Shown here: one piece after another, positions 1-64,000 of the stretch | Position numbering within the stretch: the stretch's first letter is position 1 | How the letters are laid out: every line of letters begins with the position of its first letter | Made by a program: the position numbers and the translations under genes | Assembly (NCBI RefSeq): GCF_000970685.1 | Contig: NZ_LAJB01000011.1 | Span: 1-64,000 of the forward strand | Direction: 5' to 3' | DNA length: 64,000 nucleotides | Source of the DNA: Domibacillus indicus | GTDB taxonomy: Bacteria > Bacillota > Bacilli > Bacillales > Domibacillaceae | The notes under the pieces: model-generated | Database searches by the model: none | What the model saw: the letters and a program-made list of their open reading frames with translations, nothing else | Told to the model about the DNA's origin: nothing

Positions 1-110
1 CCCGTCCGCCGCTGACATCAGGGAGCAAGCTCCCATCTGTCCGCTCGACTTGCATGTATTAGGCACGCCGCCAGCGTTCGTCCTGAGCCAGGATCAAACT
101 CTCCAAAAAG
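1..110 (-). rRNA. 16S rRNA gene, 5' end only (window edge)
   Basis: Read on the minus strand, this stretch carries the universal 16S start (GAGAGTTTGATCCTGGCTCAG region) followed by the V1 region and GGCGGACGGG. Only about the first 110 nt lie in the window; the rest of the rrn operon continues beyond position 1. The mature 5' end is placed near 110 by comparison with the B. subtilis 16S start and is approximate. Confidence 0.97.
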
Positions 111-226
111 TGTTTGACTTGCTCATTTGTTTCTACTTGAAGTACGGGGTGTATTTCAAATAGAAGTAAAAAAATAAAACGTTGACGTTTTTATTGATTT
201 TGTTCAGTTTTCAATGTTCAATTAGT
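111..226 (-). other. 16S leader / spacer between tRNA-Gly and 16S
   Basis: This is the transcribed spacer between the tRNA-Gly CCA end and 16S. Minus-strand TTGAAAACTGAAC just after the tRNA resembles the boxA-like antitermination leader found before Bacillus rRNA genes. An imperfect hairpin (arms at about 131-141 and 155-165) is a likely processing element. I see no clear separate rrn promoter here, so 16S is probably transcribed from the promoter upstream of the tRNAs, although a weak P2 cannot be excluded. Confidence 0.55.
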
Positions 227-300
227 TGGAGCGGGTGATGGGAATCGAACCCACGACATCAGCTTGGAAGGCTGAGGTTTTACCATTAAACTACACCCGC
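227..300 (-). tRNA. tRNA-Gly (TCC)
   Basis: Complete cloverleaf on the minus strand. The acceptor GCGGGTG pairs with CACCCGC, the anticodon loop is CTTCCAA and the CCA end is encoded. It is the last tRNA of the cluster before 16S. Confidence 0.95.
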
Positions 301-314
301 ATAGGTTATAAAGA

Positions 315-388
315 TCGGGAAGACAGGATTCGAACCTGCGACCCCTTGGTCCCAAACCAAGTGCTCTACCAAGCTGAGCTACTTCCCG
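315..388 (-). tRNA. tRNA-Pro (TGG)
   Basis: Cloverleaf with acceptor CGGGAAG/CTTCCCG, anticodon stem CTTGG/CCAAG and loop TTTGGGA. The CCA end is not encoded (the gene is followed by TCTT), so it must be added after transcription, unlike most tRNAs in the cluster. Confidence 0.95.
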
Positions 389-478
389 GACTTGAACAGA
401 ATGTTCCGGCTTCTATACTGGTCCATAATGCACCGGCATTTAAAAGAATCTTTTAAGAACCCTGTTTGAATTATATGA

Positions 479-555
479 TGGCGCGCCCGAGAGGACTCGA
501 ACCTCTAACCGCTTGATTCGTAGTCAAGTACTCTATCCAATTGAGCTACGGGCGC
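479..555 (-). tRNA. tRNA-Arg (ACG)
   Basis: Cloverleaf with acceptor GCGCCCG/CGGGCGC and anticodon loop CTACGAA. CCA is encoded. The A34 of the ACG anticodon is normally edited to inosine by TadA. Confidence 0.95.
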
Positions 556-564
556 TTATTTTAT

Positions 565-650
<86 letters not shown>

Positions 651-747
651 ATAAAAGCGTTCCGCACACCAAATTGCCGTTCGCCAACAAATAATAATTT
701 TATACGAACACTCTCATATTGTCAACACTTTTTGTGTTCCTAATAAA

Positions 748-823
748 TGGTGAGCCATGAAGGACTCGAACCTTCGACCCTCTGATTAAAAGTCAGATGC
801 TCTACCGACTGAGCTAATGGCTC
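748..823 (-). tRNA. tRNA-Lys (TTT)
   Basis: Cloverleaf with acceptor GAGCCAT/ATGGCTC, anticodon TTT and encoded CCA. A spacer of about 97 nt separates it from the following tRNA-Leu. Confidence 0.95.
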
Positions 824-827
824 AAAA

Positions 828-902
828 TGGCTGGGCTAGAAGGATTCGAACCTTCGCGTGACGGAGTCAAAGTCCGTTGCCTTACCGCTTGGCTATAGCC
901 CA
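828..902 (-). tRNA. tRNA-Gln (TTG)
   Basis: Cloverleaf with acceptor TGGGCTA/TAGCCCA, anticodon loop CTTTGAC and encoded CCA. It is nearly identical to what I recall of the B. subtilis tRNA-Gln. Only 4 nt separate it from tRNA-Lys. Confidence 0.95.
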
Positions 903-918
903 ATGTGTTTTAAGAAAA

Positions 919-995
919 TGGCGGTCCGGACGGGACTCGAACCCGCGACCTCCTGCGTGACAGGCAGGCATTCTAACCAGCTGAACTACCGGACC
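919..995 (-). tRNA. tRNA-Asp (GTC)
   Basis: Cloverleaf with acceptor GGTCCGG/CCGGACC, anticodon GTC and encoded CCA. It lies downstream of a hairpin (1021-1045) that separates it from tRNA-Glu. Confidence 0.95.
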
Positions 996-1020
996 ATTTT
1001 AATAAAATAACAATAAAGAA

Positions 1021-1045
1021 GGGAAACCGGTGAAGCCGGCTTCCC
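1021..1045 (-). other. GC-rich hairpin inside the tRNA cluster
   Basis: Minus-strand GGGAAGCCGG and CCGGTTTCCC form a 10-bp stem with one mismatch, followed by TTCTTTATTG. It resembles a weak terminator or an RNase processing site between tRNA-Glu and tRNA-Asp. It could reduce transcription of the distal tRNAs and 16S, but the tail is poor in U. Confidence 0.45.
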
Positions 1046-1050
1046 GACGA

Positions 1051-1122
1051 TGACCCCTACGGGATTCGAACCCGTGTTACCGCCGTGAAAGGGCGGTGTC
1101 TTAACCGCTTGACCAAGGGGCC
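1051..1122 (-). tRNA. tRNA-Glu (TTC)
   Basis: Cloverleaf with acceptor GGCCCCT/AGGGGTC, anticodon TTC and discriminator A. The CCA end is not encoded (ATC follows). Confidence 0.95.
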
Positions 1123-1134
1123 GAAAATTAAATC

Positions 1135-1225
1135 TGGCGGAGAAGGAGGGATTTGAACCCTCGCGCCGGTTACCCGACCTACACCCTTAGCAGGGGCGCC
1201 TCTTCAGCCTCTTGAGTACTTCCCC
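1135..1225 (-). tRNA. tRNA-Ser (GCT)
   Basis: Type II tRNA with a long variable arm. The acceptor is GGGGAAG/CTTCTCC, the anticodon loop CTGCTAA, and CCA is encoded. Confidence 0.95.
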
Positions 1226-1228
1226 AGA

Positions 1229-1303
1229 TGGCTCCGCAGGCAAGACTCGAACTTGCGACCGATCGGTTAACAGCCGATTGCTCTACCACTGAGCTACTGC
1301 GGA
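1229..1303 (-). tRNA. tRNA-Asn (GTT)
   Basis: First tRNA of the cluster. Acceptor TCCGCAG/CTGCGGA, anticodon GTT, CCA encoded. Only 3 nt separate it from tRNA-Ser. The promoter lies about 30 bp upstream. Confidence 0.95.
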
Positions 1304-1332
1304 ATAACAATGTCATCTTATCGACACTTAGT

Positions 1333-1362
1333 ATTATAAATGATTAACCTCATTATAGTCAA
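1333..1362 (-). promoter_or_regulatory. Sigma-A promoter of the tRNA/16S unit
   Basis: Minus strand TTGACT (1357-1362), 18-bp spacer, TATAAT (1333-1338), about 30 bp before tRNA-Asn. A second TATAAT at 1352-1357 overlaps the -35 box but has no good -35 of its own. Confidence 0.8.
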
Positions 1363-1463
1363 TAATTTTTTTCGAAAAACTTCTTGATAAATTTTTAAAA
1401 ACAAAGACAGGCGGTGCTGTTTTCTGTCAAAATCCTTTGTTGTTTTTCTCACAAAGAGTTTTG

Positions 1464-1503
1464 ATAAAAAAAGCTGCTCAATTAAAATATCAATTGAGAC
1501 AGC
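1464..1503 (-). terminator. Terminator after the SprT-like gene
   Basis: Minus-strand stem GCTG(T)CTCAATT / AATTGAGCAGC with one bulged T, followed by a run of seven T. It lies just after the sprT-like stop codon and insulates the tRNA promoter. Confidence 0.75.
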
Positions 1504-1516
1504 CATTGTCAATAGG

Positions 1517-1978
1517 TTATTTTATCATTTCTCTCAAAATACCCCGGCAGGCGCCGCATACATATTTTGCTGTATTTATGCGCCGATACCTTTTGTATTT
1601 TAAGCCGCATGAAGAACATTCATAATGAACAACTGTCCTCTGCTGTGTTCTTCGTCCAGGAAGCGTCTGACAGTGGCGGGGTGCGCCGGTTTTTTTTAAC
1701 AGCATTTTGAAATCTTCATCTCCATGCTTGTACCCTTTTCCCTGTAAATGCAAATGGTAATGGCATAATTCATGTTTTAAAATGCCAGTTAACTCTTCTT
1801 CTCCGTATGCTTCAATATATTTTTCATTTACTTCAATATTGTGAGAGTGGAGCATATAGCGGCCTCCCGTTGTGCGAAGCCGCTTATTTATATATGCTTT
1901 ATGCAGAAAAGGCCGTCCAAAAAATTGCAGTGACAGTTCCTCCGTCAGCTTTTGAATCATCTCATCGGTGAATATCAT
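1517..1978 (-). CDS. ydcK: SprT-like zinc metallopeptidase family protein (YdcK)
   Basis: A 153-residue SprT-family protein. The HExxH zinc-protease motif is visible at H69-E70-L-C-H73, and a C-terminal zinc ribbon is formed by C121-x2-C124 and C141-x2-C144. This is the organisation of bacterial SprT-like proteins related to the eukaryotic DNA-protein crosslink protease SPRTN. A proteolytic role in bacteria is inferred from the family, not shown. The ATG overlaps the tex stop codon (ATGA), so the two genes are translationally coupled, the same order as tex-ydcK in B. subtilis. Confidence 0.9.
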
Positions 1979-4125
1979 TTCGCCCCGTCTTTAACCATCG
2001 TTAGAGAAATCCTGCCTTTATCCGCTTCTACCGACTCTACCCAGACAGTTACAATGTCGCCAACAGATACAACATCAAATGGGTTTTTCACAAACCCTTT
2101 TTTGAGTTTTGAAATATGAACCAGCCCATCCTGTTTTACACCAATGTCAACAAATGCTCCGAAATCGGTTATGTTTCGAACAGTGCCCTGCATCTCCATA
2201 CCTCTTTGCAGGTCCTCCATTTTAAGGACATCTGTTTTCAAAAGCGGTGCTGGCATTTCATCACGCGGATCACGGCCTGGTCTTTGAAGAGAATCAACAA
2301 TATCTTTCAGGGTCGGCACTCCTATATCGAGTGTTTTGGCCATTTGCTCTATATTCAGGGACTCAAGAGCTTCAGCAAGCTTTTCAGAGCCAAGATCTGT
2401 TTTTTTAAACCCTAAAGATGCCAGCAAAGCTGTTACCTCTTTATAATTTTCGGGATGAATTGACGTTCGATCGAGAGGCTCTTCACCGTCTGTAATGCGA
2501 AGAAAGCCGATACATTGTTCGAATGTTTTCCCGCCGAGCCTCGGCACTTTTTTGATAACGGACCGTTTTAGAAATTTCCCATTCTCCTCACGAAATTGAA
2601 CAATGTTCCTGGCGACTGTTTTATTTAAACCGGCTACATGCTCAAGGAGTGATGGCGAAGCGGTATTTACATCTACCCCAACCTGATTCACTGCTGTTTC
2701 AACGACAAACGCAAGAGAGCTGGACAGCTTCTTTTGGGAAACATCATGCTGATACTGGCCGACTCCTATGGACTGAGGGTCAATTTTCACCAATTCCGCA
2801 AGCGGGTCTTGAATGCGGCGGCCGATGGATACTGCACTTCGCTCTTCTACTTGAAGGTGGGGAAACTCTTCGCGCGCGATATCTGAAGCTGAATACACAC
2901 TGGCTCCCGCCTCATTCACAATAATGTAGGAGACCTTCCTCTTGAGTTCCGGCAGCATTTCAACAACAAACTGCTCCGTCTCTCGTGAGGCTGTACCATT
3001 TCCAATTGCGATAATATCCGCTTCAAACTCATCCGCCATCTGCTTAAACAATTTCTTTGCTTCTTTTCGTTTTCCTTCCCCCGTGTGCGGATACATCACC
3101 TTAATTGCCAGTACCTTCCCTGTTTCATTCACCACCGCCATCTTACAGCCTGTCCGGTATGCCGGATCAACTGCCAGCACGATCTTCCCTTTTAATGGCG
3201 CCTGAAGAAGCAGGTTTTTTAAGTTTTCAGAGAAAATGTGAATCGCGCGCTCTTCGGCTTTCTCTGTTAATTCATTTCGAACTTCACGTTCTACTGAAGG
3301 ACGAATAAGCCGTTTGTAAGCGTCCCGGGCAGCATCTAGAATGATTGGCGCCGCCGCGCTTTGCTCGTTTTCAATAAACTTTTTTGTTAAGTAGCGAATA
3401 ACCCGTTCCTCATCGAATATGATGGTTACTTTTAAAACTCCTTCGCTTTCTCCGCGGTTGACAGCCAGCGTTCTATGAGGGGCCATTTTATTCACCGGCT
3501 CCTCATAATCATAATACATTTTGAATACTTCTTTTTCATCGTCACCCTTTAAATCGGTTTTTAGAGTTCCGTATTTCGTCATATCAAGCCGGATACGCTG
3601 CCGGACAGCTGCGTCATCGGCAATGGTCTCGGCAATAATGTCAGATGCACCTTGAACCGCTTCTTCTATGGTTTTCACCTGATCATTAATATATTTCTTT
3701 GCTTCCTGCTCAATATCAGCCTGTCCTGGACATGACAACAGCCACTTTGCCAGCGGCTCAAGTCCTTTTTCTTTGGCCACCGACGCTTTCGTTCGTTTTT
3801 TCTGTTTAAATGGCCGATATAAATCTTCTACCGCCTGCAGTGTTTGAGCTGCTTGAATGGCCGCTTCAAGTTCAGGTGTCATCTTTTCTTGTTCTGTAAT
3901 AGAGCGGCTGACTTCTTCTTTACGCTGCTCTACATTTGTACGGTATGTATACCTCTCTAAAATCGTCCGTATTTCGACTTCATCTAAAGAACCAGTCATT
4001 TCTTTGCGGTAGCGGGCAATAAAAGGAATAGTATTCCCTTCTTCTGTCAACTGTATAACAGCCTGTACTTGTTTCATATCACTGTTTGTGTCCGCTGCTG
4101 TTGCTTTGATTAATTGTTCCTTCAT
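1975..4125 (-). CDS. tex: Tex-family RNA-binding transcription accessory protein (YdcI)
   Basis: A 716-residue Tex protein. It has the helical Tex N-terminal region (about 1-190), an RNase H-like YqgF domain with [15 protein letters not shown] near 320, helix-hairpin-helix repeats around 480-550, and a C-terminal S1 RNA-binding domain ([16 protein letters not shown], about 640-710). Tex binds nucleic acid and affects transcription and toxin expression in several bacteria; its exact role in Bacilli is unclear. The frame is open further upstream, but the start at 4125 is chosen because GGAGG precedes it at good spacing and the product then begins MKEQLIKA, as in the family. It follows the rsbX terminator. 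Confidence 0.93.
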
Positions 4126-4170
4126 GTTCGTGCCTCCGCTTCCTTCATTCGAATACGTATATTGTAGCAA

Positions 4171-4203
4171 AAAAAGAAAAAACCCGCTGATTCACAGCAG
4201 GTT
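4171..4203 (-). terminator. Terminator of the sigB operon
   Basis: Minus-strand stem AACCTGCTG / CAGCGGGTT followed by TTTTCTTTTTTT. It includes the rsbX stop codon and separates the sigma-B operon from tex. Confidence 0.85.
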
Positions 4204-4788
4204 TCCAACTAAAAATGTTGCATCGTCATTTGATTTTAAAGCAACCGCATCCAGTTTGGCTGCAATTTGTTCCGTGTTTCGGTAACGCATAAGCTCTTTT
4301 GTATTGAGCAAGTTTACTCCGTCCGAGTGAACAAGAAATTTACTTCCTGGTTCGTATATAAATCGTTCCATTCTATATCGCTGCGGCCGTCCGGATAAAT
4401 AGCCGGTAACTGGCAGGGGATAAGTAAGTTTCCCATCCGGACCGTATAAATAAAAGCGGATATTGCCCACGCACGTATACTCAAATCTACGTGTTTCAAA
4501 ATCAATTTTAAACAGGGCAACCGCCGCACCCCTCTTTTGAAACATTGCTTTGTTGATTAAATCCATCATGCCTTCGATTGTCTCCGCCTGCCATTCCCGC
4601 TTTACAATCTCCGCTGCCGCCTGAGATGATTCGTAAGCATGGCGGCCGCTTCCAAGTCCATCTGCAAGCAAACAAATAAATGAATTTTCTTCCTGCATAA
4701 AGTAGTATGTATCACCACAAAAAGAATTTCCGCCCTTTGAATGCGTGCCTGCAATTAATTCCAGCTGTTCGTTTTGTATTCTCTCCAT
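4192..4788 (-). CDS. rsbX: RsbX, PP2C-type serine phosphatase of the stressosome
   Basis: A 198-residue PPM/PP2C-type phosphatase with the metal-binding ADGLGSG (D43), HSDG near 150 and NDDAT near 187. RsbX resets the environmental stress pathway by dephosphorylating RsbS and RsbR and so recapturing RsbT. It is the last gene of the sigma-B operon. Its ATG overlaps the sigB TAA by one base, which suggests translational coupling. Expression from the sigma-B promoter would make this a negative feedback loop. Confidence 0.93.
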   Translation of the reverse strand: MERIQNEQLELIAGTHSKGGNSFCGDTYYFMQEENSFICLLADGLGSGRHAYESSQAAAEIVKREWQAETIEGMMDLINKAMFQKRGAAVALFKIDFETRRFEYTCVGNIRFYLYGPDGKLTYPLPVTGYLSGRPQRYRMERFIYEPGSKFLVHSDGVNLLNTKELMRYRNTEQIAAKLDAVALKSNDDATFLVGNLL

Positions 4789-5582
4789 TAAGAAAGATGC
4801 TCCGTTGAATACGCCTCTGCATGAATCGCTTCTTTTAATTTTTTGATTGCTCTTCGCTGCAGCCTTGAGACGTGCATTTGTGAAATACCAAGCTTGTCTC
4901 CCGCATCTTTCTGGCTTAAGTTTTCAAGATACGTAAATTGGATGATTTGTTTTTCACGGTCAGATAAAACATGAAGCACTTTCTCGAGAACAAGACGCTG
5001 GTCCACGCGTTCGTATCCCTGTTCGCGGTTACCTACGATGTCTAAAAGCGTTACCGTACTTCCATCCGAGTCGGCCTCGATGGAGTGGTCTACGGAAAGC
5101 GCCTGGTAGCTTTTGCCCATCTCCATTGCTTCAAGTACTTCTTCTTCAGAAATATCAAGATATTGGGCAATTTCATGTACAAGGGGAGAACGCTGAAGTG
5201 AAGTGGTTAATTCTTCATTTGCAGCTTTAATTTTCGGTCCAAGTTCTTTTATGCGCCTCGGGACGTGCACACTCCATGTTTTGTCACGAAGAAATCGTTT
5301 AATCTCGCCGACAATCGTCGGAATCGCAAATGCTTCAAAGCTTTTACCGAAAGAATCATCATATCTCCGGATAGCGCCCAGCAAGCCCATCATCCCTACC
5401 TGTACGATATCTTCATGGTGCGAACGGCCTTTTGAGTACTTTCGGGCGATGGATTCTACAAGCCCATGATAGTGATCGACCAGCTTGTCCTGCGCTTCTC
5501 TATCACCGGTTTCCTGAAACGCTTTGATCCATTTGATCGCTTGAAGCTTTGCAGCCTCATTAGGTCGAGATGGTTTCTGCAT
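4788..5582 (-). CDS. sigB: General stress sigma factor SigB
   Basis: A 264-residue sigma-70 group 3 factor. Region 2 is clear (HEDIVQVGMMGLLGAIRRYD, DKTWSVHVPRR), region 3 spans about 120-180, and region 4 has the helix-turn-helix LSQKDAGDKLGISQMHVSR. It directs RNA polymerase to general stress promoters and is held inactive by RsbW. The gene overlaps the end of rsbW by 23 nt, the usual arrangement of this operon. A sigma-B consensus promoter precedes rsbV at 6412-6437, so sigB is probably autoregulated. Confidence 0.97.
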   Translation of the reverse strand: MQKPSRPNEAAKLQAIKWIKAFQETGDREAQDKLVDHYHGLVESIARKYSKGRSHHEDIVQVGMMGLLGAIRRYDDSFGKSFEAFAIPTIVGEIKRFLRDKTWSVHVPRRIKELGPKIKAANEELTTSLQRSPLVHEIAQYLDISEEEVLEAMEMGKSYQALSVDHSIEADSDGSTVTLLDIVGNREQGYERVDQRLVLEKVLHVLSDREKQIIQFTYLENLSQKDAGDKLGISQMHVSRLQRRAIKKLKEAIHAEAYSTEHLS

Positions 5583-6024
5583 CCCTCTCCACCTGCTCTC
5601 CTTCGAGATACTTTGTCATAAACAGAGTGATCCCTTTATTTTGATGCACTTTCACTTCGTCCATCAATGTTTCAATCAAATAAAGGCCCAGCCCTCCTTC
5701 ACGAAGGAATTCGACGGATTTTTCTGTGTAAGGACCCAGAGCTTCTTTTGTTTCTTCAAAATCAAAGCTGTTGCCGTTGTCCGATACAACGACCTCAAGA
5801 TGGTCTTGATGAAGGCTGAAACCAATCAGCACTTCCCCTTCTTCTCCTTTGTAGGCATGCTGAACCGCGTTGGTGATCGCTTCACTCGTTGCAATTTTCA
5901 GATCCTCAATCGTATCATAAGAAAAACCCATGCGGCTCGCAATACCGGACAGCGTCAGTCTTGTAATACCGACAAATTCAGGCTTGGCCGGGATTTTCAT
6001 CTCGATGTAATCAGCATACTTCAT
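5560..6024 (-). CDS. rsbW: Anti-sigma-B factor and serine kinase RsbW
   Basis: A 154-residue GHKL-type serine kinase and anti-sigma factor. The N-box (SEAITNAVQHAY, about 48-59), the G1 box (VVSDNGNSFDF) and a glycine-rich GGLGLYL G2 segment are visible. It binds SigB, or phosphorylates and inactivates RsbV. The RBS AAGGTGG precedes the ATG and the gene follows rsbV by 2 nt. Very close to B. subtilis RsbW throughout. Confidence 0.96.
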   Translation of the reverse strand: MKYADYIEMKIPAKPEFVGITRLTLSGIASRMGFSYDTIEDLKIATSEAITNAVQHAYKGEEGEVLIGFSLHQDHLEVVVSDNGNSFDFEETKEALGPYTEKSVEFLREGGLGLYLIETLMDEVKVHQNKGITLFMTKYLEGEQVERDAETIST

Positions 6025-6026
6025 TC

Positions 6027-6356
6027 TTACACGCCACCTTCTGATCCAGAGTTAATGTTCATGATGTCTGCAAGGCCTGTAATATCGAAAAGACGCTTCA
6101 AGCGGTCGGATAACCCAACCAGCTTCATTGTCCCGTCATTTGCGTTTAAGCTTTTGAAAAGCCCTACAAATACACCGAGACCCGTGCTGTCCATATACGA
6201 TACTTCAGACAGGTCAATCACAAGATTCGTTTCTTTTTTTTCTGTATAAGGAAATGCCGTTTCACGCAATTTCGGAGCGGTGTAGGCATCAATTTCACCT
6301 GAAATTTTAATCGTTGTCTGTTGCTCCTGTTCCTGTACATCAATCGAAATATTCAT
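6027..6356 (-). CDS. rsbV: Anti-anti-sigma factor RsbV
   Basis: A 109-residue STAS-domain protein with the phosphorylation motif SYMDSTGLGVF; the serine after D is the RsbW target. Unphosphorylated RsbV frees SigB from RsbW. The frame can be extended to a TTG at 6365, but that codon sits on top of the RBS (AAAGGTGG), so the ATG at 6356, which gives MNISIDVQ as in other RsbV proteins, is preferred. A sigma-B promoter lies immediately upstream. Confidence 0.95.
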   Translation of the reverse strand: MNISIDVQEQEQQTTIKISGEIDAYTAPKLRETAFPYTEKKETNLVIDLSEVSYMDSTGLGVFVGLFKSLNANDGTMKLVGLSDRLKRLFDITGLADIMNINSGSEGGV

Positions 6357-6411
6357 CTCAAACAAACCACCTTTAGCATATTAATCGCTTCACTAATTCA
6401 ATATCTTACTT

Positions 6412-6437
6412 TTACCCTTCTTCTGTACCAATTAAAC
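6412..6437 (-). promoter_or_regulatory. Sigma-B promoter before rsbV
   Basis: Minus strand GTTTAA (6432-6437), a 14-bp spacer and GGGTAA (6412-6417). This matches the sigma-B consensus GTTTAA-N12-15-GGGTAT with one mismatch. It begins right after the rsbU stop, exactly where B. subtilis has the autoregulatory promoter. Confidence 0.92.
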
Positions 6438-6441
6438 CAGG

Positions 6442-7452
6442 TTAGGAAGTTCTTTTTAAAATAATGAGCGTAAAGTCATCTCGAAGCTGGAAGTCCTGTA
6501 AGTATTCCAATTCTTTGTACACTTTATCCGCAATATCTTGGGCACCAAGATGTATGTATTTTTTGATATAGCCGATAAGTGTTTCTACTTCCAAAAATCC
6601 CTCTTCTGTCCGACATTCTGTCACACCATCTGACATAAGCAGAATAATATCGCCTATTTTTAATTTCCGTTCATATTCCCTGTATTTTGCTCTTTTATCA
6701 ACTCCGAGCAGCAGTCCTTTTGCCTGTAATTCCTCAAATTCCCCTGTTTCAGCATGATAGAAGAAACCTGGCTCATGACCGGCGGATGAATAAGAAAAAA
6801 GATGTGTTTCCGGATTATATAAGCCGCTAAACATGGTAATGAACATGGTTGGGTCGACATTCTGTTCCACAACACGATTAAGCCGTTCCAGTACGTCTCC
6901 AGGTGCCTGGCTGTCTTCCGGCATACTGTCCATCGAATATTTGATCATCGACATACAGAGAGCGGCCGGGATCCCCTTGCCGATAATATCTGCAATGGCT
7001 ACACTGATTGCTCCATTTTCATGCGAAACGAAGTGGTAGTAATCACCGCTCATTTGCTTGGCCGGCACACTGATTGCTCCTATGTCCATTGAAGGGATTT
7101 TGGGAATCTGTGTTCCAAGAAGAGTCTGCTGCATGCTCGCCGCCACTTCTATTTCATTGATCAGCTCACGCTGAATCGTGCGGAGGCTCTGGTGCTCCCG
7201 ATAAGCTAATCCATAACTCATCATTACTTCAAGCAAAATATCAAGCGACAGAAGAAGCGATTCTGGGAGGTCCGGCTCAATCTCCATGATAGATGTTTTA
7301 TGGAGACTGATCATTTCTTCCGGCGAAATTTTATATTCGATTGACTTCTTGCTGAACTTTTGGCTCATATACAATGCTTGTTCAGTCTGGTCATTGATAT
7401 AGGTTTTCAAAATTTCTTTGTATTCATCGAGCATGGTGTCTCTGAAATTCAT
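6442..7452 (-). CDS. rsbU: RsbU, RsbT-activated PP2C phosphatase
   Basis: A 336-residue protein. The N-terminal helical domain (about 1-85) binds RsbT, a linker follows, and the C-terminal SpoIIE/PP2C phosphatase domain (about 110-336) has AIADIIGKGIPAALCMSMIK and LMSDGVTE. It dephosphorylates RsbV-P under environmental stress and so activates SigB. GGAGG precedes the ATG. Separated from rsbT by 10 nt. Confidence 0.95.
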   Translation of the reverse strand: MNFRDTMLDEYKEILKTYINDQTEQALYMSQKFSKKSIEYKISPEEMISLHKTSIMEIEPDLPESLLLSLDILLEVMMSYGLAYREHQSLRTIQRELINEIEVAASMQQTLLGTQIPKIPSMDIGAISVPAKQMSGDYYHFVSHENGAISVAIADIIGKGIPAALCMSMIKYSMDSMPEDSQAPGDVLERLNRVVEQNVDPTMFITMFSGLYNPETHLFSYSSAGHEPGFFYHAETGEFEELQAKGLLLGVDKRAKYREYERKLKIGDIILLMSDGVTECRTEEGFLEVETLIGYIKKYIHLGAQDIADKVYKELEYLQDFQLRDDFTLIILKRTS

Positions 7453-7462
7453 CTTTATCCTC

Positions 7463-7858
7463 CTACCGGAGCCACTTCACCGACTGAATAAGCGTTCCCT
7501 TGCCAGGTTCAGATTCAATTGAAAACTCATCCATCAGTCTTTTCACCCCGGGAAGTCCAGCTCCAAGTCCACCTGAAGTAGAAAAACCATCTTCCATGAC
7601 TTTTCGAAGATCCGGAATGCCCGGTCCTTGATCACGGGAAATAATGGTCATTCCTTTTTTTGCTCCATTCTCCACTTTTTCAATCGTGATTTCTCCCTGG
7701 CCCGCGTACAAGTAGATATTACGGGCTAGCTCACTGATCGCAGTCGTGATACGGGCCTGGTCCACTGTGCCAAATCCAAGCTCTTTTGCCACATTCCGGC
7801 CAAGCTGTCTCGCCGCTACGATATCCCATTCATTTATAATCTTCACACTAGAGTCCAT
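7463..7858 (-). CDS. rsbT: RsbT, switch serine/threonine kinase
   Basis: A 131-residue GHKL kinase with the N-box ISELARNIYLYAG, the G1 box SRDQGPGIPDL and a G2-like GGLGAGLPGVKRLMD. It is held in the stressosome by RsbR and RsbS. On stress it phosphorylates them, is released and activates RsbU. A GGGGGA RBS precedes the ATG, 4 nt after rsbS. Confidence 0.95.
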   Translation of the reverse strand: MDSSVKIINEWDIVAARQLGRNVAKELGFGTVDQARITTAISELARNIYLYAGQGEITIEKVENGAKKGMTIISRDQGPGIPDLRKVMEDGFSTSGGLGAGLPGVKRLMDEFSIESEPGKGTLIQSVKWLR

Positions 7859-7862
7859 CTTG

Positions 7863-8225
7863 TCAGTCCCCCAGTTCCCGTTGAAGTTTCTCCAAACCTT
7901 TTTCGAGATCCAGTGCGGTCATCACTTCCTCCAACCGGATACCAAGTTCTATAAGGGTAATCGCAACAGCAGGCTGAATACCAGTAATCACTACCTTGGC
8001 ACCCATCAATTTAGACATACTGATTACGTCCCCTAATACTTTAGCAATAAATGAATCGATAAAGTCGATAGAAGTGAAATCAATAACCACTCCTCTCGCG
8101 CTTGTTTCATGGATTTTATGGAGAAGATCCTCTTGAAATTGAAGCGCCGTCTGGTCATCAAGCTCCCATTGTATTGAGATAAGCAAACAATCATGTAGTT
8201 TTAATATTGGAATCCGCATATTCAT
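7863..8225 (-). CDS. rsbS: RsbS, stressosome STAS scaffold
   Basis: A 120-residue single-STAS protein. The RsbT phosphorylation serine (S59 in B. subtilis) corresponds to S58 in [10 protein letters not shown]. With RsbR it forms the large stressosome shell that sequesters RsbT. The ATG overlaps rsbR by 4 nt and follows GGAGGT with 6-nt spacing. A second in-frame ATG two codons later is less well spaced. Confidence 0.95.
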
Positions 8226-9049
8226 TCTTGTACCTCCACAATTTGTCTTGACGTCGCCGCTAATGCCTGCTCTACACCTTTTTTCATTGTGCTTGTTGTT
8301 GTTACGTCCTCAAGGTTAATGCCCAGGTTTACGATTGTCTGGGCAATTTCCGGACGAATACCGACAATCGTGCATTTTGCACCGACAAGACGTACCGCTT
8401 CCGCAGCCTGAATAATGTGATGTGCAACCATTGTATCAACAACCGGAACCCCGGTAATGTCAATTAAAACTACTTCCGCACGGTGGTTCACAACACCTTC
8501 AAGTAAATTTTCCATAATTTGCCTTGCTCGTTCAGTATCAATTGTACCAACAAGCGGCATAACAGAAATTTTATCAAAAACAGGAATAAGCGGTGCAGAC
8601 AATTCCTGAAGAGCGATTTTTTGAAGAGAAATAGTCCGTTCCCATGAAGTTGTATAGGCTTCCGTGATCGTTCTGTACATCGGGAACATCCAGTTGTTAA
8701 TTTCTGTGGTGAAATCAATGTAGCTGTACTGATCAATTGCACCTGTCTGCTGCATGCCCCGCTCGACAATTTTCCCGAAAACGCGAAGCCCTTCTGTGAT
8801 CATTGTCAGAGGCCAGCCAAGACGAACAATTTTCTCTGAAAAATCGATCGCGCGCTCGTTAAATTTCTGTTCTGAATCTGAAAAGTTTGACATGACCAAC
8901 TGAACAAATTCCGAGCTTGTTTTTACAAACATATGGTCTGACATGGCCTGGATAGCACGCTCATCAGCTTCACCACGCATTAATTCAATCCATTCCCTTA
9001 AAATTTCATCGCTATGAGACTGTACATATTGAAAAATCTTTTTTCGCAT
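8222..9049 (-). CDS. rsbRA: RsbR, stressosome sensor co-antagonist
   Basis: A 275-residue protein with an N-terminal non-haem globin-like sensor domain (about 1-130), a linker helix and a C-terminal STAS domain (about 150-270). The two RsbT phosphorylation threonines correspond to T172 (GTIDTERA) and T206 (VVDTMVAH), matching T171 and T205 in B. subtilis. The N-terminal turrets are thought to take in the stress signal, but the ligand is unknown. It is the first gene of the rsb operon and the only RsbR paralogue in this window. Confidence 0.94.
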
Positions 9050-9115
9050 TCAGTTCTCTCCAATCATCGTCCCGCTCCGTATCTGCGGTTTTCGTCAAAA
9101 ACGTTCATTGTTTTT

Positions 9116-9144
9116 ATTATAAAGGTTATTGAGATAATTAAAAA
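9116..9144 (-). promoter_or_regulatory. Probable sigma-A promoter of the rsb operon
   Basis: Minus strand TATAAT (9116-9121) with a weak -35 TTTTTA (9139-9144) at 17-bp spacing, located between the mazF terminator and rsbR. It would give the constitutive rsbRSTU transcription needed to keep the switch in place. Confidence 0.5.
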
Positions 9145-9180
9145 GCAGTATCACTTGCCTGCCGTGAAAAATTATGGTCT

Positions 9181-9216
9181 GAAAGAAAAAAGCACCTGCC
9201 GATTATACGGAGGTGC
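9181..9216 (-). terminator. Terminator after mazF
   Basis: Minus-strand stem GCACCT-CCG / CGG-C-AGGTGC with loop TATAAT, followed by TTTTTTC. It separates mazEF from the rsb operon, though some read-through is known in this region in B. subtilis. Confidence 0.8.
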
Positions 9217-9221
9217 ACTCA

Positions 9222-9572
9222 TTAAAATTGTATAAGACCTAAGCTGATTTGCAAAGCGTCGTCCACTTTCTCCATCATTCCCTCGTCAAGCTGCGTGATC
9301 TTATCTGTCAGGCGCTGCTTATCGATGGTTCGGATTTGTTCGAGTAAAATAACGGAGTCTCTTTCAAATCCATAGCGCTCTGCGTTAATTTCTACATGCG
9401 TTGGCAGTTTGGCTTTTTGGATTTGAGCTGTAATGGCTGCGACGATAATAGTGGGACTGAACCGATTCCCGATGTCGTTTTGAACGACAAGAACAGGCCG
9501 GACGCCGCCTTGTTCGGAGCCGACAACAGGGGACAGGTCTGCAAAATATACGTCACCACGTTTTACGATCAC
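9222..9572 (-). CDS. ndoA: MazF/EndoA endoribonuclease toxin
   Basis: A 116-residue MazF-type toxin almost identical in pattern to B. subtilis EndoA ([31 protein letters not shown] with R25, [17 protein letters not shown]). EndoA cleaves single-stranded RNA at UACAU-type sites. The start is GTG at 9572, with GGAGG 9 nt upstream. It follows the antitoxin by 5 nt. Known family, with high confidence in function. Confidence 0.96.
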
Positions 9573-9577
9573 ACGGT

Positions 9578-9859
9578 TTATCCTCCACTTACTAAACGTT
9601 CGACTGTGTTCCCTGCCTCAAATTCAGCTTGCATTGCTTCTGAGGCAATAGCAAGATTGATCTTGGCCATTTCCATGTAGCCACGGCGCATTGATTCTTG
9701 AATATGGCGCTTTTTCCGCTCCCGCAAATACATTTTCGTCGCACGGTAAATAAATTCACTGCGGCTGATTTCTTCCTGCTCCGCAAAACAGTCAAGTTCT
9801 ATGACGAACTGCTTTGGCAAGTTTACTAACACATCTGTCGTTGTACTGGATTCAGACAA
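9578..9859 (-). CDS. ndoAI: MazE-like antitoxin EndoAI (ribbon-helix-helix)
   Basis: A 93-residue antitoxin. The N-terminal ribbon-helix-helix DNA-binding domain is about 8-50 ([27 protein letters not shown]), and the C-terminal helix that wraps MazF lies around 60-93. The start is a TTG at 9859 preceded by GGAGGTG. A rare start on the antitoxin and a GTG on the toxin may help keep the pair low. Its product probably represses its own promoter. Confidence 0.93.
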
Positions 9860-9915
9860 GAACTACACCTCCACCAATCACTGCACACATCTCTTTGGTT
9901 ACTACTGTCTTAATT

Positions 9916-9944
9916 ATCATACCATTCACCCGATTTGTTTGAAA
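9916..9944 (-). promoter_or_regulatory. Candidate mazEF promoter with extended -10
   Basis: Minus strand TATGAT (9916-9921) preceded by TGG (extended -10), with a weak -35 TTTCAA (9939-9944) at 17 bp. Upstream, the palindrome AACATTTT / AAAATGTT (9946-9964) could be a weak alr terminator or an operator; I cannot tell which. Confidence 0.45.
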
Positions 9945-9994
9945 GAACATTTTCGAAAAATGTTACATAACAGGAGATTTGTCTCCCATACTGC

Positions 9995-11134
9995 TTATAG
10001 CAGTGGATTAGCAATCGAAACTATTTCCCCATTTTTCATATAAACTCTTGGCACACGCGAAGTAATAACACATGGAACCTCATAATTAATCGTTTCTCTT
10101 TTTTGGGCAATTTCCTCCATTGTCACTTCTTCTTCTTGCTGTTTTCCAATAAGTGTTACCTTTGTTCCCGTTTTGTATTCATCCGGCAGGCGAACCATAC
10201 ATTGATCCATGCAAATCCGCCCTACAATCGGTGCCCGCTTTCCGTCAATAAGCACTTCCTGCCCGCTCAGCTTCCGAATCCACCCATCCGCATATCCAAC
10301 TGGGAGCGTACCGATCCACTGCTTTTCCTTCGCTTCATATACAGCTCCATAGCTTACTTTCTCACCCGGCTCCAGAAGCTTCACGTGAACCAGTTTTGTA
10401 TGCAGAGAAAAAGCCGGCTTCAGTTCAAATGGCAGCAGCGGTAACATTTCGGTTGAAGGGGTTAATCCATACATGGAAATACCAAGACGCACCGCGTTAT
10501 ATTCCGTTCCTTTTAAGCGCAGTGCGGCTGCGCTGTTTGAGCAATGAACAAACCGGGGCTTTGCCGCAAGCGAATTGACCAGCTGCCGAAAACGTTCGAG
10601 CTGCTTTTCTGTATAAGCGGTGTCCAGTTCATCTGCCGTTGCAAAATGAGTAAAGATCCCTTCAAAATTAAGATAATCAGACTGATTGATCTGGCCGATT
10701 ACCCGCTGAAGCTCCTTCTCTGTTTTAAGGCCGATACGCCCCATTCCTGTATCGCATTTTATATGTATATTCAATGGCGGCCCTTCTTTAATATCCGCCT
10801 GCTTCAGCCATTCCTCATTATGAACGGTAAGAGAAATTCCCTTTTCCGCCGCCAGACAGGCATTTTCCGGCCGGCTTGCCCCCAGGACAAGAATAGGAGC
10901 ATCAATTCCTGCCGCCCTCAGCTTTAAGGCTTCATCCAAAAAAGCAACAGCCAGCCCCTTTGCTCCCGCCTGAAGAGCCTCCCGGGCCACCTGCACATCT
11001 CCATGGCCGTATGCATTTGCTTTTACAACCGCAAATAAAAACATCGAATCATCCAGCTGTTCAAGTGTTTTTTGAACATTCCATTTTATTGCATCAAGAT
11101 TAATTTCCGCCCATGTATCGCGGTAGAATTCCAT
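9995..11134 (-). CDS. alr: Alanine racemase
   Basis: A 379-residue PLP-dependent fold-III racemase that interconverts L- and D-alanine for peptidoglycan. The PLP lysine is K38 in VVKANAYGHG, and the catalytic tyrosine region KVSYGAVYE is near 265. An N-terminal TIM barrel and C-terminal beta domain fit the family length. The frame allows a GTG start nine bases further upstream, but that codon lies within the RBS. ATG 11134 gives MEFYRDTWAEI as in B. subtilis AlrA. It is separated from ydcC by a terminator, as expected for its own unit. Confidence 0.95.
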   Translation of the reverse strand: MEFYRDTWAEINLDAIKWNVQKTLEQLDDSMFLFAVVKANAYGHGDVQVAREALQAGAKGLAVAFLDEALKLRAAGIDAPILVLGASRPENACLAAEKGISLTVHNEEWLKQADIKEGPPLNIHIKCDTGMGRIGLKTEKELQRVIGQINQSDYLNFEGIFTHFATADELDTAYTEKQLERFRQLVNSLAAKPRFVHCSNSAAALRLKGTEYNAVRLGISMYGLTPSTEMLPLLPFELKPAFSLHTKLVHVKLLEPGEKVSYGAVYEAKEKQWIGTLPVGYADGWIRKLSGQEVLIDGKRAPIVGRICMDQCMVRLPDEYKTGTKVTLIGKQQEEEVTMEEIAQKRETINYEVPCVITSRVPRVYMKNGEIVSIANPLL

Positions 11135-11243
11135 GAATGTCACTTCCCAATTTCTTTATTGTCAGCTCGGTATCCGCACGATGCAGCAATGAAGGCATAG
11201 CGGTACGACGCCGCGCTTTACTCCGTTGTTTCTTATTCTAAAC

Positions 11244-11276
11244 AAAAAAAAAGCGGCGGTAAACTGTACCCGCCGT
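11244..11276 (-). terminator. Terminator after ydcC
   Basis: Minus-strand stem ACGGCGG / CCGCCGC followed by nine T. It sits immediately after the ydcC stop codon. Confidence 0.85.
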
Positions 11277-11277
11277 C

Positions 11278-12240
11278 TTACTTAATAGCTTCAGGAGACA
11301 TGGAAGCCGCAATCCGTTCCATTTCCCCCTGTGTCAACTGGTCGGACGCCAGCATAAATTCTACCCCGTTATACATCCAGTTCAGTGAACCATCCCCTGC
11401 TTCTCCAGCCGCAAATCCCATATCGGATAAATCGCCGGATGCCTCAACGATTTCTTCTTCGCTGGACGAAGCAGGCTGCTCAATAAGTGTAAATGGTTTT
11501 TCTCCTTCATAGGTCAGAACCACCCGGCTGCCGATCCGGCTTTCATCCGTTAACTCTGCTCCCCCGGCCGCTGTCGGGTAGAGAACAGTAAACTCTGATG
11601 GGGCCTCGCCAGCCGTTTCTTTAGCTGGTGTCTTCTTTTCATTAAAATCGCCTTTCGCAAACGTCGGATTTAAATCCATCTTTTTAAAAACAACGGTAAT
11701 GACTACCTTTTTCTTTTTATCCATTACTTTTACAAGCGCAGGAGTCAGGTCTTTTTTATGAAATGAAATTTCCTGGCGGGGAAGCATCTGGCTGTTTGTG
11801 TACCTTGTTTTCGTTTCAAACACATAATATTTCTTTGTTTCCTTAAATATTGCTTCTCCATCCGCTTGAATATCAGCTGCCAGTGATTCAAATAAGTAAG
11901 ACTGGCTGCTGTTTTCCGGCCAGTTGTTTTCATACTTAAAGCTTTTTCCAAGTGACGGAGTCATTACATAAATCCCCGATTTATTTTTGACAATCGTCTG
12001 GCTGTGCTTGTTTGTCACCGATGAAAGGTGAACACGGTAATTCGTGTGGCGCTGATTCCAGATATCGACGTTATAGCTCTGTTTTTCTTTCCCTGCTTGT
12101 ACCTCTAAAATCGCTTTTGCTTTGTAGCCGGCGGCATTTTTGGCTTTCTCCGAAATGTCTTCTATGATATCTTCTTTTGACGGCGCTCCGCACGCAGACA
12201 ATAAAAACACAACCAGCAGCAATCCCAACCATTTTTTCAT
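11278..12240 (-). CDS. ydcC: YdcC/LolA-like sporulation-type lipoprotein
   Basis: A 320-residue predicted lipoprotein. The signal peptide MKKWLGLLLVVFLLSACG carries a lipobox (LSAC) with the lipidated cysteine at 17. The rest resembles the LolA/DUF4367-like beta fold seen in Bacillus YdcC. B. subtilis ydcC occupies the same position between acpS and alrA. Its biochemical role is not established, and binding of a lipid or other hydrophobic ligand is only an inference from the fold. The RBS is weak-to-moderate, with 46 nt to acpS. Confidence 0.85.
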   Translation of the reverse strand: MKKWLGLLLVVFLLSACGAPSKEDIIEDISEKAKNAAGYKAKAILEVQAGKEKQSYNVDIWNQRHTNYRVHLSSVTNKHSQTIVKNKSGIYVMTPSLGKSFKYENNWPENSSQSYLFESLAADIQADGEAIFKETKKYYVFETKTRYTNSQMLPRQEISFHKKDLTPALVKVMDKKKKVVITVVFKKMDLNPTFAKGDFNEKKTPAKETAGEAPSEFTVLYPTAAGGAELTDESRIGSRVVLTYEGEKPFTLIEQPASSSEEEIVEASGDLSDMGFAAGEAGDGSLNWMYNGVEFMLASDQLTQGEMERIAASMSPEAIK

Positions 12241-12286
12241 GTCCGCACCCCTTCCTCATTAGCACTATATGAGGGGGCCTGTACGA

Positions 12287-12637
12287 TTATGATTCGATGA
12301 CTACAACTGCTGCTGCATAGTTCTTCGTATGGGTAATTGTCACATGAACCCCGTTTTGACGAGGCCGAATTAAAAAGGGCCTGCCTTTTTCATCGGCGCC
12401 TACTTCAATATCCTGAAACGATAAGGCTTCTCCAATACCCGTTCCGTTCGCTTTTGAAAAAGCTTCTTTTACCGCGAATCTTCCCGCTGCGTATTCCCAC
12501 CTGCGCGAGCCGCTTTTTTCATGATAAAGAAGCAGTTCTGCGGGCGTCAGCACCCGTTCTAAAAATTTAGGCTGCCGTTCAATTAATTTTTGGATTCGGT
12601 CAATTTCCACAATATCCATGCCAATGCCTGTAATCAC
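12287..12637 (-). CDS. acpS: Holo-[acyl-carrier-protein] synthase AcpS
   Basis: A 116-residue phosphopantetheinyl transferase that activates ACP for fatty-acid synthesis. The Mg-binding motifs GIGMDIVEI and FAVKEAFSKA are visible, and VHVTITHTKNYAAA forms the C-terminal part. An ATG exists three codons upstream at 12646, but it directly abuts the GAGAGG RBS. The GTG at 12637 (M-I-T-G-I-G) has proper spacing and matches the MIYGIG start of B. subtilis AcpS. Confidence 0.94.
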   Translation of the reverse strand: MITGIGMDIVEIDRIQKLIERQPKFLERVLTPAELLLYHEKSGSRRWEYAAGRFAVKEAFSKANGTGIGEALSFQDIEVGADEKGRPFLIRPRQNGVHVTITHTKNYAAAVVVIES

Positions 12638-12653
12638 ACGAGCCATCCTCTCT

Positions 12654-12688
12654 AAAAAAGCCGTTCCGGAATTTCCGGAACGGCTTTT
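12654..12688 (-). terminator. Terminator between cshA and acpS
   Basis: A perfect stem AAAAGCCGTTCCGGAA / TTCCGGAACGGCTTTT with a very small loop and T runs on both sides. It terminates cshA transcription and could also act in the other direction. Confidence 0.9.
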
Positions 12689-12694
12689 GTTTAA

Positions 12695-14158
12695 TTAATT
12701 AGATGAATACTTGCGGCGTCCGCTTCCTGAACCGCCTTTACGGTCGCGGTTTCCATAAGAGCGTCCGCCTCCCTGGCGTCCGCCTCCTGATTTGCGATAA
12801 CCGCCTGAATTTTTGCTGCGGAATTTATCGCGTTTTTGCGGAAGAGCGGCCTCATTTGTGATGTGGACCGGTGTACGATCCGGCTCTTTTGTGATCAGCT
12901 TTAATGCTGCCGCCACAACGTCTTCCGGATTGTATTGATCAAGTATATCTTTTGCGAAAGAACGGTATTCCGCCCATTCATTTTTTGCGATTGCTTCTTC
13001 AAGCTCTGTCACAGCCGCCTGCTGCAAGCCGCTTAATGCATCGTCCCACGATGGAGCTTCCATTGGGGTCATGCGTTTTTTCGTTGTACGCTCCACCTCG
13101 CGAAGATAGCTCATTTCACGCGGATCCACAAATGTAACAGCCATTCCTTCTTTACCGGCGCGGCCTGTACGGCCGATACGGTGGACATAGCTTTCCGGAT
13201 CCTGCGGAATGTCGTAGTTATAAACATGTGTGACACCGGAAATATCAAGACCGCGCGCTGCTACGTCTGTTGCTACTAAAACGTCAATTTTACCGGCTTT
13301 AAAACGATTTAAAACCGTTAAACGCTTCGCCTGGGTCAAGTCTCCATGAATGCCTTCCGCCTGGTAGCCACGCAGGCTAAGAGCGTTTGCCAGTTCATCT
13401 ACACGGCGTTTCGTCCGTCCAAAGATGATTGCCAGCTCAGGCGAGTGAACATCCATAAGACGCGCCAGCACATCAAACTTTTCACGCTGCGGCACTTTAA
13501 CATAATATTGGTCAATATTTGACACAGTCATTTCTTTCGCTTTTACTTTAATCATTTCTGGATTTTTCATAAAGCGCTCTGCAATCGCGCGGATCGGTCC
13601 CGGCATTGTTGCAGAAAACAGAAGTGTCTGGCGCTCTTCCGGTACATTCGAAAGAATTGATTCAATATCCTGGATAAAGCCCATGTTCAGCATTTCATCT
13701 GCTTCATCAAGAACAAGCGTTTCAAGATTTTCAAGCTTCAATGTACGGCGGTTAATATGGTCAAGAATACGTCCCGGAGTTCCAACGATAATATGCGGGC
13801 GCTGTTTCAACGCACGAATTTGGCGTTGAATATCCTGTCCGCCATAAACAGCCAGCACGCGGACACGTTTGCCGCTGCCAATTCTATAAAGTTCCTCGGA
13901 TACTTGAATCGCAAGCTCACGTGTCGGTGCGATAATTAATCCTTGAATGGAGTCATTTTTTGTATTAATCTTCTCTACCATTGGAATGCCAAACGCTGTG
14001 GTTTTCCCCGTCCCTGTTTGTGCCTGTCCAATAATATCCTTTCCTGTTAAACCTAATGGAATTGTTTCAGACTGAATCGGCGTCGCTTCCTCAAACCCCA
14101 TTTTGTCAATTGCTTTCAGCGTTGCTTCGCTTAAATTTAAATCTTTAAATTTCGTCAA
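12695..14158 (-). CDS. cshA: DEAD-box RNA helicase CshA
   Basis: A 487-residue DEAD-box helicase with the full motif series: Q motif near 20, AQTGTGKT (I), PTRELA (Ia), TPGR (Ib), [13 protein letters not shown] (II, DEAD), SATMP (III), [16 protein letters not shown] (V) and [10 protein letters not shown] (VI). The C-terminal tail is rich in Gly, Arg and Ser ([19 protein letters not shown]), as in CshA, and probably binds RNA. CshA works in RNA decay and ribosome assembly, mostly in the cold. The start is TTG at 14158 with AGAAGGAG upstream. Confidence 0.96.
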
Positions 14159-14243
14159 TAGTTTCTTCTCCTTCTATGTTAAAGTGCCATCCGCACAAAA
14201 AAATACCCTTCTACATTTATGCGAAGAGCAACATGTCTTTTTT

Positions 14244-14272
14244 ATCTTATCATTTCACGTCCAAATTTTCAA
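14244..14272 (-). promoter_or_regulatory. Sigma-A promoter of cshA
   Basis: Minus strand TTGAAA (14267-14272), 17 bp, TAAGAT (14244-14249). It leaves a leader of about 80 nt before the TTG start, containing a small hairpin GTGC-GGATG-GCAC. Long leaders are common in cold-induced genes, but no CSP box is claimed. Confidence 0.65.
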
Positions 14273-14294
14273 TGCGCATTTGTATAACTTTACT

Positions 14295-14981
14295 TTATTC
14301 GGATAGAAATGTAAAGACTTTCTTGAAAAGCTCTTCTGTATTTCCTGTATGGCAAATTAAATGCTTTGCACCCGGTGAATAGTATAAATGCCGTTCCGCC
14401 GATGACAGGCGCCGGTAAATGTAAGCCGCACTTTTCACAGGAACAATGCCGTCTTCTGTGCCCTGTGCAATAAAAACCGGAATGTTTATTTTTTTCAGGG
14501 CAGGGCGCGCGAGCCCTACCACCTTTTGGAACTGCCTCGCTGCTCCCGGCGGAGTCCTCAACAGCTTTTCCCGGTATCGCAAAAACAATTCATTTTCGTG
14601 CAGTTTTTTCTGGCGAAGATCCTCAAACATCGTTTTTACATCTTTTTTTACCTGAACAGGATTAATATACTTTGCTGCTGCGCTCAGCATAACCAGTTTT
14701 TGAACAGGGTGGCGGGCTGTCAAATAAGCAGCAATCAGCCCGCCCATTGAAAACCCGATAATATATACCTTTTCGCACTCATCAAGCAGCTGCAATAATG
14801 CTGCTTCAGCGCAGTCAAGCCATTCGGCGCAGGCGATCTTTTTCAGTGACAGTGTTTCACCGTGCCCGGGCAAAACAGGCACGGCGATTTTCCAGTCCGT
14901 ATGTTCCCGCAAATAAGCTGCGAGCGGCTGCACTTCATACGGTGAACCAGTAAATCCATGGATACAAAGGCAACCAATCAT
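14295..14981 (-). CDS. Alpha/beta hydrolase (carboxylesterase/monoacylglycerol lipase type)
   Basis: A 228-residue single-domain hydrolase. The oxyanion segment CIHGFTGSP is at the N-terminus, the nucleophile serine lies in GFSMGG (about 97), the acid in GTEDGIVP and the catalytic histidine in AKHLICH near the end. This matches the Est30/YvaK family of small esterases. The natural substrate is unknown. It follows murF by 16 nt and probably shares the murF-ddl transcript; in B. subtilis the murF-cshA interval also holds a hydrolase-like gene. Confidence 0.85.
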   Translation of the reverse strand: MIGCLCIHGFTGSPYEVQPLAAYLREHTDWKIAVPVLPGHGETLSLKKIACAEWLDCAEAALLQLLDECEKVYIIGFSMGGLIAAYLTARHPVQKLVMLSAAAKYINPVQVKKDVKTMFEDLRQKKLHENELFLRYREKLLRTPPGAARQFQKVVGLARPALKKINIPVFIAQGTEDGIVPVKSAAYIYRRLSSAERHLYYSPGAKHLICHTGNTEELFKKVFTFLSE

Positions 14982-14997
14982 GATGTTCCACCGCCTT

Positions 14998-16374
14998 TTA
15001 AAGTGTAAGGCTTTCGACTACTTCTTCCATTTTCATTCCTCTTGATGCTTTTACCAGAATAAGTTCTCCGCCTTTTAATATGTTTTTCAGCGACTTGATC
15101 AGCTCATTCTTATCCTGGAAGGCAAAAACCCGCTCCGGGCCAAAAGCGCTTTTTGCACCGGAAGCGATAAACTGCCCGAGCGGCCCGTACGTAAAGACAT
15201 AATCAATCTTTTCCGGGTCAACAGCCTGGCCTGTCTGGTAATGAAACAGCTCCTCATCAAGCCCCAGCTCGAGCATGTCGCCAAGAACAACAATTTTTTG
15301 GGAAGATGACGCCAGATCGGCGAGGAGCGCAACGGCTGCTTTTACAGAGGTTGGGCTTGCATTGTAAGCATCATTAATAATTCTGATGCCATTTTTGCCT
15401 TCTACCCATTCCATCCTCATTTTCGTTAATTGAACTTTTCTTAATCCTTCTGCCGCTGATTCATAAGATACATCAAATAAAGAAGCTGCCGAAACCGCTG
15501 CAAGCGCGTTTGTTACATTGTGACGCCCAAGAACCGGCAGTTCAAATTTCACATCTGCTGCCTGATTAATTGAAAATATGCTGCCGGTTTCTGTCTGCTC
15601 AACAGAAACAGGATAAAGGTCATTTGCTTCGTTTAAGCCGAATGTCTTCGTTTGAAAGGGAACTTCGTCGCTTATTCTCTCTGTGAGCAGCGGTTCATCT
15701 CCTAAATAAAGAAGGGTTCCTTCCTCTGACAATCCTGAGGTTATTTCCATTTTCGCTTCAGCAATTGCTTCCCGGGAACCTAAATCCTTCAGGTGGGATT
15801 CCCCGATATTGGTAATGATAGCCGCATCTGGTGAAGCAAGCTTTGAAAGCAGCTCAATTTCTCCGCGGCCGCTCATTCCCATTTCTAAAACCGCGATTTC
15901 CGTATCTTCACGTAAAGAGAGCATGGTCAGGGGCAGCCCGATATGGTTATTAAAGTTGCCTTCTGTTTTTTGCACACGGTATTTTTCGGCAAAAACAGAA
16001 GCTGTCATGTCTTTTACTGTTGTTTTTCCATTGCTGCCTGTAATGCCGACTACTTTGATATCCAGTGAATCCCGGTACGCTTTAGCCAGCTGCTGTAGTG
16101 CTAAAAGAGTGTTTTCAACAATCAGTACCGGCAAATCTTCCGGCGCGCCGGATATATCTTTTTGCCAGAGAGCAGCACCTGCGCCGTTTTCGATTGCCTG
16201 GCGGACATATTGATGTCCATCTGTGTTTTCTCCAGCAAACGGGATAAACAAGCAGCCTTTCTGCACTTTTCGTGAATCAATTGACACGCCTTCAATAAGC
16301 AAATGGTGCCATCTTGTCACGTCATTTTCAATATTGATCATATTTGCTACTTGCTCGATTGTTTTCCGAATCAT
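14998..16374 (-). CDS. murF: UDP-MurNAc-tripeptide--D-Ala-D-Ala ligase MurF
   Basis: A 458-residue Mur ligase that adds D-Ala-D-Ala to the UDP-MurNAc tripeptide, the last cytoplasmic step of the peptidoglycan stem. The ATP-binding loop GITGSNGKTTVKD (about 110), LEMGMSGRGEI and the conserved NDAYNASPTS (about 335) are visible. It follows ddl by 12 nt, so the enzyme that makes D-Ala-D-Ala and the one that uses it are co-transcribed. Confidence 0.97.
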   Translation of the reverse strand: MIRKTIEQVANMINIENDVTRWHHLLIEGVSIDSRKVQKGCLFIPFAGENTDGHQYVRQAIENGAGAALWQKDISGAPEDLPVLIVENTLLALQQLAKAYRDSLDIKVVGITGSNGKTTVKDMTASVFAEKYRVQKTEGNFNNHIGLPLTMLSLREDTEIAVLEMGMSGRGEIELLSKLASPDAAIITNIGESHLKDLGSREAIAEAKMEITSGLSEEGTLLYLGDEPLLTERISDEVPFQTKTFGLNEANDLYPVSVEQTETGSIFSINQAADVKFELPVLGRHNVTNALAAVSAASLFDVSYESAAEGLRKVQLTKMRMEWVEGKNGIRIINDAYNASPTSVKAAVALLADLASSSQKIVVLGDMLELGLDEELFHYQTGQAVDPEKIDYVFTYGPLGQFIASGAKSAFGPERVFAFQDKNELIKSLKNILKGGELILVKASRGMKMEEVVESLTL

Positions 16375-16386
16375 GAGCGTCCACCT

Positions 16387-17442
16387 TTAAACCGTATATT
16401 TAATTGATTGTTTTTCTGTATGGCGTTCAATGCCAAGCTCGATCATTTTCTCAATTAACTCTGGATAATCGATTCCCGCTTCTTTCCAAAGAAGTGGGAA
16501 CATGCTGAATGGCGTAAATCCAGGCATTGTATTTACTTCATTGATAAGAAATTCGCCGTTTTCTGTCAGAAAAAAGTCAGCCCGTACAAGACCCGAGCAA
16601 TCAAGTGACTGATAAGCCCGAATCGCCAGCTCTTTCATTTCCTTTTGCTGCGCTTCCGTGATTTCCGCCGGAATAATCAAGGCCGTATCGCCATCTTCGT
16701 ATTTTGCTTTATAGTCGTAGAAATCCTTCTTCGGCACAATTTCACCAATTACAGAGCACTTTGGATCATCATTCCCTAAAATGCCAACCTCAATTTCACG
16801 GGCTGTTACACCTTCTTCAACAATGACTTTCCGGTCGAATTGAAACGCCTCTTCCATCGCGGCTGCAAGCTGATCCTGATTTTGGCACTTGCTGATTCCG
16901 ACACTTGACCCCAGATTGGCCGGCTTCACAAAGCATGGCCAGCCGATTTCCTTTTCAATCCGGCTGCATGCTTCATCTTTATTCTGTTCCCATTTTGTCT
17001 GTGTCATATGTGTATAGCCTACCTGTTTCAGGCCTGCCTGTGCGAATACATTTTTCATGATAACTTTATCCATTCCCGCCGAAGAAGCAAGTACACCATT
17101 TCCTACATAAGGTACGTTTAAGACTTCAAGAAGCCCCTGCACTGTGCCGTCCTCTCCATTAGGTCCATGTAAAAGCGGAAAAACAACATCATACTTTTTT
17201 TGCGCAAGCATAGAAAGTACATGCTCAGTGCCGCCGTTCCCAGCCAGCTTCAGCTCCTCCACTGTTTCTGCAGGCGCCGTCAGCTTTTCGCCTTCTGTCC
17301 ACGTGCCGTCTATTGAAATATAAACAGGGTATACATCAAATTTATTTAAATTAATCGCTGCGGTTACAGCTTTTGCCGTCTGCAGTGATACGTTATGCTC
17401 GGCTGATTTTCCTCCGTAAAGCAATCCAAGTTTTGTTTTCAT
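16387..17442 (-). CDS. ddl: D-alanine--D-alanine ligase
   Basis: A 351-residue ATP-grasp ligase. It shows the [10 protein letters not shown] start, [30 protein letters not shown], and the metal-binding end EVNTMPGFT. It makes D-Ala-D-Ala and works with alr (10-11 kb) and murF. Two tandem ATG codons exist (17445 and 17442). The second is preferred because GGAGG lies 7 nt before it. Confidence 0.96.
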
Positions 17443-17550
17443 CATTCATCCTCCAAAAAAAGTCGGTCGCTTTTATTCTACCATGCTTTCTTTCAATAAA
17501 CAGAATCTTTCCATCCGACTTCATGCTCAATTTATTTATATGTGACCCTT

Positions 17551-17712
17551 TCAAAATAATAACAATATTCGGCCGTGCGCTTTTATCTGCGGAACCTTTA
17601 CCGTTGAAACGGCACCTGTCATGGCGTTATGGCCGATTTCATTCTTACTTCTATGGCGGTTAAGAGTGACTACTGCTTTCCCTTCCTCCTCAAGATACTT
17701 CCAGCACTGCAA
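17551..17712 (-). CDS. Possible small ORF, about 53 residues, unrecognised
   Basis: A minus-strand frame is open from an upstream stop to 17551. Its product would contain LEEEGKAVVTLNRHRSK and AMTGAVSTVKVPQIKAHG, a composition that looks protein-like. A GGAGG lies at about 17728, but the in-frame TTG at 17712 is 14 nt away, and the GTG at 17727 overlaps the RBS, so the start is unclear. It resembles no family I can name and may be non-coding. Confidence 0.3.
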   Translation of the reverse strand: MQCWKYLEEEGKAVVTLNRHRSKNEIGHNAMTGAVSTVKVPQIKAHGRILLLF

Positions 17713-17763
17713 GTGACAGTGCAGCACCTCCGTTTTTGACAGGTTAATAAATAGAACTCAGCT

Positions 17764-17794
17764 GCTATACAAAAAACAGATTCTCTTTGTGAGA
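17764..17794 (-). terminator. Terminator after the 17.8-kb gene
   Basis: Minus-strand stem ACAGATTCTC / GAGAATCTGT with loop ACAAA, followed by TTTTTTG. Confidence 0.85.
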
Positions 17795-17803
17795 ATCTGT
17801 CCA

Positions 17804-18574
17804 TTAAGAAAAAATACTCCACTCGTGAGTTTTTTTATCAAATACCAGCTGGGCATCCGGCTGCTTCCGGAAGCTTGCCATATAATCGTCAAAAACATCA
17901 TCCATACTGATGTGGTCACCGACCACCCACATGGGAACTTCAACTTTAAAACGGCTCTGTTCAGCTTTTGACAAAGAAATGGCGACTCCTTCTTTCATTC
18001 CGCCGCTGAGCCTTGCCACCATTTCTGGCGGGATTGGCGGAAATGCGGACCCTTTTTTCAAAGCAAAAAATGAGCGTTCGCTTCGGAATAAGCCAAGCTT
18101 CAGCGCAATAAGAGTACCAAGCATGCTGTAAAAATCCGGAATGTGGCGGTAGTAGGTTTTATTAAACCATTCATCATCATGTGATAAGTAAGCGTAACGG
18201 TTATTCAGCTTACTATAAAAAGGAGTACGTAAGTGTTCTTTACTATGCGCCAGATATAAAATCTCGGCAACTTCCCACCCTTCCATTTCGTTTAATCCAT
18301 CTGTATCTTCAAAATCAATCCAGCAAAAGTCACCGTACTCCCCAACATCTTCCTTGAGAAGATGAGGAAAATCCCCCGCTTCAATATAATCAAAACGGGT
18401 ATGCATATTAAAGTCGCTGCCTTCGAATTTATGCTTCAATAAAAGCAGATGGGGCGGCACTTCCGGAAGAGACCTCATAAATTCCTGGAATTCTATTCCA
18501 TACGAAATGACATATTGATTAATCGGATGTAAATGTATATAAATGAGCTCTTTCATGTTTCCGGGATTTTTCAA
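17804..18574 (-). CDS. Conserved hypothetical protein
   Basis: A 256-residue soluble protein. I do not recognise the family. It has no signal peptide or membrane segment, and is rich in aromatic and acidic residues (WIDFEDTDGLNEMEGWEVAEILYLAHSKEH in pieces), with a repeated pattern of charged motifs. The frame opens at a GTG (18589), but that GTG belongs to the RBS sequence GTGGAGG. The TTG at 18574 has 8-nt spacing and gives M-K-N-P-G-N-M. It is a monocistronic unit ending in a strong terminator, divergent from mgtE. Confidence 0.75.
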   Translation of the reverse strand: MKNPGNMKELIYIHLHPINQYVISYGIEFQEFMRSLPEVPPHLLLLKHKFEGSDFNMHTRFDYIEAGDFPHLLKEDVGEYGDFCWIDFEDTDGLNEMEGWEVAEILYLAHSKEHLRTPFYSKLNNRYAYLSHDDEWFNKTYYRHIPDFYSMLGTLIALKLGLFRSERSFFALKKGSAFPPIPPEMVARLSGGMKEGVAISLSKAEQSRFKVEVPMWVVGDHISMDDVFDDYMASFRKQPDAQLVFDKKTHEWSIFS

Positions 18575-18768
18575 TCGCGCAACCTCCACATCGTGACAAA
18601 GTACATAGCTGAAACCTTTTTTTTTTGCTATACTGTTATTTTATCAAAATTCACCCGCATGCGTATGTAAATTTATGATGAATTTCACATAATCTGTGAC
18701 ACTTTTTAATTCGTTTCGTTTTATACTAAAGGAGCAGCCAGGATTTTATTTTAAAGGAGGGGATGCCT

Positions 18769-20127
18769 GTGATTTCGAATTTAACCGAAGACCAGCTGAC
18801 CCTGCTTGTCATCAAGCATTTAAAAGAAGGAAAAAAAACGGATTTGCAGCAATTGGTTGATGAACTTCATCCCTATGATATGGCGGCTATTTACCGTAAT
18901 TTGCCGGAAAAGCACCAGACGCGGTTTCTGCTTCATTTAACCATTCCGATTTTGACCGATATGATTCAGGAGCTTGAAAGTGACGAGCAGCTGACCGTTT
19001 TAAAAAAAGTTGGGAAAGAAAGATCCCGCAAGGTGCTCGATGATATGGACAACGATGATTTAGCCTCTCTTCTTGATGATATGTCGCCGGAAAACATTAA
19101 ACAATTTTTATCCGGTATGAAAAAAGAGGAATCTACAATCATTGAAAATATGATGAGCTACCCTGCAGAAACGGCCGGGCGGCTTATGACAAACCGCTTC
19201 GTCTGGATCAAACACTCTTATACAGTTCGGGAAGCGGTTGAAAAATTAAAATCGTTTGCTGAATTTGCTGAAACCATCAATTATTTATACGTTATTAATG
19301 ATGATAAGAAACTCGTAGGCGTTGTTTCTTATCGGGATATGCTCCTGGCAGATACCCATGAGAAAATTGCAGATATTATGTATGGACGGGTGATTTCCGT
19401 TGATGTATATACCGACCAGGAAGAAATCGCCCGCCTCATTGAACGATATGACTTCTTAGCGATTCCTGTTGTTGATGACCGGGGAGTTTTAGTGGGAATT
19501 GTTACTTTTGACGATATTATTGATGTTGTGATACAGGAAGCAAATGAAGACATTGAGAAGCTGTCCGCTTCTGGTAAAGCAATTGATTTTGATACGAAAG
19601 CAGGCGTCGCAGCTTTCAGGCGCCTTCCCTGGCTCGTGCTGCTGTTATTTATCGGTCTTGTATCCGGCAGCATTATTTCCGGCTTTGAAAATACACTTCA
19701 GCAAGTAGTAGCACTCACCTATTTTATGCCGATGATTTCAGGCATGACCGGAAATACGGGTACACAGTCACTGGCCGTTGTCGTACGCGGACTTGCCTCA
19801 CGTGATATTGATATGCGGACTGTTATGTCGCTTATTCTGCGTGAATTTGGGGTTGGGCTCATTATTGGCGCTGTTTGCGGGATTCTGATTTTTTTCATCG
19901 CCTTTTTCTGGCAGGGCAGCGGTGTTTTAGGATTTGTTGTGGGAGCGTCTCTTTTGCTGACACTTATTATCGGTACGCTTGCCGGCACTGTTATTCCGCT
20001 TCTTTTATATAAATTAAACGTTGATCCTGCTGTTGCTTCGGGACCGCTGATTACAACGATCAACGATATTTTTTCGCTAATTACGTATTTTACGATTGCT
20101 TCCTGGTTCCTGACACAGCTTTTATAA
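18769..20127 (+). CDS. mgtE: MgtE-type magnesium channel/transporter
   Basis: A 452-residue MgtE. It has an N-terminal superhelical MgtE_N domain (about 1-130), two CBS domains (about 135-255) that sense cytosolic Mg2+, a plug helix, and a five-helix membrane domain (about 285-452) with the conserved PMISGMTGNTGTQSLAVVVRG. It brings Mg2+ into the cell and closes when Mg2+ is high. The first ATG (18763) abuts AAAGGAGGGG, so the GTG at 18769 is the likelier start. No M-box riboswitch is visible in the short leader, unlike many Bacillus mgtE genes. Confidence 0.94.
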   Translation: MISNLTEDQLTLLVIKHLKEGKKTDLQQLVDELHPYDMAAIYRNLPEKHQTRFLLHLTIPILTDMIQELESDEQLTVLKKVGKERSRKVLDDMDNDDLASLLDDMSPENIKQFLSGMKKEESTIIENMMSYPAETAGRLMTNRFVWIKHSYTVREAVEKLKSFAEFAETINYLYVINDDKKLVGVVSYRDMLLADTHEKIADIMYGRVISVDVYTDQEEIARLIERYDFLAIPVVDDRGVLVGIVTFDDIIDVVIQEANEDIEKLSASGKAIDFDTKAGVAAFRRLPWLVLLLFIGLVSGSIISGFENTLQQVVALTYFMPMISGMTGNTGTQSLAVVVRGLASRDIDMRTVMSLILREFGVGLIIGAVCGILIFFIAFFWQGSGVLGFVVGASLLLTLIIGTLAGTVIPLLLYKLNVDPAVASGPLITTINDIFSLITYFTIASWFLTQLL

Positions 20128-20138
20128 AAACCCGTTGT

Positions 20139-20167
20139 TTGACCGAATAATCTGACTTTATTATAAT
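20139..20167 (+). promoter_or_regulatory. Sigma-A promoter before the CBS/CorC gene
   Basis: TTGACC (20139-20144), 17-bp spacer, TATAAT (20162-20167). A start near 20174 leaves an unusually long leader of about 210 nt before the predicted TTG start. The leader includes a weak stem CGGTA / TGCCG followed by TTTTT at about 20285-20319. No riboswitch class is recognised. Confidence 0.75.
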
Positions 20168-20384
20168 AAAATTACTTAACCCGTATAGGATGTTCCCGCT
20201 ATTTCGCTCAGCGGTGAGTATGCCTGTTATAGTAAAGTTCCCTAAAAAGACAGATGGAAAGAGGGTGATCAAATGGGACATTGACGGTAACCAATTCGTT
20301 ATATACTGCCGGTTTTTCATCTTTGATCATCATATTTAATAGGAGGTGACTTCTTCTTTCGCCCAGGCGGAAGGAGAAACCCGA

Positions 20385-21299
20385 TTGGACATATGGATTG
20401 GGCTTATTGCTGTTATCCTTTTAGCGTTATCATTTACAGCCATTCGTTATGTAAAACGAAAAAAAGAATCAAATGAAACAGGAGAACCCCCCTCGAGAGG
20501 ACGTTCTTCGGCTCTGCTCGCCGAACTAAGCGGCGATGAGTATGAGAATCACCTGTCACTGCTTGATAATCGAACCGCAACAGAAGTGATGGTTCCCCGT
20601 ACAGAAATGGTTTATTTTGAACAGGAAGACACTGTGCGTGATTGTATAGCCCTGTTCCGGGAAACGAAATATACCCGTTATCCTGTGGCAGACGGAGACA
20701 AAGACCGGATTATCGGCTTTGTTAATTTTAAGGAAGTTATTGCTGAATATGTAACGGACCCTGTTGTAGGTTCAAAAAGCATCAAGCATTTCGTCCGGCC
20801 GATTACCCGTATGATTGATTCGACACCCGTACACGAATTGCTGGCAAAAATGCAGTCCGACCGTACGCAAATGGTTATGCTCATTAATGAATATGGCGGT
20901 ACTGCCGGTATTGTTACAGCGGAAGATATAGTTGAAGTAATTGTTGGTGAGCTGTATGACGAATTTGATATTGCAGAACCGCCCCTCATTCAGCAAATTG
21001 GTGATACTCATTATATTGCCAGCAGTAAAATGCCTATTGCAGAAACGGCCCAGCTGCTTAATATCGACATGAATGATGAAGATGTTGACACACTTGGCGG
21101 CTGGATTTTAACAGAGAATTACGATATCCAGCCCGGTGAATCAATTGAGCATAACGGGTTCTTGTTTACAGTCCTGCAGATGGAAGACCAGCAAATCAGG
21201 CACGTCGAAATCCAACGGGCTCCTGAACAGGATGCAGCCCGGCAGGAAAATGATTCAGATTCAGCATCTGTTGTAATCGCAGAACCTTATAACGCCTAA
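20385..21299 (+). CDS. CBS-pair/CorC_HlyC protein with one membrane segment
   Basis: A 304-residue protein with one N-terminal transmembrane helix (DIWIGLIAVILLALSFTAI, about 2-21), a linker, a CBS pair (about 65-190; TATEVMVPRTEM, INEYGGTAGIVT) and a CorC_HlyC/TerC-associated domain (about 205-290). Hemolysin-like CNNM proteins normally carry a three-to-four-helix DUF21 domain before the CBS pair; here it is missing. Such proteins are linked to Mg2+/Co2+ handling, and the neighbour is mgtE. TTG 20385 has AAGGAG at 9 nt; a GTG at 20346 sits in another RBS. Confidence 0.8.
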   Translation: MDIWIGLIAVILLALSFTAIRYVKRKKESNETGEPPSRGRSSALLAELSGDEYENHLSLLDNRTATEVMVPRTEMVYFEQEDTVRDCIALFRETKYTRYPVADGDKDRIIGFVNFKEVIAEYVTDPVVGSKSIKHFVRPITRMIDSTPVHELLAKMQSDRTQMVMLINEYGGTAGIVTAEDIVEVIVGELYDEFDIAEPPLIQQIGDTHYIASSKMPIAETAQLLNIDMNDEDVDTLGGWILTENYDIQPGESIEHNGFLFTVLQMEDQQIRHVEIQRAPEQDAARQENDSDSASVVIAEPYNA

Positions 21300-21300
21300 A

Positions 21301-21333
21301 CAAAACCCGCTGAAAAGCGGGTTTTGTTTTTGT
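21301..21333 (+). terminator. Terminator after the CBS/CorC gene
   Basis: Stem CAAAACCCGCT / AGCGGGTTTTG with a short A-rich loop, followed by TTTTTG. Confidence 0.9.
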
Positions 21334-21388
21334 TAGAACACCTTTATAATTGGACTGGACATACTATTTCGGAATGGAGTTTATTAAT

Positions 21389-22090
21389 ATGAAAAAAGTT
21401 TTAGCGGCCGGCCTGCTGCTTGCAGCTTCCTGGACTGTGCTGCCAACTGTATATGCGCGGACATTTGAGAAAAACATAAAAAAGCGCGGACCCGGGCGTC
21501 CGGAAATTGCCCTAACATTTGATGATGGGCCCCACCCTATCTATACACCTCTTCTATTAGATACCTTAAAGCAATATAATGTAAAAGCGACCTTTTTTGT
21601 GGTTGGAGAAAAAGCGAAACTTTATCCTTCCTTGATCCGTAGAATAGAAATGGAAGGACATGAAATCGGTATTCACAATCAACAGCATCGTTCAAACTGG
21701 CTTTTGACACCTGCCGCTTTAGAAAAGCAGCTCAGCGAAGCGGCGGACAGCGTACGCTCCATTACCGGGAACTCTGTCACTTTTTATCGGCCGCCCTGGG
21801 GTCATTTCAACCCGTTTACTTTTTCCAAAGCCGCTTCGTTTCAAACTGTTATGTGGACTTCTATTCCTGGTGACTGGAAAAAAAGCATGACATCCCCAAA
21901 GCTGGCCGAGAAATTACGGATGGCAAGGTCAAACGGCGCCATCATTACACTTCATGACAGCGGAGAAACAGCCGGCGCTTATGAAAAAGCACCACTTGTC
22001 ATGATCGATGCGCTTCACCTGTTTTTATCAGATCAGGTGTCCTCAGCTTTTTCATTTGTCACAGTAGGCACGCTGCTCAGAAATAACTAA
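21389..22090 (+). CDS. Secreted polysaccharide deacetylase (NodB family)
   Basis: A 233-residue carbohydrate esterase 4 protein with a signal peptide (MKKVLAAGLLLAASWTVLPTVYA). It shows the NodB motifs TFDDGPHP (catalytic D and metal D), HNQQH (metal histidines), FRPPWG-like YRPPWGHFN, and LHDSG near the end. It probably removes acetyl groups from peptidoglycan or another cell-surface glycan. The frame extends 13 codons upstream, but the ATG at 21389 follows GGAG at 9 nt and starts a clean signal peptide. First of a likely operon with dedA and the glycosyltransferase. Confidence 0.9.
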   Translation: MKKVLAAGLLLAASWTVLPTVYARTFEKNIKKRGPGRPEIALTFDDGPHPIYTPLLLDTLKQYNVKATFFVVGEKAKLYPSLIRRIEMEGHEIGIHNQQHRSNWLLTPAALEKQLSEAADSVRSITGNSVTFYRPPWGHFNPFTFSKAASFQTVMWTSIPGDWKKSMTSPKLAEKLRMARSNGAIITLHDSGETAGAYEKAPLVMIDALHLFLSDQVSSAFSFVTVGTLLRNN

Positions 22091-22126
22091 CCTGCCAGCC
22101 CGGTTTGTTTTGGAGTGAAAATTCGA

Positions 22127-22711
22127 ATGGAATCATTAGTTATTGCTTATTTATCAAAGTACGGATATGCCATTTTATTTGTGGCCGGCGTTTTTGGAAT
22201 TGTGGGCATTCCAGCCCCTGAAGAAAGCCTGTATGTATATGTCGGAATGCTTGCAAAAAACGGGTCAATTTCGTTTACAGGCGCTCTTTTCTCACTGGTG
22301 GCAGGCACAATTGTCGGAATGATCATCAGCTATACGCTTGGCCGCATGATTGGACAGCCTCTGCTGGACCGATACGGCAAATACCTGGGTGTTACGAAAA
22401 AAAGACTGCGGAAAACCATTTTGCATTGGGACTTATCCCGTGCACTTTTAGCTGGCTTTTTTGTTCCGGGCATCCGTCAATTTAATCCTTACTTTGCTGG
22501 CATTGCAAAATTTTCAATACCCGGCTTTCTCGCCCTTTCCGTTTTAGGGGCTTTTATATGGGTATTCATTTATATGTCAGCTGGTTTTTTAATTAGTTCT
22601 TATATACGAATTGAGCCGGAATACCTGGCTGCTGCCGGCGCATTCTTTTTTCTTTTATTTGTTGCCCATTTTTTATTTAAATTAAAAAAATCGTCAAATA
22701 CCCGCCGTTAA
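22127..22711 (+). CDS. DedA family membrane protein (first copy)
   Basis: A 194-residue DedA/SNARE-associated (VTT) protein with about five hydrophobic segments. The family signature is present: GIPAPEESLYVYVG (membrane-embedded acidic site), LGRMIGQPLLDRYGKY and FFVPGIRQFNPYFAGI with its conserved arginine. DedA members act as lipid scramblases/flippases, for example for undecaprenyl phosphate or phosphatidylethanolamine, and use proton gradients. The substrate here is unknown. The start at 22127 is chosen by RBS distance; a GTG 12 nt upstream overlaps the GGAG. Confidence 0.88.
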   Translation: MESLVIAYLSKYGYAILFVAGVFGIVGIPAPEESLYVYVGMLAKNGSISFTGALFSLVAGTIVGMIISYTLGRMIGQPLLDRYGKYLGVTKKRLRKTILHWDLSRALLAGFFVPGIRQFNPYFAGIAKFSIPGFLALSVLGAFIWVFIYMSAGFLISSYIRIEPEYLAAAGAFFFLLFVAHFLFKLKKSSNTRR

Positions 22712-22726
22712 AGGAGTCAAATTGAT

Positions 22727-23845
22727 ATGAAAATTATTGTGCTTCCTTTATTTCGCCTGTCATCAGGCCATCATAAAGCCGCGGAAGCCATCATCGAACA
22801 TATTAGTATGATCCGTCCGGATGCCCACATTCAGACTGTTGATATTTTAAGCTACTGTCATGAGTCTGTTGAATCAGTGGTTTCAAAAATGTATATGCAA
22901 TGGATAAGTAAAAAGCCGGAATCCTACAGCAAATTTTACAAGTCCTTCATTTATACAGCAGATGGCAGGAGAAATGAGCAAATGCCGCTTCATGTATGGG
23001 ACAAATATTTTGAGTTCCGTCTTGCGCGGCTGATCGAAAAAGAGCAGCCGGACTATATAATATGTACACACAGCTATCCATCAAAGCTGTTAAACCATTT
23101 AAAACGCCAGAAAAAAGTAACCGTGCCAGTTATCAATGTTTACACGGACTTTTTTGTTAGTGATGTATGGGGGAAACGCTGCATTGATTATCATTTTGTT
23201 CCTCATTTAGAAGCGAAAAAATGGCTGATGCGTCTTGGCGTTCCGGCAGGACAAGTATATGTAACCGGCATTCCCGTCCATCCTTCTTTTGGAGTAGATC
23301 ATGCCCTTACAAAACACAGGTCTATCCTCGTGGCAGGCGGCAACAGCGGTCTTGGACAATTAGAGAAGCTGCTTCAGCACCTAAATACTCATGCTCTTTC
23401 TTACACATATAAGGTGCTGTGCGGCCATAATGAAAAATTAAGAATGCAAATTGAAGAAATGGGGAATCCACGGATTAAAGCCCTTCCTTATATGAGCAGC
23501 CGCGAGGAAATGAACCGATTTTACGAAGAAGCATCCGCCATTATTACAAAACCAGGCGGCATTACGGTCAGCGAAGTGCTTGAGAAAGAGCTTCCTGTCT
23601 TTATCTCAGGTGCACTTCCCGGGCAAGAGGAATTTAATGCAGATTATTTAAAAAAACGCGAGTTGATTTATGAGCTGACCGATCATATTCCTGTTGAACA
23701 GCAAATTACCGCTATTATTGACAGTGATATCGAGCGAAGCAAATGGAAAAAGCGGCTTGACCAATACAGCCTTGAGAAAGAACATACACTTACAAGGACT
23801 TTAACGTCCATTTTTGGAAATACCTCTTCTTCTGTCCCGCTTTAA
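22727..23845 (+). CDS. ykoN: UgtP/YkoN-like glycosyltransferase
   Basis: A 372-residue GT28-type glycosyltransferase of the MGDG synthase/diacylglycerol glucosyltransferase group. The N-terminal MGDG_synth domain (about 15-175) and the C-terminal UDP-sugar domain with TKPGGITVSEVLEKELP (about 290) are visible, and it most resembles B. subtilis YkoN. It probably transfers a sugar to a lipid acceptor at the membrane; donor and acceptor are not shown. It follows dedA by 15 nt with a GGAG RBS. Confidence 0.85.
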   Translation: MKIIVLPLFRLSSGHHKAAEAIIEHISMIRPDAHIQTVDILSYCHESVESVVSKMYMQWISKKPESYSKFYKSFIYTADGRRNEQMPLHVWDKYFEFRLARLIEKEQPDYIICTHSYPSKLLNHLKRQKKVTVPVINVYTDFFVSDVWGKRCIDYHFVPHLEAKKWLMRLGVPAGQVYVTGIPVHPSFGVDHALTKHRSILVAGGNSGLGQLEKLLQHLNTHALSYTYKVLCGHNEKLRMQIEEMGNPRIKALPYMSSREEMNRFYEEASAIITKPGGITVSEVLEKELPVFISGALPGQEEFNADYLKKRELIYELTDHIPVEQQITAIIDSDIERSKWKKRLDQYSLEKEHTLTRTLTSIFGNTSSSVPL

Positions 23846-23866
23846 AGCGGGGTTTCTCTTTTTATT
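23836..23866 (+). terminator. Terminator after ykoN
   Basis: Perfect palindrome CCCGCTTT / AAAGCGGG that contains the stop codon, followed by TTTCTCTTTTTAT. Confidence 0.8.
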
Positions 23867-23937
23867 GGTGCGCTTTTGCTTGTCCATGCTATAATGTCAA
23901 CCGAAGCGAAAAATTTTCTTCAAAGAAAGGGAATGTA

Positions 23938-24552
23938 ATGGAAAACTGGATTATTTCAATGATGGAGCAATACGGACTCTGGGGAGTTTTTTTCTTAATT
24001 GCGCTTGAAAACCTCTTTCCTCCGATTCCGTCCGAAGTCATTCTCACATTTGGCGGCGTTATGACCGGACAGACAGATTTAACGGTTACAGGCGTCATTT
24101 TAGCTTCAACAGCCGGTTCGGTTATCGGTGCTGTCATTTTATATGCTATTGGACTATTAATGGATGTGGAAAATTTAGAAAAAATTATTGAACGGTATGG
24201 GAAATTTCTTCGCCTAAAAAAGGAAGATCTTCATCGGGCAGATGCCTGGTTTGATAAGTATGGAGTATGGACGGTTTTTTTATGCCGGATGGTCCCTTTA
24301 ATCCGGAGCCTCATTTCTATTCCAGCAGGCATGTCCAATATGAACTTTTTTCTGTTCCTCTTGTTTACAACGGCTGGAACATTAATTTGGAATACCATTC
24401 TTGTTAACCTGGGAGCGGCTTTTTCTGATTCATGGCATACAGTTGTTGAATATATGGACGTCTATTCAAATATTGTGTATGCAATTTTAGCTATTCTTTT
24501 TATCGCTGCGGTTATTTGGTTTATTAAAAAGTTTCGCAGCCGTTCCGTTTAA
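23938..24552 (+). CDS. DedA family membrane protein (second copy)
   Basis: A 204-residue DedA/VTT protein. It has the signature ENLFPPIPSEVILTFGG with the membrane acidic residues, then CRMVPLIRSLISIPAGMSNM with its conserved arginine, and a C-terminal helix ending in FIKKFRSRSV. It is a different subfamily from the copy at 22127 (similar to B. subtilis YngC/YkoX types). Likely a lipid scramblase/flippase. RBS AAAGGG upstream. Confidence 0.9.
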   Translation: MENWIISMMEQYGLWGVFFLIALENLFPPIPSEVILTFGGVMTGQTDLTVTGVILASTAGSVIGAVILYAIGLLMDVENLEKIIERYGKFLRLKKEDLHRADAWFDKYGVWTVFLCRMVPLIRSLISIPAGMSNMNFFLFLLFTTAGTLIWNTILVNLGAAFSDSWHTVVEYMDVYSNIVYAILAILFIAAVIWFIKKFRSRSV

Positions 24553-24590
24553 TACCGTTTCTTTCTGCAGCAGGCTTCTCCTTCTCCTGT

Positions 24591-24627
24591 TAAAAGCGTC
24601 CTGGTCCTATGGATCCGGGCGCTTTTA
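24591..24627. terminator. Shared terminator between convergent genes
   Basis: Arms TAAAAGCGTCC / GGGCGCTTTTA form a stem with wobble pairs between the dedA (+) and lipid kinase (-) genes. T-rich ends on both strands suggest bidirectional termination. Confidence 0.65.
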
Positions 24628-25509
24628 TATGGAACAAACAAAGCGGAGATGTTTTTTCTTCACCCGGCAGACAGAGGGTGTAACTGTATATACTTCCCCA
24701 TCCATATCAATTCGCATCGGCCTGTCTGTTGCAATAGTAAAAGACTGTACCCGGTAATGTTCAAGGTTAACCGCATGTTCACCAGTTGCTTTTATTTTTT
24801 CAGTCTGAATCACTTCTTTAATAAGTGGGAATCCTGATTCTTTTACAAGAATAAGATCCAGATAGCCGTCTTCATGGCTTGCTTTAAAAGGCAAATTAAC
24901 AGTACCGATATGATTCCCATTTAACGCTATTGCCATTACGGCATCTCCTTCAAGTTTCATACCGTCCGCTTCAATCATATAATGAAAAAAAGAAGGATTG
25001 CGAATACTCTCCAGGGCACTTAAATAGTAGCTTATTTTTCCCATAAGCTTTTTTTTGCTTTCATCAATATTGTCCGATGTTTGGGTAATCATGCCGATTC
25101 CCCAAAAATTCACAAAATAGCGGTCATTCATAAAACCAAGGTCTACCTCACGAATTATTCCTGTATTCAGCAGACGGCAGGCTGCATCAATTTCTTCAGG
25201 CACACCAATCGCCCGGCTGAAATCATTGCATGTTCCGCCAGGCAGCACAGCGACAACCGGCCTGTTTTTTAACCGGGCAATGCCATTTACACATTCATGA
25301 ATGGTTCCATCGCCGCCATAGAGAATAATAACATCATAATTGTGTCCCTGTTCGATGCAAATTTTTTCTCCTTCTCCCGGTACGGAAATAAGCTGTTCCT
25401 CTACGTATTCGACTGCTTCTTTTAACACAGGAATGATTTGTTCCGTAATTGGCACTGTTCCTTTGCCTGCTTGCTCATTATATAAGAGAAGCCCTTTTTT
25501 AAAATGCAT
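24625..25509 (-). CDS. ytlR: Diacylglycerol/lipid kinase family protein (YtlR-like)
   Basis: A 294-residue DAGK_cat/LCB5-type lipid kinase. The nucleotide-binding ILYGGDGTIHECVNG (about 60-74) and LPGGTCNDFSRAIG (about 88-101) are clear, with a beta-sandwich C-terminal domain. Such enzymes phosphorylate diacylglycerol or similar lipids at the membrane. It resembles YtlR, though substrate assignment is weak. GGAGG precedes the ATG, 18 nt after a 53-residue ORF. An ECF sigma (SigW-like) promoter lies at 25720-25746. Confidence 0.87.
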   Translation of the reverse strand: MHFKKGLLLYNEQAGKGTVPITEQIIPVLKEAVEYVEEQLISVPGEGEKICIEQGHNYDVIILYGGDGTIHECVNGIARLKNRPVVAVLPGGTCNDFSRAIGVPEEIDAACRLLNTGIIREVDLGFMNDRYFVNFWGIGMITQTSDNIDESKKKLMGKISYYLSALESIRNPSFFHYMIEADGMKLEGDAVMAIALNGNHIGTVNLPFKASHEDGYLDLILVKESGFPLIKEVIQTEKIKATGEHAVNLEHYRVQSFTIATDRPMRIDMDGEVYTVTPSVCRVKKKHLRFVCSI

Positions 25510-25527
25510 CGTTATACGCCTCCTTCC

Positions 25528-25689
25528 TTATCCAGAATGGCAGGAAGTCACCACTTTCAGCTGACTTTTCGTTTTTCCGCTGCCCTGCAGCGCGTTCCAT
25601 AATACTGCTCTTGATTTCGTTACAGTGGCTTTTACGCCCAGCCTGGTGATGTTGTCCACAATCTGCCTTGTCCGCTCCGTATTTTTCAT
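25528..25689 (-). CDS. New 53-residue basic protein upstream of the lipid kinase
   Basis: An ATG at 25689 opens a 53-codon frame ending in TAA at 25528. The product begins MKNTERTRQIVDN, is basic (about ten K/R) and contains VLWNALQGSGKTKSQ and a C-terminal SCHSG. The upstream AAGGATGG can serve as RBS. Only 18 nt separate it from the kinase start, and the SigW-type promoter is positioned to transcribe both. I do not recognise the family. A longer overlapping frame on the same strand (25499-25699) runs through the kinase RBS and is less convincing. Confidence 0.6.
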   Translation of the reverse strand: MKNTERTRQIVDNITRLGVKATVTKSRAVLWNALQGSGKTKSQLKVVTSCHSG

Positions 25690-25719
25690 TGTGATCCATC
25701 CTTTTTGTTTTTAGTTTTT

Positions 25720-25746
25720 ATACGTTATTTATAAAAAAGTGTTTCA
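25720..25746 (-). promoter_or_regulatory. ECF sigma (SigW-type) promoter, lipid kinase unit
   Basis: Minus strand TGAAAC (25741-25746), a 16-bp spacer, CGTAT (25720-25724). This fits the B. subtilis SigW consensus TGAAAC-N16-CGTA. The start codon of the small ORF is about 30 bp downstream. Confidence 0.8.
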
Positions 25747-25859
25747 TTTTTTTGTCATCCTTTTTTATTTTCCCCATTTTACCGTTTTCAATCCAGATCA
25801 TTAAGAGTTTTTCGTGTATAGTAAAGATGATCATTTTTTAGAATGGATCGGTGATGAAT

Positions 25860-27320
25860 GTGTTAATTGAATTATATTTTTTTCCATGGGCGGCTTATTT
25901 GTTCTTTGCCCTGAATCTTATACTGGCAGCTATCATTATTTTTCTTGAACGGCGTGACCCGGGGGCCACCTGGGCATGGCTGATGGTTCTTTTTTTCATC
26001 CCCTTTCTCGGCTTTGTGCTTTATCTTGTTTTCGGGCAAAACTTAAGCAGACAGCGGCTTTTTGATTGGGAGGATAAGAAGAAAGTCGGAATTGAAGAAC
26101 AAATCGAGCATCAAAAAAGAGCAATTAAAAGCGGCATTTATCCATTTGCGAATCCACACACGAAACAAAATGAAAAGCTGGTGTATATGCTGCTCAGCCA
26201 TAACGATGCTGTTTTGTCCGAAGACAATAATATATATATTTATACAGACGGTGCCGAAAAATTCGATGCGCTTATGGCCGACATACGCAATGCCAAAAAT
26301 CATATTCATATTCAGTACTATATTTTTCGCAACGACGAACTTGGAAAAAAGCTTATTGCACTCCTAACTGAAAAAGCTCTTGCAGGCGTAGAGGTCTGTC
26401 TCCTGTACGATGATATGGGCTCCAGAACGCTTCGTCGCAAGCATTTTCGAAAGCTTATAGAAGCAGGCGGTGTGGTGGAAACCTTTTTCCCCTCCCGCAT
26501 CCCGTTTATTAATTTGCGCCTTAATTACCGGAATCACCGGAAAATTGTTGTAATTGATGGGCAGGCAGGCTATGTGGGCGGCTTTAATGTTGGAGACGAG
26601 TACCTGGGAAAGGACCCTTCTTTTGGCTACTGGCGTGATACGCATCTCCGCGTTGAAGGAAGTGCTGTCCATGCCCTGCAAACTCGCTTTATCTTAGATT
26701 GGAACCAGGCATCAAAACGGCATGACTTTATGTATGAAGAGCGGTTATTCCCTGTTCCACAACATACAGGCGATGCAGCGATGCAGATTGTTACAAGCGG
26801 GCCGGATTCTGAATGGGAACAAATCAAAAGCGGCTATATTAAGCTTATTATGACTGCCCAGAAGTCCATTTATATTCAGACACCATATTTTATTCCGGAT
26901 GCAAGTATTTTAGACGCACTTCGCGTAGCGGCTTTGTCAGGGATTGATGTAAAAATTATGATTCCCAATAAGCCTGACCATCCATTTGTTTACTGGGCCA
27001 CCTACTCCTATGCAGGTGAATTAATGAAGGCAGGAGCAAAAATTTATATTTACAATGACGGATTCATTCACGCTAAAACGATTGTGGCAGATGAAAAATT
27101 AAGCTCAGTAGGAACCGCGAATATTGATGTGCGGAGCTTCCGGTTAAATTTTGAAGTGAATGCTTTTCTATACGATTATGAAACAGGCAGCCGGCTTGCA
27201 AAAATTTTCCGCCATGATATGACGGTTTCTTATGAACTGACGCCCACTCTTTACCAGCAGCGATCCAAGTGGATAAAATTCAAAGAGTCTATCTCTCGCC
27301 TCTTATCTCCTATTCTTTAA
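25860..27320 (+). CDS. cls: Cardiolipin synthase (Cls)
   Basis: A 486-residue phospholipase-D-type cardiolipin synthase. It has two N-terminal membrane helices (about 1-60), then two HKD motifs: HRKIVVIDGQAGYVGGFN (about 220) and HAKTIVADEKLSSVGTAN (about 400). It condenses two phosphatidylglycerol molecules to cardiolipin plus glycerol at the membrane. The GTG at 25860 is placed correctly for the GGTGAT Shine-Dalgarno. GTG 25851 and ATG 25854 lie within that sequence. Confidence 0.93.
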   Translation: MLIELYFFPWAAYLFFALNLILAAIIIFLERRDPGATWAWLMVLFFIPFLGFVLYLVFGQNLSRQRLFDWEDKKKVGIEEQIEHQKRAIKSGIYPFANPHTKQNEKLVYMLLSHNDAVLSEDNNIYIYTDGAEKFDALMADIRNAKNHIHIQYYIFRNDELGKKLIALLTEKALAGVEVCLLYDDMGSRTLRRKHFRKLIEAGGVVETFFPSRIPFINLRLNYRNHRKIVVIDGQAGYVGGFNVGDEYLGKDPSFGYWRDTHLRVEGSAVHALQTRFILDWNQASKRHDFMYEERLFPVPQHTGDAAMQIVTSGPDSEWEQIKSGYIKLIMTAQKSIYIQTPYFIPDASILDALRVAALSGIDVKIMIPNKPDHPFVYWATYSYAGELMKAGAKIYIYNDGFIHAKTIVADEKLSSVGTANIDVRSFRLNFEVNAFLYDYETGSRLAKIFRHDMTVSYELTPTLYQQRSKWIKFKESISRLLSPIL

Positions 27321-27350
27321 AGAAGCAGACTTTCTCTGCTTCTTTTTTGT
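27321..27350 (+). terminator. Terminator after cls
   Basis: Stem AAGAAGCAGA / TCTGCTTCTT followed by TTTTG. Confidence 0.88.
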
Positions 27351-27370
27351 TACAATTCCGTAAATTCTTT

Positions 27371-27399
27371 TTGAACATTTTGTGAACATATGCTATAGT
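27371..27399 (+). promoter_or_regulatory. Sigma-A promoter of the 35-residue gene
   Basis: TTGAAC (27371-27376), 17-bp spacer, TATAGT (27394-27399). Only about 25 nt to the RBS AGGTGATTG. Confidence 0.8.
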
Positions 27400-27431
27400 A
27401 TATTTACAAACTAATCTATGAGGTGATTGAT

Positions 27432-27539
27432 ATGGATCATGTATTAATGCAGCGTCTAAACAAACAGGGACTTATTTTCGCAGCGGTCCATACGGTGTTT
27501 TTCCTAAACCTCGCCATTGAATTTTTGCTTTCCCGCTAA
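27432..27539 (+). CDS. 35-residue single-pass membrane peptide
   Basis: ATG at 27432, TAA at 27537-27539. The product begins MDHVLMQRLNKQG and continues as a hydrophobic helix (LIFAAVHTVFFLNLAIEFLL) ending in SR. It has its own promoter, a good RBS (AGGTGAT, 6-nt spacing) and its own strong terminator, so it is a full monocistronic gene of about 200 nt. I do not recognise the family. The position between cls and a polyamine/PspA cluster suggests a membrane role, which is inference. Confidence 0.75.
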   Translation: MDHVLMQRLNKQGLIFAAVHTVFFLNLAIEFLLSR

Positions 27540-27544
27540 TAATT

Positions 27545-27577
27545 AAAAGCCGCCTGCCGGATGCAGGCGGCTTTTTT
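27545..27577 (+). terminator. Terminator after the 35-residue gene
   Basis: Stem AAAAGCCGCCTGC / GCAGGCGGCTTTT followed by TTATTTG. Very strong. Confidence 0.93.
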
Positions 27578-27612
27578 ATTTGATAAAATAAAATAAAAAA
27601 GGCGGTAATCGC

Positions 27613-27795
27613 ATGAACAAGTCACAAATTGAATATAAAATCCGAGAATTAAAGATGGATTATATGCGTATACAGGGAGACATCGAAAAATTAGAGTCTA
27701 CTGGACATGGAACATCTAAAGCAGAAGAAATGCTTGTTCAACTGGAGAACGAGCTGAGAGAACTAAACGAACAGCTTATGGCAGCTGAAAAATAA
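27613..27795 (+). CDS. Small coiled-coil protein (SE1832-like family)
   Basis: A 60-residue, highly charged, helical protein (IRELKMDYMRIQGDIEKLES, LVQLENELRELNEQL) with heptad-like leucine spacing. It resembles the short SE1832-type proteins common in Bacillaceae and staphylococci, which have no known function. The RBS GGCGGT is moderate. No clear promoter is seen, so it may depend on read-through from the gene before it. Confidence 0.75.
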   Translation: MNKSQIEYKIRELKMDYMRIQGDIEKLESTGHGTSKAEEMLVQLENELRELNEQLMAAEK

Positions 27796-27817
27796 TATTA
27801 TTGTACTGTTCGCAAAA

Positions 27818-27848
27818 TAAGCCGCCTCTTTTTCAAAGGCGGCTTATG
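27818..27848. terminator. Bidirectional terminator
   Basis: Stem ATAAGCCGCCT / AGGCGGCTTAT with a T/A-rich loop, between convergent genes. T-rich tails occur on the minus strand (TTATTTTG). Confidence 0.75.
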
Positions 27849-27860
27849 TCGTTAAGCAGT

Positions 27861-29402
27861 TTAGTAATAACGCCACGACTTTTCGTATACTTCGATCAAA
27901 TTGGGACGAATTAGCGTGTTCGGTTCAAGTGTTGTTCCGTCTTCCATCACCGCGTCTTCGTCTTTTCCGAATTTCGCAAGCGCCGGCAGCATATCGCTCG
28001 TTAAATACTTTGTATCCTTTAAAAGCTTCAACTCTTCTACCTTGATTTCATTCCGCGATGCCAGTACGTATCCCCAGCCGCCAAAGCTCGGAATATCAGC
28101 ATGAAGGTTTTCTGTCTGCAAACCGGCTGCCTGTACAGTCCGGTCAATGGTCCAGTACACTTTCGGAGCGAATACCGGACTTGTTGCCTGTACAATCATG
28201 GCTCCGTCCGGATGCAGGTGATTGCGGACGAGAGAATAAAACTCCTGGGTATAAAGCTTGTTTAACGATTCATTATTTGGATCAGGCAGATCAATGATCA
28301 CCACATCATAAAAGCCCTCCGCCTTTTCCAAAAATTGAAAAGCATCTTCATTTACAATTTTCACGCGTGGATCATCCAGTGCCCCCTCGTTTAAGTCTGT
28401 CAGCAAATGGTTCGTTCGAGCTGTTTGAGTCATAGCCGGATCAAGATCTACCAGCGTTACATCTTTCAGATCGTTGTACTTTACCAATTCACGAACAGCA
28501 AGGCCGTCCCCGCCGCCCAACACGAGAATGCGATCGCGGCGTGCGGCTGCAGCCATTACGGGATGAACAAGAATTTCGTGATAGCGGTATTCATCGGAAG
28601 AGCTGAATTGCAGCTGTCCATCCAAATAAAGTCTTGTATCTCCCTGCTCCCTTGTTAAAATAATCTGCTGATATGCAGTTTGCTCAGAAAAAACAACCGG
28701 GTCTTTATACAGCTTTTGTTCAAAATGAAAAGCCGCTTCTTCTCCAAATAAAGCACCGCTGACCAAAATGATTAAAAATATTATGCCGCTCAGAGCATGA
28801 ACCCAGAAACGCTTTAACTCATGGCGAAACCGGAATACAATCCAGAGAGCTACCGCTACATTGATCAGCGCGACAAGGAACGATGTTTTAACGAGCCCAA
28901 AGTATGGCCGAAGAAGAAACAAAAACAATAATCCGCCAATCAGACCGCCGGCATAATCGGAGAACAAAACCTTTGCCGCACTTTTTTCAAGCGTGACCCC
29001 GATTTCATTCGCTTTCCGGATTAAGATGGGAAGCTCGACCCCTGTTAACGTTCCAACGAGCAGCGTAACTCCATATAAAAACAATGCATCTGTGCCTTCC
29101 GGCAGGTATGCCGTCACCCCAAAGAGCAGCATGGCGGAAAAACCGCCTGCCAGCCCAATTCCATATTCAATCCAAATGAACGAAGCGATCAAATTTCGTG
29201 TCATTTTTTCACTTATGTATGCGCCGATGCCCATTCCGGTTAAAAAAAGAGAGATGGTCAGCGTATATTGCTTTACCCCATCTCCTAAAATGTATGACCC
29301 GAGTGCACCGAACAGCACTTCAAATATAATTCCGCATATGGAAACAATACCTGATGCATAATAAATCGCCCGGCTTTGCCGAAGAGATTCCTGTTCAGTC
29401 AT
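27861..29402 (-). CDS. Membrane-anchored spermidine synthase-like aminopropyltransferase
   Basis: A 513-residue two-part protein. The N-terminal half (about 1-215) has seven or so transmembrane helices; the C-terminal half (about 225-500) is a spermidine synthase fold with LVLGGGDGLAVRELVKY (decarboxylated-SAM site), VDLDPAM and VVIIDLPDPN. B. subtilis SpeE is soluble, so this is the membrane-fused form. It probably moves an aminopropyl group to a polyamine-like or membrane-linked acceptor; the real substrate is unknown. Last gene of the DUF4178-PspA-DUF4247-DUF350 set, 12 nt after DUF350. Confidence 0.88.
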   Translation of the reverse strand: MTEQESLRQSRAIYYASGIVSICGIIFEVLFGALGSYILGDGVKQYTLTISLFLTGMGIGAYISEKMTRNLIASFIWIEYGIGLAGGFSAMLLFGVTAYLPEGTDALFLYGVTLLVGTLTGVELPILIRKANEIGVTLEKSAAKVLFSDYAGGLIGGLLFLFLLRPYFGLVKTSFLVALINVAVALWIVFRFRHELKRFWVHALSGIIFLIILVSGALFGEEAAFHFEQKLYKDPVVFSEQTAYQQIILTREQGDTRLYLDGQLQFSSSDEYRYHEILVHPVMAAAARRDRILVLGGGDGLAVRELVKYNDLKDVTLVDLDPAMTQTARTNHLLTDLNEGALDDPRVKIVNEDAFQFLEKAEGFYDVVIIDLPDPNNESLNKLYTQEFYSLVRNHLHPDGAMIVQATSPVFAPKVYWTIDRTVQAAGLQTENLHADIPSFGGWGYVLASRNEIKVEELKLLKDTKYLTSDMLPALAKFGKDEDAVMEDGTTLEPNTLIRPNLIEVYEKSWRYY

Positions 29403-29414
29403 TCTAACACCGCC

Positions 29415-29810
29415 TTATGTAATTGAGGCGCCAATAACAAACGCCAGACCGACGGATACAGAAAAAGAGACAATACCGACAGCCAGGTTTCCTTTTTTCA
29501 GCTGCTCTTCAACAGAAAAGCCTCTTGTAAGCAGTTCAAACAGCAGATACGCAAGAAGCTGAAGAACCATGCCGAACAATCCCCATATAATCGTCTCACT
29601 AATCGAATCATTATGGAAAATAGAAAATGTCATAATAACACAAATACCGATTATTTTTCCGCCGATTGACAGTGCAACTGCCGCATTATTTCCTTTGATC
29701 TCATCCCAGTCTTTATACTTTCTCGTCATTAATTCAAAAATAACCAGTCCTGCTATAACGACCACAATCGCTGCAGCCCAATATAAAAGAGTAAGCAAAA
29801 ATGGATTCAC
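29415..29810 (-). CDS. DUF350 family membrane protein (YjfL-like)
   Basis: A 131-residue protein with four transmembrane helices in two similar halves (each half has an FE-L-TR motif: IFELMTRKYKDWDEIKGNNAAVALSIG and LFELLTRGFSVEEQLKKGNLAVGIVSFS in pieces). This internal repeat is typical of DUF350/YjfL, which is often found with PspA homologues and polyamine-modifying enzymes. A channel or anchor role is only inferred. It starts 25 nt after the DUF4247 gene. Confidence 0.88.
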   Translation of the reverse strand: MNPFLLTLLYWAAAIVVVIAGLVIFELMTRKYKDWDEIKGNNAAVALSIGGKIIGICVIMTFSIFHNDSISETIIWGLFGMVLQLLAYLLFELLTRGFSVEEQLKKGNLAVGIVSFSVSVGLAFVIGASIT

Positions 29811-29835
29811 CGCTGCATTCCCTCATTTCGTCTTA

Positions 29836-30396
29836 TTATTTTCCTTCTCCTGGCCCGCCGCCGCGGAATGTTGCACCCCGGCCGTAAGAGCCTGATGAAA
29901 AAGTTCCAGTTCCATAATAGCCGCCGCCGGAATAACAATCATCATTATTGTTTCTGCATTTATTAGCCTGTGTCCGCTCCCAGTTTGAGCCGAAGCGGCC
30001 ATTTAACATAGAGCCAAGAAACATTCCGGTAAAAAAGCCAGGATTGTAATGTGTGCGGACAAATTCGTCCTCGGCTACTTCTACAAGGGTCGAGCCGGGA
30101 TTGTCCGGATCTTCCGTTAAGATAATAAATTCATCATCATAAACAAGCACCTGCCGTCCATCTACTGCTTCCCCAACCTGTTCAGGCTCCTGCACATCAA
30201 TAAGTTCAGCTGCTGTATCTGCAAGGCTTTGATCAGTCCGGTAAACCATAGCCCGGTCACTGGCATTTGTACTGCTCTGGACAGCATCAATAAATGTATA
30301 ATTTTCATCAATATAATCGTCCGCTTCCTGCAAGCCGCAGGCAGCCAAAAACAAGACTGCCGCTATCGTCATTGTCAGCCATTTCTTTTTTTTCAT
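29836..30396 (-). CDS. DUF4247 family lipoprotein
   Basis: A 186-residue lipoprotein: MKKKKWLTMTIAAVLFLAACG has a lipobox (LAAC) with the cysteine at 20. The middle part (about 25-120) is acidic, including VEVAEDEFVRTHYNPGFFTG. The tail is glycine/serine/tyrosine-rich and disordered (YSGGGYYGTGTFSSGSYGRG, then RGGGPGEGK). It matches the DUF4247 family that travels with PspA and DUF4178 in Bacilli and actinobacteria. It faces outside the membrane, so it could be the sensor of the set (inference). Confidence 0.85.
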   Translation of the reverse strand: MKKKKWLTMTIAAVLFLAACGLQEADDYIDENYTFIDAVQSSTNASDRAMVYRTDQSLADTAAELIDVQEPEQVGEAVDGRQVLVYDDEFIILTEDPDNPGSTLVEVAEDEFVRTHYNPGFFTGMFLGSMLNGRFGSNWERTQANKCRNNNDDCYSGGGYYGTGTFSSGSYGRGATFRGGGPGEGK

Positions 30397-30421
30397 TATG
30401 AAAACACTCCAAATGAACAGA

Positions 30422-30447
30422 AACGGCCCGCCGCACCGGGCGGGCCG
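30422..30447 (-). other. GC-rich hairpin between pspA and the DUF4247 gene
   Basis: Minus-strand stem GGCCCGCC / GGCGGGCC with loop CGGTGC, followed by GTTTCTGTTCATTT. The tail is not a clean U run. It may be a partial terminator or an mRNA stabiliser that sets PspA higher than the downstream membrane proteins. Confidence 0.55.
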
Positions 30448-30454
30448 CGGTTCC

Positions 30455-31126
30455 TTATTCTTTTCCGAGCTTTTGCTTCAATGCGGCCAGTTCGTCATCC
30501 ACTGCGCTGTTTTTCTTTAAGGCAGCTAATTCATCGTCCAGGCTTCTTGAACCGGCACGTAAGTCTTCGGATGTTTCGGCTTCTGCTTCATACTGCATTA
30601 CTTTTTCTTCCATGCGTTCAAAGCCGCGTTTCGATTCATCACTGCCAACCGATGACATAGCCCGGTTCATTTTCGTTCTTGTTTTTGCTGATTCTGCCCG
30701 GGCTTTTAATGAATCTTTTTTCAGCTGCATTTCTTCGTATTCCCGCTTCATTTCTGACAGCTTTTCACGAAGGGCTGCTGCATCCGCTGCGGCCTGTGCA
30801 TGGGCTTCTTTCATGGATTCCGCCTGCTTGGCGTAATTATTCTTATCCTCAAGCGCACGGCGGGCCAGGTCTTCATTTTCCGCTTCAATCGCGTCGACCG
30901 CCTGCTGCTGGCGCTTTTCAACCATGCTGTTCGCATCTTCGTACTTCTTTTTCAGCATTTTTTCATTTGCAATCTGCTTTGCCACAGCTGTTTCCGCATC
31001 GCGGATATCAGCGGACATCTCCCGCATGAACTGGTCGAGCATTTTTACCGGATCTTCCGCTTTGTCAAGTGCTGCATTTAATTCCGAACCTACATATGTT
31101 CTTACACGCTTAAAAAATTGAAACAT
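30455..31126 (-). CDS. pspA: PspA/IM30 membrane-repair protein
   Basis: A 223-residue PspA/IM30 (ESCRT-III-like) protein, all helical with long coiled coils (about 25-190) and an amphipathic N-terminus MFQFFKRVRTYVGSEL that inserts into stressed membranes. The C-terminus carries two copies of DDELAALK separated by six residues, an unusual tail. PspA assembles into rods and rings that seal or shape leaky membranes. The frame opens at a TTG (31141), but that lies in the RBS (TTGGAGGAG). ATG 31126 fits the family start. Confidence 0.93.
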   Translation of the reverse strand: MFQFFKRVRTYVGSELNAALDKAEDPVKMLDQFMREMSADIRDAETAVAKQIANEKMLKKKYEDANSMVEKRQQQAVDAIEAENEDLARRALEDKNNYAKQAESMKEAHAQAAADAAALREKLSEMKREYEEMQLKKDSLKARAESAKTRTKMNRAMSSVGSDESKRGFERMEEKVMQYEAEAETSEDLRAGSRSLDDELAALKKNSAVDDELAALKQKLGKE

Positions 31127-31146
31127 TTTTTTCTCCTCCAATGTTG

Positions 31147-31656
31147 TTAGCTTCCCGCTAAAATAGTCACTTCGTATTCCTCAATTTCATACCCATAGCT
31201 GACTTCAACATCGCCGCCCCACACTTCCACAGATAAGAAGTGTTCCTCCGAGTCATCGGTGTAATCATAGTAATCCACATTTTTGCCATGGACATTCTCG
31301 CTTCGGCCTTCACCTTTTACATAAGCGCGCCCCTGTTCTTCCAGATAATACGTGCGCCCTTCATGAGATACTTTTTTCGTCCCTGGCTCAAGACCCGGCA
31401 GGCGAATGGTTTCATACATCCCCACTTCAAGCTCATCATCCAGCTCTACACTTAACCAGTGTGTTTTCCCATCTGCCGCCAGCTGATACGCATCCCACGT
31501 GTAGCCGCTGTCATTGTAATGAATTTTTCCTGTTACTTCGTAATCCACCAGATCATACGTAACAAAATCCCCTACACGCAGTGTAAGCAGTGTTCGTTCT
31601 TCCGCTTCCGGCACATTTTCTTCGGTCCCGCCAAAAAGCCGCCTCCAAAAACTCAT
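31147..31656 (-). CDS. DUF4178 family protein, first gene of the Psp-type operon
   Basis: A 169-residue DUF4178 protein. It has a basic N-terminus (MSFWRRLFGG), then a beta-rich domain with LRVGDFVTYDLVDYEVTGKI, followed by YTWDAYQLAADGKTHWLSVE and HFLSVEVWGGDVEVSYGYE. No signal peptide or membrane segment. The family is found next to PspA, DUF350 and spermidine-synthase-like genes, but its activity is unknown. RBS GAGGTG. A SigW-type promoter is only about 20 bp upstream, giving a very short leader. Confidence 0.85.
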   Translation of the reverse strand: MSFWRRLFGGTEENVPEAEERTLLTLRVGDFVTYDLVDYEVTGKIHYNDSGYTWDAYQLAADGKTHWLSVELDDELEVGMYETIRLPGLEPGTKKVSHEGRTYYLEEQGRAYVKGEGRSENVHGKNVDYYDYTDDSEEHFLSVEVWGGDVEVSYGYEIEEYEVTILAGS

Positions 31657-31677
31657 TTGTTTTTCACCTCACTCTAT

Positions 31678-31704
31678 GTACGAGCATTTTAAAGGAAAGT
31701 TTCA
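31678..31704 (-). promoter_or_regulatory. ECF sigma (SigW-type) promoter of the PspA operon
   Basis: Minus strand TGAAAC (31699-31704), a 16-bp spacer, CGTAC (31678-31682), immediately followed by the RBS and DUF4178 start. In B. subtilis the pspA-containing ydjFGHI operon is also in the SigW regulon. Confidence 0.88.
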
Positions 31705-31740
31705 CTTTCGCCAGATAAATTCATAAAATTTTTGCTTCTA

Positions 31741-31768
31741 CAAAAAAACAGCTGCTATCAGCTGTTTT
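31741..31768 (-). terminator. Terminator after the second lipid kinase
   Basis: Minus-strand stem ACAGCTG / CAGCTGT with loop ATAG, followed by seven T. Confidence 0.88.
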
Positions 31769-32648
31769 GCGAGGTAAATACGTTAATATGCCCTTTAAGC
31801 ACCTCAAGCTGGAATGGAACCGGATCGCCCAGGTCGCCGTCTACATTCGCGGTCAGGTTCATCGAAGAGCGGACAGTTGCTTTTTTTGTTCGAAAGTACA
31901 ATACGTCCGGATCTTCCTGAAACTCACCCCTCAGCAGGTTTGTACCAATCCGCAGCAATTTAGGCAGAGCTACATCCTTTACAATAAAACAGTGAAATAA
32001 CCCATCTGCCGCTTTCGCATCCGGCGCCAGCTTTTCAAATCCTCCAACGGAATTGGTCAGGGCTGCTAAAAAAAGAAGTGCCTCCTCTTTATATACTGCT
32101 TCATTATCCGCTTCAACGGTCAGCGAAAACGGTGTTTTTTCTGTCAGTGTTTTTAACCCTTCTACCACGTAAGCAAACGCCCCGAGTGTTGTTTTTTGTT
32201 TAGATGTTACTTCTCCCGTCGCCTCGGCAATCCCGCCAACAGCCAAAATATTTAGAAAATAAGAATCATTAATCTTTCCAATATCAGCGGGTCTCGTCTT
32301 TCCTCCCAATGAAGCGATGGCCTCTTCCGGCTCAAGCGGAATATTTAATGCACGCGCAAAGTCATTAACAGTGCCAAGCGGAATAACACCGAGCACAGGA
32401 CGATGCGGCTGTTCAGCAAGGCCATTAACCGTTTCGTTCATTGTCCCGTCCCCGCCCATAGCAATTACAGTATCAAACTTCAGGCTGCACGCTTCCTTCG
32501 CAAAGCGCTCCGCGTCCCCTTCTCCTTCTGTGAAACGCGCTTTTACATTGTATCCGAGCCTCTCAAGCTGTTCTGTAATTTGGCTGACATACTCCCCCGC
32601 TTTTTCTTTTCCAGAAGAGGGATTTGCAATAATCATGGCTTTTTTCAT
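31758..32648 (-). CDS. YegS/DagK-type lipid kinase (BmrU-like)
   Basis: A 296-residue diacylglycerol-kinase-like protein with MKKAMIIANPSSGKE at the start (phosphate loop NPSSGK), MGGDGTMNETVNGLAE (about 65-80), and LGTVNDFARALNIP. Similar to BmrU/YerQ-type lipid kinases. The ATG at 32648 follows GGAGGG at a fair distance, and the resulting length is normal for the family. The same frame stays open for 84 more codons to an ATG at 32900 (separate entry), so a longer fused protein is possible. Confidence 0.85.
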   Translation of the reverse strand: MKKAMIIANPSSGKEKAGEYVSQITEQLERLGYNVKARFTEGEGDAERFAKEACSLKFDTVIAMGGDGTMNETVNGLAEQPHRPVLGVIPLGTVNDFARALNIPLEPEEAIASLGGKTRPADIGKINDSYFLNILAVGGIAEATGEVTSKQKTTLGAFAYVVEGLKTLTEKTPFSLTVEADNEAVYKEEALLFLAALTNSVGGFEKLAPDAKAADGLFHCFIVKDVALPKLLRIGTNLLRGEFQEDPDVLYFRTKKATVRSSMNLTANVDGDLGDPVPFQLEVLKGHINVFTSQNS

Positions 32649-32900
32649 GCCGATTGGCCCTCCTTGTTTTCTCGACCGGCGGTTCCGGTAAAACTGGCCG
32701 GTGCCCAATTCATCATTTAGTATCAGCTCCATTTGCTCTAAATCGTTTTTGCCAACGGGCGGGTCTTTTTCGGACCAATTCACAATGTAAATAAAATAAT
32801 ACGTATGGATCAGCCGAAAAATAACATTTGAATGCGGGAACTGATCATAAACTGCCTTAATGTTATAACGTTTTGTATACGTCCAGCTGACTAATTTCAT
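32649..32900 (-). other. 84-codon in-frame extension ahead of the lipid kinase
   Basis: From ATG 32900 (RBS-like AGGTGAGG) the frame runs without a stop into the kinase. Its sequence (KRYNIKAVYDQFPHSNVIF, FYRNRRSRKQGG) looks like a real soluble protein, not random read-through. Either a two-part 380-residue protein is made, or translation starts at both ATGs. I do not recognise the extension. Confidence 0.5.
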
Positions 32901-32921
32901 GCTTCCTCACCTAGCTTTTGT

Positions 32922-32946
32922 ATACCCGAATTTTGCCGAAAAGAAC
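32922..32946 (-). promoter_or_regulatory. Candidate sigma-B promoter before the lipid kinase
   Basis: Minus strand GTTCTT (32941-32946), 13 bp, GGGTAT (32922-32927). The -10 is perfect but the -35 matches only GTT of the consensus, so this is a weak-to-moderate call. Confidence 0.35.
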
Positions 32947-33039
32947 ATGGCAATCTGCCCTTTTTCGCTAAAAACAGTGAAAGGAAAAAAGCAGACTGGC
33001 TTGAATGTATTAATTATTAAAGAAAAAAGGAGGGTTACT

Positions 33040-33453
33040 ATGTATACAGCGAAAGAAGCAGCAGCCGCCCTGGGTATTAGTCCATCAACGTTAAGCAAGT
33101 ACATCATGGCACTTGAAGGAGCAGGATTTCGGTTTGAAACGGGAAAGCGCAACGCAAGACAGTTTAGTGAAAAAGAACTTGCTACGCTGCGCCAGATGAT
33201 TGAGACTGCCGCCGCTGAAGATCTTCCGCCTGGACAAGCAGCCCATTTGATTGGACAAAACGCCTATTTTTCTTTAATGGAAGAACGGATTTCGGCTATC
33301 GAAAAGCGGCAGGAGCAGTTAATGAAATTATATGAGGATTTGTCTGCAAAGATGGATCGTCTTCCTGTTCATCATGTTCCCGACTATTCACCGCCTTCTT
33401 TTTTACTTTTACCAAAACGAAAAGCAGGATTTTTGAACTTTTTGTCGAAATGA
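33040..33453 (+). CDS. MerR-like helix-turn-helix protein (RacA/YfhP-type N-terminus)
   Basis: A 137-residue protein with an N-terminal MerR-type winged helix (YTAKEAAAALGISPSTLSKYI, about 2-24, then ARQFSEKELATLRQM), a central helical segment with RISAIEKRQEQLMKLYEDLS (coiled coil, about 85-110) and a basic C-terminus (LLPKRKAGFLNFLSK). The layout is like RacA-type chromosome-anchoring or small regulatory MerR proteins, but the role is unknown. ATG 33040 has AAAGGAGGG; the longer upstream frame lacks any RBS. Confidence 0.75.
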   Translation: MYTAKEAAAALGISPSTLSKYIMALEGAGFRFETGKRNARQFSEKELATLRQMIETAAAEDLPPGQAAHLIGQNAYFSLMEERISAIEKRQEQLMKLYEDLSAKMDRLPVHHVPDYSPPSFLLLPKRKAGFLNFLSK

Positions 33454-33516
33454 ATAGAAAGTTAAAGGTACATCCTGTTATAGTCAGACTATGTGAAAAA
33501 GAAGGAGATCTCTATT

Positions 33517-34299
33517 TTGAAAAAAGCAATCTTTTTTGACCTCGATGATACATTACTGGATGACAAAAAAAGCATTCAAACGGCTTTTGATGTTACCTGC
33601 AAAGAATTAGCAGAAAAGCATAACAAAAGAGCAGCCGATATTGAAAAGCACGTCCGCGCCGCTGCACATGCCCAGTATAAAACATATGATTTTTATCCGA
33701 TCACTCTTTCGATTGGCATTAACCCTTTTGAAGGATTATGGGGAAACTTTGGCGACGTCCATCATAATGGGTTTCGGTCAATGGGTGACCAGATTGCAGA
33801 TTATCAGTTGAAAGCATGGGAAAATGGCTTATCGGCGGCAGGAATTCCTTCTTCTGAAGCAGAATGGGCCCGCGAACAGTTCCGGGCTGTCCGCCGCAAG
33901 TCCCCTTTTGTTTATGAGGAGACATATGATGTGCTGAATACCCTGCGGGATAAAGGGATCCGTCTTTTGCTTTTAACAAATGGCGCCCCTTCCCTTCAGC
34001 TCGAAAAATTAACCATGACACCCGAGCTTGTCCCGTATTTTGAACATATATTGATTTCCGGGCATTTTGGCTTTGGAAAGCCTGAAAAAGCCATTTTTGA
34101 CCATGCTTTGCGGCTGATGGATTTGCATCCTGAAGAAGTGTTAATGGTTGGAGATAATCAAGGCACGGATATTTTAGGAGCAACCCGGACAGGCATTGAA
34201 TCCGCCTGGATCGATCATGGCGAAGGAAAAGTGGTTGAAGGCGCAAATCCAATTCACAAATTAAGCCGTCTTAAAGATGTTCTTTCTCTTATTGAATAG
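33517..34299 (+). CDS. HAD-superfamily hydrolase (YjjG-like subfamily)
   Basis: A 260-residue HAD phosphatase with all motifs: FDLDDTLLD (I, nucleophile D), LLLLTNGAP (II), FGFGKPEKAIF (III lysine) and MVGDNQGTDILGA (IV). The alpha-helical cap (about 20-110) places it with pyrimidine-nucleotidase-like or phosphoglycolate-phosphatase-like enzymes. The substrate cannot be told from sequence. TTG 33517 with AAGGAG at 9 nt is preferred over GTG 33493. Confidence 0.85.
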   Translation: MKKAIFFDLDDTLLDDKKSIQTAFDVTCKELAEKHNKRAADIEKHVRAAAHAQYKTYDFYPITLSIGINPFEGLWGNFGDVHHNGFRSMGDQIADYQLKAWENGLSAAGIPSSEAEWAREQFRAVRRKSPFVYEETYDVLNTLRDKGIRLLLLTNGAPSLQLEKLTMTPELVPYFEHILISGHFGFGKPEKAIFDHALRLMDLHPEEVLMVGDNQGTDILGATRTGIESAWIDHGEGKVVEGANPIHKLSRLKDVLSLIE

Positions 34300-34324
34300 G
34301 TTTATTTTTTTCAAAATCGGGTAG
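34300..34324 (+). promoter_or_regulatory. Candidate sigma-B promoter before the 141-residue orphan gene
   Basis: GTTTAT (34300-34305), 13-bp spacer, GGGTAG (34319-34324): two mismatches to GTTTAA/GGGTAT, with spacing in range. It starts at the HAD gene stop codon and lies about 53 bp before the ATG at 34377. Confidence 0.6.
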
Positions 34325-34376
34325 TTATTATGAAAGAATAGCTGCCTGTTTTTAAGGTAAGAGGAGAGAACCATTT

Positions 34377-34802
34377 ATGGAAAAGCAATTTCAGCCGTCC
34401 AAATTGGACATTAAAATTTTTGATAGAAAAAACAGCCGTCCCTTTGAAGAAGCATCACTAAACGATAAAGAAATTTACGAACTTCGTGACGATACAATGC
34501 GGACACCGCTTGAAAAAGCAGACGTGTTTGAACAGCTTCTTCAATCAGAGGATGCATGTGAATTATGGATTGTACCGGTAACGGAATCCACCTCGTCATT
34601 CACCCAGTCGCTGTCTGAAGAAAAAACAGCTGCTTTATTCGGAATGCTGTCATCCTTTCATGAAAAAGTACAGCGCGACCGGCTTTTTCTCATTTCCGGC
34701 TCCGACTGCTCAAGCAGCATGAAGGAAAAAGTGGAACAGCTTGGCTATACCATTCTTCCATGTGAGCTTGAAGAGCTTAAATCGCTTACCGTTGAATATT
34801 AA
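34377..34802 (+). CDS. Hypothetical protein, possibly general stress
   Basis: A 141-residue soluble protein, acidic, with no signal or membrane segment. Sequence landmarks are KLDIKIFDRKNSRPFEEASL and a C-terminal half with LFLISGSDCSSSMKEKVEQL. I do not recognise the family. The RBS AGGAGAG is good. A sigma-B-like promoter is directly upstream, so it may be a general stress protein (inference). Confidence 0.7.
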   Translation: MEKQFQPSKLDIKIFDRKNSRPFEEASLNDKEIYELRDDTMRTPLEKADVFEQLLQSEDACELWIVPVTESTSSFTQSLSEEKTAALFGMLSSFHEKVQRDRLFLISGSDCSSSMKEKVEQLGYTILPCELEELKSLTVEY

Positions 34803-34831
34803 AAAGCGGGCTTCTCTGGACAGCCCAAAGA

Positions 34832-34867
34832 AAGCAGCCCCGGCAGAAGCCGGGGCTGCTTTTTACT
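34832..34867. terminator. Bidirectional terminator
   Basis: A perfect stem AAGCAGCCCCGGC / GCCGGGGCTGCTT with loop AGAA and T runs at either end, between convergent genes. Confidence 0.93.
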
Positions 34868-34874
34868 ATTCAGG

Positions 34875-35489
34875 TTAATTGTTAATATACTTTTCAAATA
34901 CGGCACCAAAGTCTTTTACACGGTATTCTTCACTCGTTTTTTTCAGCCAGTCAAAGGCATACGCGTTCACCTTTTCAAACTCAGCTGCCAGATCAATTTG
35001 TGTTTTCGTAATGTTTTTAATTGAATTGGCCGACATATCCAGGCTCTGCTGGGCATAACCAAGATACATTTCATTCTCTCGCTGCATATCCGCAATTTTC
35101 AAAAGAGCTTTGTATAGATCTTTTAATTCTTCCAAATGTTTTTTGTGTACATCAATCGAATAGGTTTCATTGCCAAGAGAAAACTTAATTTCCACATCAA
35201 GATCAACTGTCCCGGCCGTTTCAAGATACACATTTGAGACACGGTTTGTGGAATAGTTATAGCGGCGGAGCATCCGCTTTTTGCTGACCGCATTGGCCCC
35301 GTCTACATGAACAAGCCCTAAATTGGTAAAGCAGTATTCGTCTGCTTTTGACTTGATGAGAAAATAAATTTTCTCGTTGTCTTCATGCATAATATAATCG
35401 TCTGCATCTACTTTATCGTAATCTGCCGGCTTAATCACCGCTCCAACATCACTTAACCCTAATACATCTGCTGCTACTTTTCCAAACAT
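34875..35489 (-). CDS. yvbH: YvbH-like bacterial PH-domain protein
   Basis: A 204-residue protein closely following B. subtilis YvbH. The N-terminal bacterial pleckstrin-homology domain (about 1-125; DADDYIMHEDNEKIYFLIK, DEYCFTNLGLVHVDG) is followed by a C-terminal helical YvbH-like oligomerisation region (about 140-204) ending in VFEKYINN. Such bPH proteins sit at stressed membranes in other Bacilli, but the function is unknown. ATG 35489 has AAGGAG. A SigW-type promoter is 36 bp upstream of the start. Confidence 0.9.
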   Translation of the reverse strand: MFGKVAADVLGLSDVGAVIKPADYDKVDADDYIMHEDNEKIYFLIKSKADEYCFTNLGLVHVDGANAVSKKRMLRRYNYSTNRVSNVYLETAGTVDLDVEIKFSLGNETYSIDVHKKHLEELKDLYKALLKIADMQRENEMYLGYAQQSLDMSANSIKNITKTQIDLAAEFEKVNAYAFDWLKKTSEEYRVKDFGAVFEKYINN

Positions 35490-35524
35490 CGTCCCATCTC
35501 CTTTTTTACGAATCATATTAGTAA

Positions 35525-35551
35525 TTACGGCTTTCCTTTTAAAAAGTTTCA
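35525..35551 (-). promoter_or_regulatory. ECF sigma (SigW-type) promoter of yvbH
   Basis: Minus strand TGAAAC (35546-35551), a 16-bp spacer, CGTAA (35525-35529). Same spacing and hexamers as the sites at 25.7 and 31.7 kb. Confidence 0.82.
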
Positions 35552-35604
35552 ATTTTTATATGGCATAGCCGCTTTCTTTTTTAGAATGCGCGCTGCCGGC
35601 CAAT

Positions 35605-36675
35605 TCATTTGCGGTGCATTTTAAATTTTAAAAACAGTTCATTGTAGTGGGCAAGCATTTCCGGACCAAGGTTTTCATATACCTCCAGACGCGCTGTCAT
35701 GTCAGCAGACGGATAAAAGCGCTCGTCCTTCACGATGTCTTCCGGCATAAGCTCGAGTGCTTTTTTATTCGGCGTTGAGTAGCCGACATACTCTGTATTT
35801 TGCGCAGCTACTTCAGGATCAAGCATAAAGTTGATGAAAGAGTAGGCTGCTTCAATATTTTTTGCCGTTTTGGGAATGACCATATTGTCAAACCAGAGAT
35901 TCGATCCTTCTTCCGGAACAACGTACTCCAGATTATCTTTTTTCCACATTAATTCTGATGCTGTGCCGGACCAGACAAGCCCGATAGCCGCTTCATCATT
36001 TTCCATCAGCATGCGAATTTCGTCTCCAACAATCGCTTTAATATTCGGTGTCAGTGTATCGAGTTTGGCTTTCGCTTCCTGCAGATGTTTTTCGTTTGTA
36101 TCATTCAATGAATAACCAAGGCTGTTCAGGCCCATTCCGATTACTTCGCGGGCCCCGTCAATCATTAAAATATCATTGCGAAATTCAGGCTTCCACAAAT
36201 CATTCCAGGCAGTAATTTCACTTTTTACTTTATCAGTGTTGTATAAAATCCCAACCGTTCCCCAGAAATAAGGAATAGAATAGCGATTGCCCGGGTCAAA
36301 TGGCAGATCCATAAACCGCTCATCGATATACATTAAATTCGGCAGCCGGGAATGATCAATCGGATAAAGGAGGTCCTGCTCACGCATTTTTTCAATCATA
36401 TATTCAGACGGCACCGCTACATCATAGGTTGTGCCGCCCTGTTCAATTTTGGTCATCATTGCTTCATTTGAGTCAAACGTTTCATAAATAACTTTGATGC
36501 CGGTTTCTTCTTCGAAACGGTCAATCAGCTCTGCATCAATGTAATCTCCCCAATTGTAAACGGTGAGTGTATTCCCTGCTGTCTGTCCGCTGGATGCATT
36601 TAAGTGATCAACGGCATACAGAAGGCCAAATGCCACAAGAAGTACGGCAATGAGTGCCTGCATTAATTTCTTCAC
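35605..36675 (-). CDS. potD: Spermidine/putrescine-binding protein PotD
   Basis: A 356-residue extracytoplasmic polyamine-binding protein. It has an uncleaved or signal-type N-terminal helix (LMQALIAVLLVAFGLLYAV) but no clear lipobox cysteine, so it may be anchored by the helix. TLTVYNWGDYIDAELIDRFE, YDVAVPSEYMIEKM, VEYWGT-like PYFWGTVGILYNT and AAYSFINFMLDPEVA are hallmarks of PotD. ATGA-type overlap with potC. Last gene of potABCD. Confidence 0.93.
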   Translation of the reverse strand: MKKLMQALIAVLLVAFGLLYAVDHLNASSGQTAGNTLTVYNWGDYIDAELIDRFEEETGIKVIYETFDSNEAMMTKIEQGGTTYDVAVPSEYMIEKMREQDLLYPIDHSRLPNLMYIDERFMDLPFDPGNRYSIPYFWGTVGILYNTDKVKSEITAWNDLWKPEFRNDILMIDGAREVIGMGLNSLGYSLNDTNEKHLQEAKAKLDTLTPNIKAIVGDEIRMLMENDEAAIGLVWSGTASELMWKKDNLEYVVPEEGSNLWFDNMVIPKTAKNIEAAYSFINFMLDPEVAAQNTEYVGYSTPNKKALELMPEDIVKDERFYPSADMTARLEVYENLGPEMLAHYNELFLKFKMHRK

Positions 36676-37466
36676 TTCCGCACCCCCACAGCTGATTTTT
36701 CATTGCGTTTCTGAATAAAGTAATAGCCAATGACGAGAAAGATGGTAAACAAAAATAAAAGCGTAGACAACGCGTTAACATTAAGGGAAATGCCTCTGCG
36801 CGCCAATGAATAAATTTCAACGGACAGAGTGGTAAATCCATTGCCGGTTACAAAAAAGGTAACCGCAAAGTCATCAAGTGAATAGGTCAGCGCCATAAAA
36901 AACCCTGCAAAAATTCCGGGGGTAATATACGGCAGAATCACTTTTGTTAAAATGTCCAGCCGGCTCGCGCCCAAATCGCGTGCCGCATCGATTAACGTAC
37001 TGCTCATTTCCTCCAGCTTCGGCAGCACCATAATAACCACAATAGGCACGGAAAAAGCAATATGCGCCAAAAGAACCGAAGCAAACCCGAGCTTAACGCC
37101 GATTATTGTAAAAAGAATAAGAAACGATGCACCGATAATAACATCCGGGCTGACAATCAATACATTATTTAATGAAATAAGCGCGTTTTGATAAATCCGT
37201 TTCCGCGCATAAATAATTGCAAGGGCGCCGAGCACGCCGATAATAGTGGAAACTGCCGCGGAGAAAAGCGCAATAACCACGGTATTTAAAACAATAATGA
37301 GCAGGCGTGTATCAGCAAACAATTCTTTGTACCAATCCAGCGTAAAGCCTTCAAAGCTGCTCATTGTGCCGCCGCTGTTGAAGGAATAAAACATTAAATA
37401 AAAAATAGGCGCATATAACAAAATAAAAACAAAAATCAAATACGCGCGCGGCCAAAACCTCGCCAT
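36672..37466 (-). CDS. potC: Spermidine/putrescine permease PotC
   Basis: A 264-residue inner-membrane permease with six transmembrane helices and the EAA loop around VLPKLEEMSSTLIDAARDLGAS. It pairs with PotB to form the channel of the polyamine importer. The ATG is 1 nt past the potB stop. Confidence 0.95.
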   Translation of the reverse strand: MARFWPRAYLIFVFILLYAPIFYLMFYSFNSGGTMSSFEGFTLDWYKELFADTRLLIIVLNTVVIALFSAAVSTIIGVLGALAIIYARKRIYQNALISLNNVLIVSPDVIIGASFLILFTIIGVKLGFASVLLAHIAFSVPIVVIMVLPKLEEMSSTLIDAARDLGASRLDILTKVILPYITPGIFAGFFMALTYSLDDFAVTFFVTGNGFTTLSVEIYSLARRGISLNVNALSTLLFLFTIFLVIGYYFIQKRNEKSAVGVRK

Positions 37467-37467
37467 C

Positions 37468-38271
37468 CTACAGCACTCCTTTCTTCCGCGTGCCGGTCAC
37501 AATCATCATCACAATCATAATTAAAATTAAAAAGACCGCAATGGTTGCACCCATTCCCCAATCCTGTGTAACAAGGAAATGCTGTTCAATTGCTGTTCCC
37601 AGCGTAATGACCCGGTTGCCCGCAATCAGCCTTGTCATCATGAATAAGGACAGGGCGGGAATAAAGACAGCCTGCACTCCCGCTTTTACACCTGATGATG
37701 TCAGCGGGAAAATCACTTTAAGGAATGTTGCCCAGAAAGATGCGCCAAGATCGCGCGATGCATAAATAAGAGCTGGATTCAGCTTATCAAGTGCATTAAA
37801 AATAGGCAGAATCATAAAAGGAATAAATATGTAAACCGATACAAAAACAAAGCTGAAATCGGTAAACAAAATTTGCCTCGCTCCTATGCCAACTGTTTCC
37901 AGAAGGCTGTTCGCGGCACCGTATGTACTGAAAATACCGAGAAATGCATATGCTTTTAGCAGCAGGTTCACCCAGGACGGCAAGATAATTAACAGCAGCA
38001 AAAGCTGCTTATATTTTGAATGGGTAATAAAGTAAGCAGCCGGATACGCAATAATCAAGCAAAAAAACGTGATAAGGAACGCATACCAGAATGAGCTGAG
38101 TGCCATCGTTAAATACACAGGCGTAAAAAAGTTTTGATAGTTGGCAAAAGTAAAATTGCCATTCAGGTCGAAAAACGAATAGTAAACAATAAGCAAAAGA
38201 GGCGCAACGACAAATAGGGCAATCCATAATACGTAAGGAATCCAGTAAAACGTGCGATTATTTGCCTGCAT
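37468..38271 (-). CDS. potB: Spermidine/putrescine permease PotB
   Basis: A 267-residue permease with six transmembrane helices and an EAA loop ([20 protein letters not shown]). The frame is open 20 codons further upstream inside potA, but ATG 38271 has GGGAGG at 8 nt and gives the usual short N-terminus. It overlaps the end of potA by 14 nt. Confidence 0.93.
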
Positions 38272-39379
38272 TCTGCCCGCCTCCCGCACTGTAGCTTTCG
38301 AGGCGCCTGTTAAACTCTTCCTGCGTCTCATTCAGGCGCATAACATGAATGGCTTCCGGTTCAAAATCAAGACCGACCGTATCTCCGACAACTGCTTTTT
38401 TTGTTGAGTGGACGAGCCACTCGTTTCCATCTGCGTCATAGCAGCAAATTTCGTAATGAACACCCCGGAACAGCTGGGAATCTACTTTTGCTTGAATTTT
38501 ACCTGACTCGGCGGCCGTTACAGCCAGGTCTTCCGGACGGATGATGACCTCAACCGGCTCGTTTGGACGCAGCCCTTTATCGACGCATTCAAAACGGCGG
38601 CCGGCAAATTCCACTTCAAAATCCTGAAACATCACCCCGTCAATAATATTTGACTCTCCGATGAAATCCGCGACAAACCGGTTGATTGGCTCATCATAAA
38701 TGTCAGTCGGCGTCCCGCTCTGCTGGATTATCCCTTCGTTTAACACAATGATTTCGTCACTCATTGCCAGTGCCTCTTCCTGATCGTGTGTAACAAAGAT
38801 AAACGTAATGCCGAGGCGCTGCTGAAGCTCCCGCAATTCATACTGCATTTCTGTACGCAGCTTTAAATCAAGCGCTGATAATGGCTCATCCAGTAAGATA
38901 ACCTGCGGTTCATTGACAATGGCACGGGCGATAGCGACACGCTGCTTTTGGCCGCCGGACATTTCCGACAGCTCCCTGCTTTCATACCCCGGCAGATTCA
39001 CAAATTTCAACGCTTCTTTTACTTTTGCATCAATTTCTGCTTTTCTCATTTTTTTAATGCGCAGCCCAAACGCGATATTTTCATAAACATTTAAATGAGG
39101 AAATAAGGCATAATCCTGGAAGACTGTGTTTACCTGCCGTTTATTAGCCGGCACGTGATTTATCCGCTCCCCATTAAAAAACACATCCCCCGAAGTGGGC
39201 TCTATAAATCCAGCGATAATCCGCAGTATGGTTGTTTTTCCGCATCCCGACGGACCGAGAAGGGTATAAAATTTTCCTCTTTCCATATCGAAACTGACTT
39301 CATTTAACACACGCTCATTCGGTCCATAAGCTTTTGTTACCCGGTCGAACCGGATAATGCTGTCTCTGGTCACACTCAT
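38258..39379 (-). CDS. potA: Spermidine/putrescine ABC ATPase PotA
   Basis: A 373-residue ABC ATPase with Walker [13 protein letters not shown]-loop [11 protein letters not shown], signature [17 protein letters not shown], Walker [13 protein letters not shown], switch H in FVTHDQEEA, and a C-terminal TOBE domain (about 290-360). It powers polyamine import through PotBC. First gene of the operon. A -10 TATAAT is visible about 45 bp upstream at roughly 39424-39429, but its -35 is weak. Confidence 0.95.
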
Positions 39380-39533
39380 TCCTCCAAATCTGTTTATTCG
39401 ACATCATTTTCTTTTCTGTCACATTATAGCGGATTTACATCAGATAGACTATTCCTCATTTATTAAACAATTTTTCAACTAAACTATATTGCAGAATTTT
39501 GCTTCTATCTTTCTTTGTATTTCTCCGGTTTAT

Positions 39534-39570
39534 AAAAGAAAGCTTCAAAGCCATTGGGCTTTGAAGCTTT
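39534..39570 (-). terminator. Second, longer hairpin downstream of yceI
   Basis: Minus-strand stem GAAAGCTTCAAAGCC / GGCTTTGAAGCTTTC with loop CAAT, followed by TTTTAT. It lies in tandem after the terminator at 39587 and may act as a backup, or it may protect potA from read-through. Confidence 0.7.
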
Positions 39571-39586
39571 CACATTTTAAAAACAG

Positions 39587-39617
39587 AAAAAGGCTGCCTT
39601 TATTTAAAGACAGCCTC
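39587..39617 (-). terminator. Terminator after yceI
   Basis: Minus-strand stem AGGCTG(T)CTTT / AAGGCAGCCT followed by TTTTTC. Confidence 0.8.
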
Positions 39618-39622
39618 CAATA

Positions 39623-40153
39623 TTATTCCCCAACCACAAACTCAAAGTTCGCGCTGAATTTTACATCTTTCCCAACAAGTACCCCGCCTGTTTCAAGAGG
39701 CGCATTCCAAGTTAAGCCGTATGCTTCGCGGTTTACTTTTCCTTCCGCATCGAAGCCGGCGATTGTGCTGCCGTCCATCGGGCTTTTGGATGTTCCGTTA
39801 AACTCCACGTTAAATGTTTCTGTATTCGTTACGCCTTTAAGCGTTAATTGGCCTGTTACTTCATATTCACCGTCTGAGATTTTTTTAACAGAATCGCTGA
39901 CAAACGTGATGTGCGGATGAGTTTCTGCATCAAAGAAATCGCCGGAGCGAAGATGATTATCGCGATCCTCATTGTTTGTATCGATGGAAGCCGCATCGAT
40001 CGTTACCGTCCATTTTGCCGCTTCTAGATTGTTTACGTCGCCATCAATTTTTACATCAAAGCTCGTGAACTCTCCTTTTGTTTTGGAAACCATCATATGT
40101 TTCACCTGAAAAGCAATTCCGCTGTGTACTTTGTCCAATGTTAATACTGTCAT
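39623..40153 (-). CDS. yceI: YceI family lipid-binding-like protein
   Basis: A 176-residue YceI protein: an eight-stranded antiparallel beta-barrel similar to lipocalins that holds isoprenoid chains in some members. Landmarks are DKVHSGIAFQVKHMMVSKTKGEF near the N-terminus (given in parts) and DFFDAETHPHITF and LTLKGVTNTETF. No signal peptide, so it acts in the cytoplasm here. The ligand is unknown. Confidence 0.9.
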   Translation of the reverse strand: MTVLTLDKVHSGIAFQVKHMMVSKTKGEFTSFDVKIDGDVNNLEAAKWTVTIDAASIDTNNEDRDNHLRSGDFFDAETHPHITFVSDSVKKISDGEYEVTGQLTLKGVTNTETFNVEFNGTSKSPMDGSTIAGFDAEGKVNREAYGLTWNAPLETGGVLVGKDVKFSANFEFVVGE

Positions 40154-40196
40154 ATTTTATTCCTCCCGTGTTTACAAAAAGTAACTTGATAACGTT

Positions 40197-40225
40197 AATA
40201 TACACGAATTTTATTTCGAATTCAA
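40197..40225 (-). promoter_or_regulatory. Sigma-A promoter of yceI
   Basis: Minus strand TTGAAT (40220-40225), 17 bp, TATATT (40197-40202). A quasi-palindrome CGAAATAAAATTCG fills most of the spacer and could be an operator. Confidence 0.7.
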
Positions 40226-40233
40226 GATATTTT

Positions 40234-40270
40234 TAAAAGAAAAATGCCCCGATGTATAAACCGGAACATT
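40234..40270 (-). terminator. Terminator after the YitT-family gene
   Basis: Minus-strand stem AATGTTCCG / CGGGGCATT (two G-U pairs) followed by TTTTCTTTT. Confidence 0.7.
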
Positions 40271-40273
40271 TAT

Positions 40274-41179
40274 TTAGTGAATATCTCTTTTCTTAAAGCG
40301 GCCGCCGCGCACTTCCGCAATATCCGCGACTGCCAAAAACGCTCCTTCGTCCATGTCTTCCACAATGGACTTCAGCTTTGCTTCTTCCAGACGGTTGATC
40401 ACACAAAAAATAACTTTTTTATTTTCTCCCGTATAAGCTCCTTCTCCATTTAAATAGGTAACACCGCGCCCAAGGCGGGCAATAATCGCTTCCCCGATTT
40501 CCTGGTACTGGTCACTGATAATCCAGGCCGACTTGGACTCATCAAGGCCCTGAATGACCACATCGATGGTTTTAAAAGCCACAAAATAAGCCAGCACGGA
40601 GTACATTGCCCGGTCCCAGCCAAATACAAAGCCGCCCCACAAGAAAATAAAAATGTTGAAAAACATAACAATTTCTCCAACCGAAAACGGCAGCTTTTTG
40701 TTGATTAAAATAGCCAGTATTTCTGTTCCATCAAGGGAGCCCCCGTAACGGATAACAAGGCCTACTCCTGCTCCGAGCGCGATTCCGCCAAATACGGCAG
40801 CAAGGATAATATCACTGGTGAAAGCGGCAACGGGGTGTAAAAGCGTCGAGGCAACAGACAAAACCGTGATGCCGAATACCGTTGAAATGGCAAACGTCTT
40901 TCCGATTTGCTTGTAGCCGAGGAAAAAGAAAGGAATGTTTAGTAAGAATAAGAAAAGTCCAAGCTTAACGCCTGTCAGATTAGATAAAATAATAGAAATA
41001 CCAACGATGCCGCCATCCATAATTAAATTCGGTACAAGAAAAATTTCGATGCCGACGGCCATTAAAATAGCTCCGCTAAAAAGAAACATTGTTCGCTTCA
41101 GTAATTGCTTTATGCCAATTTTCCTGTGCTGCTTTTGAATTGGCTCAGGCTTTACTGCTTCCAGTTTTTCTTCGCTCAC
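40274..41179 (-). CDS. YitT family membrane protein (DUF161-DUF2179)
   Basis: A 301-residue protein with five to six transmembrane helices in the DUF161/YitT domain (about 25-215; GGSLDGTEILAILINKK is the family signature) and a soluble C-terminal DUF2179 domain (about 225-295, ALAEAKLKSIVE-like EEAKLKSIVEDMDEGAFL). Members are common in Bacilli, many with unknown substrate. RBS and start are fair. Confidence 0.88.
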   Translation of the reverse strand: MSEEKLEAVKPEPIQKQHRKIGIKQLLKRTMFLFSGAILMAVGIEIFLVPNLIMDGGIVGISIILSNLTGVKLGLFLFLLNIPFFFLGYKQIGKTFAISTVFGITVLSVASTLLHPVAAFTSDIILAAVFGGIALGAGVGLVIRYGGSLDGTEILAILINKKLPFSVGEIVMFFNIFIFLWGGFVFGWDRAMYSVLAYFVAFKTIDVVIQGLDESKSAWIISDQYQEIGEAIIARLGRGVTYLNGEGAYTGENKKVIFCVINRLEEAKLKSIVEDMDEGAFLAVADIAEVRGGRFKKRDIH

Positions 41180-41234
41180 ATATTCACACCCTTATTTTCC
41201 ATTTCTTTTTATTATATCAATTCTGTTTCTATAA

Positions 41235-41266
41235 AAGAAGCGCCCCTCCGGAGAGAGACGCTTTTG
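41235..41266 (-). terminator. Terminator after the peptide transporter gene
   Basis: Minus-strand stem AAGCGTCTC / GGGGCGCTT region with internal pairing, followed by CTTTTAT. Confidence 0.7.
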
Positions 41267-41267
41267 T

Positions 41268-42746
41268 TTAATTAACACCGCTCATAAATTTGCGGATTTT
41301 TGGCGAAATAATAAGCAGCCCGAGGCCAAGCAGGATTGAGACAGCACCAATGACGCCAAAATAGATAATTTCGGTATCCTGGCTGTAAAAACGGACGAGC
41401 TGCGCATTAATTGCCTGTGCAGAGGCATTTGTTAAAAACCAGAGGCTCATTGTCTGCGCACTGAACGCAGCCGGGGCAAGCTTTGTTGTCACAGATAACC
41501 CAACTGGTGAAAGGCAAAGCTCCCCAAGAACAACGAGGAAAAAGCTGAGTACCAGCCACACAGGACTTACAAGTGCAGTTCCCCCAACTGCAGGAATAAT
41601 CATTACTAAAAATGACAGGCCGGCAAAAAACAAGCCGAGTGAAAATTTGACAGGAGTCGATGGCTGGCGGCTGCCGATCTTTACCCAGAACCACGCAAAA
41701 ACCGGTGCCAGCAAAACGACAAACAATGGATTAAGCGATTGGAACCAGGAAGATTGAAGCTCGAATCCCATAAAAGCAAGCTCTGTCCGCTTATCAGCAT
41801 ACTGCGCCAGAATAATGGCTCCCTGCTCCTGGATTGCCCAGAACATTACAGCCGCGATAAAAAGCGGAATATACGCAAGCAGACGTGATTTTTCGACACT
41901 CGAAGTTTTGGGGCTGCGGTACATAAAGAAAAAGTAGGCAGCCGGGATTATAATACCGAGCACACTGATAGTCATGGTGAAAACACCCAGTGTCAGGATG
42001 CCGGTTACAAGTCCCGCGGCCACAAGGATTGCAATGGCCACAGCACCAAGGCCGATTTGTGTAAATACTTTTTTTCTTTCTTCCAGTGATAGCGGATTTG
42101 GCACATATGAGCCTGCAAGGCCAAGATTTTTCTTTCTTGTAGCCAGATAAACAGCCAATCCAAGAAGCATTCCGAATGCGGCAATACTAAACCCAAGGTG
42201 GAAGTTGTATTCCTGTCCGATTGTGCCAACGATAAACGGAGCAATAAGCGCTCCCATATTGATGCCCATATAAAAGATACTGAAGCCTGAATCGCGGCGG
42301 CCGTCTGTTTCTGCATATAAATCTCCGACTATGCTGGAAACATTCGGTTTTAAAAGACCCGTTCCGATTACGATAAATGCCATCGAGCTAAACAGCCCTG
42401 CTGCGCCAAACGGCAATGCCAGCACAATATGGCCAATCATGATTAACACGCCGCCATAAAAAACGGTTTTTGATGTGCCAATTAAGCGGTCGGCAATCCA
42501 CCCGCCAATAATGCCGGACATATACACAAGAGAACCGTAAATCGCCATAATGGAAGCAGCCGTCGCTTCACTTAAGCCAAGTCCTCCTTTTGACACTTCA
42601 TAATACATATAGTAAAGAAGAATTGCCCGCATGCCATAGTAAGAGAATCTTTCCCAGAACTCCGTAAAAAACAGCGTAAAAAGCCCTTTCGGATGACCAA
42701 AAAAGCCGCGCTGAGGAACACTATCAACAATTGCTTTTTTATCCAT
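41268..42746 (-). CDS. dtpT: Proton-coupled oligopeptide transporter (POT/PTR2, DtpT-like)
   Basis: A 492-residue POT-family symporter with 14 transmembrane helices. The conserved FFTEFWERFSYYGMRAILLYY (ExxERFxYY proton-coupling motif) is at about 28-48. FYMGINMGALIAPFIVG and a YRSPK loop are also visible. It imports di- and tripeptides with protons. The leader contains CodY-like boxes and a palindrome (separate entries), fitting control by amino-acid supply. Confidence 0.93.
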   Translation of the reverse strand: MDKKAIVDSVPQRGFFGHPKGLFTLFFTEFWERFSYYGMRAILLYYMYYEVSKGGLGLSEATAASIMAIYGSLVYMSGIIGGWIADRLIGTSKTVFYGGVLIMIGHIVLALPFGAAGLFSSMAFIVIGTGLLKPNVSSIVGDLYAETDGRRDSGFSIFYMGINMGALIAPFIVGTIGQEYNFHLGFSIAAFGMLLGLAVYLATRKKNLGLAGSYVPNPLSLEERKKVFTQIGLGAVAIAILVAAGLVTGILTLGVFTMTISVLGIIIPAAYFFFMYRSPKTSSVEKSRLLAYIPLFIAAVMFWAIQEQGAIILAQYADKRTELAFMGFELQSSWFQSLNPLFVVLLAPVFAWFWVKIGSRQPSTPVKFSLGLFFAGLSFLVMIIPAVGGTALVSPVWLVLSFFLVVLGELCLSPVGLSVTTKLAPAAFSAQTMSLWFLTNASAQAINAQLVRFYSQDTEIIYFGVIGAVSILLGLGLLIISPKIRKFMSGVN

Positions 42747-42772
42747 TTTTCTGTATCCTTCCTGCCGAAAAT

Positions 42773-42798
42773 TATCTTTAGAAAATTTTCAGAATGAT
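42773..42798 (-). promoter_or_regulatory. Two overlapping CodY-like boxes in the dtpT leader
   Basis: On the minus strand ATCATTCTGAAAATT (42784-42798) and AATTTTCTAAAGATA (42773-42787) each match 12 of 15 bases of the CodY consensus AATTTTCWGAAAATT. They lie between the transcription start and the ATG, where CodY could block elongation. Confidence 0.5.
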
Positions 42799-42827
42799 TA
42801 AACCCTTTTAAATAAAAGGTGTTTAAT
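42797..42827. promoter_or_regulatory. 31-bp palindrome at the dtpT transcription start
   Basis: ATTAAACcCCTTTT and AAAAGGtGTTTAAT are nearly perfect inverted arms around AAT. It begins right after the -10 box, so it is either an operator over the start site or a hairpin at the 5' end of the mRNA. Confidence 0.6.
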
Positions 42828-42856
42828 AGGATATCAGACTTTTAATTATTATTCAA
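42828..42856 (-). promoter_or_regulatory. Sigma-A promoter of dtpT
   Basis: Minus strand TTGAAT (42851-42856), 17 bp, TATCCT (42828-42833). Confidence 0.6.
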
Positions 42857-42909
42857 CAAAAGTAAAAAAGTTGTTCTTTTCTGAATTATGATCCTTTTCA
42901 ATCATCCAA

Positions 42910-43644
42910 TTATTTTGTAATAGAAGGAATTTTCACTTTCAATGAAAATGTTTCTTCTTTATGAATAAAGTCTAAAAACCCATGGTGGGCTTTTACACAG
43001 TCTTGAATGATTTTTGTGCCTGTGCCGGTATGTTCACCGCTTTTTGTTGAAACACCGGCCTTAACAAACAGACGGTCTAGGATATGTACAGGAATAGGCA
43101 GCGATTCATTTGTACAGGAAAGCAAAAAAAGGCCGCTTCTCTTTGAAAATTGCAATGTAATTGAAGCCGGCCGGCTTCTTTCTTTCTGCCACTCTTCACA
43201 TGCTTCAATACTGTTAGCCAGCAAATTGCCAGCCAGGCCAATAATGTCTTGATCCGGCACAGGCAAAGAAGATAGCGGAATTTCAAAATCATATACTATG
43301 TTAATTCCCGCTTTCCGGGCGCGCTTATACATGTGATGCAGAAGCCCTGCGACTGCTCCCGTTTCCCCTTTGATTGACAAATTGGTTTCTTCATAGCCGC
43401 CTACCAGGCCGTCCATATAGCTTATGGCTTCTTCGGTCTGCCCCTTCTCCATCATATATTGAACCGCGGAAATGTGTTTTAAAAAATCATGCCGCTCACT
43501 GCGCACTTTTAAAAACGTTTGATTCATTTCTTCGAGCTCCGTTTGAAGCCGGCCAGCCTGGTCCTTAAACTTGTTCATTTGTTTATAAAAATAAAAAGAG
43601 GCAGCTGCAGCAGCCGCAAATAAAAGTAAAAACACCCCTGACAT
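42910..43644 (-). CDS. natK: NatK-like GHKL sensor histidine kinase
   Basis: A 244-residue kinase with one N-terminal transmembrane helix (about 3-22), a DHp-like region with RHDFLKHISAVQYMM (H52/H57), and a GHKL ATPase domain with NLLANSIEACEEW and GTGTKIIQDC. It has almost no extracellular part, so it probably senses from inside the membrane. It pairs with the regulator 15 nt upstream and lies divergent to natAB, as natKR/natAB do in B. subtilis. Confidence 0.85.
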   Translation of the reverse strand: MSGVFLLLFAAAAAASFYFYKQMNKFKDQAGRLQTELEEMNQTFLKVRSERHDFLKHISAVQYMMEKGQTEEAISYMDGLVGGYEETNLSIKGETGAVAGLLHHMYKRARKAGINIVYDFEIPLSSLPVPDQDIIGLAGNLLANSIEACEEWQKERSRPASITLQFSKRSGLFLLSCTNESLPIPVHILDRLFVKAGVSTKSGEHTGTGTKIIQDCVKAHHGFLDFIHKEETFSLKVKIPSITK

Positions 43645-43659
43645 TTATATGCCTCCTGG

Positions 43660-44358
43660 TTAAAAATAATTTTTTTGCAGGAAATCTACTTTCTCTTTTG
43701 TAATAATTGCTTTTTCGTTTATCCCTTCAAATGTGACGGTGTACGAGTTTTTCGCATAAAGTGAAAAGTTTTTTACGTAGTGAATATTAATGATAAACGA
43801 ACGGTGCGACCGGATAAAATCACGTTCCCGCAATTCTCCTTCCAGTTCATTTAACGTCATATAGGTTTTAATCGGGCCTGATTTTGTGTAGATCGTTGTT
43901 GAACGGCCCGACCGCTCAATCAATATAATTTCTTTTTTCTGAACAATATGAATATCATTTTTTTGTTTTAAATAAAGCCGGCCGGTCATTTCGGCTGACC
44001 GCGATTTCTCAATCAGCCTTTCTATCGACTGTGTCAGCCGTTCTTTTGTGTAGGGCTTCATAATGTAATCATGGACATTCAGCTCAAACGCGTGAACTGC
44101 ATAGCCGCTTGTTCCCGTTACAAAGATAACCGCTATGCTGAGCGCATGTGAATGGATAATATCCGCCAGCTCATAGCCGGATAAATTCGGCATTTCAATA
44201 TCCGCAATAAGCAGATCAATGGTTTCTTTTTTTATTTGTTCATATGCTTCTTCGGCAGACAGCGTCGAAAAGACGATTTCCGTATCCGGAATAGCGGTAA
44301 CGATCGCCTGCAGCTTGTCCAGGTCAATTGCCCGGTCATCTACCAGTCCAATTTTCAT
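43660..44358 (-). CDS. natR: NatR-like LytTR response regulator
   Basis: A 232-residue regulator: receiver domain (about 1-120, phosphorylation site D53 in LLIADIEMP) and a LytTR DNA-binding domain (about 135-230; ILIERSGRSTTIYT, FIRSHRSFIINIHYVKNF). It probably activates natAB by binding the direct repeat at 44421-44453. Confidence 0.88.
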   Translation of the reverse strand: MKIGLVDDRAIDLDKLQAIVTAIPDTEIVFSTLSAEEAYEQIKKETIDLLIADIEMPNLSGYELADIIHSHALSIAVIFVTGTSGYAVHAFELNVHDYIMKPYTKERLTQSIERLIEKSRSAEMTGRLYLKQKNDIHIVQKKEIILIERSGRSTTIYTKSGPIKTYMTLNELEGELRERDFIRSHRSFIINIHYVKNFSLYAKNSYTVTFEGINEKAIITKEKVDFLQKNYF

Positions 44359-44420
44359 ACTCTTCCCTCTCCATCCCGTATTGTTTTTAGTTTACCATTT
44401 TTATGTATAGCATGGTTCTT

Positions 44421-44453
44421 TTCGCGACAGAAAACGGACAATTCGCGACAGAA
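44421..44453 (+). promoter_or_regulatory. Direct-repeat operator for NatR
   Basis: TTCGCGACAGAA occurs at 44421-44432 and again at 44442-44453, 21 bp apart (two turns of DNA). It is just upstream of the natA -10 (TATGAT near 44480), whose -35 is poor, and it overlaps the -35 of the divergent natR promoter. Confidence 0.75.
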
Positions 44454-44522
44454 GGGAAGATTCATTCTTTTCTTTTTTGTATGATAATTTCAAGAAACAA
44501 AACAGACCGGGAGGGACAATAG

Positions 44523-45275
44523 ATGATTTACATTGATGGTGTCACGAAAAAGTTTCAGGATAAAAAGAAGTCAGTAACTGCTCTTAAGCACATATCTTTT
44601 ACTGTAAAAGAAGGCCAGGTGGTCGGCCTGCTTGGCGAAAACGGAGCCGGAAAAACAACATTGCTTCGCTCTATCGCCACACTTTTAACACCGACAGAGG
44701 GTTCTATTGAGGTAGCCGGCTTCGATACAGTGCACAAGCCGGACGAAATCAAAAAACGAATAGGTGTTCTTTTCGGCGGGGAGACCGGGCTGTACGACCG
44801 GCTCACAGCGCGGGAAAACCTGCTGTACTTTGCTTCTTTATACGGCTTAAGCAAGCATAAAACAAAAGTCCGCATAGATGACCTTGCTCTAAAATTCGGC
44901 ATGCGTGATTACCTGGACCGGAAAGTCGGCGGCTTTTCAAAAGGAATGCGCCAAAAAGTCGCGATTGCACGGACCCTGATTCATAATCCTGATATTATTT
45001 TATTCGACGAGCCGACAACCGGCCTTGATATCACCTCTTCTAATGTCTTCCGCCAGCTCGTTCACCAGCTGAAGCGCGAAGGAAAAACAATCGTATTCTC
45101 AAGCCATATCATGGAAGAGGTCGCCATGCTTTGTGACTCTGTTGCAATGATGCATAAAGGAGAGCTCGTCTGCCACGAGGATTTAGAAACACTTTACACC
45201 CTCGAAGGAAGCCGGGACTTAAATTACATCTTCATGTCGAAGCTAGTAAGGGGAGGAACGTATCATGCTTCTTAA
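44523..45275 (+). CDS. natA: NatA-like Na+-efflux ABC ATPase
   Basis: A 250-residue ABC ATPase with Walker A GLLGENGAGKTT, signature GGFSKGMRQKVAIAR, Walker B IILFDEPTTGLD and the switch histidine in FSSHIMEEV. It pairs with NatB for ATP-driven sodium export in B. subtilis. RBS GGGAGGG. Overlaps natB by 11 nt. Confidence 0.88.
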   Translation: MIYIDGVTKKFQDKKKSVTALKHISFTVKEGQVVGLLGENGAGKTTLLRSIATLLTPTEGSIEVAGFDTVHKPDEIKKRIGVLFGGETGLYDRLTARENLLYFASLYGLSKHKTKVRIDDLALKFGMRDYLDRKVGGFSKGMRQKVAIARTLIHNPDIILFDEPTTGLDITSSNVFRQLVHQLKREGKTIVFSSHIMEEVAMLCDSVAMMHKGELVCHEDLETLYTLEGSRDLNYIFMSKLVRGGTYHAS

Positions 45276-46422
45276 TATTTATTTAAAAGAATTGAAGGAT
45301 TGTTTCAGGGACCGGCGCACACTGTTACTCAGCGTATTTTTGCCTATTATCATGATGACCGGCCTTACACTGTTCTATGAAAAGCTTGTTTCGGATGGAA
45401 GTGACAGCACCTACACTTTAGCCGTTGATGAGTCATTTAAAGCAGAATCGGAACAAATTTTTGATACTTACCCGAATATTGAAATCCAGACCTCGGAAAA
45501 TCCTGAACAGCTGGTCGCAGATGGGGAGGCGCATGCTGCACTTGTTACAGATGGATCGTTTATGAAAAATATCGAAAATGGTACTCCCGCTTCCGTTTCG
45601 ATTATCGGAAACTCTTACAGCGAGAACTCGGCTTATGTAATCAATGCGGCAGCCGCTGCTTTTTCTGCACTTGAAAAAAACATTGTGCAGGAACGGCTTC
45701 AAACGGAAGGAGTCGACGCTTCACTTATTCAGCCATTTACAGTAGAGCAAAAAGAAATTTCTTCTGAAGATGGCACGATTAATTTACTGGCAATGCTGAT
45801 TCCGCTTATTATGGCCCTGGCAATCGGCGTTGGTGCTGGACCAGCTGCTTCTGATTTATTCGCTGGAGAAAAAGAGCGTAAAACGATGGAAGCTCTGCTG
45901 ATGACACCAGTGAACCGCACAACCTTGCTTATCGCCAAATGGCTCGTCATTTCCACTATTGGTGTATTGACCGGTTTCGTCACACTGCTTGTTGTTTCGC
46001 TGGAAATTGCTTTTCTAACCGAGAATTTAAGAGCTGCAGTTGATTTTGGCAATCAATTTATTGAAATTATCGGCTTTGCTTTACTGGTTACCATTGTATA
46101 TTCTATGTTTAACGCCGCCCTTCTCATGCTGACAAGCATTGCCGGGAAAACCATTAAGGAATCTCAAAGCTACAGTACGCCTGTTATGATGATTAGTATG
46201 TTTCCCATGATGATCGTTTCCAGCCTCGGTGTAAATGAATTAACAGTACAGCATTTTGCTGTTCCGATTTTAAATTTATTCAGTGTTTTAAAAGAGCTGA
46301 CTGTCGGAATCATTAATTATGAACATTTATTATTAATGATCGGTACCAACCTTCTTTGTGTGATTGCATTTTTGATCATCGGCCGCCTGCTGTTTTTAAA
46401 AGACAAATGGGTCATGAACTAA
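45265..46422 (+). CDS. natB: NatB-like Na+-efflux ABC permease
   Basis: A 385-residue ABC-2 permease. One helix at the N-terminus, an external domain (about 45-165), then five or more helices (about 170-380), including GPAASDLFAGEKERKTMEALL, the ABC-2 signature. It forms the membrane part of the NatAB exporter that protects against Na+ and some membrane-active agents. Confidence 0.88.
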   Translation: MLLNIYLKELKDCFRDRRTLLLSVFLPIIMMTGLTLFYEKLVSDGSDSTYTLAVDESFKAESEQIFDTYPNIEIQTSENPEQLVADGEAHAALVTDGSFMKNIENGTPASVSIIGNSYSENSAYVINAAAAAFSALEKNIVQERLQTEGVDASLIQPFTVEQKEISSEDGTINLLAMLIPLIMALAIGVGAGPAASDLFAGEKERKTMEALLMTPVNRTTLLIAKWLVISTIGVLTGFVTLLVVSLEIAFLTENLRAAVDFGNQFIEIIGFALLVTIVYSMFNAALLMLTSIAGKTIKESQSYSTPVMMISMFPMMIVSSLGVNELTVQHFAVPILNLFSVLKELTVGIINYEHLLLMIGTNLLCVIAFLIIGRLLFLKDKWVMN

Positions 46423-46425
46423 TAA

Positions 46426-46462
46426 AAAAGCTGTCTCTTGACAATGAAGAGACAGCTTTTCA
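46426..46462 (+). terminator. Terminator after natB
   Basis: Stem AAAAGCTGTCTCTT / AAGAGACAGCTTTT with loop GACAATG. The tail is TTTTCAC, so it may be a weak terminator. Confidence 0.7.
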
Positions 46463-46577
46463 CAATGTTGAAAGACAGAGCAGCCAATACATCATCATGC
46501 TGGAGGCACAAACGTTTACAAATAAGCTGGATTAATTCAGGGAAAATACAGGCAGCTCTTATTTCAACAAAAATGAA

Positions 46578-46612
46578 AGCTGCCTCTTCCGGAGAGGCAG
46601 CTTTTTTGTTTA
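46578..46612. terminator. Terminator between convergent natAB and ppaC
   Basis: Stem AAGCTGCCTCT / AGAGGCAGCTT with T runs on the plus side (TTTTTTG). It overlaps the end of ppaC and can serve both strands. Confidence 0.8.
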
Positions 46613-47542
46613 ACGGTTCTGCAGGATTTCTGTTAGAACAGGAACGATTTGTTTTTTTCGCGAAACAACGCCTTTTAGCAGCGCCTGGTTGTCTTCAAGT
46701 TTTACGTTGAATGCTTCTTCAACAGCTGATGTTTCCGCACCAATGGCCAGTCCAACTGAATCGCTGTTTAAGATGTCTGTTACTACAACAAGGAACAGAT
46801 CAAGCGTTTTTTCTACGATCGCATCCGTTACCGCTTCTTCAAGCTCTGCTTTCAACGCTAAAACGTCTGCCGGATCAATGGCATTGATTTGCGCGATTTC
46901 GACTTTTTTGCTGCCCATCGGGAATACTTTTGAATCAATGCCAATTAGTTCCGCTGCTGATTTACCGCTTAAATCCGCACCGGCTTTTAGCATTTCAAGA
47001 CCGTATTCGTCGGCATCAACGCCGGCAATTTGGGCTAATTCTTTCGCCGCTTTTATATCTTCCTCCGTGCATGTCGGTGATTTAAACAGCAGGGAATCTG
47101 AAATGATGGCTGAGAGCATAAGGCCGGCAATATTTTTTTCGATTTCTACACCATGTTCTTTGTAAAGCTTGTTTAAAATTGTCGTTGTGCAGCCCACCGG
47201 CTCCGCACGGTAATAAAGCGGATCTGCTGTTTCAAAGTTAGCGATGCGGTGATGATCAATAACTTCTAAAACACGCATATCTTCAATATCGTCAACGCTT
47301 TGCTGGCGCTCATTGTGATCTACTAAAATAACTGTATCAACTTCCGGTGACGCTTTTTCAATTAAGCGCGGAGCTTCTGCATTAAATGTTTTTAACGCGA
47401 ATTCTGTTTCGCCGTTTACATCACCAAGACGAACGGCCTCCACTTCAAAACCAAGCTTTGTTTTCAGATCTGCATATACAATTGCCGAGCAGATTGTATC
47501 TGTATCCGGATTTTTGTGGCCAAAAATAAATGTTTTTCCCAA
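46610..47542 (-). CDS. ppaC: Manganese-dependent inorganic pyrophosphatase PpaC
   Basis: A 310-residue family II pyrophosphatase that hydrolyses PPi to 2 Pi. The DHH domain has [18 protein letters not shown] and [11 protein letters not shown] (about 97), and the DHHA2 domain ends with [16 protein letters not shown]. Mn2+ is bound by the D and H residues of these motifs. No odd features. Confidence 0.96.
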
Positions 47543-47733
47543 TTGGTTTCCCTCACTTTATGTAGAGTATTCCGTTTCATTTTAACGCAAAACAAAAAAA
47601 GTTTCCTTACTTATCTTAAAGGATAGCAAAAAATTTATTACCTGCAAAAAGGATGGCATGTCAATGTTAAATTATTGTAAAGAGCAGGAAGAGAAGGCAG
47701 GGAATGCGAATTGTTATAGAACGGAGGTGCTTT

Positions 47734-49005
47734 ATGTCAAAAAAACACGGATGGAAATTGTTTTTTACGCTGCCTGTTTTGTCCTGGGCATTGTATGATT
47801 TTGCAAATACAATATTTTCGTCGAATATGACGACGATTTTCTTTCCCTTTTATGTACAGGAAATAGCCGGCGGCAGTGAGCGGCTCGATCAGCTGGCCAG
47901 TACATTTCTGTCGTATGCCAATGCCGCTTCAAGCTTTTTTCTTGTCGTTTTTTCTCCTTTATTTGGTGTATGGATTGACCGGAGCGGACGCAAAAAACGA
48001 TATGTTGCCGCCTTTGCGCTGGCTGCCATCGTTCTCACTGCGCTCATGGGTATCGTTGCTCCGCAGAACTTTGGCCAATTCAGCGGACTGCCGGCATCTT
48101 TTGCTTTTGTAGTGGTCCTGTTTGTTGCCGCCAAGTTCTTTTATCAATCAAGCTTAATTTTTTACGATGCGATGCTGCCGGATATTGGAACGAAAGAAAC
48201 AATGTCTGTTCTTTCCGGGTTCGGAGTGGCGGTCGGGTATATGGGCACGCTTGTCGGCTTGACCGTTTACCCGCTTGTCAGCGATGGCAATTATGCCGAC
48301 GCTTTCCTGCCGACAGCCGTTTTATTTTTTATTTTCACACTGCCTCTCCTGTTTTTCTATAAAGAAACACCAGGCCCCGTACAGGAAAAACGCCCATTTT
48401 TCTCCGGTTATCGTGATATTTGGGAGACCTTTAAGGATATGAAGCAGTACCGGCCGATCTTTTTATTTATGATTGTGTATTTTTTTATAAATGACGCGAT
48501 AGCCACTGCGATTGCGATGATGGCTGTTTACGCTAAAGCGATTGTTGGCTTTACATCCGGCGAATTTATTTTGCTGTATCTTGTGTCGACGGTCTCGAGT
48601 ATTATCGGTTCTTTTGTTTTCGGTTATGTTACCCGGGCATTTGGAGCCAGACGGGCGGTGTTTTATGTTGGACTTATTTTATTTTTCGCGCTTCTCCTCG
48701 GTACGTTTGCTTTGAACCAGCCAATGTTCTGGATAACCGGCAGCTTATTTGGCGTCGCGCTCGGTGCTGTCTGGGTGACGTCGCGTGTTTTTATTATTGA
48801 GCTTTCCCCTGAGAATAAGCGCGGCCAATTTTTTGGCTTATTTGCTTTTTCCGGCAAATTATCGGCCATTGCCGGACCGCTTATCTACGGGACAATTACT
48901 CTGCTTCTGGCCGATTACGGAGATATCGCCAGCCGGGCTGCTCTTTCTTCTTTAATGATCTTTGTACTGATTGGCCTGGTGGTTCACCGAAAGATTCCTG
49001 CGTAG
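47734..49005 (+). CDS. yxiO: MFS transporter of the YxiO/UMF1 (Atg22-like) family
   Basis: A 423-residue MFS protein with 12 transmembrane helices. The N-terminal PVLSWALYDFANTIFSSNMTT is typical of the UMF1/YxiO group related to yeast vacuolar Atg22. The substrate is unknown; amino acids or drugs are guessed in relatives. ATG 47734 has GGAGGTG, and the 10-codon extension upstream lacks an RBS. The 3' end overlaps the convergent uracil-DNA glycosylase gene by 54 nt. Confidence 0.87.
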   Translation: MSKKHGWKLFFTLPVLSWALYDFANTIFSSNMTTIFFPFYVQEIAGGSERLDQLASTFLSYANAASSFFLVVFSPLFGVWIDRSGRKKRYVAAFALAAIVLTALMGIVAPQNFGQFSGLPASFAFVVVLFVAAKFFYQSSLIFYDAMLPDIGTKETMSVLSGFGVAVGYMGTLVGLTVYPLVSDGNYADAFLPTAVLFFIFTLPLLFFYKETPGPVQEKRPFFSGYRDIWETFKDMKQYRPIFLFMIVYFFINDAIATAIAMMAVYAKAIVGFTSGEFILLYLVSTVSSIIGSFVFGYVTRAFGARRAVFYVGLILFFALLLGTFALNQPMFWITGSLFGVALGAVWVTSRVFIIELSPENKRGQFFGLFAFSGKLSAIAGPLIYGTITLLLADYGDIASRAALSSLMIFVLIGLVVHRKIPA

Positions 49006-49620
49006 TATGCGCAGCTTTTCCATATCCGAATGAATCAGCTCAAGCACGCTTCGATTATAAAAGATGGCGGCTGGATGAAAGGTAGGAAAAATCCGGTATT
49101 CCTTCTCCGTCCATTCATACTGCTCGCCATTGAGCCTTAAGACCGGCTGCATAAGCAGCTCGCCATGGCACTCGGACACTTTCTTGTCGTTTCCAACAAG
49201 CCTTTTTAAGCCGATGTTTCCCAGCGCCACAATAATAGGGGCGTGGACATGCTCAATTTCGTAATCAAGCAGCGGCGCATGCGCCAGTATTTCACGGCTT
49301 GTCGGCGCCCGGTTATATTTTCTTTTTATTTTTGTGCCATCCGGCCCGTTTTTCTCTCCCCACTTATAAGGACGGCTCCGGACGGCACTTGTAATGTAAA
49401 CCTCTTCTCTTGTCACGCCTGCTATCTCCAAAAACTTCATTAATTCTTTTCCCGCCCGGCCGCTGAATGGAATGCCGTTCCCAATTTCTGTTTCGCCAGG
49501 CGCTTCACCGACAAGCAGCAGTTCAGGATACTGCGGACCGCTTCCGTACACAAATCCTTCTACAGGGAATGGGGCGATACGTTTTTTTCCGAACTCTGCC
49601 AGCTCTTCTGGAATTCTCAT
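48952..49620 (-). CDS. Uracil-DNA glycosylase, family 4/5 type
   Basis: A 222-residue UDG-superfamily protein with the signature VGEAPGETEIGNGIPFSGRAG (in parts: GEAPGETE, PFSGRAG), a motif near THFHPAA-like FPTFHPAAIFYN at 190, and VYITSAVRSRP. Family 4 enzymes often carry four Fe-S cysteines; here only one or two cysteines are seen (C in MRIPE-region absent), so an Fe-S cluster is unlikely. It removes uracil from DNA. The start at 49620 drops a poor N-terminal extension (KNKEKERSDC). Confidence 0.82.
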   Translation of the reverse strand: MRIPEELAEFGKKRIAPFPVEGFVYGSGPQYPELLLVGEAPGETEIGNGIPFSGRAGKELMKFLEIAGVTREEVYITSAVRSRPYKWGEKNGPDGTKIKRKYNRAPTSREILAHAPLLDYEIEHVHAPIIVALGNIGLKRLVGNDKKVSECHGELLMQPVLRLNGEQYEWTEKEYRIFPTFHPAAIFYNRSVLELIHSDMEKLRILRRNLSVNHQANQYKDH

Positions 49621-49664
49621 ACAATCGCTTCTTTCTTTTTCTTTATTTTTCCCTCCAAACAAAA

Positions 49665-49691
49665 GAAAAAACCCCGCTTTTATACGGGGCT
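49665..49691 (-). terminator. Terminator after the DUF6612-like gene
   Basis: Minus-strand stem GCCCCGTAT / CGGGG region (AGCCCCG / CGGGGTT) with loop TATAAAAG, followed by TTTTTTC. It lies just before the UDG start. Confidence 0.8.
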
Positions 49692-49724
49692 GGCTGTTTT
49701 GGCCTGTACGCTTGTGAACCTGCT

Positions 49725-50600
49725 TTAAAGCTGCATTTCCTGCGCGCCGCTTACTACCTCTTCTGGCACAGTGATTGTCTCGACGCCATTATAGTTGCTG
49801 TAATCGGCATTCATAACCTGGTTCATTTCCATCTTTTCGCCTTCTATTTCCATCGTCATATCCATCATCATATCAACAGCGGTTGTTTGGAATGATTCTT
49901 TATCGATATTGATTGTGTAATCCACTTTTTCAATATTCATTGCTTTCATCATTTCGTCGAGCGCTGCCTGGCTTTCTTCTCCCCCAAGCTCGGGCATAAA
50001 CTGGGCCATCTGATCCTCGATTAGTGCATTGAATTTTTTACCGGATGCTGACAGCTTTAATACATACTCACTGTCAGTCTGTTCAAATGTAAAATCATCC
50101 TTAAATGCCTCAAGCTGTTTTAGCTGCTGGGACGGATCAGACTGCTGCTCACTCATTTGGGCTATTTGCTCATACATTTCAGATGGAAGCTTAACCCATT
50201 GTCCCGTGGTTTCATCGTTCATAAAAAAGCCCTGTTCCGTCATATACATTTCTGTATTCATGGCCTGCTCTTCTTCAGATCCCTCCATTTTCATTGTTGT
50301 GGTTCCTTTTTGATGAATCGCAAGAGGATCCATTGTAATATCCATATCCATAACAGATGCCGTTTCCATCGCCAGGTCCTGTGAAGGCTGATTCATTGAT
50401 TGATTCATATCAATTTTCGCACTTAAGCTTTTCGTTTCGCTGGATACTTCCATTGACCTGTCAAATACTTCTTCAAGCGTCATATCGCTTGTCTGTTCCT
50501 CAGTCGTTTCCGGTGTTGGTTCCGCTGTTTGTCCGCATGCTGCCAGGCCCATTGTCAGGACACCTGCTGCTGTTAGCTGTGCTAGTTTTTTCATGTGCAT
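49725..50600 (-). CDS. Methionine-rich lipoprotein (DUF6612-like)
   Basis: A 291-residue lipoprotein (signal MHMKKLAQLTAAGVLTMGLAACG with LAAC lipobox). The mature part has many methionines (DMDITMDPL, MNTEMYMTEQGFFMN, VDMMMDMTMEIEGEKMEMN) in a LolA-like beta fold. DUF6612 lipoproteins are widespread in Bacilli without known function. The high Met content could be for metal binding or oxidant scavenging (inference). Confidence 0.8.
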   Translation of the reverse strand: MHMKKLAQLTAAGVLTMGLAACGQTAEPTPETTEEQTSDMTLEEVFDRSMEVSSETKSLSAKIDMNQSMNQPSQDLAMETASVMDMDITMDPLAIHQKGTTTMKMEGSEEEQAMNTEMYMTEQGFFMNDETTGQWVKLPSEMYEQIAQMSEQQSDPSQQLKQLEAFKDDFTFEQTDSEYVLKLSASGKKFNALIEDQMAQFMPELGGEESQAALDEMMKAMNIEKVDYTINIDKESFQTTAVDMMMDMTMEIEGEKMEMNQVMNADYSNYNGVETITVPEEVVSGAQEMQL

Positions 50601-50690
50601 TTCTCTCTCCTTTTTCAGTTTCTACCCTTCCATACGGAGGAAAAGAAAGAAAAGTTTCGACAAATTCCCTAATTAGGAAAATTGAACCAC

Positions 50691-50722
50691 AAAGAAAAGG
50701 AAGGCGATTTGCCTTCCTTTTC
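50691..50722 (-). terminator. Terminator after the SDR gene
   Basis: Minus-strand stem AAAAGGAAGGC / GCCTTCCTTTT with a short AAATC loop, followed by CTTTG. Moderate U content. Confidence 0.75.
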
Positions 50723-50746
50723 CTAGACACCTGCTCAGATTTTCTG

Positions 50747-51526
50747 TTAAAGAAGCGATTCTACACCGTCCACGTAAACTACAGAGCCGGTTACATGGCT
50801 GGCTGCGTCGCTCGCCAGGTAATGAACGAGATCTGCTACCTGCTCCGGCTGTCCTGAACCGCCGGCAAGGGGCTGATTTCCTTCTGGATACTCAATAGGA
50901 ATCGTGATCTCTTTTAGCTTGTCTTCTTCTCTATTCGTACTTTCATCTATGTTGGTTTCGATCGCACCCGGGCAGACAATATTAACCCGGATTTTAAACT
51001 GGGCCAGCTCCACTGCAGCCATTTTGCCAAGGCCGACCTGTCCTGCTTTTGTTGTGGCATACGCGGAAAAGCCAAAATTTTTAAACGTGCGTGTTCCGTT
51101 AATGGATGAAGTGATAATAATGCTTCCGCCCTGTTTTTTCAAATACGGAATTGTATACTTCAAAGTTAAGAAAGTGCCTGTTAAGTTAGTTGTCATAACA
51201 GAATTCCAGTCTTCCGGATCTAAGTGCTCAAGTGGCGTAAACGTCCCGTTCTGGCCGGCATTCGCAAAGACAATATCAATTTTGCCAAATTTCTCAGCAC
51301 CTTCTTGAATGGCTTTTTCCATCTGCTCAGCGTTTGATACATCTGCAGTTACGTGCAATGCCTGGTCTTTCCCGATTTTTTGAACGAGCTCATCGGAATC
51401 TTCAGGGCTTCGATCCAACAAAATTATGTTCGCCCCTGCCTCGGCCATTTTTATGACGGCAGCCCGGCCAATCCCTGAACCGCCTCCTGTAATAAGTGCC
51501 GTTTTTCCCTTCAGTGATAGATTCAT
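50747..51526 (-). CDS. Short-chain dehydrogenase/reductase
   Basis: A 259-residue classical SDR with the cofactor motif TGGGSGIG (about 14-21), NAG in VFANAGQNG, the catalytic serine in ITSSINGT, and the YATTK catalytic pair. D38-like LLDRSP suggests NAD(H) preference. The substrate is unknown. It directly follows the lactonase gene (stop TAA adjoins ATG, with AAGGAG inside the lactonase end), so the two may act on one sugar-acid path. Confidence 0.88.
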   Translation of the reverse strand: MNLSLKGKTALITGGGSGIGRAAVIKMAEAGANIILLDRSPEDSDELVQKIGKDQALHVTADVSNAEQMEKAIQEGAEKFGKIDIVFANAGQNGTFTPLEHLDPEDWNSVMTTNLTGTFLTLKYTIPYLKKQGGSIIITSSINGTRTFKNFGFSAYATTKAGQVGLGKMAAVELAQFKIRVNIVCPGAIETNIDESTNREEDKLKEITIPIEYPEGNQPLAGGSGQPEQVADLVHYLASDAASHVTGSVVYVDGVESLL

Positions 51527-52528
51527 TTATTTATCTCCTTTCTTAATTAAACAAACTGGTTTGCTTACAGATACCCGCTGTCCTGTAAAAACAGGCAGTC
51601 CATTTTCTTCGATTTTAAACAAACAAATTTCATTTGAATCTTGAAAAGCGATAATTAAATACGGCTCGGTTTTTAGTGCGTAAAAGCTCCGCGGTGTTTT
51701 CCCGTCCAGCTTTACATGGCGGGGACGGGCAAGGCTTCCATCCGGTTCAACATCAAAAACCGCCAGGCCGTCCCATCCGCGAATGGACGCATATAAAAAC
51801 CTCCTATCAGGATCAAACTGCAAATCCGCCCCTGTATGTTCATCATTATAACCCGGCGGCAGCCCGGCCAGTGTGTCGAGATGTGTGATGGTGCCGTTAT
51901 CTCCGGTTTTGTAAACAGAAACAGTGGAATCAAGCTCGTTTATCACATAAACAATGGGCTTATCAGGATGAAAAAGTGACATCCGCGGTCCTGCTCCAGG
52001 TGCTGTTTGCACTTCTTTTACTTTCTCCATGTTGTTTTTATCATAAACAGCGAGTGTATCAGTACCGAGGTCGCAAACGAGCAAATGCCCTCCGTCTGGA
52101 AAAGGAGTAACAGAGTGAACGTGCGGCGCATCCTGCCGCTCTTCATTTGGGCCGCTTCCTTCATGCTTCGAAAAAGCAATTTTTGTTAAAGACTCACCAT
52201 TTCTCTCATATTTAGTCACAGACCCTCCATAATTCGCTGTCCATGCGTATGTACCCTCCGCGTAAATGTGGCAGGGCGCCATTTCCCCTGAATCGGCTGT
52301 TCCTTTCAGCTGAAGCCCTCCCGATTCAATGCGTAAAAGAGCCGCTTTGCCGTCCATTGATTCGGAGGCTGCGTACAAAAATCCATCTGCCTCTGCCAAA
52401 AACGATGGATTTTCAACACCGCTGTACCGTTCCCTTACCATAATCGTTTCAGCTTCCGTGTCAACGATCACCTTATAAATACCCGGTTCTTCCTTTTTTG
52501 CATAGCTGCCAGCCCAGAGTGTATGCAC
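51527..52528 (-). CDS. ykgB: Lactonase family beta-propeller (YkgB-like 6-phosphogluconolactonase)
   Basis: A 333-residue seven-bladed propeller of the YkgB/Pgl-type lactonase family, with GSYAKKEEPGIYKV, ENPSFLAEADGFLYAASE, DAPHVHSVTPFPDGGHLLV and GADLQFDPDRRFLYASIRG. Homologues hydrolyse 6-phosphogluconolactone, but some act on other lactones. Coupled to an SDR, it might act in an oxidation-then-lactone-opening sequence, which is inference. RBS GGGAGG before ATG. Confidence 0.85.
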   Translation of the reverse strand: MHTLWAGSYAKKEEPGIYKVIVDTEAETIMVRERYSGVENPSFLAEADGFLYAASESMDGKAALLRIESGGLQLKGTADSGEMAPCHIYAEGTYAWTANYGGSVTKYERNGESLTKIAFSKHEGSGPNEERQDAPHVHSVTPFPDGGHLLVCDLGTDTLAVYDKNNMEKVKEVQTAPGAGPRMSLFHPDKPIVYVINELDSTVSVYKTGDNGTITHLDTLAGLPPGYNDEHTGADLQFDPDRRFLYASIRGWDGLAVFDVEPDGSLARPRHVKLDGKTPRSFYALKTEPYLIIAFQDSNEICLFKIEENGLPVFTGQRVSVSKPVCLIKKGDK

Positions 52529-52597
52529 CCAGACATTCCTCCCTTTGCGTTTCGTTCATTCTTTCTTATTACCCTGTCTTTTTCATTTTCATACCTG

Positions 52598-53485
52598 TCA
52601 ATCCTGATTTTGCTGCAGATATTTTTCCGCAAATTTCTTAAATTGGCGGGCCGCCGGTGAAAGCGTTCCTTGCTTCTTTGTACCAATTGCTACTTTTCTT
52701 GTGAGGTGGTAGTCATTTATAGCAATAAAAACAAGCGGATCATGAGCGATCTCCGGTTTTCGGGGCAGGACGGAAATTCCATGTCCCGCTGTAACAAATC
52801 CGGCAATGGTCGAGACTTCCTCCCCTTCAAATGTTATATCTGGCTCAACCTCTAACTTTTCACATAACAAATCGAATATGAACCGGAGCCCGAAGCCCTT
52901 TTTAAACGTAACAAAGGGTTCTGCCGCGGCTTCCCGAAAAGGCATACTGTCCCGTCCGGCAAACCGGTGCCCGATTGGGACTGTAATATACAGCTGTTCT
53001 TCCCTGACAATCGTCCATTTAATATCAGAACGTTTGTAGGGAGGACCAGTAATGCACAAATCCGCCTGCCCTTCCTGTACCTTTTTCATATTTACTTCAC
53101 CGGCTCCCTGGAACAGCTCGAATGCCACATTCGGGTAAAGCCGCTTGTACTCCGCGATTAAATTAGGCAGCACATGAGGTCCAAATGTTGGCAAAAAAGC
53201 GATAGATACCCTCCCTTTATCCGGCGAGGCGATTTCTTGAATCTCTTCTTTTGCTTCTTTCATTAACTGAAGCACCTGTTGTGCTCTTTCAATAAAAATC
53301 TCCCCTGCCTGTGTAAGCTGAATCTCTTTTTTTCCTCGCAAAAAGAGCGGTGCTCCAAGCTCTTCTTCCAGTTTTATGATGGAACGGCTCAGTGCGGGCT
53401 GGGAAACAGCCTGTTTTTTTGCAGCTTTCGTAAAATTTTTCGTTTGCGCTACAGCAGCAGCATTTTCAATTTGATACCATTCCAT
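52598..53485 (-). CDS. yybE: LysR-type regulator (YybE-like)
   Basis: A 295-residue LysR regulator. N-terminal winged helix (IENAAAVAQTKNFTKAAKKQ, then VSQPALSRSIIKLEEELG; about 1-60) and a periplasmic-binding-like effector domain (about 90-290). It is divergent to an MFS gene as yybE/yybF are in B. subtilis, and probably controls it through the site at 53529-53543. ATG 53485 has GGAGGG; a longer frame lacks an RBS. Confidence 0.87.
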   Translation of the reverse strand: MEWYQIENAAAVAQTKNFTKAAKKQAVSQPALSRSIIKLEEELGAPLFLRGKKEIQLTQAGEIFIERAQQVLQLMKEAKEEIQEIASPDKGRVSIAFLPTFGPHVLPNLIAEYKRLYPNVAFELFQGAGEVNMKKVQEGQADLCITGPPYKRSDIKWTIVREEQLYITVPIGHRFAGRDSMPFREAAAEPFVTFKKGFGLRFIFDLLCEKLEVEPDITFEGEEVSTIAGFVTAGHGISVLPRKPEIAHDPLVFIAINDYHLTRKVAIGTKKQGTLSPAARQFKKFAEKYLQQNQD

Positions 53486-53528
53486 CCGGTTCCCTCCATA
53501 ACTAAAACGCATAATAATCATGTTAATT

Positions 53529-53563
53529 ATAAATTGGATTTATCATTTATGGGAGCGTATAGT
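53529..53563 (+). promoter_or_regulatory. LysR-type operator over the yybF-like promoter
   Basis: ATAAAT-TGG-ATTTAT (53529-53543) is a perfect inverted repeat that includes a T-N11-A core. It overlaps the -35 (TTGGAT, 53534-53539) of a promoter with -10 TATAGT (53558-53563), 18-bp spacer. Confidence 0.6.
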
Positions 53564-53597
53564 GAATAATAAGATTTAGCAAGAAGGATGGATGGAT

Positions 53598-54821
53598 ATG
53601 TCATTTATTGAAAAAGGTACTGCTGAACAAAAAAAAGCCAGCTTTGCGCTGTTTCTAGGCGGATTTGTCACGTTTGCGACATTGTATACTACACAGCCGC
53701 TTATGCCCCTGTTTTCCGAACAGTTTGGTGTATCCGCTTCGTCTGCCAGCCTGGCTTTGTCGTTATCCACAGGTATTCTGGCGGTTTCCATGATTGCAGC
53801 AGGTGCTCTGGCTGACACTTATGGCAAGAAAAAATTGATGGCAGTCTCCATGTTTGCCGCATCCATTATTGGTGTTTTAACCTCGCTCAGCCCAGATTTT
53901 TGGACACTGCTGGCATTTCGGGCGCTGCTTGGCGTTTTTTTAGCCGGCGTTCCTGCTATTGCAATGGCCTATGTGTCTGAAGAATTCAATCCAAAGGTAG
54001 TCGGCTCCGCAATGGGCCTCTATATTGGCGGCACAACAATTGGCGGCATGTCAGGCCGTGTATTAACAGGCCTCCTGACAGACTTGTTTAATTGGCGGAC
54101 TGCCCTGCTGATTATTGGGATCGTTGCGCTGGCGGCCAGCATTGTCTTTTTATTTTCTCTGCCCGCCCCGCGTCACTCCGTAAAGAAACAGCCTTCTTTT
54201 AAAGAAATGATGTTTTCGTATCGAATCCACTTATTTAACCGTCCGCTGCTGGCTGTTATTTCACTCGGCTTTTTATTAATGGGCAGCTTTGTCACTTTGT
54301 ATAACTATATTGGCTTTTTACTTGAGGCTCCGCCCTATTCATTAAGCCAGACGCTTATCGGCCTTATTTTTATTGTTTTTTTAATGGGAACCTTCAGCGC
54401 AATATACATGGGCAAAAAAGCAGATATATACGGAAATCCGCTGATGCTTAAATGGTCGATTGGCATTATGGCGGCGGGTGCGCTGCTGACACTCTTCCCC
54501 CTTCTTTTTGTGAAAATTATCGGCCTCGCTGTTTTTACATTTGGCTTTTTCGCCTCCCACTCGATTGCCAGCACATGGGTTGGAGAATACGCAGGCTTTA
54601 ACAAAACGCAGGCTTCGTCCTTATATATGCTGCTTTATTACCTGGGCTCCAGTCTTGTCGGCTCATTTGGCGGCTGGTTTTGGACGCATTTTCACTGGGC
54701 CGGTGTTATCGGGTTTATTCTTGTGCTGCTCGCCGCTGCTGTTCCTATTATCTTTTATGCAGAACACCGCAGCCCCGGAATTTATTGCAAGCTTAAAAAT
54801 AAAACCGCCCAGGCACATTAA
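53598..54821 (+). CDS. yybF: MFS transporter (YybF/YnfM-like)
   Basis: A 407-residue MFS protein with 12 transmembrane helices. The antiporter-type motif is visible in GALADTYGKKKLM (loop 2-3), and RALLGVFLAGVPAIAMAY is in helix 4. Substrate unknown. The ATG at 53598 lies 9 nt after AAGGA and is preferred over 53592. Probably controlled by the divergent LysR gene. Confidence 0.87.
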   Translation: MSFIEKGTAEQKKASFALFLGGFVTFATLYTTQPLMPLFSEQFGVSASSASLALSLSTGILAVSMIAAGALADTYGKKKLMAVSMFAASIIGVLTSLSPDFWTLLAFRALLGVFLAGVPAIAMAYVSEEFNPKVVGSAMGLYIGGTTIGGMSGRVLTGLLTDLFNWRTALLIIGIVALAASIVFLFSLPAPRHSVKKQPSFKEMMFSYRIHLFNRPLLAVISLGFLLMGSFVTLYNYIGFLLEAPPYSLSQTLIGLIFIVFLMGTFSAIYMGKKADIYGNPLMLKWSIGIMAAGALLTLFPLLFVKIIGLAVFTFGFFASHSIASTWVGEYAGFNKTQASSLYMLLYYLGSSLVGSFGGWFWTHFHWAGVIGFILVLLAAAVPIIFYAEHRSPGIYCKLKNKTAQAH

Positions 54822-54845
54822 AAGTGCCCGGACGGTCCTTTTTTA
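54812..54845 (+). terminator. Terminator after the yybF-like gene
   Basis: Stem ACCGCCCAGGCAC / GTGCCCGGACGGT (two mismatches) around the stop codon, followed by CCTTTTTT. It also ends the convergent small gene's region. Confidence 0.8.
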
Positions 54846-54989
54846 ATTATTTACTGCTTCATATTCGCCGCTTAAATGAATGAGTTCTTCCGTTGACAAC
54901 TCATAGAGCTGGCGGTCTCCGTACTTAAAAATTCCTTGTGCCATAAGCTTTTCAATCCAAATCATTTGTTCATTTTCTGACGTATGCAT
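54843..54989 (-). CDS. Small FbpA-like protein (48 residues)
   Basis: ATG 54989, TAA 54843-54845. The product contains MIWIEKLMAQGIFKYGDRQLYELS and TEELIHLSGEYEAV in pieces. The pattern KLI-x-GIFK-x-GDRQLYELTxxEL is that of the Fur-regulated basic protein A (FbpA) family, but this copy is acidic. FbpA works with the FsrA small RNA in iron-sparing in B. subtilis. No Fur box is visible, so the family call does not imply iron control here. RBS AAGGGG. Confidence 0.72.
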   Translation of the reverse strand: MHTSENEQMIWIEKLMAQGIFKYGDRQLYELSTEELIHLSGEYEAVNN

Positions 54990-55126
54990 GGTGTTTTCCC
55001 CTTTTTCCTTGTTACCTTTATTTTATTCCCCGCATGCCAAGATTATGAAACATTTTTGCCGACAAATACTTACAAGAAAAAAAGACAATGTTTTCAGCGG
55101 GCATACTCGCCAGATGAAAAATTACC

Positions 55127-55155
55127 GTGACATCCGATTTTTTTTGTGATAGGCT
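55127..55155 (+). promoter_or_regulatory. Promoter of the thiazole operon
   Basis: GTGACA (55127-55132), 17-bp spacer, TAGGCT (55150-55155), about 20 bp before the TPP riboswitch. Confidence 0.5.
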
Positions 55156-55175
55156 TAAAAAAACTGAATATTCAT

Positions 55176-55269
55176 CCACTGGAGGTGCCCTTTAAAAGGG
55201 CTGAGATCAAAGTGATTGACTTTGGGATTCCTGGAACCTGATCCAGTTTATACTGGCGTAGGGAAGTGG
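55176..55269 (+). promoter_or_regulatory. TPP riboswitch (THI element)
   Basis: The full THI-box pattern is present: CCACTGGAGGTGCC, GGGCTGAGATCAAAG, the P3 helix, GGAACCTGATCCAG and GTTTATACTGGCGTAGGGAAGTGG, with P1 CCACT / AGTGG closing. TPP binding should stop transcription through the terminator at 55305. Confidence 0.97.
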
Positions 55270-55304
55270 CAGAGACGTTTGTTTCATCAAATCTATGTTT
55301 ATAC

Positions 55305-55344
55305 AGCGCTGCTTTCCTTTCGGGAAGGCAGCGCTTTTATTTTG
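55305..55344 (+). terminator. Riboswitch expression-platform terminator
   Basis: Stem AGCGCTGCTTTCC / GGGAAGGCAGCGCT with loop TTTC, followed by TTTATTTTG. It sits between the TPP aptamer and tenI. Confidence 0.9.
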
Positions 55345-55369
55345 CGTTTTTTTGAAAGGGGTGAACTGG

Positions 55370-55912
55370 ATGATTCATGCTGTTACCAATGGCTTCGGTC
55401 TGCCGGATTGCATCCAGGAAAAAATATTATCTGCCCTCCCCGTCGTGGACGCTGTTTGTATTCGTGAAAAACAGCTTTCCGACAGGGAGCTTGGCAGTAA
55501 AGTCGAAAGCTTACTTTCCAGGGGAGTTACGCCCGAGAAATTAATTCTTCACTCAGCACCCGATCTGGCCTCCTTTCTGCCCGTACGCGGTGTCCACTTC
55601 ACCGAATTCGATAAGCGGCTTGCTCATTTTAAAGAAGCTTTCCCGGATAAACTTGCCGGCCGCTCGGTTCATTCGGCCGATTCTGCTCAAAGAGCGGAAA
55701 AAGACGGAGCCGATTATCTTTATTTTGGCCATGTGTTTGCCACTCCCTCTAAAAAGGGCCTTCCCGGGCGCGGCCTGGATGCTCTCCGTGAAGCAGCGGC
55801 GGCTGTTTCCATTCCTGTTATAGCCATTGGCGGCATTCATTACGGAAACATTCCTTCCGTTCGGCAGGCAGGCGCTTCTGGTGCTGCGATGATTTCAGCT
55901 TTTTTTAAATGA
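55370..55912 (+). CDS. tenI: Thiazole tautomerase TenI
   Basis: A 180-residue TIM-barrel protein of the ThiE/TenI family. It lacks the ThiE pyrophosphate signature but has GVHFTEFD, RSVHSADSAQRAEKDGADYLYFGHVFATPSKKG (in parts) and VIAIGGIHYGNI. TenI turns the thiazole phosphate product of ThiG into the aromatic tautomer. ATG 55370 with GGGGTGA is preferred. First gene after the riboswitch. Confidence 0.88.
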   Translation: MIHAVTNGFGLPDCIQEKILSALPVVDAVCIREKQLSDRELGSKVESLLSRGVTPEKLILHSAPDLASFLPVRGVHFTEFDKRLAHFKEAFPDKLAGRSVHSADSAQRAEKDGADYLYFGHVFATPSKKGLPGRGLDALREAAAAVSIPVIAIGGIHYGNIPSVRQAGASGAAMISAFFK

Positions 55913-55931
55913 AAGGTGTGAAGCCAGATAT

Positions 55932-57068
55932 ATGAATACGTACGATTATTTACTGGTCGGCGGAGGCGTTATTGGTTGCTCTATTGCTTACCGGCTGGCA
56001 AAATCAGGTGCCGCTGTCGCGCTGTTTGATTCTGAGAAAGCAGGAAAAGCATCAATGGCGGCCGGCGGGATGCTCGGGGCGCAAAATGAATTTGAGCGGG
56101 AAAACCCGCTGATGGAGATTGCTCTGGAGAGCCGGGATCTATTCCCCGTTTTGCGTGATGAGCTTCTCGAGGAATCAGGAGTTGATATTGAACTGCGTAA
56201 AGCGGGCTTGCTGAAAGTGGCTGCCACGGACGAGGACCGCTCCGCCCTTAGCAGACAGTACGAGTTTTTGTTGGATAAAGACCCATCTGTTGTATGGCTT
56301 GAGCCAGAGGAAGTGCCGGAAGTGGAACCAGAAATGACAGCTCACACAGCAGGCGCCATTTATTTAGAAAAGGATACTCAAGTGAAAGCCCCTCTGCTCG
56401 CTAAAGCTTTTTTAAAAGCGGCTGTCAATGCCGGAGTTCATGTATATGAGCATACCCCGGTCCAGAACCTGCTTATTCAAAATGGACAAGCCATAGGCGT
56501 AACATCAAAACTGGGACCTTTTTACGGCGAACGGATTATTAATGCTGCCGGCGCATGGAGTGCAGCCCTCTTTACTGAAACAAGCTTTGCGCCGCCCGTG
56601 ATTCCGGTTAAAGGAGAATGTGTTTCGGTAAAGCTGGCGGATCAAGCTCCCGCAAAAACCGTGTTTGCAGTCGACGGCTGCTACATCGTTCCTAAACGAA
56701 ATAATGAAATGCTGATTGGTGCTACCTCAACACCGTATTCATTTGATCCGGCTGTGACCGCCGGAGGAATCCGATCTCTGTTAAACCGGGCTGCGCGCCT
56801 TCTTCCTGTCTTAGATGGAGGAATCATTGAACGAACATGGTCAGGCGTCCGCCCTCAGGCAGCCGATCACCTTCCTGTCATCGGTTTTGATCCATTTATC
56901 GAGGGTCTTTGCATATGTACCGGCCATTATCGAAACGGTATTTTGCTCAGTCCCCTTACAGGCCTGTTAATGGAAAAGTATTTGAATGGATGCCCCGAAA
57001 CCGCCGCAAGGCTTGCACCATTTTCACCGGGACGCTTCTTAACAAAAAAGGAGGAATCGCTTGTATGA
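55932..57068 (+). CDS. thiO: Glycine oxidase ThiO
   Basis: A 378-residue FAD-dependent amine oxidase. The dinucleotide-binding LLVGGGVIGCSIAYRLAKSG is at about 7-26, AAGGMLGAQNE follows, and GHYRNGILLSPLTG is at the C-terminus. It oxidises glycine to dehydroglycine for ThiG. Its end overlaps the thiS start (ATGA). Confidence 0.93.
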   Translation: MNTYDYLLVGGGVIGCSIAYRLAKSGAAVALFDSEKAGKASMAAGGMLGAQNEFERENPLMEIALESRDLFPVLRDELLEESGVDIELRKAGLLKVAATDEDRSALSRQYEFLLDKDPSVVWLEPEEVPEVEPEMTAHTAGAIYLEKDTQVKAPLLAKAFLKAAVNAGVHVYEHTPVQNLLIQNGQAIGVTSKLGPFYGERIINAAGAWSAALFTETSFAPPVIPVKGECVSVKLADQAPAKTVFAVDGCYIVPKRNNEMLIGATSTPYSFDPAVTAGGIRSLLNRAARLLPVLDGGIIERTWSGVRPQAADHLPVIGFDPFIEGLCICTGHYRNGILLSPLTGLLMEKYLNGCPETAARLAPFSPGRFLTKKEESLV

Positions 57069-57268
57069 AGATGATTGTGAATGGACGTGAAGTACAACTG
57101 CCGGAAAGCGTCATCACGGTTCGTGATCTGTTGGAACATTTTCAGTTAAATAAAGAGCTGGCTATTGTAGAGCTGAACCAGTCAATTTTAGATAAAGCCG
57201 AGCGGGACGGTGCCAAATTGTCAAATGGCGACCGTGTAGAAATTGTACAATTTGTAGGAGGCGGATAA
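57065..57268 (+). CDS. thiS: Sulfur carrier protein ThiS
   Basis: A 67-residue ubiquitin-like protein ending in VGGG. Its C-terminal GG is adenylated by ThiF and made a thiocarboxylate to donate sulfur to the thiazole ring. ATG 57065 has AAAGGAGG. The alternative start at 57071 would remove two residues. Confidence 0.95.
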
Positions 57269-57269
57269 T

Positions 57270-58037
57270 ATGTTAACGATTGGACCTTATTCATTCGATT
57301 CACGTTTATTGCTGGGTACAGGGAAATTTCCTAATTTTGATACACAAAAAGCGGCAGTCGAAGCTTCAGAAACCGAAATCTTAACGTTTGCCGTACGGCG
57401 GATGAACATTTTCGAACCGAATCAGCCTAATTTTCTAGAGAAAATTGACGTGAAGAAGTATACACTGCTGCCAAATACAGCCGGGGCGAAAACAGCGGAA
57501 GAAGCGGTACGGATTGCCAGACTCGCGAAAGCGTCCGGCTTATGTGACATGATCAAAGTAGAAGTGATCGGCTGCGATAAAACATTGCTGCCTGATCCGG
57601 TTGAAACGCTGCGAGCGTCTGAAATGCTTTTGGAGGAAGGCTTTATCGTCCTGCCTTACACGTCTGACGATGTTCTCCTGGCCAAACGCCTTGAAGATCT
57701 TGGCTGTCATGCGATTATGCCGGGAGCCTCTCCAATCGGAACCGGACTTGGCATTGTCAACCCATTAAACATTCATTACATTATCGAACAGGCCAATATA
57801 CCGGTTATCGTCGATGCCGGCATCGGGGTGCCGTCGGATGCGGCCAGAGCAATGGAACTCGGTGCGGACGGAGTATTGCTGAATACAGCGGTGTCCGGGG
57901 CTGATGATCCGGTTAAAATGGCTGAAGCGATGAAGTATGCTGTGCTGGCCGGACGGGGCGGCTTCGAAGCGGGACGCATCCCTAAAAAGCTTCACGCCAA
58001 TGCATCAAGCCCGCTGGAAGGAATGAGCATCCTTTGA
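57270..58037 (+). CDS. thiG: Thiazole synthase ThiG
   Basis: A 255-residue TIM barrel. The Schiff-base lysine is in MIKVEVIG (about K97), with [17 protein letters not shown] and [30 protein letters not shown] (in parts). It joins DXP, dehydroglycine and ThiS thiocarboxylate to form the thiazole. 1-nt gap to thiS; overlaps thiF by 4 nt. Confidence 0.96.
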
Positions 58038-59059
58038 CCGAGCGGTATTCAAGACAAATCCTTTTCCCCGGGATTGGCCGAAATGGACAGGATGCCCTGC
58101 AGAGCAAGCATGTACTGATTATCGGCGCCGGTGCACTCGGTGCCGCAAACGCGGAAATGATTGTCCGTGCCGGTATGGGGCGGGTAACCATTGTGGACCG
58201 GGATTACGTGGATTTTTCCAATTTACAGCGGCAGAATTTATATACAGAGCAGGATGCGGCAGACCGGCTGCCGAAAGCAGAAGCAGCCAGAAAAAGACTG
58301 GCTGCTGTCAATTCGAGCACCCGGCTTGCTGCCTTGCTCGAAGATGTAGATGCTTCCTTTTTGAAACGCATCTTATCGTATGAAAAAATCGATTTAATCA
58401 TCGATGGCACAGACAATTTTGATATTCGTTTTATCATTAATGATGCCGCGCAAAAATACCGGGTGCCATGGGTATACGGAGCCTGTGTTGCCTCGGGCGG
58501 CTTATCCATGCTTATTGTGCCGGATCAAACGCCCTGCCTTCATTGCCTGATGGATACAATACCGGGAGCGGGGGCAACCTGCGACACTGCCGGTATCATT
58601 TCCCCTGCTGTTCAAATGACGGCTTCTCTGCAAACAGCTGAAGCGCTAAAATGGCTGACAGGCAGCACGGAAGCATTGCGCGGGACTGTTTTTTCATTTG
58701 ACTTATGGAAAAACCAATTTTCTTCTGTAGATGTACAGCGTATAAAAAAACAGGATTGCCCTTCCTGCGGCTCTCGGCCTGTTTATCCGTTTTTATCTTA
58801 CGAACACACTACAAAGTTTGCGGTGCTGTGCGGGCGGGACACTGTACAAATTCGTCCCGCCGGCATTTTAAAACGGGATTTACATGAATTGGCTGATTAC
58901 ATAAAAAAAACGGCCGTTATTACCCATCAAAACGGATTTTTGCTTTCGTTTCACCATGCACCTTACACAGTAACCGCATTTAAGGATGGGCGTGTATTTA
59001 TCCAGGGCTCCTCCTCCGTTGAAGAAAGCAAGAAAGTCTACTATCAGTACTTTCATTAA
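58034..59059 (+). CDS. thiF: ThiF adenylyltransferase
   Basis: A 341-residue E1-like enzyme. Nucleotide binding at [20 protein letters not shown] (about 29-48), zinc cysteines in PCLHCLMD and CPSCGS (about 179-184 and 239-244), catalytic cysteine in ATCDTAG (about C193). It adenylates ThiS. The start is TTG 58034 inside the thiG stop; no other start fits. The operon ends here without thiD or thiE, so the pyrimidine and coupling steps must be encoded elsewhere. Confidence 0.92.
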
Positions 59060-59440
59060 TAGAAACAGCGGCCTTCATTGGCCGCCAGCTTGTGGACAAT
59101 GTCATTTACTTCATAGTTGAACAAATGATTTTACATATTGTTTCTCAAAAAACATATGAGAACAGGGCTTAGCCCGGGTAAGTGAAACGGCATTTACGGG
59201 GAGAAAAAACGGCAGGATTTGTTTTTCTTCTCCTGTTAAAAGGAAGAGAGCTCTATTGTTCATTTATAGCCGTTTTTTCCTGAAACGGAATGGGCGGAGG
59301 GATGGCGGCGAAGACTCCCGCAGGACGAGCGGACAAGCTGAAACAGGCAGCACGAATCGGTGGCTGGTTCAGCGTTCGCCCTGCAGAAAAGCGAAGCTGC
59401 CAGCCCGCAGCCCACTATGCTGTTTTTCAACTTACTTTTT
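59060..59440. other. 381-bp gap between thiF and padR
   Basis: Apart from the repeat at 59277-59425, the gap has a small hairpin GCGGCC / GGCCGC right after the thiF stop without a U tail, so a clear thiF terminator is lacking. I see no gene in it. Confidence 0.6.
59277..59425. repeat. Structured intergenic repeat of the Bacillaceae type
   Basis: The stretch has the layout of a widely spread Bacillaceae intergenic repeat (GCGGCGAAGACTCCCGC ... AAAAGCGAAGCTGCC). Three nested stems can be drawn: GGCGGC/GCTGCC (59304-59309 with 59396-59401), GCAGG/CCTGC (59320-59324 with 59380-59384) and GCTGAA/TTCAGC (59337-59342 with 59368-59373). No coding frame fits. It is either a mobile non-coding element remnant or a small RNA. 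Confidence 0.6.
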
Positions 59441-59785
59441 TCACTTCCATTTGATTTCACCTTCTTCCTCCATTAATTCCTGCGTATGCATAACAAGCGA
59501 CAAAAGCCGGTTATATTCCTGTTTAACAATTTCTTCTCCCAGGCTCGTCAGTATGTAATACTTTCGGCGGTCTTCTTCATCTGCCTCCGCCTGTTCGATG
59601 ACGCCCTGCTTTTGAAGCTTGCTCAATGCCCCATAAAGAGTCCCCGGCCCCAATGCCACATTTCCTTTGCTGATTTTCTCAACATCCTGCATGATAGCGT
59701 AGCCGTGACGGCACTTTTGCAATGCGAGCAAAATGTAATAGGTTGCCTGCGAAAGCGGCAAAAAATCTTCCGGCTTTTTAGTCAT
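59441..59785 (-). CDS. PadR family transcriptional regulator
   Basis: A 114-residue PadR regulator: winged helix with YYILLALQKCRHGYAIMQDVEKISKGNVALGPGTLYGALSKLQKQG (in parts; about 18-60) and a short C-terminal dimer helix. Probably represses the adjacent exporter and itself. ATG 59785 has AGAGGTGG; 26 extra codons upstream cover the operator and lack an RBS. On the same strand and downstream of the exporter. Confidence 0.9.
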   Translation of the reverse strand: MTKKPEDFLPLSQATYYILLALQKCRHGYAIMQDVEKISKGNVALGPGTLYGALSKLQKQGVIEQAEADEEDRRKYYILTSLGEEIVKQEYNRLLSLVMHTQELMEEEGEIKWK

Positions 59786-59814
59786 TGTCCACCTCTCTGT
59801 TATATCGCCGACTG

Positions 59815-59860
59815 ATATATCGTATGCCGATATATTACTATTTATTTGAAGGCTTTTCAA
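59815..59860 (-). promoter_or_regulatory. PadR promoter and overlapping operator
   Basis: Minus strand TTGAAA (59855-59860), 17 bp, TAATAT (59832-59837). The perfect inverted repeat ATATATCG-N5-CGATATAT (59815-59835) covers the -10, with an extra TATATCG half-site at 59801-59807. This is what is expected for PadR autorepression. Confidence 0.75.
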
Positions 59861-59861
59861 C

Positions 59862-59894
59862 AAAAAAAGAACCGGCTTCCCTCAGGGAAACGGC
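59862..59894 (-). terminator. Terminator after the exporter gene
   Basis: Minus-strand stem GAGCCGTTTCCC / GGGAAGCCGGTTC with loop TGA, followed by seven T. It separates the exporter from the padR promoter. Confidence 0.85.
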
Positions 59895-59910
59895 TCTCCA
59901 GTCTTGCAGG

Positions 59911-61314
59911 CTACGCCTGCACAGCTTTCTTTTTTTCTTTTAATAAAAACACAAGCGGCAAAGCAATAATAAGCGGGAAAAGAGAATATAAAAACACATC
60001 TCCTGCCGCAGCAGCGGAAGAAGCATGAAGGCCTGTTCCCTGCGCAGTATAAACAGAAGAACGGAACGCCATTAATGCGGAAAACAAAGCAATTGACAGG
60101 GAGGAAATCGACTGCCGCGCCCAGTTATTCAGTGCCGATGCATAGCCGGCAATCTCGACTGGGACAGCTGACATGCCTGCGTTCGTGATCGGCATGTTGC
60201 AAAGCGCGATTCCAAGATAACGGACCGATGTCCAAATCACCACATACAGCATTGTCGTTTCAATGCTTAAATTCCCCATCATGTAAGTGCCGGCTATCAT
60301 CACAACCAGTCCCGCAAAGATAAGCGGCGCAGGGCCTGTTTTTTCGTACAGCTTCCCTGTCACCGGCGTAAACAGAGCCATAACAAGAGCTCCCGGCATC
60401 ATAATCAATCCGGTTTCAAGCGCTCCAAAGCCGAGAGAGCTTTGTAAAAAAATAGGCACTAAAAATGCACCGGCATACAAACCAATTGACATAACCGCGT
60501 TAAGCAGAAGACTGAACGCATAACGGCGATGCGCCAATACTTCAAAATTAAGAAGCGGAAATTGAACGCGTATTTCCCGCCGGACAAACAAAATAAGCAA
60601 AATCACTGCCAGCCCTGCCACCGACAGCGTTTTTATATCGGTAAATCCCCAGGATTCCGCTTCAGCGAAAGCCGTCAGCAGCAAAATACTGCCGCTGAAA
60701 GATAAAATAAGTCCCGGCAGGTCAAAGGGCATTTTCGCACCGGCATCCGTTCCTGGAATAAATAGTACCCCTGCTCCGATTGCAGCAGCGGCGATAGGAA
60801 GATTCAAATAAAACAATGCCGGCCAGCCGGCGGCATCAATAAAAAAGCCGGCCAGAACAGGACCGAGTGCAGGAGCCAGCACTGCTGATAAACTCCATAA
60901 GCTGATGCCGTACGCCTGCTTCTCCCGCTCAATGGTCTTATACACAAGTGTCATGGTTGATGGCATAATCATCCCGCTAAACAGTCCCTGTAAAACACGC
61001 AAAATAATCAGGCTCTCGATGTTCCAGGCAAATATACTAATGAATGAACAAATAAAAAACCCTACTAAAGCTGAGAGATACACCCGCTTAAAACCAAAAC
61101 GCGCTCCAAGCCAGCCCGCTGCCGGGGCTACTGCTCCCGCCGCCAGCATAAAACCAGTGACCGTCCACTGTGCTTCCGGCAAGTCCGCTCCGAATTCGTC
61201 CATAAACACCGGAACAGCCACATTAACAGTCGATGTATTCATCACAGCTAAGAAATTGCCGAAAAATACCGCGAAGATAATAGACCAAAAGGCCGTTTTT
61301 TCTTTTTCTTTCAT
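59911..61314 (-). CDS. EmrB/QacA-type (DHA2) drug exporter
   Basis: A 467-residue MFS exporter of the 14-helix DHA2 type. Motif C-like GISLWSLSAVLAPALGPVLAGFF (in parts, about 140-160) and LDGTIVNVA-like MNTSTVNVAVPVF in helix 1 are visible. The first-helix acid found in many QacA-type pumps (D) is replaced by N (MNTST). It probably removes drugs or lipophilic compounds by proton antiport. ATG 61314 follows AGGTG. Confidence 0.88.
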   Translation of the reverse strand: MKEKEKTAFWSIIFAVFFGNFLAVMNTSTVNVAVPVFMDEFGADLPEAQWTVTGFMLAAGAVAPAAGWLGARFGFKRVYLSALVGFFICSFISIFAWNIESLIILRVLQGLFSGMIMPSTMTLVYKTIEREKQAYGISLWSLSAVLAPALGPVLAGFFIDAAGWPALFYLNLPIAAAAIGAGVLFIPGTDAGAKMPFDLPGLILSFSGSILLLTAFAEAESWGFTDIKTLSVAGLAVILLILFVRREIRVQFPLLNFEVLAHRRYAFSLLLNAVMSIGLYAGAFLVPIFLQSSLGFGALETGLIMMPGALVMALFTPVTGKLYEKTGPAPLIFAGLVVMIAGTYMMGNLSIETTMLYVVIWTSVRYLGIALCNMPITNAGMSAVPVEIAGYASALNNWARQSISSLSIALFSALMAFRSSVYTAQGTGLHASSAAAAGDVFLYSLFPLIIALPLVFLLKEKKKAVQA

Positions 61315-61413
61315 TTTCACACCTGATTTCTTTTAAATCTGCTGTATCATTATACCAAAAAATTTCGCATCCCGAAATAATAGCCCGTCTCCTTCACCTG
61401 GCAAAGCAAAAAA

Positions 61414-61443
61414 TTGAAAACATTATTTAAAGAGAAGTATGCT
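61414..61443 (+). promoter_or_regulatory. Promoter of the 74-residue gene
   Basis: TTGAAA (61414-61419), 18-bp spacer, TATGCT (61438-61443), about 37 bp before the ATG. Confidence 0.5.
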
Positions 61444-61479
61444 ACACTAAATTAAATAATAGTGAAAGGAATCAGCAGA

Positions 61480-61704
61480 ATGATCAAGCGGTTTATTTTC
61501 GTTATCCCGGTTATGGCTATTGTATTTTCTATTGCAACATGGATGCTGAACAAGGATTACTCAATGATTGAGCGTGATATCCGCCTGCTTATTTCGGCGG
61601 GAGCTGCGGTTTTCTCCGGTATTATTACATTTTTCCTGATGAAAGGTGACGCCGAGCATTTAGCAGCAGCCCATCGTGAACGGCAGGAAAATAAAAAGAA
61701 ATAA
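61480..61704 (+). CDS. Small two-helix membrane protein
   Basis: A 74-residue protein with two transmembrane helices (about 4-23 and 38-58) and a charged tail (KGDAEHLAAAHRERQENKKK). I do not recognise the family. ATG 61480 has AAAGGAA; the GTG 61462 upstream is part of that RBS. It has its own promoter and terminator. Confidence 0.75.
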   Translation: MIKRFIFVIPVMAIVFSIATWMLNKDYSMIERDIRLLISAGAAVFSGIITFFLMKGDAEHLAAAHRERQENKKK

Positions 61705-61742
61705 AAAATGCCCGTCCAAGTTCATTGGATAGGCATTTTTTA
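61705..61742. terminator. Bidirectional terminator
   Basis: Stem AAAAATGCC-TCCAA / TTGGA-GGCATTTTT with a two-base internal loop, T-rich on both sides, between convergent genes. Confidence 0.85.
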
Positions 61743-63077
61743 TTAACTGAAAAGCTTCATAAGCAATGTTGCCAGTATAACGGTTGAAGCTCCGCCAAGG
61801 CGTGTAGCCACCTGCGCAAAAGGCATAAGGGACATCCGGTTTGAAGCGGAAAGAATGGCTACATCGCCTGTTCCGCCCAGGCCGCTGTGGCAGCCGGTTA
61901 CAATAGCAGCATCAATCGGGTGCATCTTCATGAATTTTCCGACAAAATAACCCGTACCTACCATCGCCATAACGACTGAGATACAAACAATTACGTAAGC
62001 TGGAGTTACAATTTTCACAACATCTTCAAGCGGAATATAAAGCATGCCGAGTCCTACCATAAGCGGCCATGTTAAGCTTGTTGAAACAAACTTGTACAAA
62101 TGATAGGCGCCCTGCTCCATTCGTGCCGGCATTGCCCGAAGTACTTTGACGAGCGTCGCGCCGACGATCATTAATACAGGACCCGGGATACCAAGGAACA
62201 AATGGGCGAAGCTTCCAAAAATAAAGAAGCTGCAGGCAATCAATAAGCCGGCGCCCATCAAGGAAAAGTCAACAGGCTTATTAATCGTGGTTTCTGATGA
62301 AATCTGGTCGCCTTCTTTTGACTTAACCAGTACACCGTTGCCTGTCAGCTCGGGCTTTTTCTCTCCCAGACGCATCATTAAGCCCGCACATACAACAGCG
62401 ACGATGTTTCCGATAACCGCTGCCGGAATCATTTGAGATACAAAGGTTTCCGCTGCTCCGCCGGAAATTTGTGCGTAGGCAAGGGATAAAGGTAAAATCC
62501 CTTCACCAATACCGCCGCCAATAATCGGCACGATAATGTAAAAGAATGTGTGCTTCACTTCATATCCAAATAATAAGCCGACGGAAATCCCAGCCGCAAC
62601 AGAAGCCAGAGTACCTGCTACAAGCGGGACAAACATTCGGGTAAACCCTTGAATAAGCACTTTTCGATTCATCCCGAGAATACTTCCCGCAACGAGAACG
62701 GAAATATATAAGTAGAGAAAGTTTGATGTTTTCATTAAGGTTGTAACAGCTTCAGCAGCACTTGGATTAATCAGGTCAAAGAAAACCAGGACCGACGGAA
62801 CAAGAAGCGCCAAAATCGCGGGACCGCCAATATCTTTGAGGATAGGAATTTTCATTCCCAAATCTCCAAGCAGCATACCCATAACCATAATAACGGCAAA
62901 CCCGCCGATCATATCAGGCGGCAGCTGATTGAAAACGGACGCTGCATAAATAACAGCAGCAAGCACAATATAAAGCGGCAGCGGTATCGGTCCTACTGTT
63001 ATTTCTTTTAATTTAGCAAAAAAAGATGGAGTTTTTTCATTTATAGGAAACGTTTCCAATTTTCTTTCTGCTCCCAT
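61743..63077 (-). CDS. maeN: MaeN-like Na+/malate symporter (2HCT family)
   Basis: A 444-residue 2-hydroxycarboxylate transporter with about 11 transmembrane helices and two re-entrant loops bearing the GGxG signatures: PIIGGGIGEGILPLSLAYAQ and GLGGTGDVAILSASNRMSLMPFAQ. The adjacent CitB-type two-component genes match yufL-yufM-maeN of B. subtilis, so malate (with Na+) is the likely substrate; citrate is a possible alternative. ATG 63077 is 8 nt after AGGAGG. A cre site lies in codons 7-11. Confidence 0.9.
   Translation of the reverse strand: MGAERKLETFPINEKTPSFFAKLKEITVGPIPLPLYIVLAAVIYAASVFNQLPPDMIGGFAVIMVMGMLLGDLGMKIPILKDIGGPAILALLVPSVLVFFDLINPSAAEAVTTLMKTSNFLYLYISVLVAGSILGMNRKVLIQGFTRMFVPLVAGTLASVAAGISVGLLFGYEVKHTFFYIIVPIIGGGIGEGILPLSLAYAQISGGAAETFVSQMIPAAVIGNIVAVVCAGLMMRLGEKKPELTGNGVLVKSKEGDQISSETTINKPVDFSLMGAGLLIACSFFIFGSFAHLFLGIPGPVLMIVGATLVKVLRAMPARMEQGAYHLYKFVSTSLTWPLMVGLGMLYIPLEDVVKIVTPAYVIVCISVVMAMVGTGYFVGKFMKMHPIDAAIVTGCHSGLGGTGDVAILSASNRMSLMPFAQVATRLGGASTVILATLLMKLFS
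63045..63059 (-). promoter_or_regulatory. Catabolite response element (cre) in the maeN start
   Basis: Minus strand TTGGAAACGTTTCCT matches the cre consensus WTGNAANCGNWNNCW at every fixed base. It sits inside the first codons of maeN, where CcpA can act as a roadblock. Confidence 0.65.
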
Positions 63078-63194
63078 TTTCATAACCTCCTATTCGTTTC
63101 TTGCTTTATCTTATCGACAATTAAAGCGTTATCATAGTTTATTTGAATTTTTAAATTCTTTTTTAATTAAAAAAAGTAAGCAGTTCCAAACTGC

Positions 63195-63899
63195 TTACAA
63201 AAAAGGCTTCATTCGATATTCCTTTGATAAATTGCGGGTATGCTGGTATACCGGGCGCCCGACTGTTCCATATACGACTTTTACTTCCAGTACTTCAATA
63301 TCTGCTAAAAATTTTAAATATTTGCGTGCCGATACACCGGAAATGCCTACTTGCTTTACAATGTCCTCTGTCGAGAACGCCTCCTCCATTTCCTGGATGA
63401 CCCCCCATATTTGATTAAGTGTAGCTCTGGTTAATCCTTTCGGAATAGCTTCAGGCGCAGATTTTTTTTCTTTTCCAAGAAGCTGCTCATCCAGTTCCTT
63501 TTGGCTGATCTGCCGCGGTTCCTTCATAAACGTTTGCCTCTCGCGGTATTGTTTAAGTGCTTCTTGAAACCGGTCGAACTCAAACGGTTTGATCAAATAA
63601 TCAACTGCACCGTACCGAAGAGCTTTTTGTACCCGTTCCATATCCGAAGCAGCAGAGATGACAATTACGTCTATTTCTTTTTTCTGTTCTCTCAAATAAG
63701 TAAGCAGCTCCAGCCCATGCGGTCCCGGCATAAAAATGTCAAGCAGTATGAGGTCGACTTCTCTTTCTTCAATAACGGCAATAGCTTCTGTTACGCTTCC
63801 TGCAATGCCTGCAAGCGAGAACCCCCCTGCTTTTTCAATGTAAGCTTTATGAAGAGCAGCAACTCTCGCTTCATCTTCTACTACTAAAACACGTATCAT
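63195..63899 (-). CDS. malR: MalR-like response regulator (CitB/DcuR family)
   Basis: A 234-residue response regulator: receiver domain (about 1-120, D54 in LILLDIFMPG, K105 in YLIKPFEFDRF) and a C-terminal helix-turn-helix (about 175-225; STEDIVKQVGISGVSARKYLKFL). It lies between malK (upstream) and maeN (downstream) like yufM/malR, and probably activates maeN when malate is present. Confidence 0.9.
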   Translation of the reverse strand: MIRVLVVEDEARVAALHKAYIEKAGGFSLAGIAGSVTEAIAVIEEREVDLILLDIFMPGPHGLELLTYLREQKKEIDVIVISAASDMERVQKALRYGAVDYLIKPFEFDRFQEALKQYRERQTFMKEPRQISQKELDEQLLGKEKKSAPEAIPKGLTRATLNQIWGVIQEMEEAFSTEDIVKQVGISGVSARKYLKFLADIEVLEVKVVYGTVGRPVYQHTRNLSKEYRMKPFL

Positions 63900-63901
63900 T
63901 T

Positions 63902-64000
63902 TCAGGTCTTTTCCCCTTTTTCTTGAAATGGTATATAAACGGTAAATGTCATTCCTTTACCTGGTTCCGATAAGAAGTCAAACTCTCCAGCCCGCTGTTC
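63902..64000 (-). CDS. malK: MalK-like sensor histidine kinase, C-terminal end only
   Basis: Only the last 32 codons are in the window. They encode the end of a HATPase domain (FDFLSEPGKGMTFTVYIPF) and stop at 63902, 2 nt before malR. The identity is taken from the position before malR and maeN. DcuS/CitA-type kinases sense C4-dicarboxylates or citrate through an extracellular PAS domain. Confidence 0.75.
   Translation of the reverse strand, partial: EQRAGEFDFLSEPGKGMTFTVYIPFQEKGEKT

Follow-up and report, generated by a model that had tools for sequence, protein, structure and literature searches.

A C-terminal lysine tail covaries with a membrane-fused aminopropyltransferase: a possible lipoprotein modification in a candidate envelope-stress operon

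Results

The window, the whole stretch of 64,000 nucleotides of Domibacillus indicus DNA that was analysed (contig NZ_LAJB01000011.1), contains five neighbouring genes, all on the minus strand, which a first-pass annotation had read as DUF4178, PspA, a DUF4247 lipoprotein, DUF350 and a spermidine-synthase domain fused to about seven membrane helices; each was found where that annotation implied. The DUF4178 protein (31147..31656; Pfam PF13785, 4.6e-33) is predicted to be cytoplasmic, and inspection of its sequence found neither a signal nor a helix. The adjoining gene encodes a PspA/IM30 family protein (30455..31126; PF04012, PspA_IM30, 4.3e-45); its longest open reading frame, 30455-31141, begins with a TTG at 31141, but the ATG at 31126, which is preceded by GGAGG, appears the better start. 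The DUF4247 lipoprotein (29836..30396; PF14042, 1.2e-14) has the lipobox LAAC and a tail rich in Gly, Ser and Arg, and its last codons (29836..29862, minus strand) encode the invariant C-terminus GGGPGEGK and the stop. A DUF350 membrane protein with a GTG start (29415..29810; PF03994, 8e-36) and the fused enzyme of 513 residues (27861..29402), hereafter 7TM-APT, complete the set. The open reading frames and Pfam matches thus place PspA, DUF350, DUF4178 and the 7TM-synthase together in one operon. No further minus-strand frame of at least 80 residues lies between 27861 and 31656, hence there is no CesT/Tir-type gene beside PspA, and Pfam gave no ATP-grasp family match among the five genes.

Upstream of the operon lies a SigW/ECF-type promoter motif, TGAAAC-N16-CGTA (31679..31704, minus strand), which corresponds to the SigW consensus. 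The window holds three SigW-type sites (spacing 14-18) against 0.46 expected, and at least three arose in 3 of 100 shuffles. The promoter proposed by the first-pass annotation recurs: among 25 five-gene operons from Bacilli, 21 have the motif upstream, and it was found in none of three Bacilli loci lacking DUF4178 and PspA. The operon is therefore a candidate member of the SigW regulon, judging by its promoter motif.

7TM-APT matches Pfam Spermine_synth (PF01564; 7.2e-39, 133.7 bits against a cut-off of 22.9) and, over residues 4-511, NCBIfam NF002956 (PRK03612; 608.5 bits, cut-off 472), with helices at about residues 11-220 and a catalytic domain at about 221-513. The annotated number of about seven helices is compatible with the mean hydropathy of 84 homologues, in which six peaks rise above the threshold and two are long enough for two helices each; this count relies on hydropathy and takes the weak second peak as one peak. 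In the motif GxG(D/E)G, whose acidic residue marks the use of decarboxylated SAM (dcSAM) according to the available sections of PMC10349129, the window's enzyme has D299, and both this residue and the DxxDP aspartates D371 and D374 are kept in 78 of 78 tail-linked enzymes. The active-site comparison thus bears out an enzyme of the aminopropyltransferase type, with the residues of dcSAM-using members retained and catalytic residues common to 7TM-APT and SpeE. On the acceptor side, the PTYPSGxW-like loop of soluble SpeE was not matched in the window's enzyme, which has F440 beside a two-residue gap. The loop carries Tyr in 20 of 25 soluble SpeE and Phe with the two-residue gap in all 16 of the 7TM enzymes compared, which also bear a C-terminal extension with conserved residues of its own. 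In soluble SpeE, the loop tyrosine plays a role in putrescine binding. Because the acceptor loop is unlike that of SpeE, we speak of an aminopropyltransferase and not of a spermidine synthase.

The charges of the loops suggest that the catalytic domain and the lipoprotein tail are both extracellular, in which case dcSAM would have to cross the membrane; this substrate lacks a known supply on that side, which counts against the modification proposed below. An exported domain might be recognisable by a low content of cysteine; the catalytic domain shows this in Bacilli but not in Clostridia.

The five-gene association is conserved across genera and phyla, so that the lack of such co-occurrence, which the first-pass annotation had named as refuting its reading, does not apply. 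Homologues were compared at 84 enzyme loci (83 distinct, since one contig appears as both L038 and L099), of which 78 have a tail protein (77 distinct); L035, identical to L090, lies outside the 84. DUF350 occurs at 75 and DUF4178 at 72 of the 84, whereas PspA, although present in the window's operon, is optional across the class (33/84). PotABCD and two lipid kinases do lie nearby in the window, as the first-pass annotation had pointed out, but they are not part of the conserved unit: among the 83 other loci, 55 of which include at least 8 kb upstream, a lipid kinase was found at 4, a cardiolipin synthase at 4, PotA at 2 and PotD at 0, and we dropped the link to PotABCD. These counts also bear on the idea, put forward in the same annotation, that the enzyme attaches aminopropyl groups to a membrane-linked acceptor, taken here as a lipid or a lipid-linked molecule, and so alters surface charge. 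The membrane fusion, the SigW-type promoter and the cardiolipin synthase and lipid kinases nearby in the window would suit it, but lipid genes adjoin only 4 of the 83 other loci and the tail would be left without explanation, so that we regard a lipid acceptor as very unlikely.

SpeD is present in 36 of 40 genomes with 7TM-APT and lies within 5 kb at 33 of the 84 loci; of the four genomes without a match, whose assemblies may be incomplete, two are tail-bearing. In 6 of 24 genomes 7TM-APT is the sole PF01564 match, and 5 of these 6 have SpeD. The distribution of SpeD, together with the dcSAM acidic residue, kept in every tail-linked enzyme and missing in the fungal counterpart, makes a role as SAM-dependent methyltransferase, in the manner of the fungal N-terminal histidine methyltransferase (NHMT), highly improbable, in spite of the same architecture of seven helices and a SpeE-like domain described in the available part of PMC10349129, and we abandoned this as a main reading.

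The DUF4247 protein at enzyme loci ends in GGGxxxGK-COOH in 52 of 52 proteins found with our own profile, itself made from full-length proteins with their tails (50 of 50 once identical ones were removed), and in 22 of 22 from the window's family found with Pfam PF14042, all with the enzyme adjacent. The tail supplies five of the seven invariant columns in an alignment of 32 sequences. Where DUF4247 is absent, a different protein, mostly membrane-anchored, supplies the C-terminal lysine at 27 more loci, and several of the tail-protein lengths are those of the longest frame. Overall, a protein ending in [GH]K accompanies the enzyme at 78 of 84 loci, a count biased by design as the search pattern was that ending itself. 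The same stretches also contained four unrelated hydrophobic frames with a [GH]K ending. Less biased are the DUF4247 proteins found by profile and a hold-out of plasmids and chromids, in which a C-terminal lysine was present at 7 of 7 loci and [GH]K at 6 of 7; here, 7 of 12 full-length plasmid matches were read, five having been omitted as likely near-copies (same genus, uncompared). In this hold-out, the tail frame lies on the opposite strand in L313 and downstream in L316, and in Tritonibacter (L315) the [GH]K search gave nothing and a hydrophobic frame of 64 residues ending in NRVK was chosen afterwards.

Ahead of the terminal lysine, internal lysine is scarce: over the 40 positions that precede the final residue the ratio of Lys to Arg is 54:162, compared with 452:353 for the body of the protein and 17506:10500 for other frames. 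Both Lys codons are in use and the Gly codons vary, so selection acts on the protein. PotA of the window also ends in GGGQNAGK, which we judged to be chance, as among 23 family relatives only DUF4247 shows such a tail in the readable frames checked.

No tail protein was found at the enzyme loci L113, L117 and L118, nor on the short contig L128. Altered acceptor residues had been expected in these orphan enzymes, but they are unchanged except at 4 of 57 near-invariant positions; another acceptor is therefore possible there, which argues mildly against the tail as the sole acceptor. Such orphans would fit a membrane-anchored synthase of free polyamine (spermidine, spermine or related), with the lipoprotein and DUF350 as binders or carriers of its product, as would the sequence family, the NCBIfam name 'polyamine aminopropyltransferase' and the catalytic residues held in common with SpeE. 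We nevertheless think this unlikely, since the genome already encodes a canonical SpeE besides 7TM-APT, the acceptor side differs from that of SpeE in both its loop and its C-terminal extension, and the invariant terminal lysine of the partner would have no reason.

The tail also follows the enzyme where the latter is missing. In a class-level set of 82 loci from 81 genomes (place G410:C26 left out), DUF4247 proteins with the enzyme end in GK at 14 of 14 loci (13 GGGxxxGK, 1 SGGPHAGK), as against 0 of 68 without it, and tail and enzyme agree in 119 of 119 proteins; absence of the enzyme refers to the whole genome in G066 and G105 and to adjacent DNA elsewhere. Readable tails without the enzyme end in R, K or H and are rich in Arg and Lys, with 4.1 K+R in the last eight residues versus 1.0 with the enzyme. 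L282, in which the frame runs on as if frameshifted, and the partial L303 were excluded from residue counts and tree. No family in this sample contains both states, and the tree has three state changes, two of them forced by well-supported branches, too few for a sign test; the losses of the enzyme are thus few independent events, which weighs against modification of the tail.

Discussion

Since the tail lysine covaries with the enzyme, we infer that the acceptor is the lipoprotein's own C-terminal lysine, and we put at about even the chance that 7TM-APT aminopropylates this residue as part of an envelope-stress module. In our model, which is built from sequence comparison, 7TM-APT would move an aminopropyl group from dcSAM to the side-chain amine of the last lysine. 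Like putrescine, the side chain of lysine offers an amine on a four-carbon chain, so the chemistry would match that of spermidine synthase. The flexible Gly-rich tail might let the terminal lysine reach the active site, while either the 7TM domain or DUF350 may offer dcSAM a way across the membrane. The lipoprotein would thereby gain a cationic, polyamine-like tip with which it could attach to anionic lipids or wall polymers. Under envelope stress SigW would turn the module on, and PspA would work at the inner face.

The covariation is explained equally well by a rather less probable arrangement in which the lysine, resembling the end of a diamine, serves as a docking element or pseudo-substrate in the acceptor pocket, keeping the enzyme off until stress removes the lipoprotein and free polyamine is made at the membrane. 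However, the strongly cationic readable tails of loci without the enzyme suit modification better than inhibition, and so does the matching C-terminus of the sister ligase operons, Gly-Gly in 10 of 11 partners read. The covariation favours the lipoprotein's lysine over the lipid acceptor of the first-pass annotation, to which nothing found in the analysis points. That annotation stands as regards operon, promoter, co-occurrence and type of enzyme, but not in taking PspA as a core member, lipid and Pot genes as partners or a lipid as acceptor.

More tentatively, the modification may be widespread in bacteria and made outside the cytoplasm, with a dedicated lipoprotein or one-helix protein receiving one or more aminopropyl groups on its C-terminal lysine and dcSAM delivered by the enzyme's own helices or DUF350. 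Some operons of Gram-negatives include an amine oxidase bearing a Tat-type signal, which may act next on the product. Aminopropyl-lysine would then be one of three routes to a polycationic tip, along with a C-terminal Gly-spermidine and an encoded Arg tail. If modification of the lysine is correct, it would represent a protein modification that uses dcSAM, would explain SpeD in genomes with the 7TM form as sole aminopropyltransferase match, and would tie polyamine chemistry to envelope stress; an extracellular reaction would also imply a dcSAM transporter.

Operons that combine PspA, DUF350 and a polyamine enzyme are known. One with a 7TM-synthase, PspA, DUF350, a lipoprotein and DUF4178 was reported earlier by Ravi et al. 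2024 (PMC11237479), who in the available sections left the substrate open, proposing polyamine monitoring or 'aminopropylation of other substrates'. Their second CesT/Tir-PspA group (AAN56744-AAN56747) resembles the window in joining PspA, a 7TM-fused spermine/spermidine-synthase, DUF350, a lipoprotein and DUF4178, but possesses a CesT/Tir (DUF2170-like) gene that the window's operon lacks, and its lipoprotein has a Ctha_1186 domain instead of DUF4247. Those sections make no mention of a C-terminal lysine tail, of its covariation with the enzyme or of a protein acceptor. What is new here, relative to them, is the tail and its covariation, and a near-invariant terminal lysine that tracks gain and loss of the enzyme turns the question of the substrate into a directly testable one.

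A related arrangement is found in E. coli, where yjfIJKLMC, like the window, places a polyamine enzyme beside PspA, DUF350 and an exported protein whose tail is rich in Gly, Ser and Arg, and ygiBC joins an exported DUF1190 protein to a peptide-spermidine ligase. Both rely on an ATP-grasp ligase, YjfC or YgiC ('peptide-spermidine ligase' being the product name in the RefSeq record), in place of a 7TM aminopropyltransferase. The work cited for these ligases is reportedly that of Pederick et al. from 2023. Of 11 partners read in such operons, 10 end in Gly-Gly, in contrast to the GK of the window's locus; the 11 were 9 of the 25 DUF1190 matches listed plus two E. coli K-12 genes, and an annotated ligase adjoins 6 of the 9, the other three records being unannotated and the ligase there unchecked.

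Protein lysines are also modified with polyamine-derived groups in eIF5A, where deoxyhypusine arises in the cytosol through transfer of an aminobutyl group from spermidine. The lysines of diatom silaffins bear aminopropyl or other polyamine chains (PMC4557024), the responsible enzyme being unnamed in the available part of that source. Fungal NHMT resembles the window's enzyme in architecture: it combines seven helices with a SpeE-like domain, and it modifies secreted proteins at a terminus. According to the available sections of PMC10349129, its 7TM sequence occurs among filamentous fungi, with one further fungus that is unclassified. NHMT uses SAM and lacks the GxG(D/E)G acidic residue, which the window's enzyme retains as D299, and it works on the N-terminus in the ER, unlike the C-terminal lysine modification proposed here.

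Results

The five-gene set and its neighbourhood

The five genes that the first-pass annotation had placed under a SigW-type promoter are all present in the window, neighbouring one another on the minus strand with small intergenic gaps, and that observation is correct. A motif scan locates the promoter (TGAAAC-N16-CGTA) at 31679-31704 on this strand, and profile matches identify DUF4178 (31147-31656), PspA (30455-31126 when the best start is taken), a DUF4247 lipoprotein with the lipobox LAAC (29836-30396) and DUF350 (29415-29810), next to the gene for a 513-residue enzyme (27861-29402) combining about seven hydrophobic segments with a C-terminal spermidine-synthase domain (7TM enzyme). Its closest named relative among the fetched loci, which hold the best 80 of at least 583 relatives, comes from Domibacillus robiginosus (87%). 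The genome also contains a canonical SpeE, as well as two matches of SpeD type, so decarboxylated SAM (dcSAM) should be available. Three SigW-type sites were observed in the window against 0.46 expected. One of the two further sites (25721-25746, minus strand) lies upstream of a lipid kinase gene (24625-25509); the other (35526-35551, minus strand) falls where a bacterial PH-domain/YvbH-like gene begins (34875-35552; its true start probably lies more internally).

Searching the genome collection with patterns from five such enzymes confirmed at least 583 relatives, which may include soluble ones; the best 80, three earlier loci and the window gave 84 loci (83 distinct). DUF350 lay no more than 5 kb from the enzyme in 75/84, DUF4178 in 72/84, DUF4247 in 51/84, SpeD and PspA in 33/84 each, an amine-oxidase-like gene in 20/84 and a K+ channel in 7/84, the latter (L036, L037, L038, L088, L094, L099, L119) mostly directly downstream in Clostridia-type operons. 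Among 149 sampled Bacillota genomes, the enzyme scored above cut-off in five, all of them among the seven with DUF4247. From these counts, an exported tail protein joins the enzyme, DUF350 and DUF4178 in the conserved core, with PspA as a common extra. The window's lipid and Pot genes fall outside this core: of the 83 other loci, four have a lipid kinase, four a cardiolipin synthase, two PotA and none PotD. The SigW-type motif preceded 21 of 25 five-gene operons in Bacilli, but was found neither at the three Bacilli loci devoid of DUF4178 and PspA nor at the remaining scanned loci bearing DUF4247. On an Alteromonas plasmid (L316) the order is rearranged: enzyme, speD, a small gene, a toxic-anion-resistance gene, DUF4178, a long lipoprotein ending SSGK, and DUF350.

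A C-terminal lysine accompanies the enzyme

In enzyme loci, all 52 profile-found DUF4247 proteins (50/50 after removal of identical sequences) have GGGxxxGK as their last eight residues, and five of only seven invariant columns in an alignment of 32 such proteins belong to this tail, namely its four glycines and its lysine. The Pfam model matched 22 proteins in the window's own family, all with GGGxxxGK and all adjoined by the enzyme; read as an in-frame DNA pattern, the tail occurs at 27 places in 24 genomes of this family, 22 of them DUF4247 genes. The lysine codons are mixed (AAA 39, AAG 11) and those for glycine varied, which places selection on the protein. Furthermore, lysine is uncommon further in, the K:R count in the 40 residues preceding the last being 54:162, against 452:353 in the body and 17506:10500 in other ORFs; 43/50 tails lack a second lysine in the 20 residues ahead of the last. 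For comparison, 144 of the 1270 remaining ORFs in these loci have a C-terminal lysine. Just ahead of the tail, the window's DUF4247 protein and many Bacillaceae homologues carry a cysteine pair (C-x5/6-C-Y), possibly a disulfide. The window's PotA-like ATPase (38258-39379, minus strand) also ends in a matching GGGQNAGK, probably by chance, because among the readable ORFs checked in 23 family relatives none but DUF4247 had such an end.

In 27 of the loci where the profile finds no DUF4247, a GK or HK tail sits on another protein, 22 of these being 46-246 residues long (longest ORF) and five about 500 residues, four of the latter labelled or recognisable as DUF4178 proteins. Overall, a tail of this sort is present at 78/84 loci (63 GK, 15 HK), a count biased by the ending itself having served as search pattern. 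The six others comprise two contig ends (L067, L114), a contig of 3 kb (L128) and three loci with neither DUF350 nor DUF4178 (L113, L117, L118). In hold-out plasmid and chromid records the C-terminal lysine recurred in 7/7 and GK or HK in 6/7, including GGGPESGK in Ensifer and PSSGK on an Alteromonas lipoprotein, the seventh (Tritonibacter NRVK) having been chosen only once the GK/HK search there came up empty. Three Actinobacterial DUF4247 proteins at enzyme loci end in GTK, GTK and DGK. In Clostridia and relatives (L089, L096, L100, L103, L106-L109, L120, L124, L132), fusion-like proteins of 340-398 residues run from a DUF4178-like start through one helix to a DUF4247 part ending GGGxxxGK.

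Natural loss of the enzyme

DUF4247 was found in 82/398 genomes of the class, and 82 loci from 81 genomes were read for adjacency. All 14 proteins with an adjacent enzyme end in GK, and none of the 68 without one does. With two unreadable rows left out, the last residue of the 69 enzyme-less proteins is R in 64, K in four and H in one, and K+R in the last eight residues averages 4.1 in enzyme-less versus 1.0 in the 14 enzyme-bearing proteins. Whole-genome searches of two enzyme-less genomes (G066, G105) returned a match to the SpeE-like part only. In a DUF4247-domain tree built without the tail columns, enzyme and tail state were concordant in 119/119 proteins; the statistical weight of these losses is limited, because only three changes, two well supported, explain the pattern and no family in the class sample holds both states. 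Three loci (L235, L237, L263) carry tandem DUF4247 genes with DUF4178, and no nearby enzyme, DUF350 or PspA match.

Enzyme chemistry and site of reaction

The GGGDG acid D299, together with D371, D374, Q245, Q265, D321 and D353, aligns with soluble SpeE, and D299 is kept in 78/78 tail-linked enzymes, whereas a published 7TM methyltransferase lacks this acid (PMC10349129). Unlike soluble SpeE, the 7TM enzymes have an altered acceptor side, with Phe and a two-residue gap (16/16 compared) in place of a loop Tyr (20/25); they also extend at the C-terminus by a stretch that has conserved residues of its own. SpeD is present in 36/40 enzyme-bearing genomes; the 7TM form is the sole PF01564 match in 6/24 genomes, five of which have SpeD. 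Orphan enzymes, encoded without a tail protein, retain nearly all the same residues, which counts against the tail as sole acceptor.

With helix borders placed by eye, K+R averaged 9.35 in the loops that follow helices 2, 4 and 6 (50 residues) and 1.89 in those after helices 1, 3 and 5 (34 residues), the former being richer in every one of 84 sequences. Assuming seven helices, this charge pattern puts the catalytic domain outside the cell, on the same side as the tail, which should be extracellular given a single hydrophobic segment or lipoprotein signal ahead of it in 72/78 carriers (below cut-off in six). Amine-oxidase matches at 20 loci, reduced to 18 as L088 and L094 were judged unrelated, showed by eye a twin-arginine type signal in 13, an RK variant in two and an unreadable start in three, which fits chemistry outside. 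Low cysteine content, which an exported domain might show, is seen in Bacilli but not in Clostridia. Two points speak against an outside reaction: dcSAM is produced within the cell, and the ligases of the E. coli sister operons are not known to have a membrane part.

Discussion

The operon class is already in print: Ravi et al. 2024 (PMC11237479) describe it and suggest polyamine monitoring or aminopropylation of other substrates. What is new, and testable, is a likely protein substrate, the C-terminal lysine of the tail. The retrieved parts of the listed literature, mostly outside subscription journals, on PspA with DUF350 and DUF4178, on DUF4247, on DUF350, on lysine and aminopropylation, on YgiC/YjfC and spermidine, and on YgiB/YjfM/DUF1190 make no mention of this tail. 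Aminopropylated lysines themselves are known from diatom silaffins (PMC4557024).

In E. coli, YjfC (yjfIJKLMC operon) and YgiC (ygiBC operon) bear the RefSeq product name peptide-spermidine ligase. A 2023 study by Pederick et al. is reportedly connected with these ligases. DUF1190 partners of such ligases end in Gly-Gly in 10 of 11 read (L317, L318, L320-L325, and E. coli YjfM and YgiB, L308 and L309) and in Gly-Ser in one (Vibrio L319); a glycine end would fit a ligase acting on a carboxylate. We put forward for testing a simple rule by which a ligase would go with ..GG, the 7TM enzyme with ..K, and the absence of both with ..RR.
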